36,559 nt of DNA, from assembly GCA_013298545.1 (NCBI GenBank), contig JAAFIA010000017.1, forward strand, positions 1 through 36,559, in the 5' to 3' direction. The stretch is from Bacteroidota bacterium (GTDB taxonomy: Bacteria; Bacteroidota; Bacteroidia; Palsa-965). Numbering within the stretch: the first letter of the stretch is position 1; each line of letters starts with the position of its first letter. The notes under the pieces were generated by a model. That model had not been told where the DNA came from, did not search any database, and worked only from the letters and a program-made list of their open reading frames with translations. This document shows, piece after piece, positions 1 to 36,559 of the stretch. Made by a program: the position numbers and the translations under genes.

Positions 1-527
1 ATGCGCGTTACTTGTCCCGAGCCGCGACAAGTGGAACAAGTTGTATGTGAAGTAGCATTGTGGGCACCCGAGCCTTTGCACTTTTCGCAAGAAACGTATT
101 TGCCAACTTTAATTTTTTTCTCAACACCAGTCGAAATTTCTTCGAGTGTCAATTTGATTTTGACACGGAGGTTTGAACCTTTATTGACACGTCTTCCGCC
201 ACGTTGCCCACCGCCGCCAAATCCGCCCCCAAAAATATCGCCGAACTGACTGAAAATATCGTCCATCGAAAATCCGCCGCCACCGCCGCCACCAGCCGCG
301 CCGCCCACACCCGCATGACCGAATTGATCGTATCGCTGACGTTTTTGTTGATCGCTCAACACTTCGTAAGCCTCGGCAGCCTCTTTGAATTTTTCTTCAG
401 CCGCCGGATTGCCCGGATTTTTATCGGGGTGATACTGAATCGCCAGTTTGCGGTAAGCCTTCTTGATTTCATCCGCAGCAGCACCGCGTGAAACACCAAG
501 AATTTCGTAATAATCGCGTTTAGCCAT
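1..527 (-). CDS. dnaJ: Chaperone DnaJ (Hsp40), C-terminal part beyond window
   Basis: Co-chaperone that stimulates DnaK ATP hydrolysis and delivers unfolded clients in the cytoplasm. I translated the minus strand from the ATG at 525-527. It gives a J domain starting [12 protein letters not shown] with the diagnostic HPD at residues 33-35, then the [10 protein letters not shown] segment, a Gly/Phe-rich linker (about 75-105), and the start of the Cys-rich zinc region with two CxxCxGxG motifs (CEKCKGSG and CSTCRGSG). The remaining two zinc motifs and the client-binding C-terminal domains lie beyond position 1, so the gene is cut by the window edge and is not degraded. It starts 17 bp after the grpE stop codon, so the two are very likely co-transcribed. 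dnaK is not in the window. Confidence 0.97.
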
Positions 528-544
528 AAGTCTGTTGAAACGTA

Positions 545-1108
545 TTAATTACCTACAACCACTTTGGCGTAGCGAATGACTTTTCCGTTTAATAAATAGC
601 CTTTTTCAACTTCGTCAACCACTTTCCCTTTCAAATCTTCCGATGGTGCAGGAATATTGGTGATGGCCTCGTGCAGATCAACATCAAACGGTTTTCCCGC
701 TGTGTCCATCGCTTCAAGCCCTTTTTGCGTCAGAATATTGCGGAATTTTTGCGCCACGAGGTTGATGCCTTCGTTGACCGCCGCAATGTCCGTCGCTTTT
801 TCATTATTCTTGATCGCCCGCTCCAGATCGTCGATAACAGGAAGCATGCTTTTGACAATATCTTCGGAGGCCGAACCAATCAGTTCAAGGCGTTCTTTGG
901 CGGTACGTTTGCGGTAATTGTCGAAATCGGAATACAGACGCAAGTATTTATCGTTTGTCTCGGCCAGTTTGCCTTCCAATTCGGCAATACGCAAAATCTG
1001 ATCCGGCGTAGATTCTTGTTGTCCAGAAGGTGTTTCTTGGGTATTATTTTCCTGCTCCTGCTTTTCTTGCGGAGTTTCGTTTACATTTTCGGGAGTTTGT
1101 TCGCTCAT
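545..1108 (-). CDS. grpE: Nucleotide exchange factor GrpE
   Basis: GrpE releases ADP from DnaK and works with DnaJ. The 187-residue product has the family layout: an acidic, Gln/Glu-rich disordered start (residues 1-40), a long helical coiled-coil stretch containing [15 protein letters not shown], and a C-terminal beta domain ending in [16 protein letters not shown], the family signature. Length is normal. The ATG at 1106-1108 is the only sensible start. It lies about 45 bp downstream of a likely -7 box at 1161-1168. dnaJ follows after 17 bp. No CIRCE element is visible upstream, so heat-shock control by HrcA is not supported by this sequence. Confidence 0.97.
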
Positions 1109-1160
1109 AATCGGGAAATCTTAATCGTTATTCAGAATTGCCTGTCAAGATTCGGGCCAG

Positions 1161-1168
1161 CAAAGATA
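1161..1168 (-). promoter_or_regulatory. Putative -7 promoter box for grpE-dnaJ
   Basis: On the minus strand this reads TATCTTTG, a full match to the Bacteroidota -7 consensus TAnnTTTG. It would give a leader of about 45 bases before the grpE ATG. No clear TTG/TTTG -33 box sits at 17-23 bp. Instead there are partly repeated TGCC/TGAC words upstream (1170-1215), which could reflect a different sigma factor or a regulator site. That last point is inference. Confidence 0.45.
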
Positions 1169-1226
1169 ATGCGTCAGATTGGCATTTTGAGGCAGAAAAT
1201 AAGTCTTATTTGACAGCCAAAAGGAC

Positions 1227-1265
1227 AAAAAAGAATCCGTCAGCATTTTGTACTGACGGATTCTT
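1227..1265 (-). terminator. Rho-independent terminator of the murA/TlpA unit
   Basis: There is a perfect 13-bp inverted repeat, AAGAATCCGTCAG (1231-1243) and its complement (1253-1265), with a 9-base loop. On the minus strand it is followed by a run of T (1227-1232). It lies 21 bp past the stop of the TlpA-like gene, so it ends that transcript and separates it from grpE. Confidence 0.85.
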
Positions 1266-1286
1266 GTACGACTTCATAAAATCAGA

Positions 1287-1955
1287 TTAATCAGGCTTTT
1301 TGGCTGGATCGGCTGGCTTTGCCTTTTTAGCCTTCTTTTTCTTCTTTTCTTTTTTGTCTTTTTTATCGGGTGAAGATTTTTCTTCTTTCTTGATTTCGCC
1401 CATTCCGGCTTTGATCTTTTTCGGATCTTTTTCAATTTGTGTACGCAATGCTGCTTTCAAGGCATCGCCACGCAAATTTTTCGCTACAATTACACCGTTT
1501 CCATCAATCAAGACATTGGTTGGAATTGAGGCAACTTGATAGCGTTGTGCCGCCGCATTTTGCCACCACTGCAAATCGCTTACATGGTAAGGCCAAATCA
1601 AACCATCTTTTTTGATGGCCGCCATCCACGCTTCTTTGCCGTTCGGACGGTCGAGCGAAACACTGAAAACTGTAAATCCATTTCCGTTTACAAAAACAGA
1701 ATCTTTGTATTGCTTGTACGCATCAACAACATGCGGATTTTCTTGGCGACAAGGACCGCACCAAGAAGCCCAAAAATCGATCAAAACCAATTTTCCGCGC
1801 AAGGAGGAAAGTTTGATAGCCGAATCATTCGGATTTTTCATTTCAATTTCTGGCGCAATATTGCCCACATTGAGTCCTTCTACATTGCCCGTCTGAGCCA
1901 ATGCCGGTGCAGCCAAAAGCAATGCACCTAAAACAAACTGATGAATACGTTTCAT
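1287..1955 (-). CDS. TlpA-like periplasmic thiol-disulfide oxidoreductase with Lys-rich tail
   Basis: This is a thioredoxin-fold protein of the TlpA/ResA/AhpC-TSA group, expected to act on disulfides outside the cytoplasm. Residues 1-20 form a signal peptide ending in ALAQ. The catalytic motif WCGPC has its cysteines at about residues 66 and 69. The cis-proline loop reads SIPTNVLID, a good match to the family. The last 40 residues or so are a strongly basic, low-complexity stretch of Lys, Glu, Ala and Pro. The family does not need this, and it may bind the peptidoglycan or another anionic surface (inference). The gene lies 29 bp after murA and before a terminator, so it is the last gene of a DUF4290-murA-TlpA unit. 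Substrate unknown. Confidence 0.9.
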   Translation of the reverse strand: MKRIHQFVLGALLLAAPALAQTGNVEGLNVGNIAPEIEMKNPNDSAIKLSSLRGKLVLIDFWASWCGPCRQENPHVVDAYKQYKDSVFVNGNGFTVFSVSLDRPNGKEAWMAAIKKDGLIWPYHVSDLQWWQNAAAQRYQVASIPTNVLIDGNGVIVAKNLRGDALKAALRTQIEKDPKKIKAGMGEIKKEEKSSPDKKDKKEKKKKKAKKAKPADPAKKPD

Positions 1956-1984
1956 GTTTTTTTGAGCTATAAGAGTTTACTAAG

Positions 1985-3292
1985 TTAATCTTTTCTAACA
2001 ATTTCCGCGCCAAGTGCGCGCAAGCGTTCATCAATGCGCTGGTAGCCGCGATCAATTTGTTCAATGTTGTGGATCGTACTCTTGCCTTGCGCCGAAAGCG
2101 CCGCAATGAGCAACGATACACCTGCACGAATATCGGGCGATGTCATCGTTACGCCACGCAAATGATGTTCGCGGCCCAAGCCAATTACCGTTGCGCGGTG
2201 CGGATCGCAGAGGATAATCTGTGCGCCCATATCAATCAGTTTATCGACGAAGAACAAACGGCTCTCAAACATTTTTTGGTGAATGAGTACACTGCCTTTC
2301 GCTTGCGTAGCAACGACCAATACAATACTCAATAAATCGGGCGTAAATCCGGGCCAAATGGCATCCGAAATGGTGAGGATAGAACCGTCGATAAACGTAT
2401 CAATTTCGTACTTCTCTTGCGCTGGAACAAAAATATCATCGCCACGTCGTTCGAGTTGAATGCCCAAGCGGCGAAACGTATCCGGAATAATTCCAAGTTC
2501 GTCGTACGCCACATTTTTGATCGTGATCTCTGATTGCGTCATCGCCGCAAGGCCAATGAAACTGCCTACTTCAATCATGTCAGGCAACATGCGGTGTTCG
2601 GTTCCGCCCAAATAATCAACACCATCAATCACGAGCAAATTGGAACCAATGCCCGAAATTTTCGCACCCATGCGGTTTAGCATTTTGCACAATTGCTGCA
2701 AATATGGCTCGCATGCCGCGTTGTAAATGGTGGTACGTCCTTGCGCCATCGAAGCCGCCATCACAATATTCGCTGTGCCAGTTACCGATGCTTCGTCGAG
2801 CAACATATACGCACCTTGTAGGCGTGGCGATTCTACTTTATAAAATTCGTTTTCGGCATCGTAAATAAATTTCGCGCCGAGTTTTTCAAAACCAATAAAA
2901 TGCGTGTCTAAGCGACGACGACCAATTTTATCGCCACCCGGCTTGGGAATATAGCCTTTGCCAAAGCGCGTCAACAACGGCCCAACAATCATGATGGAGC
3001 CGCGCAGAGCCGCCCCTTTTTTCTTGAAGGCTGACGAATTGATGAAGTCGAGATCGACTTCATCGGCTTGAAATGTAAATGCCTCTTGTCCGATTTTTTC
3101 CACCTTCACGCCAAGATCGCGCAAGAGGTCGATGAGTTTGTTGACATCAACAATATCGGGAACATTGGTGATGGTGATTTTTTCCGGTGTAAGTAAAACG
3201 GCGGATAAAATCTGTAAGGCTTCGTTTTTTGCGCCTTGCGGAATCAGTTCACCTTTGAGGCGTTTACCGCCAACAATTTCGAATGCACTCAT
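1985..3292 (-). CDS. murA: UDP-N-acetylglucosamine 1-carboxyvinyltransferase (MurA), Asp at the Cys115 position
   Basis: MurA transfers enolpyruvate from PEP to UDP-GlcNAc, the first committed step of peptidoglycan synthesis, in the cytoplasm. The product has 435 residues, the usual length. The conserved Lys is at residue 22 in GAKNEAL, and the C-terminal half contains SPDIRAGVSLLIAAL. In the active-site loop, where Escherichia coli has PGGCxIG with Cys115, this protein reads PGGDKIG with Asp121. Cys-to-Asp at this site is the known basis of intrinsic fosfomycin insensitivity in mycobacterial and chlamydial MurA. It follows the DUF4290 gene by 40 bp and precedes the TlpA-like gene by 29 bp, all on one strand. 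No second murA is in the window. Confidence 0.96.
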   Translation of the reverse strand: MSAFEIVGGKRLKGELIPQGAKNEALQILSAVLLTPEKITITNVPDIVDVNKLIDLLRDLGVKVEKIGQEAFTFQADEVDLDFINSSAFKKKGAALRGSIMIVGPLLTRFGKGYIPKPGGDKIGRRRLDTHFIGFEKLGAKFIYDAENEFYKVESPRLQGAYMLLDEASVTGTANIVMAASMAQGRTTIYNAACEPYLQQLCKMLNRMGAKISGIGSNLLVIDGVDYLGGTEHRMLPDMIEVGSFIGLAAMTQSEITIKNVAYDELGIIPDTFRRLGIQLERRGDDIFVPAQEKYEIDTFIDGSILTISDAIWPGFTPDLLSIVLVVATQAKGSVLIHQKMFESRLFFVDKLIDMGAQIILCDPHRATVIGLGREHHLRGVTMTSPDIRAGVSLLIAALSAQGKSTIHNIEQIDRGYQRIDERLRALGAEIVRKD

Positions 3293-3332
3293 AATCGGAT
3301 TTGGAAAAGCGTTGCAGCACGCCGGTCAAAAA

Positions 3333-3989
3333 TTATTTTTTCTTTTTCTTCTTCACCATCTTTTTGATTTGGTAAGATGGTGTTTGGTTTTGTGGCAATA
3401 CGTTTTTCGGCAAAATATCGCTCGTGTGTGCGAAGCGGAAATTTTCGCTCACCTTCAATGTGCCATTGCTCAAGGTTTCCAACTGTTGGGTAATGAGTTG
3501 ATCGTTTACCGAATCGCGGTTCCAGTTGAGGTAATGTTTCTTCATCAACTGCGCGAGTTGATTGGTGAAGATTTCGCGGTTTTTAGGATCTTCTTCTGTT
3601 TGTGCTTTCTGGATTAAATCTTCAAGGATTTTTCCATAATGACGGAAACGAATATTGCTGCTTGGGTAATTTACTTTCTCTGGTTTTGAGGTAAACAATT
3701 CGGGAGCAGGCTTTGGAAACGGTGCATCCACATCAAGCGCATAATTTGAAATGATGTGCAGGTGATCCCAAAGTTTATGTTCGTAATCAACCACCTCTTT
3801 GATGCTGGGGTTGAGGTAACTCATGATTTTGACTATGGCGCGTGCGCATTTGGTGCGTTCCTCGCGATCGGTAAGCGTTAGGCAATACTCGATCATGCGG
3901 TGAACATTGCGACCGTATTCGGAAATGACCATTGTTGGTTGGTCGGTATTGTATTCCATTCCGGTTGCATTGATAACGGATTGTTGCAT
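3333..3989 (-). CDS. DUF4290 domain protein
   Basis: This is a member of the Bacteroidota-specific DUF4290 family, whose molecular role is not known. The family core is plain: MEYNTDQPTMVISEYGRNVH and the following RMIEYC...REERTKCARAIVKIM region, which looks helical. There is no signal peptide or membrane segment, so it is cytoplasmic. The C-terminus is strongly basic, ending in a run of Lys. The frame is open to 4031, but the start is placed at the ATG at 3987-3989 because a -7 box (4029-4036) lies where an earlier start would fall. A further in-frame ATG ten codons later (MEYNTD) is possible. Sitting immediately before murA suggests a tie to envelope growth, but this is context only. Confidence 0.85.
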   Translation of the reverse strand: MQQSVINATGMEYNTDQPTMVISEYGRNVHRMIEYCLTLTDREERTKCARAIVKIMSYLNPSIKEVVDYEHKLWDHLHIISNYALDVDAPFPKPAPELFTSKPEKVNYPSSNIRFRHYGKILEDLIQKAQTEEDPKNREIFTNQLAQLMKKHYLNWNRDSVNDQLITQQLETLSNGTLKVSENFRFAHTSDILPKNVLPQNQTPSYQIKKMVKKKKKK

Positions 3990-4028
3990 GGTATAATTAC
4001 TGATAAAATGAAAAGGAAGTATTTCCTT

Positions 4029-4036
4029 CAAAAGTA
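4029..4036 (-). promoter_or_regulatory. -7 promoter box for DUF4290-murA-TlpA
   Basis: The minus strand reads TACTTTTG, a full TAnnTTTG match, and would give a leader of about 33 bases before the ATG at 3989. No clear TTG box is visible at the expected distance upstream. Its position inside the longest possible reading frame is the main reason to prefer the later start of the DUF4290 gene. Confidence 0.5.
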
Positions 4037-4130
4037 CGGTTTTTTTGTGGTTTGAAGACGAATTTAGTGCAAGTAAAAACAGACGGTAAAATAGGCTTTA
4101 CCAAAACATTTTGCTTTTACCTTTACATTC

Positions 4131-5018
4131 ATGAAAGCCGTAGCATTTTATTTTGCCTTACCTTTTATTTATCTCGTTTCAATTCTCCCTTTTCCCTTAC
4201 TGTACGGGTTTTCGGAGTTTGTGCGTTTCTTTTTGTATCACGTTTTTGGCTACCGCCGAAAAGTGGTGATGGAAAATCTTCGCAATTCATTCCCCGAAAA
4301 AACTCCTGCCGAACTCAAAAAAATTGAAAGCGATTTTTACCGCTACCTCTGCGATCTCATGCTCGAAACATTTAAAACGCTAACGGTATCGCCTTCAACT
4401 ATGTTGAAACATTGTTACATTACGCCACAATGCAAAACAATTTTTGAAGAACTCTATGCCCAAAAGCAAAACTCCATCATTGTTATGGGCCATTTGGGCA
4501 ATTGGGAATGGGCCGGAAATGCGTTTGGTCTATCGCTAAAAAATAAATTATTTGTCATCTATCATCCGCTTGCCAATCCGTATTTCAATAACCTCATTGT
4601 GAAAATGCGTTACCGCTTTGGGAATGGCTTAATTCCGATGCGTGATGTGATGAGGCAAATGCTTGTTAATCGCTCAATTGCCGGACACGCAACCGCTTTC
4701 ATCGCCGACCAAACGCCACAACCAGAACGCGCTTATTGGATGAATTTTTTGAATCAAGACACTCCTGTTTTTCTAGGCACAGAAAAGTTTGCGCAAAAAC
4801 TAGCTTTGCCCATTGTTTATGTTTCCATAAAACGCATCAAACGTGGCGAGTACGCACTTGATGCCGAAATGCTCATCGAAGACCCAACTAAATTTTCGGA
4901 AGGCCAGATCACCGAAATACACACGAAACGTTTAGAAAAAGATATTGTCGAAAATCCGGCAATCTGGCTCTGGTCGCACCGTCGCTGGAAACACAAACGC
5001 CAACAACCTACTTCTTAG
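4131..5018 (+). CDS. LpxL/HtrB-type lysophospholipid (lipid A) acyltransferase
   Basis: This is an inner-membrane acyltransferase of the Kdo2-lipid A lauroyl/myristoyltransferase family (BATS superfamily), expected to add a secondary acyl chain to lipid A. Residues 8-28 form an N-terminal membrane anchor. The catalytic HX4E motif is HLGNWE at residues 121-126, and the block around FIADQTPQPERAYWMNFLNQDTP matches the family's second conserved region. Length (295) is typical. The ATG at 4131 follows TACCTTTA, one base off the -7 consensus, only 5 bp upstream, so the leader would be nearly absent. The 3' end overlaps the convergent DUF1573 gene by 11 bp. The exact chain and lipid substrate cannot be read from sequence. 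Confidence 0.9.
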   Translation: MKAVAFYFALPFIYLVSILPFPLLYGFSEFVRFFLYHVFGYRRKVVMENLRNSFPEKTPAELKKIESDFYRYLCDLMLETFKTLTVSPSTMLKHCYITPQCKTIFEELYAQKQNSIIVMGHLGNWEWAGNAFGLSLKNKLFVIYHPLANPYFNNLIVKMRYRFGNGLIPMRDVMRQMLVNRSIAGHATAFIADQTPQPERAYWMNFLNQDTPVFLGTEKFAQKLALPIVYVSIKRIKRGEYALDAEMLIEDPTKFSEGQITEIHTKRLEKDIVENPAIWLWSHRRWKHKRQQPTS

Positions 5019-5403
5019 CTTTTAAAACAACCGCTTTAAACGTCAAGGTTACGGGCGAATTTTTGGCATTCGATTTAACAAGAATCGTACGTTCTTGCCG
5101 ATCAATCGTGTTTTTAGAATCAAAAGAAACCTTGATTTCGCCTTTCTGGCCTTTGGCAATTGGCGCTTTGGGGAAATCTACTTTTGTACACTCACAAACC
5201 ACTTCTGCCGCCGCAATCAATAGCGGCTCATCGCCTGTATTGGTAAATGTATAGGTGTGCGAAACAACCTCACCCACACGAATAAATCCAAAATTGTGTT
5301 TGATGTCATCAAACGTAAGCATGGCAGGCGATGCTGCACGAAAAGCAAGCAATCCGACGATCGAACTACAAGCGAAAAGCGAAAGGAGGATGAAACGTTT
5401 CAT
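5008..5403 (-). CDS. Secreted single-domain DUF1573 protein
   Basis: This is a small exported protein of 131 residues: a signal peptide (MKRFILLSLFACSSIVGLLAF) followed by one DUF1573 domain, an Ig-like beta-sandwich family of unknown function. Domain markers are FDDIKHNFGFIRVGE, YTFTNTGDEPLLI, and a Cys pair in CECTKVDFPKAP. The pair is spaced CxC as in its neighbours, but with Glu between instead of Gly. The ATG at 5401-5403 is chosen because it starts the signal peptide; a longer frame to 5532 would run into the upstream gene. It lies 58 bp after the two-domain paralogue and is probably in the same transcript. The stop overlaps the convergent acyltransferase by 11 bp. Confidence 0.85.
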   Translation of the reverse strand: MKRFILLSLFACSSIVGLLAFRAASPAMLTFDDIKHNFGFIRVGEVVSHTYTFTNTGDEPLLIAAAEVVCECTKVDFPKAPIAKGQKGEIKVSFDSKNTIDRQERTILVKSNAKNSPVTLTFKAVVLKAKK

Positions 5404-5461
5404 GTGTTGAAGGTATGAGAAAAAATTAAAAATTAGGATTGATGAATTCTTCTTTTTAGAA

Positions 5462-6205
5462 CTACTTCTGTGTTGTGTTTTCTGCGACAATGATGCACTT
5501 AAAATGAAGAACAATTGTTTGCACCGATCCATTACTTTGAACAGTTATTGTTTTGTATTGGTTGCCCAGTTTTCCGGTAGGAGAGAATTGTACCTTGATT
5601 TCGCCAGTTTTGCCGGGCATGATGGGTTCTTTGGGCCAAGAAGCAACAAGGCAACCACACGAACTTTGCGCATTGGAAATGATAAGCGGACTTTTACCCG
5701 TATTGACAAAACGATAACTAACAGATTGAATTGTATGCTGTGAAATGCTGTCCACATCAACAAGTGTGTGCATAAACAAAAGCTGCGGAGCAAGGGAATC
5801 GCTCTTGCTTATAGGTTCTGTCGGTACGCCTTCGTACTCGATTGTGATCCAGTATGGCTCTTCGCGAATGGAGGTGAAAACGGCAATATCCCTTTGGTGT
5901 AAACCCAATGCACCACTAAACCCAATTGTAATTTTTGCTTTAGCTCTGGGGGCTATCGGTTCTTTTGGATATGTTGGAACATACATGCTACTGGCAACTG
6001 CTACGCGTGTGATGAAAAATGGAATTGTTCCCGTATTCAAAAATGGAAACTCTATTTTTTGATATTGGTTGGCTGGTATTTTCCCAAGCTTAATTTTTTT
6101 ATAAGCAAACGAAATACCTGCCCTACCTGTATCTTGTTGTATTTGTCCATTTAGCGCAGGTGCACAAAGCAAATGAATGAACAAGAAAAAATAAATCAAA
6201 CGCAT
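5462..6205 (-). CDS. Secreted two-domain DUF1573 protein
   Basis: This 247-residue exported protein starts at the ATG at 6203-6205 (MRLIYFFLFIHLLCAPALNG signal peptide). It has two tandem DUF1573 domains. The second (about residues 140-240) keeps the family core: FVNTGKSPLIISNAQSSCGC, then SWPKEPIMPGKTGEI. The first (about residues 30-135) keeps the strand pattern and YPKEPIAP, but where the others have the CGC motif it reads SSMYVP, so it has lost both cysteines. It is the second divergent member of the cluster. A terminator at 6248-6276 separates it from the three paralogues upstream, so this gene and the next form their own unit. Function unknown. Confidence 0.83.
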   Translation of the reverse strand: MRLIYFFLFIHLLCAPALNGQIQQDTGRAGISFAYKKIKLGKIPANQYQKIEFPFLNTGTIPFFITRVAVASSMYVPTYPKEPIAPRAKAKITIGFSGALGLHQRDIAVFTSIREEPYWITIEYEGVPTEPISKSDSLAPQLLFMHTLVDVDSISQHTIQSVSYRFVNTGKSPLIISNAQSSCGCLVASWPKEPIMPGKTGEIKVQFSPTGKLGNQYKTITVQSNGSVQTIVLHFKCIIVAENTTQK

Positions 6206-6247
6206 ATTTCTTTTACGCAAAAATCAAGCCACAGCAAACATGCGGAC

Positions 6248-6276
6248 AAAAAAATACCCGCGCCAAAGCGCGGGTA
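6248..6276 (-). terminator. Rho-independent terminator after the three-gene DUF1573 unit
   Basis: A perfect 9-bp GC-rich stem, TACCCGCGC (6255-6263) and GCGCGGGTA (6268-6276), has a CAAA loop. On the minus strand seven T residues follow (6248-6254). It lies 22 bp past the stop of the DUF1573 gene at 6299. Confidence 0.88.
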
Positions 6277-6298
6277 AATACAAGCCAAAACTAAAATT

Positions 6299-6739
6299 TT
6301 ACTGGCCGCCGACAGCAATTACATTCCCTTTGATTTTTACTTCTTTGGGTGAATTTGCCGCATTGGAAATAATCATGATTTTTTTATCGAACATTCCCAC
6401 ACGTGTGGCGGTATCGTATTTTACCTGAAAGGTTCCGGTTCCGCCTGGCGGAATCGGTTCTTTCGTCCAACTATCGGGAATGCTTGTGCAACCACATTGT
6501 CCTTTGATGCTTTTAATCACCAACGGTGTTTTTCCTGTGTTTGTAAACTTAAATGTACGAATCGCTTCTGATCCTTGTTGAATGGTTCCGTAATCAATGA
6601 CTTCGGCTTCGAAGGTGATTTCAGGTGCATTGGGATCAGCCGCTGGCGCAACAGTTACAACCGCAGGAGCTGCCGAGGGATTCTGTGCAAAACCAGTTAT
6701 TGAAACCAGTACCGCAACAAGCAACAACATATAACGCAT
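6299..6739 (-). CDS. Secreted DUF1573 protein
   Basis: This exported protein has 146 residues with one DUF1573 domain. Residues 1-19 are a signal peptide ending in GFAQ, followed by a short Ala/Pro/Val-rich spacer. The domain shows FEAEVIDYGTIQQGSEA, FKFTNTGKTPLVIKSIKGQCGC and TKEPIPPGGTGTFQV. Its PKEPI box is altered to TKEPI, with a three-residue longer approach (TSIPDSWTKEPI). It is the last of three genes read in one direction (7875 to 6299) with gaps of only 12 and 26 bp, so co-expression is likely. A strong terminator follows. No catalytic residues are recognisable, and a binding or structural role is more likely than enzymatic activity (inference). Confidence 0.88.
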   Translation of the reverse strand: MRYMLLLVAVLVSITGFAQNPSAAPAVVTVAPAADPNAPEITFEAEVIDYGTIQQGSEAIRTFKFTNTGKTPLVIKSIKGQCGCTSIPDSWTKEPIPPGGTGTFQVKYDTATRVGMFDKKIMIISNAANSPKEVKIKGNVIAVGGQ

Positions 6740-6751
6740 GGGAGCAGAGGA

Positions 6752-7297
6752 TTAATTGTTGTTTACAGGAGCACCAGATCCGGCAGGAGCTTGGCCTGGG
6801 CCAGGGAATGTGGTTTCAGCAGGAGGAGTTTCTACAACACCTTTGATACGCAAAGTCGCTGGTTGATCTTTTCCTTGGAAAACAACCGTAACTGTTTTTT
6901 CAAAAGGCCCAATGCGGTTGGTGTCGTAACGCACTTTGATGGTTACCGATTTGCCAGGCATGATGGGTTCTTTTGGATATTCAGGAACGGTACAGCCGCA
7001 AGAGCCAGTCGCACTTTGAATTACGAGTGGTGTTTTGCTGGTGTTGGTGATGACAAATTCGCAATACGGATCAGCACCTTTTTTGATGGTTCCGTAATTG
7101 TGTTCAACCTTATCGAATTTGTAGCCGAGATCGGTTTTGTCGCCTGTTTGTGCAGGCGCTGCTGCTGGTTTTGCCGCAGGAGCGGGTTTAGTAGCTGCTG
7201 GTTTAGCTGCGGGTGCTGGCTTAACAGCAGGAGCCTGTGCCACAGCAAATGTGGACAGGCTCATGCCGATAGCGAGGAGCGCGATGAGCTTGTTCAT
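6752..7297 (-). CDS. Secreted DUF1573 protein with Pro/Ala/Lys-rich linker
   Basis: This exported protein has 181 residues. The signal peptide (residues 1-20, ending in FAVAQ) is followed by an Ala-Pro-Lys repeat linker (about residues 21-50) of the kind that spans the periplasm or cell wall. Next comes one DUF1573 domain: KFDKVEHNYGTIKKG, FVITNTSKTPLVIQSATGSC, and GCTVPEYPKEPIMPGK. The tail after residue 160 is Pro/Gly-rich. It is the middle gene of the three-gene unit, 26 bp after the 7324 gene and 12 bp before the 6299 gene. Similar AP-rich linkers in neighbours, but at different ends, suggest the domain has been reshuffled relative to its spacer. Function unknown. Confidence 0.88.
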   Translation of the reverse strand: MNKLIALLAIGMSLSTFAVAQAPAVKPAPAAKPAATKPAPAAKPAAAPAQTGDKTDLGYKFDKVEHNYGTIKKGADPYCEFVITNTSKTPLVIQSATGSCGCTVPEYPKEPIMPGKSVTIKVRYDTNRIGPFEKTVTVVFQGKDQPATLRIKGVVETPPAETTFPGPGQAPAGSGAPVNNN

Positions 7298-7323
7298 GCG
7301 TCTTCTGTATTAAATTGGTGAGA

Positions 7324-7875
7324 TTAGTATTTTGGGCGTTCAGCAGCAGGAGCAGCAGTTTGCTTTGGTTTAGAAACCGGAGCTTTTACTGGTTCAGCAG
7401 CTTTAGGTTGTGCGGTTGTACCGGTTGCAGCAGGTTGTGCGGTTCCGTTGGTAGCAGGTGCGGCATCAGCAGGTTTTGCAAATACTTCGCCTTTCATGTG
7501 AAGCACAACGGTTTTGTCGGTATCATAAGTAATTGTAACTGTTTTGTCTTGTGGACCCATTTTACCAGCAGAGTTGAAGGTAACACGAATAACACCATAG
7601 CCGTTTGGTTTGATGGGTTCTTTTGGCCAATCAGGAACTGTGCAACCGCAAGATCCAACAGCGTTGTTGATGATCAATGGTTCTTTACCTACGTTTTTGA
7701 AACGGAACTCCCAAGTAACGCTTTTGCCTTGCTCGATTTTACCGAAATCATGTTCCATCATGTCAAATTTCATGATTGGACCAGTAGTTGTTTCCATAGC
7801 AGATGTAGATGATTGTGCCATTGAAACAGATGCAGCACCAAAGGTGAGCATTGAAAAGAGAAGTAGTTTTTTCAT
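7324..7875 (-). CDS. Secreted DUF1573 protein with C-terminal AP-rich tail
   Basis: This is the first gene of the three-gene unit: 183 residues, a signal peptide (residues 1-20, SVSMAQ), one DUF1573 domain, then a C-terminal Ala/Pro/Thr/Lys-rich tail of about 55 residues. Domain markers are FDMMEHDFGKIEQGKSVTW, FRFKNVGKEPLIINNAVGSC and GCTVPDWPKEPIKP. The tail is at the opposite end compared with the paralogue at 6752. The ATG at 7873-7875 lies about 38 bases below a well-formed promoter (7920-7949). DUF1573 proteins are widespread in Bacteroidota and remain without a demonstrated function, so none is assigned here. Confidence 0.88.
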   Translation of the reverse strand: MKKLLLFSMLTFGAASVSMAQSSTSAMETTTGPIMKFDMMEHDFGKIEQGKSVTWEFRFKNVGKEPLIINNAVGSCGCTVPDWPKEPIKPNGYGVIRVTFNSAGKMGPQDKTVTITYDTDKTVVLHMKGEVFAKPADAAPATNGTAQPAATGTTAQPKAAEPVKAPVSKPKQTAAPAAERPKY

Positions 7876-7919
7876 TGTGTAAATAGTTATTAAGGTGTTT
7901 TTGTTGTGTTTGGTCTTCT

Positions 7920-7949
7920 CAAAAATAGCATAAACCGTGCCAAATTCAA
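7920..7949 (-). promoter_or_regulatory. Promoter of the three-gene DUF1573 unit
   Basis: On the minus strand there is TTG (7947-7949), 19 bp, then TATTTTTG (7920-7927). That fits the Bacteroidota pattern TTG-N17-23-TAnnTTTG. The same bases also contain GG-N10-GC (GG 7940-7941, GC 7928-7929) in the context TTGGCACG...TGCT, which resembles a sigma-54 -24/-12 site, so the class of promoter is open. Confidence 0.6.
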
Positions 7950-7972
7950 GAAAAACACATGTTTAAATTTCG

Positions 7973-7980
7973 TAGTTTTG
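7973..7980 (+). promoter_or_regulatory. Putative -7 box for valS
   Basis: TAGTTTTG is a full TAnnTTTG match 48 bp before the valS ATG. No TTG lies at the expected -33 distance, so support is partial. The region 7876-8028 is a divergent intergenic stretch serving both the DUF1573 unit and valS. Confidence 0.4.
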
Positions 7981-8028
7981 ACCGCTTTGAATTTGGTTCC
8001 TTTCTTACGGCCAAACGAAGATACACAA

Positions 8029-10656
8029 ATGAACGAAATACCCAAGACTTACGACGCAAAATCTGCCGAAGCGCATTGGTATGCCTGGTGGATGGAAAAA
8101 GGATTCTTCCGATCGGTTCCCGACGAACGCGAACCATATACTATTGTTATCCCGCCACCAAACGTTACTGGTGTGTTGCACATGGGGCACATGCTCAACA
8201 ATACCATTCAAGATGTACTCGTCCGCCGCGCCCGCATGCAAGGAAAAAATGCGTGCTGGGTTCCAGGTACCGACCATGCATCTATTGCTACCGAAGCTAA
8301 AGTTGTGAAGTTGCTTGCCGATCAAGGCATCAAAAAACAAGATCTTACGCGCGACGAATTTTTAAAACACGCTTGGTCGTGGAAAGAAAAGTACGGCGGC
8401 ATCATTCTCGAACAACTCAAAAAACTCGGCGCTTCCTGCGATTGGGAACGTACTCGTTTTACGATGGAAGATGATTTGAGCGAAGCCGTTATTGAAGTAT
8501 TCAATAAACTCTACGAAAAAGGATATATCTATCGTGGTTACCGCATGGTAAACTGGGATCCATCAGCACTTACCGCTGTTTCGGATGAAGAAGTAATCAT
8601 GAAGGAAAAGAATTCTAAACTTTTCCACCTCCGCTACCAAATCGAAGGAACAGACGAATGGCTAACCATTGCCACCACGCGCCCCGAAACCATTCTCGGC
8701 GATACGGCTGTCGCAGTTCATCCCGATGATGCGCGCTACGCACACTTACATGGAAAGCGCGTACTTGTTCCTTTAATCAAACGCAGCGTACCGGTTATTT
8801 TTGACGAGTATGTAGATCGCGAATTTGGAACAGGTGCTTTGAAAGTAACACCAGCCCACGATAAAAACGATTACGAGTTAGGCAAAAAACACCAACTCGA
8901 AATGATCGATATGCTCAATCCCGATGGGACCTTGAGTAAAGCGGCACAGTTGTATATCGGTCAAGATCGTTTTGCGGTGCGCAAACAAATTGTCAAAGAT
9001 TTAGAAGAAGCTGGTCATCTGGTAAAAACCGAAGACATTAAAAATAGTGTTGGTCATTCGGAACGTACCGATGCTGTGATTGAGCCACGCCTTTCGCAGC
9101 AATGGTTTGTGGCCATGAAAGAAATTTCTAAGCCCGCCTTGGAACATGTCGAGAACGGCGATATACGGTTGATTCCCGATAAATTTATCAATACCTATCG
9201 CCACTGGATGGAAAATGTTCAGGATTGGTGCATCTCGCGCCAGTTGTGGTGGGGACAGCGCATTCCGGCTTGGTATTTACCTGAAGGCGATTTTGTTGTT
9301 GCGATGAATGAGGCCGATGCCTTGAAAAAAGCGCAACAAAAAAATCCTGCTTATACCGCTGCCGATTTGCGTCAAGACGAAGATGTGGTGGATACTTGGT
9401 TCTCGTCGTGGCTCTGGCCCATTTCGGTTTTCGATGGGTTCAAAGATCCCAACAACAAAGACATTCAATATTATTATCCAACGAACGATTTGGTTACGGC
9501 ACCCGAGATTTTATTTTTCTGGGTGGCGCGCATGATCATTGCTGGCTACGAATACCGCGGCGATTTACCGTTTCGCAATGTGTATCTCACCGGTATTGTC
9601 CGCGATAAACAAGGACGTAAAATGTCTAAGTCGCTCGGCAATTCGCCCGATCCACTCGATTTGATTGAGCAGTATGGTGCGGATGGTGTGCGCGTGGGTA
9701 TGTTGTTTAGCTCGCCCGCTGGAAATGATTTGTTGTTTGATGAATCGCTTTGCGAACAAGGACGAAACTTTACCAATAAAATTTGGAATGCGTTTCGTTT
9801 GGTTAAAGGATGGACCGCAGATGCAAATGCTGCACAACCCGCCGCCGCGCAAAATGCCATCGCTTGGTTCGAACAACGCTTTCAGCAACAACTCGCCGAA
9901 ATCGACGAACATTATCTCCGCTTCCGCCTCAGCGACGCACTCATGGCCACTTACAAATTGGTCTGGGACGATTTCTGCTCTTGGTATTTAGAAGCGGCAA
10001 AGCCCGATTTTGTTGACGGCCAGCCCAAGCCTGTTGATGCGCAAACGCAAGCAGCAACCATTCATTTCTTTGAACAGATTTTGAAATTGTTGCACCCGTT
10101 CATGCCATTCATCAGCGAAGAATTGTACCATTTGTTTGCCGAACGAAAAGACCATGACGCGCTCATTGTTGCGCCTTGGCCAGTACAAAAAACAGTTGAT
10201 AGCGCACTCGTCGATCGTTTTCAGATTGCTGTCGATGTCATCACAAACGTGCGCAACATTCGCAAACAAAAGAACATACCACCGCGCGAACAGTTGACTC
10301 TGCTCGTTAAAACCAGCGCGCCTGATGCCGAATTTGATGCACTCATTGCAAAACTTTCGGGCCTTGCAAGCATTGCTTATGTGGCCGAAAAGCCAACTGG
10401 TGCAATCGGTTTTGTGGTAAAAACTGCCGAGTATTTTGTTCCGTTCGCCACCAACATCAATGTCGAAGAAGAGCGCGCACGGCTTGCCAAAGAAATTGAA
10501 TACAACAAAGGATTCCTGAAATCGGTTGTTTCAAAACTGGCAAACGAACGGTTTGTAGCCAATGCCAAACCCGAAATCATTGCCAACGAACGCAGCAAAC
10601 AGGCTGACGCCGAAGCTAAAATCAAAGCCCTCGAAGAGCAATTGGCAAACCTGTAA
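8029..10656 (+). CDS. valS: Valine--tRNA ligase
   Basis: This class Ia aminoacyl-tRNA synthetase charges tRNA-Val in the cytoplasm. From the ATG at 8029 it has 875 residues, the normal length. The ATP-binding HIGH box appears as HMGH (51-54, after PPPNVTGVL), and the KMSKS loop is at residues 531-535 ([10 protein letters not shown]). The editing (CP1) domain shows [17 protein letters not shown]. The anticodon-binding part includes [14 protein letters not shown], and the C-terminus is the Val-specific coiled coil (about 810-875). The frame is open 41 codons further upstream, but those residues do not resemble ValS, and [14 protein letters not shown] is a typical start. It is a single gene, followed by a strong terminator. 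Confidence 0.98.
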
Positions 10657-10672
10657 AAGTTTACAACAAGTT

Positions 10673-10708
10673 AACGGAGCAAGGCGCAAGTGTTGCTCCG
10701 TTTTTTTT
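10673..10708 (+). terminator. Rho-independent terminator of valS
   Basis: A perfect 10-bp stem, AACGGAGCAA (10673-10682) and TTGCTCCGTT (10693-10702), has a 10-base loop and is followed by more T (eight in all, to 10708). It lies 17 bp past the valS stop. Confidence 0.9.
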
Positions 10709-10723
10709 CGCTCATACACGAAC

Positions 10724-10745
10724 GGGAACATTTTAGTTTGTTCCC
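10724..10745. other. Interrupted palindrome upstream of the M1 peptidase gene
   Basis: GGGAACA (10724-10730) and TGTTCCC (10739-10745) form a perfect 7-bp inverted repeat around an AT-rich 8-base spacer, 30 bp before the peptidase ATG. It could be an operator or a leader hairpin. There is no T-run, so it is not a terminator. The evidence is symmetry only. Confidence 0.3.
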
Positions 10746-10774
10746 CGTACAACGATTTGTAATGAATTGATTGT

Positions 10775-12511
10775 ATGAGAAAACTAGTACTTGCATTCGC
10801 TGGCATGATTGGAATTACCGCATGCAGCATCATCGGTTTTCATCCGAAAATTCATAATCCGAAAATTGCGGGCAAATACCCAAAAGCTACAGAAGCACGT
10901 GTTATGCTCGGCGCAGACCGCCCCGAACGTTCGTGTTACGATGTTATTCACTACAAGCTGAACGTCGATTTTACGGCAGCGCTACGGAATAAAAAAGAAG
11001 ATATTTCGGGACAAGTTACCATGAAAGCAATTGCTCTTACCGATTTCGAGAAAATTCAAATCGACATGGCGAAGCACCTGAAACCCAAAAATATATTTCG
11101 AATCGATCAACAAGGCAAACAACATGCACTGAAGTATGACCGTGTTGAAGGCGCAATGTTTTTGACGATGGACGAGAAAATCAAACAAGGCGAACAGTTT
11201 CTCATTCAAATCACTTATACCGGATTTCCACCCGAAGCCAAGCGCGCTCCTTGGCGCGGTGGTTTTGTGCGCAAGCAAGATGTCAATGGAAATCCATGGT
11301 GGGGCGTGGCCTGCGAAACAGAAGGAGCAAGTCTTTGGTGGCCCTGCAAAGATGTGATGAACGATGAACCAGATAGCGTTGATCTGCATTACAAAGTGCC
11401 ACTGAATTTAGTAGCCGTCGGTAATGGAAAATTAATTGATACAACAACTACTTCCGAAAGTCGTGAATGGCATTGGAAAATTTCATACCCAATCAATTTA
11501 TACAACGTTACTTTTTACATCGGTCAGTTCAAACATTTGCACGATACTTATGAAAGTCCGATTACGAAAAAAACACTCGACCTCAATCATTATGTCTTGT
11601 CGTACAATTACGAGCGGGCAGAAAAGCATTTCAAACAAACGCAAAAACACATTCAAGCTTACGAAGAGTTTTTTGGGCCGTATGCGTTTTACCGCGATGG
11701 ATTTAAATTGGTTGAATCGCCTTATGCCGGAATGGAACACCAAAGCGCCATCGCTTATGGCAATGGGTACAAAAACGATTATTTTGGCTCCATAGACTAC
11801 ATCATTTTGCATGAAACAGCGCACGAATGGTGGGGAAATTGTGTTACGGCAAACGATTTGGCCGATGGTTGGATCCATGAAGGACTTGCAACGTATTCAG
11901 AAGCTTTGTATGTCGAAAAAATTAAAGGACGAGAAACCGCCATCAATTACCTCGTCAACCAACGCATGATGATTATTAATCGTCGCCCAATGTCACATAA
12001 AACTGGAATTCGCTACTTCAATTTTCGAGACAGCGATATTTACATGAAAGGAACATGGATGATGCATTCGTTGCGCGAATTGCTCGACGATGATAAATTG
12101 TTTTTCGATATCATTCAAACCTTCTATAAAACCAATGCCTACCAAACCGTTTCCTCTGCTGATTTCATGGCCCTTGTCAATCAAAAAACAGGCAAAGATT
12201 ATACGTGGTTTTTTCAGCAATACTTGTTCAATCGGTTTACTCCCGTACTGAATTACGAAGTAAAAGATGGCTGGCTGTATTTTGAATGGGATGCGAAATA
12301 CACCAATGCCAATTTCAGTATGGCCGTTCGGTTACTCGATCAGCAAGGAAAAATGACGCGTCGTATTGCTCCTAAAACTGGCGAAGTTCGCAAAGTGCAA
12401 TTGATGAATAACGAATCTCCGGTTTGGATTGGCGATCAGTATCAACTCATGAAAGCCACCGAAGAAAAAGGACTTGCAAAAAAGTACGAGAAAAAAAATC
12501 CATCAAAATGA
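10775..12511 (+). CDS. M1-family zinc metallopeptidase, lipoprotein
   Basis: This is a gluzincin aminopeptidase-like protein of 578 residues. The N-terminus is a lipoprotein signal with lipobox ITAC and Cys17, so it is probably anchored to a membrane and works outside the cytoplasm. An M1-type beta-sandwich N domain is followed by the exopeptidase motif in the variant form GMEHQ (319-323, normally GAMEN/GMEN), and the zinc site HETAH (H346, E347, H350) with the third ligand E369 in WIHEGLATYSEAL. The usual C-terminal helical domain is short or missing, as in many Bacteroidota members. Substrate is unknown, and the Asn-to-His change in the GMEN motif could alter N-terminal recognition (inference). 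It overlaps the convergent gene at 12503 by 9 bp. Confidence 0.93.
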   Translation: MRKLVLAFAGMIGITACSIIGFHPKIHNPKIAGKYPKATEARVMLGADRPERSCYDVIHYKLNVDFTAALRNKKEDISGQVTMKAIALTDFEKIQIDMAKHLKPKNIFRIDQQGKQHALKYDRVEGAMFLTMDEKIKQGEQFLIQITYTGFPPEAKRAPWRGGFVRKQDVNGNPWWGVACETEGASLWWPCKDVMNDEPDSVDLHYKVPLNLVAVGNGKLIDTTTTSESREWHWKISYPINLYNVTFYIGQFKHLHDTYESPITKKTLDLNHYVLSYNYERAEKHFKQTQKHIQAYEEFFGPYAFYRDGFKLVESPYAGMEHQSAIAYGNGYKNDYFGSIDYIILHETAHEWWGNCVTANDLADGWIHEGLATYSEALYVEKIKGRETAINYLVNQRMMIINRRPMSHKTGIRYFNFRDSDIYMKGTWMMHSLRELLDDDKLFFDIIQTFYKTNAYQTVSSADFMALVNQKTGKDYTWFFQQYLFNRFTPVLNYEVKDGWLYFEWDAKYTNANFSMAVRLLDQQGKMTRRIAPKTGEVRKVQLMNNESPVWIGDQYQLMKATEEKGLAKKYEKKNPSK

Positions 12512-12907
12512 TTTCAGCCACTCAAGTGCCTCATCGCGTTTACGAAATACTTTGTACGGAATGGCTGGTTTAAAAACACGACCATAAAAATCCGACATGA
12601 GTTTAAATCCTAAACTTGGCGCAAAAACGGCAACGGCAATAAATGGCTGCGAAGCTTCAATCTCGCGCGAATATGCCCGTGCAGCAGAATCAACCCAAAA
12701 CGCCCCTTCCGACTCAATCAAAAAAGCATATTTTTCGTTCTTTGTGATGATGCGGAAGGCCTCAGATAAACGTTTTTGGAGATCTAGTGTGATTTCTGCG
12801 CCATCTAAATAACGAACAACAACAACACCATCTATAATTGATAGATGTGCACAGTTTTCAATAAATATATCCCCGGCAGCCGAAAGGCCGTCATGTTGAT
12901 GTTCCAT
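12503..12907 (-). CDS. Small cytoplasmic protein, SEC14/STAS-like domain
   Basis: This is a 134-residue soluble protein with no signal peptide. The pattern fits the small SEC14/STAS-like fold found in many Bacteroidota proteins: an N-terminal strand pair (HLSIIDGVVVVRYLDGAEITLD), a helix (LQKRLSEAFRIIT), a strand (YAFLIESEG), then a helix and strand with FIAVAVFAPSLGFKLMSDFYG and a C-terminal EALEWLKSF helix. I recognise the type but not a characterised relative, and no ligand or partner can be named. The ATG at 12905-12907 is the natural start. The stop overlaps the convergent M1 peptidase by 9 bp, and 84 bp separate it from the YdcF-like gene upstream. Confidence 0.7.
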   Translation of the reverse strand: MEHQHDGLSAAGDIFIENCAHLSIIDGVVVVRYLDGAEITLDLQKRLSEAFRIITKNEKYAFLIESEGAFWVDSAARAYSREIEASQPFIAVAVFAPSLGFKLMSDFYGRVFKPAIPYKVFRKRDEALEWLKSF

Positions 12908-12991
12908 AAAGTATATGGTGCAGGGGAGCGACGAAGATATATAAAATAACCTCGATTAGTAATTAGAAAACAGATAATTATTTTGTAAAAA

Positions 12992-13753
12992 TCAGATGTA
13001 ACCGGCAAGGCTGTATGTGATGCATCCAAACCACTCACGAAATAAAGCATTCCACGCAAAAAGTGTTTCCGCATCGGGAATAAATGCATAATCAAATTCA
13101 AATTTGGGTGGCCCACTCATGCGGTCTGTGCTGTAAGGACTAACGGCAATGCCAGCTTTGGCAAAACAGCCTAGCGAACGCCGCATGTGATACCCCGATG
13201 TAACCAATAAATATTTCCCGCCCGGAGCTTGTGTTTTTAAAATCGGTTTCAGAAACTCGGCGTTCTCATGCGTATTCTTCGATTCATTTTCGAAAATCAA
13301 TACCGAATCGGGAATGCCCAATTCCAACAAATACTTCCTAACCCGAACACCCTCTTTGTGATCGGGATGCAAGATGCTGCCAGAGCCGCCAGTAAATACA
13401 ATTTTATCGGCATAGCCTTTTTTCCAAAGTGTTAATGCCTGAAAAATCCGATCGGCACCACGGTGAAACTGAATGCGCTGTTGCGAAGGATCCCAATTGG
13501 TTGCGCCGCCCAAAACAATAACTGCATCGTAATGCCCAAGCGATTTTTCGGAAACGGCAGGAACTTCCCACATATACATGGTACGGTCGAAAATAAAGCG
13601 GTTGCTGAAAACCAACAAGATTAGCATTACGGCTAGGAATGCCCTTTTTTTGCGCCATTCGTTTTTCGTAAACCACGCATAAAGTAGCAACACCATTGCC
13701 CATGTAAATGGCAACAATAAAAACGTCAAGAGTTTGGAGAGGTAAAAAAACAT
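12992..13753 (-). CDS. YdcF/SanA/ElyC family (DUF218) membrane protein
   Basis: This 253-residue protein has two N-terminal membrane helices (about residues 5-25 and 35-52) followed by a DUF218 domain. The domain shows AVIVLGGATNWD, DRIFQALTLWKKGYADKIVFTGG, ESKNTHENAEFLKPIL, and YLLVTSGYHMRRSLGCFAKAGI. The Glu-Ser-x-Asn-Thr motif and the final TSGYHMRR are family hallmarks. Relatives ElyC and SanA affect envelope integrity and peptidoglycan/lipid-carrier homeostasis in enterobacteria, and an envelope role is likely but unproven here. It starts 3 bp after the stop of the T9SS-tailed protein gene, so the two are almost certainly co-transcribed. Confidence 0.88.
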   Translation of the reverse strand: MFFYLSKLLTFLLLPFTWAMVLLLYAWFTKNEWRKKRAFLAVMLILLVFSNRFIFDRTMYMWEVPAVSEKSLGHYDAVIVLGGATNWDPSQQRIQFHRGADRIFQALTLWKKGYADKIVFTGGSGSILHPDHKEGVRVRKYLLELGIPDSVLIFENESKNTHENAEFLKPILKTQAPGGKYLLVTSGYHMRRSLGCFAKAGIAVSPYSTDRMSGPPKFEFDYAFIPDAETLFAWNALFREWFGCITYSLAGYI

Positions 13754-13756
13754 ACG

Positions 13757-14881
13757 TTAAGGCCAAAGTAAAATTAACGAACACGCTTGATTGCCAGCAA
13801 CCAAGCGAACCGTATAAACACCTGTAAGCAGATGAGACGCATTGATGGAAAATGTTTCACCCGCACTAACTTCGCCCGCGCCAACGCACCGCCCCTGCAC
13901 ATCAAACACAGACCAAGATCCTTTTCCTGAAAACTGCATCGTTGTTCCAATCACAATTGCTGAAGGATTTGTCGCCGCATTGAGAAAAAGTTGTGCTGAA
14001 TTTGGTGTTTGTGGAGATGCTGCTACGCCAAGAGGATTGGATAAATTCGGAATTTGAAACCGATACAATTTGCGTCCCAACGAAAATACTTTTTCATCCG
14101 TCATATAAAATGACGAATCATTTACAAACGTCAAGCCCTCTTTTTGTGTCCATGCCGGAAATGCAAAATGTGTGAGTTGCCCCGCAAAAAAAGAATCGCT
14201 TGGAAACGCACTAAATACCCAAAGGTTGGTTTCGTTCAAGAGTGCGAGGACATTGCGCGAAGGCGAAAGCGCCGCATCAGTAATCCATCCGGTAAATAAA
14301 AACGAATCGCGCGGAGCTGGAAGATAAACTCCTGCTGTATCGGGCAAAATATAACGACGACACCAGAACGTACTCCGACTTTTAGAAAACAAATGCAACG
14401 AAGCATCGCGGTGAATCATTGCTTCGCAATCGAAATTGAAAAACGAACTATCTGCCGGAAACGAATCTTGGTCAGCATACGCAAAATATAATGTCGGCGG
14501 ATTACGCATCGAATCTTGTTGAAGCGAATCGACGGGTATTTTATAAATGCGCAAGTTGGTTCGGTTGTTTGCATTGTTGCCAAAATCGCCCACGAAGACA
14601 TTGCCTAACGTGTCTTGTGTCAACGCTTCCCAATCGCTCGCCGATGTATTCAGCAAGCGGTAGGTGCGAAGAATGGCAACGCTCGTGTCAATCAAAAAAA
14701 TACGTGCCGAATCGCCGCTGTCGTTGTTTGTCCAGAACGTATAATTGCCAGCATAAGACAATGACGAAGATTCTAAAAGCGTAGGCGGTAGCGTGTCCAC
14801 AACCGTTGGCACAATGACTTGAGCCTGATTGGGAATGCTTCCAACGAGTAGAAAAAAGAAAAGAAACAGTTTCCGAAACAC
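13757..14881 (-). CDS. Secreted propeller-like protein with T9SS-type C-terminal domain
   Basis: This exported protein has 374 residues. A GTG start at 14879-14881 is the only one that includes the signal peptide (FRKLFLFFFLLVGSIPNQAQ); no ATG follows in the first 100 codons. The mature part reads WTNNDSGDSARIFLID, DWEALTQDTLGNVFVGDFGN and related blades, resembling the SMP-30/phytase-like esterase-like propeller group of Bacteroidota. No catalytic set can be assigned. The last 70 residues or so look like a T9SS sorting domain (SWSVFDVQGRCVGAGEV...LLTGVYTVRLVAG), although the usual YPNP opening is absent and the end (LLWP) is atypical. It is followed 3 bp later by the YdcF-like gene and is divergent from the aminopeptidase, with 79 bp between. 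Confidence 0.78.
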   Translation of the reverse strand: MFRKLFLFFFLLVGSIPNQAQVIVPTVVDTLPPTLLESSSLSYAGNYTFWTNNDSGDSARIFLIDTSVAILRTYRLLNTSASDWEALTQDTLGNVFVGDFGNNANNRTNLRIYKIPVDSLQQDSMRNPPTLYFAYADQDSFPADSSFFNFDCEAMIHRDASLHLFSKSRSTFWCRRYILPDTAGVYLPAPRDSFLFTGWITDAALSPSRNVLALLNETNLWVFSAFPSDSFFAGQLTHFAFPAWTQKEGLTFVNDSSFYMTDEKVFSLGRKLYRFQIPNLSNPLGVAASPQTPNSAQLFLNAATNPSAIVIGTTMQFSGKGSWSVFDVQGRCVGAGEVSAGETFSINASHLLTGVYTVRLVAGNQACSLILLWP

Positions 14882-14947
14882 GCCGCAAGTTAACGTATTT
14901 CAAGCAAAACGTTTCGTCCGAAGCAAGCCGCATCGCCACAATTGCAA

Positions 14948-14955
14948 TACCTTTG
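14948..14955 (+). promoter_or_regulatory. -7 box for the COG4324 aminopeptidase gene
   Basis: TACCTTTG is a full TAnnTTTG match only 5 bp before the ATG at 14961, so the transcript would start at or a few bases from the start codon. No clear -33 box is seen. Confidence 0.45.
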
Positions 14956-14960
14956 TTTGC

Positions 14961-16004
14961 ATGAAACGCAAGCTTCGTTTTTTCAGCGCATTGCTTTTTG
15001 ATCTGCTCTTGATTCCGCTGATCATTTTTGCGCTTTGGCAAACCGAACTTGTTGTGTATGGCTTGCGCATGGCGCGCGGGCAAGCCGCCATTATCGTCAA
15101 TGCGCGGCCTGTTACGGAAGTACTTAACGATCAAACCGTCCCCGATTCGATAAAAGTAAAATTGCGGTTGATCGAAGAAATTAGAACGTTTGCGTTTGAT
15201 GAATTGGGCTTGAATCGGAATGCGAATTACACCAGTTTTTTTGACCAACGTGGACGACCATTGATTCATGTGGTAACGGCTTGCGACGCATTTTCGCTAG
15301 ATGCGTACGAATGGAAATATAGTTTTTTAGGAAAAATGCCTTACAAAGGTTTTTTTGATCGTCAACGTGCAGAGGCGGAACAACAGCGATTGCGGCAACT
15401 TGGTTTGGATGCTAGTATTGGCGGCGCTTCTGGCTGGTCAACGCTGGGTTGGTTAAATGATCCAATACTTTCCAATATGTTGCGGCGCAGCGAAGGCGAT
15501 TTGGCCGAACTCATTATTCATGAACTCACGCACGGCACTTTGTTTGTAAAAGACGATGCCACGTTTAACGAAAACCTTGCTTCGTTTATAGGTTACAAAG
15601 GCGCACTTGCTTTTTTAGAACATAAATACGGTAAGGATTCGGAAGCCTTGCGGCACTATATACGCGGTCGCGAAGAAGATGAAATCATCAATCAATTTAT
15701 GTTGCAGGAAGCGCGTTACCTCGATAGCGTTTATAAAACGATTCCAAAAGAAAACGTAAGGGCAAAAAAACAAGCCATCAAACAAGTTGCATTCGATTCC
15801 ATCATCGCCCGCGCCTCGCGCCTCCCGCAAGGTGGCGATCAATTCAGCAAACGGCTTGCGAAACGCCTGAGCGAAGCAGGGAATACTGTTTTCATGCAGT
15901 TTATTCGTTACGAAGGAAAACAACACGAATTTGAAACCGAGTTTTCAAGGTTCAGTTCAGTTAAAGCGTATCTCGTGTATTTAAAAAGTAGATATCCGAA
16001 TTGA
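14961..16004 (+). CDS. Predicted aminopeptidase (COG4324 family), membrane-anchored
   Basis: This 347-residue protein starts at the ATG at 14961; the open frame continues upstream but without signal or family similarity. It has one N-terminal membrane helix (about 8-30). The COG4324 signature is clear: conserved FFDQRGRPLIHVVTAC, then GGASGWSTLGWLNDPILSNML, and a zinc site HELTH (H187, E188, H191) followed by NENLASFIG, where E204 is a candidate third ligand. The family is annotated as a predicted zinc aminopeptidase with no firmly known substrate. Expected location is the periplasmic face of the inner membrane. It shares a bidirectional terminator with the convergent metal-efflux operon. Confidence 0.85.
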   Translation: MKRKLRFFSALLFDLLLIPLIIFALWQTELVVYGLRMARGQAAIIVNARPVTEVLNDQTVPDSIKVKLRLIEEIRTFAFDELGLNRNANYTSFFDQRGRPLIHVVTACDAFSLDAYEWKYSFLGKMPYKGFFDRQRAEAEQQRLRQLGLDASIGGASGWSTLGWLNDPILSNMLRRSEGDLAELIIHELTHGTLFVKDDATFNENLASFIGYKGALAFLEHKYGKDSEALRHYIRGREEDEIINQFMLQEARYLDSVYKTIPKENVRAKKQAIKQVAFDSIIARASRLPQGGDQFSKRLAKRLSEAGNTVFMQFIRYEGKQHEFETEFSRFSSVKAYLVYLKSRYPN

Positions 16005-16006
16005 AT

Positions 16007-16046
16007 AAAAAACGCCTCATTGATTTTTCTCAATGAGGCGTTTTTT
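16007..16046. terminator. Bidirectional rho-independent terminator
   Basis: A perfect 17-bp inverted repeat (16007-16023 and 16030-16046) with a 6-base loop begins with AAAAAACGCC and ends with GGCGTTTTTT, so a T-run follows the GC stem on both strands. It sits 2 bp after the aminopeptidase stop and 4 bp from the adaptor stop, and ends both convergent transcripts. Confidence 0.93.
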
Positions 16047-16050
16047 ATGA

Positions 16051-17292
16051 TTAATGAACGTGTCCTTCTGATTCACTATTCTTCATTTTCGCCATCAAAT
16101 GATAGGCCCCCCCGGTAACAATTTTAGTTGAAAGATCAATTCCTTTTAGAGGCAAAATTTCGCTAAAACCTCCTTCAGATTGACCTACTTCTACTTCAAT
16201 CATTTGGTACTGAAAATCTCCTTCTTCTTCATGATGCCCTTCATGTTCTCCACCTTCATGCGCTTCGTGTTCTTCACTTTCATGTGCTGTTACTTCTTCA
16301 GAAGTTTCGATAAATAAATAATTTTTGCCCTGAAAATTAATGATGGCTTCATTCGGAATTGCGGCAACGCTAGTGTTCGTTGTTTCAATGCTTGCTTTTA
16401 AATACATGCCGGGCAACATTTCGCGGTCTTCTTCATCGATATGGCAATGCACTTGTACGCTTCGATCTGGACCAATTTCGCGCCCAATCAATTCTATTTT
16501 TGCAATGCGTTGCTTGTTTTCATTGGCAAGCGTAAAGAATACCCGCTGTCCGATTTTTAATTTCGGGACATCTTTTTCAAAAATAGTAAGCTCCACATGT
16601 AAATGCTCTGTATTTACAATTTCGAGCAAAACATCTGTCGGATTTACGAACGCACCAATATTGGTATTCACCTTCGTAACATATCCCGAAATAGGCGCAT
16701 ACAAATTGATGGTATTCTGAATAATCCCCTTTTCAAGATTGGTTGTATTTATTTGCAACAGTTGCAGTTTCGCTTTCAATCCTGCAACATGTGCTTGCGT
16801 TGTCAGAAAATTAGCTTTAGCCTGCTGTGCAGATTTTTGTGCATTGATGTTTTCTTTGCTCAATATATCCTGACGTTCGTATTCGGCTTTTAAAAATTCA
16901 AGCTGACTCGTTTCTTCTAAATAATCTTGCTGTACCTGAATATAATCGGCGTGTTGCATAACCGCTACAATTTGTCCTTTTTCTACGCGCGAGCCTTGAA
17001 GCAATTCGGTCGATTTTACGAAGCCGCCCATTGGCGCAGAAATACTGACTTTACTCTGTGGCGGCACATCGAGCAATCCACTCGCCGAGATTGTTCCGCT
17101 AATGGTGCGCATAGTTAAATTACCTAGTTCAATCTCAGCAATTTTAAACTGTGCCTCAGTAAGCGAAACTATTGTTGTTTCTTCTTCATGATGCTCTTCA
17201 TTTTTTGCTTCTGGTGCAGTTTCTTGAGAACAAGATGTTAAAAAGAGTGCACTAGCAATAAATAGATGAATACTGTTGATGAAATTTTTCAT
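16051..17292 (-). CDS. CzcB/CusB-type RND efflux periplasmic adaptor, lipoprotein, with His-rich insert
   Basis: This is a membrane fusion protein that links the RND pump to the outer-membrane channel. It has 413 residues, with a lipoprotein signal (FLTSC, Cys21). The barrel-sandwich half shows PPQSKVSISAPMGGFVKSTELL, the hairpin is a long helix pair (about 105-185), and the second half contains NLYAPISGYVTKVNTNIGAFV. Near residues 329-358 there is an insert with eight His and many Glu (HESEEHEAHEGGEHEGHHEEE), followed by a His at the very end (GHVH). This suggests metal binding in the periplasm. It follows the pump gene after 12 bp and is the last gene of the operon. The divalent motif of the pump and the His-rich regions suggest Zn/Co/Cd/Ni rather than Cu/Ag. 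Confidence 0.92.
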   Translation of the reverse strand: MKNFINSIHLFIASALFLTSCSQETAPEAKNEEHHEEETTIVSLTEAQFKIAEIELGNLTMRTISGTISASGLLDVPPQSKVSISAPMGGFVKSTELLQGSRVEKGQIVAVMQHADYIQVQQDYLEETSQLEFLKAEYERQDILSKENINAQKSAQQAKANFLTTQAHVAGLKAKLQLLQINTTNLEKGIIQNTINLYAPISGYVTKVNTNIGAFVNPTDVLLEIVNTEHLHVELTIFEKDVPKLKIGQRVFFTLANENKQRIAKIELIGREIGPDRSVQVHCHIDEEDREMLPGMYLKASIETTNTSVAAIPNEAIINFQGKNYLFIETSEEVTAHESEEHEAHEGGEHEGHHEEEGDFQYQMIEVEVGQSEGGFSEILPLKGIDLSTKIVTGGAYHLMAKMKNSESEGHVH

Positions 17293-17304
17293 GTCCTTAA
17301 ATGA

Positions 17305-20300
17305 TTATTGAGCGGTTAAAAATTCGAGTTCAATGATAGTTAGATTATAAGCATACCAAGTATCCCAGTATGCTTCTTGAATGTGGATCGCTTGCTGCAT
17401 ATTTTGTGCATGTTGGCTAAAACTGAGTTCCCCTTTTTCGTATGCAACTTTCGATTGTTGTTCAATGAGCAACGCATTTGGAAGCGCCGTTTTCTGGTAA
17501 TACTCGAAATGACTTTTGGCCATTTCATACTTGCGCCACGCTTGCTGGTAATAACTCTGTTGCAAACTTTGTTCTGACGAATACGCAAGTTCGGCCATTT
17601 CAATTTGCGTTTTTGCTGCCTGTGCTGCTTGTGTTTGCGGATAAAACCAAAGCGGAATAGCAAGGCCAACTTGTACACCTTGAAAACGGTTTCCTGTTGT
17701 TGCAAAATTCATATTGCTCGCATCGAGCGGGCCGCCATAAAGACTTTGGTTGAAGTAGCCAAGCGTTATGTCGGGCAAAGCCGATTGTGCCACAACCTGT
17801 TTCTCCTTTTCTGCAATTGTTATTTGCTGTTTGAAATAAGTCAATTGCGGATTTTGGGCAAATGCTAACGAATCTGTTGGAAGATGAAATTCGCGAATTA
17901 TTGCATTATTCTCCCAGATAGAAACTGGATAGGAAACGCCCAGAAGAAACTGTAACTGTATATTCAAGTTTCCCACTTCCAGATCAACCTGTTTTAATTT
18001 TTCTTGCCATTCGCCAGCTTGCGCATCGGCACTTGTTTTTTCAAGCAAACTTACATCGCCCGTTTTGAAACGCATACTTGTTGTTCGCGCTAATTGTTGA
18101 AATAATGAATCTTGTTTAACGACTAACAACCTATAATTGCTCCAAAAAATGAGTTGGTAATACACTTGCCGTATTTGTTTTGTCAATTCATTTTTCGTTA
18201 TCTCTTGCTTGCAATGAGCTGCAAGCATTTGCGCTGTTACAAGCTCTTTCTTTGTGCCTAATAAAACAGCCAACGGTAAACTCTGATTGATTGTTATATT
18301 ATTGTCTTGCTTGTAATAACTGTTGTATTGCCCATACGTGAGACTAAACTCCGTTTTAGGGATTTCGCTTGCTGCCTTTCGTTGTTCATCGAAATAGCTA
18401 ACTTCTTTCTCTACTTTCACCAACTGCTTGTTGTTGCGATAAGCAAGTTGAAGCGCAGAGTCAAGCGATACACGTTGTGTTTGTGCCATCAACTTATTAG
18501 AGTATGTCATCAGCAAGAATACAAGAAGAGCAATAGTTGTTTTTTTATTTTTCATAACGTTAATTTTTTGTTTCTCAGCAAGTAAATAAATACACGGCAA
18601 AATGAGTAACGTGAGCAAGGTTGCCGTTATCAGTCCGCCAATGACAACCGTTGCCAAAGGCTTCTGCACTTCTGCGCCACTACCATGCGAAAACGCCATC
18701 GGGATAAAACCCAAGGATGCAACTGCCGCCGTCATAATAACTGGCCGTAAACGCGTTCTTGTTCCTTGGGTAATTCGCTCCCTCAAATCGGTAACACCAC
18801 CTTGCTTGAGGTGATTGAATTCTGCAATTAAAACAATGCCATTCAAAACAGCAACACCAAAAAGTGCAATAAAACCGATACCCGCCGAAATGCTAAAAGG
18901 CATATCGCGCAACCATAAAGCAAAAACACCGCCAATGGCTGCAAGTGGAATGGCAGAGAAAATTAATAAACTTTGCTGGATAGATTTAAACGTGAAATAC
19001 AGCAAGACTAAAATCAAAATGAGTGCAGCAGGAACAGCTATAAATAACCGATTCTTTGCCGTTTGAAGTTGTTCAAATGTTCCTCCATAAGTTGGATAGT
19101 AACCTACTTCAAATTTGATCTTTTCATCAATCTTTTTCTTTAGCTCATTCACAACAGATTCTATATCGCGACCACGTACATTAAATCCAACCGTAATTCT
19201 TCTTTTGGCGTCATCACGTTGAATTTGAATCGGCGAATGATCGTCAAAATAAACAGATGCAACTTGCTCCAATGGAACAGGTTGCCCGTTTGTGTTTGAA
19301 ATGACTAGCGAACGAACATCATCTATCGATTGTCGATTCGTTTTATCAAACCGAACTACCACATCAAACCGCTTTTCACCCTCATATATAAAACCAGCAC
19401 TTTGACCAGCAAATGCGATATTGATCGCTTTGTTTACAAGATCAATAGAAAGGTTGTATTTGGCCAACTCTTCACGCTTGTAGTCAATACGAATCTGCCT
19501 TGATCCTGTTATTTCTTCACGATATAAATCTGTTGCTCCTTTGATTGATGGTATTAAAGCAGCAACATCATTTGCATAAGTTGTAAGCATATCGAGATCT
19601 TCACCATAAATTTTTATGACAATATCTTGTTTTGCGCCAGTCATCAACTCATTAAAACGCATTTGAATTGGCTGTTGAAATCCAAATGTAACACCGGGTA
19701 TTTCTTCCAAAGCTTTAGCCATCAGGGAAGCCAGTTCTTCTTTCGTATTCGCTTTTTTCCAGACTGATTTATCTTTCAAAATAACCATCAAATCACAGGC
19801 TTCAATAGGCATTGGATCCGTAGGAATTTCGCTCGATCCAATTTTGCCAACAACTTGTGTTACCTCGTCGGGGAAATTTTTGCGCAAAACACGAGAAGCT
19901 TTATCTGCTGCATCAATGGTTAGTTCTAAGCTACTACCAGACATGACTCTCATCTCTACTGCAAAATCGCCCTCGTCGAGCGAGGGTAAAAACTCTGCAC
20001 CAAGCCGGTTGAGTAACACAATACTTCCTACGAAAAGAATTACTGTAGATGCTATATACACTAATGGTCTTTTCAAAACATGTGCAAGAATGGGTTTGTA
20101 GAATCCTTGTAAACCAAGCATCAAACGGTCTGAGAAATTGAGTGCTGTTGATTTTTTTCTGCTTAAAAACAAGGCACTCATCATTGGAACATACGTCAAT
20201 GAAAGTAGAAATGCACCCAAAATCGCAAATACAACAGTCTGCGCCATTGGTTTAAACATTTTTCCCTCAACACCCACAAGTGTTAAAATGGGCAAATAGA

Positions 20301-21675
20301 CAATCAAAATAATCAATTCTCCAAAAGCGGCTGAACTTCGGATTTTTTTTGCGGAGTAATACACTTCATCATCCATTTCCAATGGAGTAAGCAGTTCGTT
20401 TTTGGTGCGCGTTCGCAAATGATGAAGCGATGCTTCTACAATAATGACTGCACCATCTACGATCAAACCAAAATCAATTGCACCCAAGCTCATCAAATTT
20501 CCCGAAACACCAAATACATGCATGAGTGCAATTGCAAATAGCATAGCAAGCGGAATAACGGAAGCCACAATTAAACCTGCACGAAGATTTCCGAGAAATA
20601 AAACAAGAATGAAGATAACGATTAACGCACCCTCCAAGAGATTTTTGGTTACCGTTCCAATAGCCCGATCAACCAAATTGGTACGATCTAAAAAAGGCTC
20701 AATCACAACACCTTCGGGCAACGATTTTTGAATTTGTTCAATTCGTCTTTTGATATTTGTAATCACCTCCGAAGAATTTGCTCCTTTGAGCATCATCACA
20801 ATAGCACCAGCCGCTTCGCCTTTGTCGTTGTAAGTCATTGCGCCATAACGTATGGCATGGCCAAATTTTATGGTAGCCACATCGCGCATGAAAACAGGCG
20901 TTCCATTATCCTGTGTTTTGATCGCAATTTGTTCAATTTGCTCTTTGTTTGCGAGCAAACCTTCGCTGCGTATGTACCAGGCATAAGGCTCTTTGTCGAT
21001 ATATGCACCTCCCGTATTCTCGTTGTTTTTTTCAAGAGCTGAAAATATATCGTCTATACTTATTTGCATACTTTTCAATTGAGCGGGATCAAGGGCTATT
21101 TCATAATTTTTCACAAAGCCACCAAAACTGCTTACATCAGCCACACCTTTTACACCCAACAACTGCCTACGAACAATCCAATCTTGCATGGTACGCAAGG
21201 CTGCCAAGTCGTATTTTTTTTCAAAACCAGGTTTCGCATGAATGGTGTATTGATAAATTTCGCCCAAGCCTGTTGTTACGGGCGCAAGCTCAGGTGTACC
21301 AGCTCCTTTCGGAATTTGATTCATTACCGCTGATAAACGTTCAGAAACCAACTGTCTTGCTTTATAAACATCGACATCGTCTTCAAAAACTACCGTTACC
21401 ACACTCAGTCCGAAACGCGAAAAAGAACGCACTTCGGTTATGTTTGGAATGGTAGCAACACTTTGTTCTATGGGAAAGGTTACAAGGCGTTCAATATCTT
21501 GCGCAGCTTGTGCAGGTGCAGAGGTAATAATTTGAACCTGATTGTTTGTGATGTCAGGAACAGCATCGATAGGAAGTTGGGTAAGTGCGTAAGTTCCCCA
21601 GCAGATCAAGGCCAGCGTGAACATGCCAACAACCAATTTATTCCGAATGGAATAATGGATTAGCGCATCTAACAT
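17305..21675 (-). CDS. CzcA-type heavy-metal RND pump fused to a TolC/CzcC-type outer-membrane factor
   Basis: The 1456-residue product has two parts. Residues 1-1035 form a full HME-RND pump: the first helix (16-35), the large periplasmic loops, and TM4 with DFGLIVDGAVIIVE, giving D401, D407 and E414. This is the D-x5-D-x6-E pattern of divalent-cation exporters (CzcA), not the CusA pattern. Residues 1041-1456 form an outer-membrane factor with two TolC repeats (SLDSALQLAYRNNKQL; RFKTGDVSLLEKTSADAQ). The junction keeps what looks like a complete signal peptide (MKNKKTTIALLVFLLMTYSN), and its Met codon is at 18553-18555. The fused form needs an extra membrane pass; internal initiation there would give a separate CzcC. 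Such fusions are known in Bacteroidota. It lies 75 bp after the small His/Cys protein and 12 bp before the adaptor. Confidence 0.95.
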   Translation of the reverse strand: MLDALIHYSIRNKLVVGMFTLALICWGTYALTQLPIDAVPDITNNQVQIITSAPAQAAQDIERLVTFPIEQSVATIPNITEVRSFSRFGLSVVTVVFEDDVDVYKARQLVSERLSAVMNQIPKGAGTPELAPVTTGLGEIYQYTIHAKPGFEKKYDLAALRTMQDWIVRRQLLGVKGVADVSSFGGFVKNYEIALDPAQLKSMQISIDDIFSALEKNNENTGGAYIDKEPYAWYIRSEGLLANKEQIEQIAIKTQDNGTPVFMRDVATIKFGHAIRYGAMTYNDKGEAAGAIVMMLKGANSSEVITNIKRRIEQIQKSLPEGVVIEPFLDRTNLVDRAIGTVTKNLLEGALIVIFILVLFLGNLRAGLIVASVIPLAMLFAIALMHVFGVSGNLMSLGAIDFGLIVDGAVIIVEASLHHLRTRTKNELLTPLEMDDEVYYSAKKIRSSAAFGELIILIVYLPILTLVGVEGKMFKPMAQTVVFAILGAFLLSLTYVPMMSALFLSRKKSTALNFSDRLMLGLQGFYKPILAHVLKRPLVYIASTVILFVGSIVLLNRLGAEFLPSLDEGDFAVEMRVMSGSSLELTIDAADKASRVLRKNFPDEVTQVVGKIGSSEIPTDPMPIEACDLMVILKDKSVWKKANTKEELASLMAKALEEIPGVTFGFQQPIQMRFNELMTGAKQDIVIKIYGEDLDMLTTYANDVAALIPSIKGATDLYREEITGSRQIRIDYKREELAKYNLSIDLVNKAINIAFAGQSAGFIYEGEKRFDVVVRFDKTNRQSIDDVRSLVISNTNGQPVPLEQVASVYFDDHSPIQIQRDDAKRRITVGFNVRGRDIESVVNELKKKIDEKIKFEVGYYPTYGGTFEQLQTAKNRLFIAVPAALILILVLLYFTFKSIQQSLLIFSAIPLAAIGGVFALWLRDMPFSISAGIGFIALFGVAVLNGIVLIAEFNHLKQGGVTDLRERITQGTRTRLRPVIMTAAVASLGFIPMAFSHGSGAEVQKPLATVVIGGLITATLLTLLILPCIYLLAEKQKINVMKNKKTTIALLVFLLMTYSNKLMAQTQRVSLDSALQLAYRNNKQLVKVEKEVSYFDEQRKAASEIPKTEFSLTYGQYNSYYKQDNNITINQSLPLAVLLGTKKELVTAQMLAAHCKQEITKNELTKQIRQVYYQLIFWSNYRLLVVKQDSLFQQLARTTSMRFKTGDVSLLEKTSADAQAGEWQEKLKQVDLEVGNLNIQLQFLLGVSYPVSIWENNAIIREFHLPTDSLAFAQNPQLTYFKQQITIAEKEKQVVAQSALPDITLGYFNQSLYGGPLDASNMNFATTGNRFQGVQVGLAIPLWFYPQTQAAQAAKTQIEMAELAYSSEQSLQQSYYQQAWRKYEMAKSHFEYYQKTALPNALLIEQQSKVAYEKGELSFSQHAQNMQQAIHIQEAYWDTWYAYNLTIIELEFLTAQ

Positions 21676-21750
21676 AAGATGTTTTTTTAGGAAGAAATAA
21701 GAAGGAGTAACAATACGATCCTGTATTGTCGAAAAAATAAAAAAATAAAA

Positions 21751-22143
21751 TTAACTCAACTTGGGAGGTTGCCAGATATTGGCCAGATAATTAGAAGAAA
21801 TAAATAGATTTTGATCTGCTTTTACAAGTTCTAGTAAAGGAGCTTGTAGGAATTGAAAAAATGACACGCTAGAAATGAAATTTGACGTTGGTGCATCATG
21901 ATGACAACAATCTGAACAATGTTTGAAGGGTATTTTTTCTGCACAATGCCCATCTGCTTCATCCTGATGGTTTGATGCAACATAATGCTCCCAGATAAAA
22001 TCGCTAAAATTCAAATTAGGATGCTCCTGTTTGCTGTGCTCAAAATAATGTTGCATCAACAAAGGAATTTTCATCACCTCAGCAACAAAAGCATTGCTTG
22101 AAAAAATTTGCAGGCAAAAGAAGATGGCCAGGATTTTTTTCAC
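21751..22143 (-). CDS. Small exported His/Cys-rich protein leading the metal efflux operon
   Basis: This 130-residue protein has no known function. The best start is GTG at 22141-22143, giving KKILAIFFCLQIFSSNAFVAE as the signal peptide. TTG at 22147-22149 is possible; no upstream ATG exists, and the first in-frame ATG (MKIPLLM) would lose the signal. The mature part has two candidate metal-binding clusters: MQHYFEHSKQEHPN and HCAEKIPFKHCSDCCHHD (four Cys and four His in 18 residues). It ends WQPPKLS. A TACATTTG -7 box overlaps the start. Its position as first gene before the RND pump, on the same strand, suggests a metal-binding or sensing role in the periplasm. Comparable small proteins occur beside Bacteroidota czc operons, to my recollection. 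Confidence 0.7.
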   Translation of the reverse strand: MKKILAIFFCLQIFSSNAFVAEVMKIPLLMQHYFEHSKQEHPNLNFSDFIWEHYVASNHQDEADGHCAEKIPFKHCSDCCHHDAPTSNFISSVSFFQFLQAPLLELVKADQNLFISSNYLANIWQPPKLS

Positions 22144-22146
22144 GCT

Positions 22147-22154
22147 CAAATGTA
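22147..22154 (-). promoter_or_regulatory. -7 box of the metal efflux operon
   Basis: The minus strand reads TACATTTG (full TAnnTTTG match). Transcription would begin about at the GTG start codon of the small His/Cys protein, so the message may be leaderless or translation may begin further in. No clear TTG box is seen at -33, which may mean an activator is needed. Confidence 0.45.
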
Positions 22155-22296
22155 CTAAAATTGGATAACTAGTTGGAAGGAAATAGGTGTCATTTCAAAA
22201 ATCCTTGTAATTAAAAAGGATGTTCTTACGTTTCTAGTAGGTTATTACCCGTTATCGCCGAAAAATAAATACCTTTTCGCCACCAAAATCTGAAGT

Positions 22297-23739
22297 ATGC
22301 GTTTTATTTTTCTTGTTCTCGCTTTATACATTAGTCAAAACCTTTTTTCACAAGATTTTCTCGGCTACGCGCATAGCAATGCCGCCGGAATTGTGGGCGC
22401 ATCGTACAATCCTGCATCGCTTGCCGATTCGCCGTATCGGTTAGATATTTTGCTTGTTGGTGCAGGTGTCGAATTGGGAAACAATTACGTTGGCGTACGC
22501 CGCCGCGATTTGCGCAATCCGAATTTCAACAGTAGTTTTTTATTGCTTCGCGAAAACCAATTTAAAAAAGCTGCATTTTTCCGAAACGAAATTCTGTTGC
22601 CCGGCGTGATGATGTCGAATGAAAAATTTGGTTGGGGCGTTGATTTAAAAGTTCGCACCTATGCCAATATTGACGGTGTAGAACCGAAACTTGCAAAGAT
22701 GTTGGTGAGTGAAATAAATCACACGCCTTTTTTTGAATCGGAAATGCACAACCGGCATTTAGGCGTTACGATGATGTCGTGGGCCGAAATTGGTGGAACG
22801 TATGCGCGTACCTTGTATGCGGGTGCGGAGCATTTTTTGAGCGTGGGCGTGCGTGGAAAATTTCTGCTCGGCCTTGCATCGGGATATGGATTTTTAAACA
22901 ATGCAGGTTATGTGTTTCACAACGATAGTACGCTTACGATTTACAATGCCGAATTAACATACGCACATTCCAATAGCATTGCGTTTGATGGAAACGACAA
23001 TGCCTCGTACAAATTTCGGTTCAATCCCGGTCTTGGAATTGATGTAGGCCTTGTGTATGAATCGCGCCCTGAAGTCTTGCAAAAAGAAGTTCCGAAATTT
23101 CGTCCTTGGCCCGGCTACCGCGAACGTCCGGCCTACAAATACCGCGTTGGTGTTGCTTTGTGCGATCTCGGCGCCATTCGCTTCAAAGCGGGTCGTTACA
23201 GCGATGCGTATGCCATCGACGCGTCGCGTTGGGACATCAACGATCAAGTGATTGACAGCACTTCGCCCGCTGGCTTGTTCAATACATTTGAAGTGCGGCA
23301 CATTGGCTCAAGCGAAGGCGATCCGTATTGGATGCGTTTGCCACTCGCCTTGAATGTCAATTTGGATTACATGGTGCGCAACAATATTTACGTCAACGCC
23401 ACTGCTTTCACCGCACTGTACTTGCGCGGCACAAATGGTAAAAAAGTACACGAACTCACCCGATTAAGCATTACACCACGCTGGGAAACTCGCTGGTTTG
23501 GCGTTTGGGCACCTGTATCGTTTTCGCGTTTAGGGAACTTTACGCTTGGTTCTGGTATTCGGTTAGGGCCTTTGGCCATTGGCACAACCAACGTCTTGCC
23601 ATTGATTTTCCGCAGCAAAAAATTCTATACAGCCGATATGTATTTTGTTTTGAAAGTTCCACTCTTCCCCGTCAAAGGTGGAAAGGGCGGAAAAGGCAAA
23701 ACAAAATCGGGTGGTGCTGTTGACGATTGCCCTGAATAA
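22297..23739 (+). CDS. DUF5723 family protein, predicted outer-membrane beta-barrel
   Basis: This exported protein has 480 residues. The signal peptide is MRFIFLVLALYISQNLFSQD. The mature start reads FLGYAHSNAAGIVGASYNPASLADSPYRLDI, the DUF5723 hallmark, which resembles the start of PorV/FadL-like barrels (NPA motif). The rest is rich in alternating aromatic/hydrophobic strands with Gly turns (for example GVRGKFLLGLASGYGFLN), typical of a beta-barrel. The C-terminus carries a Gly/Lys-rich tail (GGKGGKGKTK). Function is unknown; a T9SS accessory or transport role would be speculation. It stands alone, divergent from the metal operon (147 bp gap). Its last codons lie inside the first copy of a hairpin repeat that continues downstream. 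Confidence 0.82.
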   Translation: MRFIFLVLALYISQNLFSQDFLGYAHSNAAGIVGASYNPASLADSPYRLDILLVGAGVELGNNYVGVRRRDLRNPNFNSSFLLLRENQFKKAAFFRNEILLPGVMMSNEKFGWGVDLKVRTYANIDGVEPKLAKMLVSEINHTPFFESEMHNRHLGVTMMSWAEIGGTYARTLYAGAEHFLSVGVRGKFLLGLASGYGFLNNAGYVFHNDSTLTIYNAELTYAHSNSIAFDGNDNASYKFRFNPGLGIDVGLVYESRPEVLQKEVPKFRPWPGYRERPAYKYRVGVALCDLGAIRFKAGRYSDAYAIDASRWDINDQVIDSTSPAGLFNTFEVRHIGSSEGDPYWMRLPLALNVNLDYMVRNNIYVNATAFTALYLRGTNGKKVHELTRLSITPRWETRWFGVWAPVSFSRLGNFTLGSGIRLGPLAIGTTNVLPLIFRSKKFYTADMYFVLKVPLFPVKGGKGGKGKTKSGGAVDDCPE

Positions 23740-23796
23740 AAAGGAAAATCTCCTACGCGTTTGCAACGCGTAGGTATGAGACGCGTTAACCTAGGG
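23731..23796 (+). repeat. 66-bp direct repeat, copy A, with perfect hairpin
   Basis: Copy A starts in the last codons of the DUF5723 gene and is repeated at 23914-23980 (about 60 of 66 positions the same, one indel). It contains the perfect 10-bp hairpin CCTACGCGTT-TGC-AACGCGTAGG (23752-23774). The period between copies is 183 bp. Confidence 0.85.
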
Positions 23797-23854
23797 CTAA
23801 CAACACGCATTACATGAAACCTTTTCCAATAAATAGCATGTTAATAATTCTAAT

Positions 23855-23904
23855 TTCGCGTTACAAACGCGAATCTCGATCCTCCGCGTTACAAACGCTG
23901 AGGA
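23855..23904. repeat. Two hairpins with GCGTT-ACA-AACGC cores
   Basis: The first (23855-23873) is TTCGCGTT-ACA-AACGCGAA, an 8-bp perfect stem. The second (23880-23904) is TCCTC, one mismatch, GCGTT-ACA-AACGC, one mismatch, GAGGA. Their cores match those inside the 66-bp repeats on either side. The whole stretch 23740-24145 (406 bp) has no gene; it holds these hairpins, the two repeats, a further related GCGTTACA word at 24000 followed by the near-palindrome CCGAAATTTCGAG, and the promoter of the ABC pair. Confidence 0.75.
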
Positions 23905-23913
23905 GAGTATGGG

Positions 23914-23980
23914 CCTGAATAAAAAGTAAAATCTCCTACGCGTTTGCAACGCGAAGGTATGAGACGCTTTAACCCAAGGG
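23914..23980 (+). repeat. 66-bp direct repeat, copy B, hairpin with one mismatch
   Basis: This repeats copy A, including the words CCTGAATAA that in copy A are the end of a coding sequence. The hairpin at 23935-23957 has one mismatch in ten pairs. It is therefore likely the younger or less constrained copy of a local duplication that captured the gene's 3' end. Confidence 0.82.
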
Positions 23981-24105
23981 TAGAGAATTTCGGCCCTCTG
24001 CGTTACATTCCGTCCCGAAATTTCGAGATCGGAAGCGGAGGAGGTGCCCCGAGTAAATGATGGACAGAACCTTTTGTTTATTTTAACAACCACTCCTCCA
24101 CATTT

Positions 24106-24137
24106 TTGGCAGATGTTGGTAGGCTTGCTTACCTTCG
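24106..24137 (+). promoter_or_regulatory. Putative promoter of the ABC transporter pair
   Basis: TTG (24106-24108), 21 bp, then TACCTTCG (24130-24137; one base off TAnnTTTG), ending 8 bp before the ATG at 24146. Spacing fits the Bacteroidota pattern. Confidence 0.4.
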
Positions 24138-24145
24138 TTTCCGCT

Positions 24146-25105
24146 ATGGCAAATTTAATTTCTGTGAAAAATGTCTCCAAACGTTTTTCAACACACACCG
24201 CACTCGATCAAGTTAGCCTCGATATTCCCGAAGGCAGTATTTTCGGATTACTCGGGCCAAACGGTGCGGGAAAGACAACACTCATCCGCATCATCAACCA
24301 GATTACAGGTCCCGATTCGGGTCAAGTGCTTTTTGAAGATCGTTTGCTCGAACGCCAGCATGTGGAGCAAATTGGCTACTTGCCCGAAGAACGCGGCTTG
24401 TATAAAAAAATGCGTGTTGGCGAACAAGCCCTTTATTTGGCACAACTCAAAGGACTTTCCAAACAAGAGGCCAAACGCCGCTTGCACGAATGGTTTGAGC
24501 GTTTTGAAATGGGCGGCTGGTGGAAGAAGAAAGTAGAAGAACTCTCGAAAGGTATGCAGCAAAAAGTACAGTTTATTGTTACCGTGCTGCACGAGCCACG
24601 CCTCCTAATTCTCGACGAACCATTTTCGGGTTTCGATCCCATCAATGCGCAACTGATTAAAGATGAATTGCTGCGCTTGCGTAAAAATGGTGCAACCATT
24701 ATGCTCTCTACACACAACATGGGTTCTGTCGAAGAGCTTTGCGACAACATTGCGTTGATTGATAAATCACAGAAAATTCTCGATGGCTCAGTTGCAGAAA
24801 TCAAACGCTCGCATTTTACGGGAACGTATGATTTGTCCTTTAAAGGAACACTGATTGGTTTTACAAACGCGATGTGGACAGGTGGCGAATTGGTAGAGAG
24901 CAAAGAAGAAAACGGACGTTGCCACGTACGCGTACGCCTACGCGATAACGTTACGCCAAACCATTTGCTGCAAGCCGTCATTCCACATGTCGAGGTTTAT
25001 GCGTTTACCGAAGTGTTGCCAACGATGAACGATATTTTTATTGCTACGGTGCAGCGTAAAGAAGTGGGCACCGTTTTAGGAACACAAAGTCATTTTACCG
25101 AATAA
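24146..25105 (+). CDS. ABC transporter ATP-binding protein (NatA-like)
   Basis: This 319-residue ATPase is the cytoplasmic half of an ABC-2 type exporter. From the ATG at 24146 (MANLISVKNVSKRF) it has Walker A GPNGAGKTT (about 36-44), the signature in the form LSKGMQQK, Walker B LLILDEPFSGFDP, and the switch His in STHNMGSVEEL. The sequence LPEERGLYKKM is typical of the NatA/YhaQ branch. The C-terminal 90 residues form an extra domain as in that group. The open frame extends upstream to 24044, but those residues (rich in Thr, Pro and Phe) look non-coding. The permease gene starts 16 bp after its stop. Substrate unknown; relatives move Na+ or lantibiotic-like compounds. Confidence 0.93.
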   Translation: MANLISVKNVSKRFSTHTALDQVSLDIPEGSIFGLLGPNGAGKTTLIRIINQITGPDSGQVLFEDRLLERQHVEQIGYLPEERGLYKKMRVGEQALYLAQLKGLSKQEAKRRLHEWFERFEMGGWWKKKVEELSKGMQQKVQFIVTVLHEPRLLILDEPFSGFDPINAQLIKDELLRLRKNGATIMLSTHNMGSVEELCDNIALIDKSQKILDGSVAEIKRSHFTGTYDLSFKGTLIGFTNAMWTGGELVESKEENGRCHVRVRLRDNVTPNHLLQAVIPHVEVYAFTEVLPTMNDIFIATVQRKEVGTVLGTQSHFTE

Positions 25106-25121
25106 TTTTCTGCGTACTGCT

Positions 25122-26507
25122 ATGGGAAAAATAGGATTGATTATTCAGCGCGAATTTATGTCGCGCGTGCGTACACGAACATACATGGTGATGTGCTTGC
25201 TTGGCCCCATTTTGTTTGCGGCTTTGCTCGTTGTTCCGGCATTTGTGGCTGGCATGCCGAAAGCACCACGCAAAATTATTGTGGTAGATGGTGCCATGCG
25301 CAGCGATAAATGTTATCCGGCTGTCAATCATGCTGTCGTATTTAAAGATTCGCTCAATTTCGATTTCGACTTGCGTTACCTCGGCGAAGATCATGAAGTG
25401 ATTGAAAAACGTTATCGCGACTCGGCCGATTGTTCTGTGCTTTTCATTCTCCCCAATTTTATGGGCGCGTGTGATACACTCGAAGGAAGTAGTCCGGGAT
25501 TGAAAGCTGAATTGTATTCCAAAGACGAGCCGGGTGCGGTTACGCTTGCGTATTTAGAACGTCAACTGACCAATGTGTATCGGCAAGCCATTTACGAAAC
25601 CGATTCGGTACCGATGGATGTTATCGAGAAAGCCAAAAAAGAAGCAACCGTTTCCAATGTGGTCAAAGGAAAAGTGAGCAAGTCGGAAGTGAAGATGATG
25701 GTTGGTTTTGGTTTTGGTATTCTTATCTACATGTACATTCTGTTGTTTGGCAATCAAGTCATGCGGAGTGTGGTGGAAGAAAAATCGACGCGTATTGTTG
25801 AAGTCATTGTTTCGTCTGTGCGTCCGTTTCAATTGATGATGGGGAAAATTATAGGCACTGCATTAGCTGGCATTTTGCAATTCCTGATTTGGATGCTGGT
25901 CTCATTTGCCCTCGTTACGGTATTGAGCAGTGCCATTAACGATAAGCGCACCGATTATTCGGAACTGATGAAAGCAAAAATGAACACCGCCATTCCGATT
26001 CAAGACGAAGGCGGTTCAAAAATGCTCGATTCATTTGTTACCGACGAAACACAAAATGCGATGGAAACCATTTTGTCTATTCCTTGGGGAAATATGTTGT
26101 TGGCGTTTGTGCTTTATTTTTTACTGGGCTATCTCATGTACGCTGCTATGTTTGCAGCCGTTGGATCGGCAGTAGATTCGGAAGCGGATACGCAGCAATT
26201 TTCGTTGCCCGTAACCATTCCGCTCATCATTACCATCTCGATGGCTTCGGCCATGATGCTCGACCCGAATGGTAGTTTGGCGAAATGGATGTCGCAGATT
26301 CCGTTTTCTTCGCCTGTGGCCATGCTCATTCGTATTCCGTATGGCGGTGTGAGTACGATGGAGTTGATTTCTTCCTTGCTGATTCTTGCGCTTTCTTTCT
26401 TAGGTGTAACGTACCTCGCTGCAAAAATTTACCGTGTTGGTATTTTGATGAATGGTAAGAAAGGTTCTTGGAAGGAATTGGGGAAATGGATGTTTTATAA
26501 GGATTGA
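25122..26507 (+). CDS. ABC-2 type transporter permease (NatB-like)
   Basis: This 461-residue membrane partner of the preceding ATPase has one N-terminal helix (about 23-45, MVMCLLGPILFAALLVVPAF), a long extracytoplasmic loop (about 50-190), and then a block of about five helices (205-440) starting MVGFGFGILIYMYILLFGNQVMRSVVEEKSTRIVEVIVSS. That last part is the ABC2_membrane_3/NatB signature, with the coupling motif EEKSTRIVE. It ends with a short basic tail. It is the second gene of a two-gene operon (16 bp gap). No nearby gene suggests a cargo. 381 bp of hairpin-bearing non-coding DNA follow. Confidence 0.92.
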   Translation: MGKIGLIIQREFMSRVRTRTYMVMCLLGPILFAALLVVPAFVAGMPKAPRKIIVVDGAMRSDKCYPAVNHAVVFKDSLNFDFDLRYLGEDHEVIEKRYRDSADCSVLFILPNFMGACDTLEGSSPGLKAELYSKDEPGAVTLAYLERQLTNVYRQAIYETDSVPMDVIEKAKKEATVSNVVKGKVSKSEVKMMVGFGFGILIYMYILLFGNQVMRSVVEEKSTRIVEVIVSSVRPFQLMMGKIIGTALAGILQFLIWMLVSFALVTVLSSAINDKRTDYSELMKAKMNTAIPIQDEGGSKMLDSFVTDETQNAMETILSIPWGNMLLAFVLYFLLGYLMYAAMFAAVGSAVDSEADTQQFSLPVTIPLIITISMASAMMLDPNGSLAKWMSQIPFSSPVAMLIRIPYGGVSTMELISSLLILALSFLGVTYLAAKIYRVGILMNGKKGSWKELGKWMFYKD

Positions 26508-26605
26508 TGGTGTATAGAATGGTTGGAGAATAGATTCTTGCAAATTGCTGCATACAATTCTCCTGCGGAGGGCTGACGGTTGGAGTGTGGAAATGGAAGC
26601 TTTGT

Positions 26606-26635
26606 GTTACTTTTTTGCTTGTCCAAAAAAGTAAC
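26606..26635. repeat. 12-bp perfect hairpin, dispersed-repeat-like
   Basis: GTTACTTTTTTG (26606-26617) and its exact complement (26624-26635) have a 6-base loop. As I recall, words of this type are scattered between genes in many Bacteroidota, so it is probably a dispersed non-coding element. It lies about 100 bp past the permease stop, and the T-run sits inside the stem rather than after it, so it is not a standard terminator. Confidence 0.6.
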
Positions 26636-26647
26636 CAAAAAAAGACC

Positions 26648-26732
26648 CCACAAATACCAAATTGCAATGAAAATGAGCCTGACGATTGAGGCCGGTTAGC
26701 TCATTTTCATTACAACTTCGCACGATTTGTGG
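26648..26732. repeat. Long two-part inverted repeat (85 bp)
   Basis: The outer arms CCACAAAT (26648-26655) and ATTTGTGG (26725-26732) enclose inner arms AATGAAAATGAGC (26666-26678) and GCTCATTTTCATT (26699-26711), both perfect, with a 20-base loop. The unpaired parts between them are 10 and 13 bases. The stretch 26508-26888 (381 bp) has no gene; it holds this, the hairpin just before it, and the promoter of the phosphatase gene. Confidence 0.7.
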
Positions 26733-26825
26733 ACGTCCCCCCGCAGATACTCGTGAGGTTTGAAGTACGGTTTCTTTGTGTTAAATCATACTCAAGAAAT
26801 TAAATCTATTTTCATCCCTTCAACA

Positions 26826-26857
26826 TTTGTTGCAGCCGAAACTTCCTGTTAATTTCG
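26826..26857 (+). promoter_or_regulatory. Putative promoter of the Ppx/GppA gene
   Basis: TTTG (26826-26829) or TTG (26830-26832) precedes TAATTTCG (26850-26857; one base off TAnnTTTG) by 20 or 17 bp. The ATG follows 31 bp later. Confidence 0.45.
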
Positions 26858-26888
26858 CAGCGTCGGCTTTTCTGGCAAACCACAGACC

Positions 26889-27824
26889 ATGCGTATTGCA
26901 GTGATTGATTTAGGAACGAATACGTTTAACCTGCTGATTGCGGAAGCAGATCCTTCTGGTGCCTATACGATTTTGTACAACGAAAAAGCACCCGTGCGTT
27001 TGGGCGAGGGGGGGATCAATCAAGGCATTATTACACATGCTGCTTTTGAGCGTGGCTTACAAGGCATTGCTGCTTTCAAGCGAATTACCGAAAAATACGA
27101 CGTAAAAAAAGTGCTTGCATTTGCAACATCTGCCGTGCGCAATGCCTCTAATGGGTTGGCGTTTCAGCAAGCCGTGCACGATACTACGGGAATCGATATT
27201 CAAATCATTACAGGCGGTAAAGAAGCAGAGTACATTTGCAATGGCGTGCGCGATTCGCTCACATTGCGCGAGGAACAGTCGCTCATCATTGATATTGGTG
27301 GCGGCAGTACAGAATTTATCTTGGTCAATAAAGACGGCATACACTGGAAACATAGTTTTGAAATTGGCGCAGCGCGCTTGCTCGATCGGTTTAAACCTTC
27401 GGACCCGATTTTGCCGCAAGAACGGCAGGCCATTGAGGCGTATCTGGAAAAAGAACTTGCTGTGCTATGGGACAACATTCCATACGATTCGGTTTACGAA
27501 CTCATTGGTGCATCCGGATCGTTTGAGTCGCTTGCCGAAATGATTGTGTTGCGTTTTCATCCCGAAGAAAATCTTGTTGGAAAAACAGCCTATTTATTTG
27601 ATCTCCGCGAATGTGAAATCATTCACCATGAGTTGATCACGTCTAACCGCGACGAGCGTTTGGCCATGCCGGGCTTGCTGGCGATGCGTGTTGATATGAT
27701 TGTGGTTTCTGCTATTTTAGTCGAACTTGTTTTACGAAAAATCGGAATTGAGCACATGCGCATGTCGGCATACTCGCTTAAAGAAGGTGTTTTGCGCGAA
27801 TTTATTCAACAACAACTGAATTAA
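26889..27824 (+). CDS. Ppx/GppA family phosphatase (exopolyphosphatase-like)
   Basis: This 311-residue enzyme of the ASKHA fold hydrolyses terminal phosphates of polyphosphate or pppGpp. The first phosphate loop reads VIDLGTNTFNLLIAE (4-18). The second is IIDIGGGSTEFIL (about 133-145), and the catalytic Glu region is near ATSAVRNASNG. The C-terminal HD-like domain of long Ppx proteins is absent, so it is the short form common in Bacteroidota. Polyphosphate and pppGpp activity cannot be separated from sequence. The next gene starts 109 bp later on the same strand. It is soluble and cytoplasmic, with no signal sequence. Confidence 0.92.
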   Translation: MRIAVIDLGTNTFNLLIAEADPSGAYTILYNEKAPVRLGEGGINQGIITHAAFERGLQGIAAFKRITEKYDVKKVLAFATSAVRNASNGLAFQQAVHDTTGIDIQIITGGKEAEYICNGVRDSLTLREEQSLIIDIGGGSTEFILVNKDGIHWKHSFEIGAARLLDRFKPSDPILPQERQAIEAYLEKELAVLWDNIPYDSVYELIGASGSFESLAEMIVLRFHPEENLVGKTAYLFDLRECEIIHHELITSNRDERLAMPGLLAMRVDMIVVSAILVELVLRKIGIEHMRMSAYSLKEGVLREFIQQQLN

Positions 27825-27933
27825 TTTTTGTGATTTGCGCCGCTTGCAGATCAATACTGCCGTTTGGAAGAATTTTGTTTTTTCTGCTGTAACTAATGCG
27901 AACCTTTGTGCGTCTCATGCAAAACGCACAATT

Positions 27934-30366
27934 ATGAATTTACTTTTCCGCTTCTTATTTCTGAGTTTGTTTTTTGCTTCGCCATTGGCTGCAAGCCGCA
28001 TGGGAACAACGATTCAGGGCCGCATCCTTGATGCTGAACAAAAGCCGGTTGAATTTGTGGTTGTTACCTTACTGCATGCAGCAGATTCTTCGTTGGTGAA
28101 AACGGCGATGAGTTCTGCCGAAGGGCGTTTTCTGATGGATAATATTGATACGGGTTCGTATTTTATTTCGGCCATGCAAATGGGAACAGGGAAATTGATG
28201 CACGGCCCTTTTGTAATTGCAGTTGGTCAGGCAGAATTGCAGTTGCCCGATTTAAACTTAGTTCCGTTTTCGACAGAGACCAACGAAGTGGAAATTGTGG
28301 CGCAGGTGCCGCTGCTTACCATGAAGCCAGGCATGTTGGTGATGAATGTAGAAAGTAGTCCGGTGCGTATGAGTGGCACAGCACTTGATTTGGTGAAGAA
28401 AGCGCCAGGCGTAGCTGTGGATCAAAATGGGAATATTTCGTTGCGTGGAAAATCGGGTGTGCAAATTTATATCGATGGAAAGCCAACGTACTTGGCGCAA
28501 GATCAGTTGAATCAATTGTTGCAGACGATGCCAGCGACGGATGTGTCGTATGTAGAGATTATCACAAATCCTTCGTCGAAGTATGATGCGGAAGGAAATA
28601 CGGGAATTATCAATATCGTTACGAAGAAGGGTGCGCGCATGGGTGCGAATGGCAATGTGCGGGTGGGGGCGGGTTACGGATTTGTTCCAAAAGTCAATGC
28701 AGGAATTAATTTCAACTACGGCATGGAGAAAGGGAATTTTTATTCGCGCTACACCATTGGCCGTTATCAAGGAAAAGATTTTATTGATATTGATCGGAAT
28801 GTGGGCTGGAACGATACGACAACACGTTTTGAGCAAAATTCTATTTTTGAAGATGAGTCGTATGACCACAACGGACGCATCGGTTACGATTACACGCCGA
28901 ATGAAAGAATTACGCTCGGTATTCAGGCCAATGGTTCTTGGACCGATAGTGAAGAGTTTACAGACAATACAACGGCTTTGAGTTTGGTCGGATTGGACAC
29001 GGGTTTACGTCTCTTGCAAAAAAATACAGGTTGGGGCGCATTTCGGAATGGTGGTGTGGGTGTGAATTATAAACAAGTGCTCGATTCTACGGGGCGCGAA
29101 TTTACAGGAAGTGCCGACTATATTATGTATTCGAGTTATGGGCGCAAAAATTACGAAACGCATTTCAAGAATGAATCGGATTTTGAATTTGCTGCTCCAT
29201 TTTTTCAACGCGACAAAACGAATACAGATATTGCTATTTGGGTTGGAAAAGTTGATTACACACATCCGTTTTCAAAAAAATGGAAACTCGAATCGGGCAT
29301 AAAAAGTAGTTTGGTAAAAACAAATAACGAATTGGATTTCGATGTGTTGCAACAAAGCGAGTGGGTTGATGATGTGAGCCGGACCAATACGTTTATTTAC
29401 AAAGAACAAATCAATGCGGTGTATTCACAGGTGTCGGCGGAGCTTGGTAAATTTCAGGTTCAAGGCGGTTTGCGTTTAGAACAAACAAATTCGGATGGGT
29501 ATTCGCCAACGCTGAATCAGCAAGTGAAGCGAAGTTATATGCAATTGTTTCCAACACTTTTTGTAACGCACAACATCAACGAAAAGCATCAGTTGAGTTA
29601 TAGTTTATCGCGTCGTGTAAACCGTCCTGATTATGGTGCGCTCAATCCATTTATTTTTTACTTGGATCAATACACCTACAAAAAAGGAAATCCGTTTTTG
29701 CGTCCTGAATTAGCAATCAATGCCGAGGTAACACATTCGTTTATGCAGTTTGTTTTTACAACGCTCTCATACAGCCGAACGACCAATGCGATGCACGATG
29801 TAACACAACAGATTGATTCGATTGGTGCAACATTTCAAACCACCATCAATATGAACGTGATTGAAAATGTATCGTTTAGTTTGGTTTTCCCCATTCCGAT
29901 TCAGAAATGGTGGATGGCAGAAAATGTATTTGTGGCGTATTACAACCATTACACGTCGGTGTTGTTTGATCAGCCACTCAATATCCAGAATTATGCTTGG
30001 TATGCACAATCGACGCACAGCTTATCGTTGCCCAAAGATTTTAAACTGGAGGTTTCGGGATATTTCCAGTCGCGTTTGGTGTATGGCATTTTTGAAATTA
30101 GAAATAAAGGTGGTGTGAGTTTAGGTGTCGATAAATCATTTTTCAAAAATAAATTGAGCCTGAGTTTGAGTGCAACAGATTTGTTTTATACAGAAATCAA
30201 TCGTGTTGACATTACGTTTGGAACGCAAGATGTAAATCTCGTAGATCGGAACGAAACACGCACGATTTGGTTACGCGCGCGCTATCAATTCGGAAACGAC
30301 AAAGCGGCGCGTCGTACACAGTTCCAGTCTGGAGCCGATGATTTGAAGGGGCGCGTGAAGAAGTAG
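27934..30366 (+). CDS. Outer-membrane TonB-dependent receptor-like barrel (OMP_b-brl_3 family)
   Basis: This 810-residue outer-membrane protein starts at the ATG at 27934 (MNLLFRFLFLSLFFASPLAA signal peptide). Residues 23-105 or so form a carboxypeptidase-regulatory-like beta-sandwich (TIQGRILDAEQKPVEFVVVT). Residues 115-230 or so form a plug-like domain with LDLVKKAPGVAVDQNGNISL, then RGKSGVQIYIDGKPTYL and SSKYDAEGNTGIINIVTKKG. The rest is the barrel typical of PF14905 (SRRVNRPDYGALNPFIFY, then YKKGNPFLRPEL). No TonB box is evident, and the ligand is unknown. The frame continues upstream to 27835 without signal features. An AACCTTTG word (27911-27918) near the start is a weak -7 candidate. 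Confidence 0.9.
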   Translation: MNLLFRFLFLSLFFASPLAASRMGTTIQGRILDAEQKPVEFVVVTLLHAADSSLVKTAMSSAEGRFLMDNIDTGSYFISAMQMGTGKLMHGPFVIAVGQAELQLPDLNLVPFSTETNEVEIVAQVPLLTMKPGMLVMNVESSPVRMSGTALDLVKKAPGVAVDQNGNISLRGKSGVQIYIDGKPTYLAQDQLNQLLQTMPATDVSYVEIITNPSSKYDAEGNTGIINIVTKKGARMGANGNVRVGAGYGFVPKVNAGINFNYGMEKGNFYSRYTIGRYQGKDFIDIDRNVGWNDTTTRFEQNSIFEDESYDHNGRIGYDYTPNERITLGIQANGSWTDSEEFTDNTTALSLVGLDTGLRLLQKNTGWGAFRNGGVGVNYKQVLDSTGREFTGSADYIMYSSYGRKNYETHFKNESDFEFAAPFFQRDKTNTDIAIWVGKVDYTHPFSKKWKLESGIKSSLVKTNNELDFDVLQQSEWVDDVSRTNTFIYKEQINAVYSQVSAELGKFQVQGGLRLEQTNSDGYSPTLNQQVKRSYMQLFPTLFVTHNINEKHQLSYSLSRRVNRPDYGALNPFIFYLDQYTYKKGNPFLRPELAINAEVTHSFMQFVFTTLSYSRTTNAMHDVTQQIDSIGATFQTTINMNVIENVSFSLVFPIPIQKWWMAENVFVAYYNHYTSVLFDQPLNIQNYAWYAQSTHSLSLPKDFKLEVSGYFQSRLVYGIFEIRNKGGVSLGVDKSFFKNKLSLSLSATDLFYTEINRVDITFGTQDVNLVDRNETRTIWLRARYQFGNDKAARRTQFQSGADDLKGRVKK

Positions 30367-30434
30367 GAGGATTGGAAAGATTGTATCTGTCTTAAATACA
30401 TTCGACATCATCAAACGAAGCATTGTTTCACTTC

Positions 30435-30471
30435 ACGCCAACCCAGATTGATTTGGGTTGGCGTTTTTTTT
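30435..30471 (+). terminator. Terminator hairpin in repeat copy 1
   Basis: A 10-bp perfect GC-rich stem (30436-30445 with 30454-30463, plus an A-T pair) is followed by eight T. It fits the end of the receptor transcript. Confidence 0.8.
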
Positions 30472-30520
30472 GGGTGGTGCAAATGATGTTATCATGTGCA
30501 AATGAGTCTCCATCGGCAAA
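30435..30520 (+). repeat. 86-bp direct repeat, copy 1, downstream of the TonB-type gene
   Basis: It matches 32464-32549 at 82 of 86 positions. It contains a terminator hairpin (10-bp stem CGCCAACCCA/TGGGTTGGCG, 8-base loop, then eight T; 30435-30471), a second imperfect hairpin TGCAAATGAT-GTT-ATCATGTGCA (30478-30500; one mismatch) and a short GAGTCTC palindrome. It lies 68 bp past the stop of the receptor gene. The gap 30367-30713 (347 bp) holds this repeat, about 120 bp in which I see nothing, the CATA tract and a -7 box. Confidence 0.9.
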
Positions 30521-30643
30521 CCCTGCGGAGCGAGAGGGGCGTTTGAAATTTAATGAGCAATTGCATGATTTAAAAGGCTGAACAGACATACCTGTTTTTG
30601 TAGTTCGGGAATTTTTAACTGAATTTGAAATAAATAGAGCAAG

Positions 30644-30663
30644 CATACATACATACATACATA
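30644..30663 (+). repeat. CATA tetranucleotide microsatellite (5 units)
   Basis: Five uninterrupted CATA units lie 50 bp before the ATG of the T9SS protein gene and 12 bp upstream of its -7 box, that is, in the region between -33 and -7 where spacing matters. Copy-number change could alter promoter strength (inference). Confidence 0.85.
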
Positions 30664-30675
30664 TATTTATATTAC

Positions 30676-30683
30676 TATATTTG
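30676..30683 (+). promoter_or_regulatory. -7 box of the T9SS protein gene
   Basis: TATATTTG is a full TAnnTTTG match, 30 bp before the ATG at 30714. The position expected for the -33 box is occupied by the CATA repeat and has no TTG. Confidence 0.45.
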
Positions 30684-30713
30684 AATTGGCAAACAATTCT
30701 AAAACCTCATCAC

Positions 30714-32441
30714 ATGAAAAAGATCTTCTTTTTTGCGGCTACCGCATTGGCCTTGGCTGGTCATGCTCAAATGCATTCAAATCACCATCATTTTGAATCG
30801 AAATCAGCATCAGGCATTATTACAGATCACAAGAAACTTAGTAACGGTAATACGTTGCAATCTATGATTATTGATGATAGCACCAGGCTTTATCCGGGTG
30901 CGCAGTTGTGTTATGCTGAATCGGTTGTGAAAAATCCTGGCTCACTTCTCACGCTTACTTCATCAAACAACTCACAAGTCTGGACGAAGAATTGGTTTCC
31001 GGTCAACTACATGAATGATTTCTTCTACATCGAAACCTTTTATGTTGATCCTTCCGGTGATATATATTTATCGGGAAGATTTTCCGGTGTTGTTGATTTA
31101 GATCCAGGACCAGCTACTGTTATGTACAATAGCGTATTTCAAAATGCAGGGTATGGATTTTTGATTAAACTGGATAGTAATGGAAATTACCTCTGGTCAA
31201 AAATCCTAAACAACCCATCCAATGTATATCAGTTTTGTAATATTTATTCATTGTTAGCTTTGAACAATGGGCATCTGCTTTGTAGTGGTACTTATAGTGA
31301 AACGGTTGATTTCGATCCGGGTGTAGGCGTACAAACACGTACAACACCAGCGATGGCTACTAATGGGTTTTTATTGGAATTGGATATGAATGGTAATTTT
31401 GTTCAAGTTGCTACATTAGCAAGTAGCAGCTCATCAGCGCCAGGTGCTCCTACTCAAGATAATGCAGGAAATACATATCTGGTATGTAGTTTCTCTGGGA
31501 CAATAGATATTGATCCGACAGCTGCCGTAAGCAACTTCACTGCTTACGAGAGTTATTATAATAGTTGTTTGATAAAGTACGATAGTTTATTTAATCCAAT
31601 TTGGAGCAAACACTTCGATCCTGATTTTGGTTATCCTTTTGTTCGACGGTTGGATGATCAGAATATTTATATAGTTAGCAACTTTGTTGATACTGCATTG
31701 CTGAATAATAATACGAGTGTAATCGCTCAAGGCTATGCTGATATGGCTGTTGAACGTTGGGATTCCGCGGGAAATTGCATTTGGTCAAAAACAATTACTG
31801 GTGCAGGAGATGTTTATACGTCAGATTTTAGGGTTCATAACAACGCTCTATACTTGTATTATTTTTATGACGATTCACTCTACACCAATACGGGAGTAAA
31901 TGATACGGCGTTGTATGCCCAAAATTATGATATTGCACTAACTGTTTTAGCCAATACGGGCGACCATCTGCAAACACTGGAATTGAAATCAGATTCGGCA
32001 ACCTATAACTATTGGGGACAAATCGACTTCTCTAGTTTGACCACTAACATCAACTACTATACAGATGGGATTATTGACTTAGAACCTTTCCCTGCTGTTG
32101 TGAATGATTTCTCGCAATCGTCATGGAATACGGGTATTGTAGGTATCGTTGAGTTGATGCCATTGACGCTAGGCAGCAATGCACTGTCTTTGGCTTCGAA
32201 TCCGACGTTGCAAGCATATCCCAATCCTGCTGATGATGACTTAAATATTGTAGTACCAACAAACGGTACGCTTACGGTTGTTGACCTATATGGTCAAACG
32301 GTTTTCGTAGAAAATGTATATGCCAAACAAGTTGTTTTATGGAATACAACAACATTGGCTTCAGGGGTGTATTTTCTGAGACTCGAAGATGAATTCGGAA
32401 AAATTTCGCCTACGCAAAAAATCGTTGTACAGCATCGTTAA
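30714..32441 (+). CDS. Secreted T9SS protein with DxDPG propeller repeats
   Basis: This exported protein has 575 residues: signal peptide MKKIFFFAATALALAGHAQ, a His-rich stretch (MHSNHHHF), then repeats of about 65 residues. Each repeat has a strand pair GDIYLSGRFSGVVDLDPGPA, followed by LIKLDSNGNYLWSK or a variant. The acidic motif recurs as VDLDPG, VDFDPG, IDIDPT and the degenerate IDLEPF. The pattern fits a SBBP-like beta-propeller with possible Ca2+ sites. The C-terminus is a clear T9SS type A sorting domain (AYPNPADDDLNIVV, VVDLYGQTVF, LASGVYFLRLED). The ATG at 30714 is chosen for the signal peptide. It is flanked by the two 86-bp repeats. Role unknown; a surface or secreted binding protein is likely. 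Confidence 0.87.
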   Translation: MKKIFFFAATALALAGHAQMHSNHHHFESKSASGIITDHKKLSNGNTLQSMIIDDSTRLYPGAQLCYAESVVKNPGSLLTLTSSNNSQVWTKNWFPVNYMNDFFYIETFYVDPSGDIYLSGRFSGVVDLDPGPATVMYNSVFQNAGYGFLIKLDSNGNYLWSKILNNPSNVYQFCNIYSLLALNNGHLLCSGTYSETVDFDPGVGVQTRTTPAMATNGFLLELDMNGNFVQVATLASSSSSAPGAPTQDNAGNTYLVCSFSGTIDIDPTAAVSNFTAYESYYNSCLIKYDSLFNPIWSKHFDPDFGYPFVRRLDDQNIYIVSNFVDTALLNNNTSVIAQGYADMAVERWDSAGNCIWSKTITGAGDVYTSDFRVHNNALYLYYFYDDSLYTNTGVNDTALYAQNYDIALTVLANTGDHLQTLELKSDSATYNYWGQIDFSSLTTNINYYTDGIIDLEPFPAVVNDFSQSSWNTGIVGIVELMPLTLGSNALSLASNPTLQAYPNPADDDLNIVVPTNGTLTVVDLYGQTVFVENVYAKQVVLWNTTTLASGVYFLRLEDEFGKISPTQKIVVQHR

Positions 32442-32459
32442 ACAAAAGAATGTTAAACG

Positions 32460-32499
32460 AAAAACGCCAACCCAGATTGATTTGGGTTGGCGTTTTTTT
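32460..32499 (+). terminator. Terminator hairpin in repeat copy 2
   Basis: The stem AAAAACGCCAACCCA (32460-32474) pairs with TGGGTTGGCGTTTTT (32483-32497), 15 bp with an 8-base loop and a T-run to 32499. It lies 18 bp after the T9SS protein stop. Confidence 0.88.
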
Positions 32500-32549
32500 G
32501 GTGTGTTGCAAATGATGTTATCATGTGCAAAGGAGTCTCCATCGGCAAA
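32464..32549 (+). repeat. 86-bp direct repeat, copy 2, downstream of the T9SS gene
   Basis: 82 of 86 positions match copy 1 (30435-30520) in the same orientation, 2029 bp apart. The four differences are three in the spacer after the T-run and one near the GAGTCTC word, so both hairpins are kept exactly. It ends 29 bp before the next gene. Confidence 0.9.
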
Positions 32550-32578
32550 TTCTCGCGGCAATTTCGTATATTTAATCA

Positions 32579-33133
32579 ATGAAAAGAATCGTACTCCTTT
32601 TTCTACTCACATTGAGTTTGGTGGGTCATGCGCAAAGCAATTCGGAAATCAACTTGTCCAAGACTTTGCCAGAAACGCGCATGGGGCTTTGGACGAACGG
32701 CGATTACAAAATTTATGTGTCGTTGGATAGCTTGGAAAAAGCGTTTCGTTCAGCTGGTGAGCAATCCCTGAAATCAGCACAAACATATCCATTATCAGAT
32801 TCTACTTATCTATTCACCACGCAACGTTACTTAAAAGCTGCCGATCAATTGAAGACTGCTGAAAATGGATTTGATTTGCGAAGTTTGGTGCTTTATCATG
32901 GTCGAAACAACGAACAAAATAATGCAGGCAATTCCTATATTGTTCTCAGTTATGTCAAAGTTTTTGTGCAAGCAGGAGATGGCATAGTCTATTACAAAGA
33001 TGCACGGGTATATATGCTGCAGGTGCGTTATATTCCCGAAGGGGATGGACTCATGTTTGGTTCAACGACTGTGATTTATGTTGATGATGTAGCCAATTTT
33101 GCGTTTAAAGATTATCAGCATTATGGGTGGTAG
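32579..33133 (+). CDS. Exported protein of unknown function
   Basis: This 184-residue protein has a clean signal peptide (MKRIVLLFLLTLSLVGHAQ). I do not recognise the mature part. It contains TRMGLWTNGDYKIYVSLDSLEKAF, a Ser/Thr/Tyr-rich centre, and a C-terminal half with alternating strands (NSYIVLSYVKVFVQAGDGIVYY, RVYMLQVRYIPEGDGLMFGS) suggesting a mostly beta fold. There are no cysteines, no lipobox and no sorting tail, so it is probably periplasmic. The ATG at 32579 is preceded by TATATTTA (32567-32574), one base off the -7 consensus and very close. It lies between repeat copy 2 and the ATP-grasp gene (59 bp gap). Its role and any link to its neighbours are open. Confidence 0.7.
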   Translation: MKRIVLLFLLTLSLVGHAQSNSEINLSKTLPETRMGLWTNGDYKIYVSLDSLEKAFRSAGEQSLKSAQTYPLSDSTYLFTTQRYLKAADQLKTAENGFDLRSLVLYHGRNNEQNNAGNSYIVLSYVKVFVQAGDGIVYYKDARVYMLQVRYIPEGDGLMFGSTTVIYVDDVANFAFKDYQHYGW

Positions 33134-33192
33134 GTTTTTTGAGGTGTTCTTTTTTTTGAAAGGTGTGATAGATTCTTTAAAAGATTATCGTC

Positions 33193-34044
33193 ATGATTGA
33201 AATTGGGGATGATAAGATCGAGGATTTGTTTGAGCTTTCCTCCGGCATAAGTGTTGCTACGAAACGCGAGTTTGTAAGCTTGTATGATTTTGATTTTCGG
33301 AATTATTTTCAAGTGAAAACTATACTTGGCGAAACAAACGCTTGTTTGATTTTACGAATAGGAGCAATTGCTGATTACGAAAAAGTGTACTCTTATTTCG
33401 CTGAACTAGGTTTAAAACTTGTTAATTCCATTGAGGAACACGAAATGGTTTCGTTCCTACCAAAATGGTATCCCGAAATACAGGCATTTACTCCAAAAAG
33501 TGTGGTATATGAAACCGTTCCGCGTGCTGAAGAAATCGAAACACAATTCAAGTATCCCGTTTTCTTGAAAGGCGAAAGACAAACCAATCGGCATAGAAAA
33601 GAATTGTGTGTTGCGGAAAATAGAAGTGATTTGGAACGAATTTTTAATGTATGGAAAACAGATCCAATTTTGAATTGGCAACGAATAATCGTTCGCGAGT
33701 TTGTTTCATTAATGCCAATTGAACAGGTTCAAGAAAAGCAATTGCAAAAATCGTATGAGGTTAGAGTATTTGTTTGGTACGGACAGGTGTTGAGTAAAGG
33801 TCAGTATTGGGAGAGTGATCATAAAATTCAACTTACTTCAAGCGACGACGCTAGAATCGAAGCAATGACAAAAATTGTATTTGAAAAAATTCGTGTTCCA
33901 TTTATGGTTGTTGATTTTGCAAAGACAATGACCAATGAGTGGATTGTCATTGAATTGAATGACGCGCAAGAAAGCGGTTATGCAATGAATTCGAAATTGA
34001 ATTTGTGGAATAAGTTGATTGAAATTGGGCTTGATAAAAAGTAA
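33193..34044 (+). CDS. ATP-grasp enzyme, R2K-clade-like
   Basis: This 283-residue soluble protein has the C-terminal two thirds of an ATP-grasp ligase. The nucleotide-binding strands are FKYPVFLKGERQTNRHRKEL (K126, R134) and RIIVREFVSLMPI (R168, E169). The central strand is YEVRVFVWYGQVLSKGQYW (E189, R191), and the metal site is FMVVDFAK (D241) plus WIVIELNDAQESGY (E254, N256, G262). This pattern, with two Arg and a Lys and the ending ELNDxQxSG, matches what I recall of R2K-clade ATP-grasp domains, which are thought to form amide or related bonds. Residues 1-110 lack recognisable motifs. The substrate is unknown. The next gene starts 7 bp later and is probably its partner. Composition is AT-rich compared with the first 30 kb. 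Confidence 0.75.
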   Translation: MIEIGDDKIEDLFELSSGISVATKREFVSLYDFDFRNYFQVKTILGETNACLILRIGAIADYEKVYSYFAELGLKLVNSIEEHEMVSFLPKWYPEIQAFTPKSVVYETVPRAEEIETQFKYPVFLKGERQTNRHRKELCVAENRSDLERIFNVWKTDPILNWQRIIVREFVSLMPIEQVQEKQLQKSYEVRVFVWYGQVLSKGQYWESDHKIQLTSSDDARIEAMTKIVFEKIRVPFMVVDFAKTMTNEWIVIELNDAQESGYAMNSKLNLWNKLIEIGLDKK

Positions 34045-34051
34045 TAGAACA

Positions 34052-34666
34052 ATGCGTAAGCCTGACCACGAGAGGTTTGTTGAGAATGTATGTGTGCCAA
34101 ACGACTCACTCTGTATAAACTCCGTTGAAGGTGGTATTGCTTTAGCTGCAAAAACGTATGTTTTCAAATCAAGTTCAACGGAGAAAAAATCAGTAGTTCA
34201 ATATGAAGCGTTTGCTTTTTTAATTGATTTGATTCAACAAAAAGGTAAGCATGATCTCGTTTTTATTCTTTTGAAAAATGAGTGGGGAACGTCAAGGGTT
34301 GCTATGAAAATTGCCGAAATCAATTTGAAGAAAAGTAGCATTGGGACGATTCAAACCAATTTTGTTGTTAAGGACGATAAGGTGGTTTCGTATGCCCTAG
34401 GCGAAATGAAAAATGTTTCATTAGAGCAATTTCAGTCGATTCTTTATAGTGCAGTATATGCGGTTTTTTCAATTCCCAATGTAGCTGAAGAAAGACAATT
34501 TGATCAATTATTATCACAGGAGATAAAATTTGATTATTGGAATAATTCTCAGGCAATTATAGATTTCGTTATTGGAAAAGGTGGTGTGATTTTGAATGTA
34601 TATGGGAAATTTGATGATCCTGATGTTACTGCTGCGATTATTGGACTAAAAGAGTTTTTGATTTGA
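34052..34666 (+). CDS. Unrecognised cytoplasmic protein paired with the ATP-grasp enzyme
   Basis: This 204-residue protein has no signal peptide or membrane segment, and I recognise no family. The ATG at 34052 lies 7 bp after the stop of the ATP-grasp gene. Visible features are a mixed alpha/beta pattern: a helix (YEAFAFLIDLIQQ), strands DLVFILLK and IGTIQTNFVVKDDKVVSYAL, a helix after VSLEQFQSILYSAVYAVF, and the C-terminal IIDFVIGKGGVILNVYGKFDD with ITGLKEFL-like end (IIGLKEFLI). Tight coupling suggests it is a substrate, a regulator or a co-enzyme of its neighbour (inference). Single residues cannot be called catalytic. The 3' end abuts a remnant of a third gene on the other strand. Confidence 0.65.
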   Translation: MRKPDHERFVENVCVPNDSLCINSVEGGIALAAKTYVFKSSSTEKKSVVQYEAFAFLIDLIQQKGKHDLVFILLKNEWGTSRVAMKIAEINLKKSSIGTIQTNFVVKDDKVVSYALGEMKNVSLEQFQSILYSAVYAVFSIPNVAEERQFDQLLSQEIKFDYWNNSQAIIDFVIGKGGVILNVYGKFDDPDVTAAIIGLKEFLI

Positions 34667-34823
34667 TTACTGAGTTCAATCGTTTTGATATTTTCTGCTT
34701 CATGATTTCAATAGCTTTAAAAACGCACTTCAAAATTATACGCTCCAACATCGGATAAAATTCTTGCGCAATGCGTTCGTGTCCTTTTTTGTTGGGGTGC
34801 GAATTGGTTTTTGAAATGCGTTA
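34638..34823 (-). pseudogene. 3' remnant of an SGNH-hydrolase-like gene
   Basis: The minus strand encodes ISKTNSHPNKKGHERIAQEF followed by YPMLERIILK and ends at TAA (34638-34640). The NSHPNKKGH block is the last conserved block of SGNH hydrolases (D/N-x-H-P-N) and is close to NDNHPNAIGHQKI in the intact gene 700 bp away on the same strand. In frame, it is preceded by a stop codon (34821-34823), after which the frame stays open for 64 more codons (to 34824-35015) but overlaps a better plus-strand reading. No start is present. So it is a truncated copy, possibly also with a nonsense mutation. The first 28 bases overlap the end of the gene at 34052. Confidence 0.6.
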
Positions 34824-35279
34824 ATCCATGCGGTTTACATCGTCCCAAATGGTTTCGACGTAACGGACGTTCATAAGCATAAACGTCAAATCACGCCCAT
34901 CTACGATCACGGCATAACTGCAATTGTCGAAAACGATACTCCGCAATGTTTTACATACAGTGATACCGTAATTGAAAGCACTTCTTATTACAGAAATGGG
35001 CAGGTTAAGTTTAAATCAAAAACATATTATGACCGTTGGGGCGTATATAAAGTTGTAGAAGAAAAATACAAAAGCAATGGAGATAGTAAATATGTTTTTG
35101 TACTCGCTCATGGTGTTCAACTGATTTACCAAGCGAAATACGGAAAGAATAATGAAATTATTTTCGAAAAATATTTTACGTACAATAACAAGGGTACGTT
35201 GACTCAGATCGAAACGAAAAGAAATGGAAATAGCCGCGTACAAGATTTTGATGTCGATGTTTTGGGCGAGCCAATTTGA
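34815..35279 (+). pseudogene. 5'-truncated gene, YwqK/MORN-like C-terminal part
   Basis: An open plus-strand frame of 154 codons runs from the TGA at 34812-34814 to the stop at 35277-35279 with no ATG, GTG or TTG near its beginning. The later half reads as real protein: YYRNGQVKFKSKTYYDRWGV, KYVFVLAHGVQLIYQAKYGK and IIFEKYFTYNNKGTLTQIET, which is the style of MORN-like or YwqK antitoxin-component repeats (x-NGQ-x-K-x-x-x-x-Y-D-x-x-G). The first 50 codons or so are less convincing and coincide with the minus-strand SGNH remnant frame, so the break point lies somewhere in 34815-34970. It is probably a gene that lost its 5' end in the same rearrangement. Confidence 0.55.
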
Positions 35280-35323
35280 TTCTCAAATTATAGCGTATGT
35301 GCACTGGCCTTTCAACATCAATG

Positions 35324-36559
35324 CTACTTGTTTAATTGATCATTAATAATTTTGGAGAATTTGGGATATAGTGCGTTTACAATTTTCTGATGTCCAATCG
35401 CATTGGGGTGGTTATCATTGGCTCCTATTCGCAATAAGTCAATTGGGGTATTGCCATATACGTTGCTTAAATTAATGCTACTGCCAGAATCAATTTTGGT
35501 CCAAAGCATTAGATTATTGTACTCATTGGTATCAACATTATCGCCAATTGCGGGAAGGTAAACGATTGTAAGATGGGCGTGGTTTTTTTGAGCTGCTAGC
35601 GCTATTTCCCGATATCCCCAAATGAGCATTTGTTTATTGTATGGGAATAATCGATTACGAATTTCGTTACGGCTCATATTTTGTTTTGATTCCGATTGGT
35701 GTATTATTGATTTTAGCGTTGGATAAATAGGGTCTATGTTGTTTTGAATCACTCTTGCAACAATACCATTTAGTCGTCTTGCTTCGTCTGAGTGTGCAAC
35801 GTATATAATCATATCTGGATTGAACTGGAATACCAATGTGTTGCAGAGCCAGACTTGTTGTGGAAGGTGATACCCTCCAACACTAAAATTTAGAATTTCA
35901 ATTTGTTTGTTGCTACCAGCTTTTTTTAGGCTATCATTTAGTTTTTTTTCTATAATTGATTCAAAGACTTCGTTGTTACTTACTCCGCTTCCCATTTCGT
36001 AAGAGCCTCCTAGTAGTGCAATGCGAAAGCTATTAACTGGTTTTTGTTTTGTGTAAAACCGATCCCGCATTCCCCAAATATTGGTTGAAAATACGATGCC
36101 ATCATATTCAACTTGGTATGATTTTTTCAATATACGAAGCCGTATGTCCTTTGTTGAAATTGTTGCTTCTTCAAACCAGCTTGAACGTGTTGCACTTTTT
36201 ATGCTAACAGCCCATGGGTTTTCGGTGCTTTTTTGCGAAACAAGTTTTTCGTAATAGCCTTGATCGGCTTCTTCCTGCTCCGCTGCATTAAGATTGGTAG
36301 AAGTGAATTCGTTATAATATTTAACAAAATACTTCGGTAATTTTTCTTGCGCTTTTGACCAGTTGATGATTAATAAGAAAATGGAGAGGAGTATGATTGT
36401 TATGCTGGTTGGCTTCTTTTTAAGGAATGCAAATGTTTGTCTATTTTTATAAAAATAGTATAATGTTGTAAGAATAAGTGTGATGCCTACAAACGCTGCA
36501 ATAAATGAAAGCCAAGTGTATAAACCATTTCGAGGGTTTGTGATTTTGAAAAGCAGAAA
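35324..36559 (-). CDS. Membrane-anchored SGNH/GDSL-type hydrolase, N-terminal end beyond window
   Basis: I translated the minus strand from the right edge; the frame is open for 411 codons. It starts inside a membrane helix (TWLSFIAAFVGITLILTTLYYF), has a second (TSITIILLSIFLLIINW), then a charged extracytoplasmic linker. The SGNH core follows: block I RIALLGGSYEMGSGVSNNE (Ser in GGS instead of GDS), block II ILNFSVGGYHLPQQ, block III PDMIIYVAHSDEARR, and block V NDNHPNAIGHQKI (the Asp-x-His pair). Such proteins often act as esterases or acyltransferases on surface polysaccharides. No short start fits: the first internal candidate (TTG at 36128-36130) would cut off clearly coding sequence. 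It is therefore partial. It is closely similar at its end to the remnant at 34638. Confidence 0.82.
   Translation of the reverse strand, partial: FLLFKITNPRNGLYTWLSFIAAFVGITLILTTLYYFYKNRQTFAFLKKKPTSITIILLSIFLLIINWSKAQEKLPKYFVKYYNEFTSTNLNAAEQEEADQGYYEKLVSQKSTENPWAVSIKSATRSSWFEEATISTKDIRLRILKKSYQVEYDGIVFSTNIWGMRDRFYTKQKPVNSFRIALLGGSYEMGSGVSNNEVFESIIEKKLNDSLKKAGSNKQIEILNFSVGGYHLPQQVWLCNTLVFQFNPDMIIYVAHSDEARRLNGIVARVIQNNIDPIYPTLKSIIHQSESKQNMSRNEIRNRLFPYNKQMLIWGYREIALAAQKNHAHLTIVYLPAIGDNVDTNEYNNLMLWTKIDSGSSINLSNVYGNTPIDLLRIGANDNHPNAIGHQKIVNALYPKFSKIINDQLNK

Follow-up and report, generated by a model that had tools for sequence, protein, structure and literature searches.

The R2K clade of ATP-grasp proteins was defined by Burroughs, Zhang and Aravind in 2015, and eukaryotic CDC123 is included in it (PMC4431377). 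Its members were proposed to be ligases making peptide-like bonds, and also to serve as toxins or effectors. CDC123-type R2K genes were found in polymorphic-toxin loci with SUKH immunity genes, and R2K.3 enzymes were linked to GNATs and possible peptide-metabolite synthesis as well (PMC4431377). Roles in conflicts were proposed for R2K enzymes in two publications (PMC4431377, PMC7824862). In the sources consulted, no substrate or activity was found for any bacterial R2K.2 or R2K.3 enzyme.

Family assignment and predicted fold of the ligase

The window, i.e. the whole stretch of DNA analyzed here (36,559 nucleotides), contains a plus-strand ORF of 283 aa with an ATG start at positions 33193..34044, hereafter the ligase gene. 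The product was compared with the Pfam R2K profiles and scored 63.3 bits with R2K_3 (E 4e-17, cut-off 26.3) and 44.2 bits with R2K_2 (cut-off 26.2). Scores above the curated cut-off of an R2K profile define members of the clade, and the ligase is thus an R2K-clade ATP-grasp protein, in agreement with the preliminary description, which had called it R2K-like. The Lys, Arg, Glu, and Asn residues claimed there for catalysis are present (Lys126, Arg168, Glu189-x-Arg191, Asp241, and Glu254-x-Asn256) and are kept in homologues: when 31 relatives were aligned, Lys126, Arg168, Glu189, Arg191, Asp241, and Glu254 were invariant, and Asn256 and Asp257 nearly invariant. The RAGNYA lysine of strand 2 that characterizes the clade is represented by Lys126, and the ExR motif on the first strand of the kinase-like half by Glu189-Val-Arg191. 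The clade's second lysine, located in a loop, is replaced by Arg133. Arg or Lys was observed at position 133 across the subfamily described below, and both are permitted at this loop position by the authors of the clade (PMC4431377).

The ligase and the R2K.3 family (Pfam PF14243, R2K_3) have in common the pre-ATP-grasp and ATP-grasp layout, the strand-2 Lys, the ExR motif, the Asp, and the final Glu motif, as well as a sporadic, horizontally transferred distribution. They differ at three sites. The final motif is ExGD in R2K.3, where it defines the family, but ELND in the window protein; the second lysine of R2K.3 corresponds to Arg133; and the pre-ATP-grasp domain, which exists in the window protein, has R-x-GAI where R2K.3 has the RGWM stretch. 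The classical R2K.3 proteins in our set (L002, L007, and L009-L011) carried ELGD, whereas the window protein and its subfamily carried E[LCV]ND. Since ExGD is missing, the protein is best called an R2K-clade member of a divergent R2K.3-like subfamily. The R2K.2 family (PF18299, former DUF4343), whose profile was also above the cut-off, has an ExN-type motif, but its score was below that of R2K_3 and the R2K.2 proteins were placed outside the group in the tree.

The first relatives, obtained by single-sequence search, were all distant: a second copy in the same genome (L002, a classical R2K.3 protein, 26% identical and with ELGD as its final motif), a few plasmid genes, and a gene of an uncultured 485-kb phage. 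When 395 genomes of the class were searched with a profile, L100 (42% identical over the full length, the closest relative of the window ligase) and L103 (35%), both from Bacteroidota, were obtained, and two scans of viral contigs added L105 and L129. The subfamily consists of the window ligase and these four proteins, which come from two Bacteroidota genomes, a phage contig (L105), and a recombinase-borne element (L129). The aligned members were 35-42% identical over the full length, and the five share the signature KGxRQTx[RK]H and E[LCV]NDxQESG[YF]. In the tree they formed one group (support 100/100) apart from the phage and classical R2K.3 sets, with an uncertain position between the two (87/47, long branches). 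The subfamily, with ExND replacing the R2K.3-defining ExGD, is modestly new, as a rare branch of a known clade.

Viral contigs were also scanned with an alignment, and 40 related loci were retrieved, mostly on large contigs. Their proteins mostly had ELND, as in the window protein, rather than ELGD. This large-phage family (40 IMG/VR loci and phage LR745208; related to PHROG 7313) resembles the window ligase in ELND, length, and pre-ATP-grasp layout. However, it is 22-29% identical to it, makes up a separate branch of the tree, and has KGETNSRK...NDGQMSG where the window ligase has KGERQTNRH...NDAQESGY. As an observation in its own right, about 40 viral contigs (L039-L078), many of them large (up to ~485 kb), carry a coherent R2K family with V[LV]KGETNSRKxxW ... 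ELNDGQMSGLS; published mentions of R2K in jumbo phages are sporadic only.

The structure of the ligase was predicted with AlphaFold from the alignment of relatives (mean pLDDT 87.4, pTM 0.87), and a Foldseek search of the PDB matched the model to ArgX, LysX, D-Ala-D-Ala ligase, RimK, and PsnB, with E values from 1e-11 to 1e-8. These enzymes join an ATP-activated carboxylate to an amine or hydroxyl nucleophile. In the model, the window ligase has the same fold and ATP site as ArgX/LysX, RimK, D-Ala ligase, and the graspetide ligase PsnB, which are enzymes of carboxylate-amine ligation, but is just 9-16% identical to them. Neither a LysW-like carrier protein nor a graspetide precursor was recognized beside the ligase gene. 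From the predicted fold and the residues, we infer that the protein is likely an ATP-driven amide-forming enzyme, and it looks active. Mg-ATP would be bound between the two lobes (Lys126; metal site at Glu254/Asn256), a carboxylate would be phosphorylated to an acyl phosphate, and the acyl phosphate would then be joined to an amine, resulting in an amide. The target would probably be a protein or a peptide.

The downstream ORF and the local DNA

The ORF downstream of the ligase gene, hereafter the partner, occupies positions 34052..34666 of the plus strand (204 aa from the first ATG). The two ORFs are separated by 7 bp (34045..34051), as the preliminary description had stated. The program-listed version of the partner has 215 aa, with a TTG start at 34019, and would overlap the ligase gene. 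The in-frame codon score was 0.20 bits/codon for the ligase and 0.22 (0.221) for the partner, and the five other frames were negative.

The partner had been described as a protein of no recognized family, with no export signal, and both statements hold. Pfam (up to E 10), NCBIfam, and PADLOC (E up to 1) were searched with it and gave no match, and neither PHROGs nor the PDB gave a significant one; no export signal was seen at the N-terminus by eye, and the protein is probably cytoplasmic. No relatives were obtained in single-sequence scans of genome contigs and viral contigs, in tblastn searches of plasmids and phages, or in the other 11 genomes of the family. Whole-genome searches covered two overlapping draws of 395 genomes each, one at the level of the class and one at that of the phylum (one genome per species, part of the phylum), and the weak matches that they returned were judged to be due to chance. 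Three candidate relatives were rejected: the match in G303 was in a frame with eight stops, and those in G487 and G665 were inside a methyltransferase-like and a glycosyltransferase-like ORF, respectively. When all 4,777 ORFs of the fetched loci were compared with the partner, nothing was found beyond two of these chance matches. With no relative in any of the collections searched (genomes, plasmids, phages, viral contigs, and the PDB), the partner is an orphan within them. The single-sequence AlphaFold model of the partner was unusable (pLDDT 36.6), and for this reason no fold search was done with it. The partner is best read as a genuine lineage-specific gene rather than a conserved component.

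Of the 19 same-strand gaps in the window, 6 are no longer than 16 bp, so the 7-bp gap is ordinary, and since tight spacing is normal here, spacing alone is uninformative about a dedicated pair. No strong promoter or terminator site was found between the ligase and the partner; promoter-like sites were fewer than in shuffles and terminator-like sites about as many. The two genes likely share a transcript.

The GC content was 0.36 for the ligase and 0.35 for the partner, whereas the 16 upstream window genes used for comparison ranged from 0.39 to 0.48. The upstream ABC transporter-ppx block is conserved in the genus, the sequence after ppx is not, and relatives in the genus are devoid of the ligase gene despite having the conserved block. 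Because the region downstream of ppx is unconserved, no empty insertion site could be defined by synteny. The pair sits in a variable, accessory part of the chromosome, and its earlier placement in AT-rich accessory DNA beside gene scars was confirmed. The scars, at 34667-35278, are degraded fragments. One, on the minus strand, is interrupted by a stop and resembles the C-terminal end of an SGNH hydrolase; the other, on the plus strand, is the C-terminal part of a different protein and lacks a start. Beyond the window, the far side of the contig contains a surface-polysaccharide region followed by ribosomal genes.

Two repeats were also observed. A 22-nt imperfect direct repeat (20/22) is found at 33194-33215 and 34016-34037, at the two extremities of the ligase ORF; it was reached by 0 of 150 codon shuffles, and one other gene of the window has a stronger internal repeat. 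An 86-nt repeat (95% identical) follows two successive genes at 30435-30520 and 32464-32549. It contains a strong hairpin and then a T run, and looks like a duplicated terminator.

Pairing in related loci and the probable role of the ligase

The preliminary description had proposed an undescribed two-gene system. Pairing across distant genomes was sought and was absent from the loci read: no partner-like gene was found beside the 4 other subfamily members (0/4), in the 40 related phage-contig loci (0/40), or next to the classical R2K.3 genes whose loci were read, among them the second copy carried by this genome. The repeated adjacency in independent genomes that a conserved two-gene system predicts was thus absent from the sampled loci, with the limits that a partner diverged beyond recognition would be missed and that, with 4 other subfamily members available, so would a rare partnership restricted to close relatives outside the sample. 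In L100 and L103, the flanking genes are unrelated. L105 is a phage contig with terminase and portal genes directly upstream of the R2K gene, and L129 (405-6009) is a recombinase-borne element with serine recombinases and a WapI-like immunity gene. Of the earlier interpretation, the enzyme class, the residues, the unrecognized partner, and the accessory DNA were upheld, and the dedicated two-gene system was not.

Our preferred explanation, with a probability of roughly 0.6, is a stand-alone, horizontally scattered accessory R2K amide ligase with a lineage-specific orphan on the same transcript. Given that the subfamily occurs elsewhere without the partner (on chromosomes, on a phage contig, and within a recombinase-borne element), the ligase is most likely a self-sufficient accessory enzyme, which would act where bacteria and mobile elements are in conflict. 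By analogy, a conflict role is probable on the basis of the relatives' neighborhoods, namely the conflict-type genes near L105 and L129, and the published proposals, not of this locus. Against such a role, there is no strong conflict gene within the window. When the list of window ORFs was read, no prophage or defense genes were recognized, and the ligase protein had no match among PADLOC models (E up to 1), which does not place it in a known anti-phage defense system.

A chance adjacency in accessory DNA, with the partner as an unrelated orphan having no functional link to the ligase, has only slightly less than even odds, and it overlaps the preferred explanation, which would still allow a weak link. 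The lack of repeated pairing in any sampled locus, the orphan status of the partner, the turnover indicated by the gene scars, and the frequency of short gaps agree with it. The partner frame is, however, intact, codon-typical, and on the same presumed transcript.

In a dedicated two-gene cassette, the ligase would modify the downstream protein, either a substrate or an immunity-type protein, and the pair would evolve so quickly that homologues of the partner escape recognition. We consider this unlikely. The common strand, the 7-bp gap, and the similarly low GC content fit such a cassette, and so do the WapI-like immunity gene beside one subfamily member (L129) and the occurrence of CDC123-type R2K genes with SUKH immunity genes in polymorphic-toxin loci (see above). 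Immunity-type proteins are often orphan-like, as the partner is. However, short gaps are common in the window, no comparable downstream gene is present in L100 (42% identical), L103, or L105, and the 261-aa ORF downstream in L129 is unrelated to the partner by sequence. A fast-evolving form of the modifier-substrate or modifier-immunity cassette, where the R2K ligase would tag its neighbor and the partner slot would be filled differently in each genome, is a good deal less probable again.

Least probable, and by our estimate very improbable, is a toxin-antitoxin-like pair made of a modifying toxin (the ligase) and its neutralizer (the partner). The gene order and size are compatible with it, as is the proposal of R2K members as toxins or effectors, but L100, L103, and L105 are without an adjacent small partner, from which it follows that the ligase is tolerated alone, and there was no PADLOC match.

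The subfamily is a compact target for biochemistry: it is small, its ExN site is restored, and it is found on chromosomes, on a phage contig, and in a recombinase element with no fixed partner, which speaks against looking for an obligate one at this locus. A tagging of proteins by R2K ligases in conflicts, if real, would also have a bearing on the origin of eukaryotic CDC123.

Other gene arrangements near R2K genes

No neighbor common to the phage R2K genes was found, and the groups seen were confined to subsets of similar phages. In L105 (3081-5374), an ORF with a CARF domain and a PD-DExK/NERD-like ORF lie on the other strand downstream of the R2K gene and look like a split CARF nuclease. 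In L129, the R2K_3-like gene is overlapped by an R2K_2 gene (14 bp) and by the 261-aa gene, which is of no recognized kind (4 bp); R2K.2-R2K.3 linkage of this type was already described for firmicutes (PMC4431377). Runs of 2-3 consecutive ATP-grasp genes, one of them R2K-like, were seen in two Bacteroidota genomes (L014, 1480-3427; L015, 389-2835) and may be peptide-building clusters. Two genes downstream of an R2K subfamily member in genome G308 (L131, 10545-12675), an AAA-type ATPase gene and a second gene form a pair that, by eye only, looks like the RloA/RloB type. Also by eye only, a KptA/Tpt1-like RNA 2'-phosphotransferase gene was noticed on the window's own contig, outside the window (L133, 13522-14085), where it adjoins a ketoacyl-ACP-synthase-like gene.
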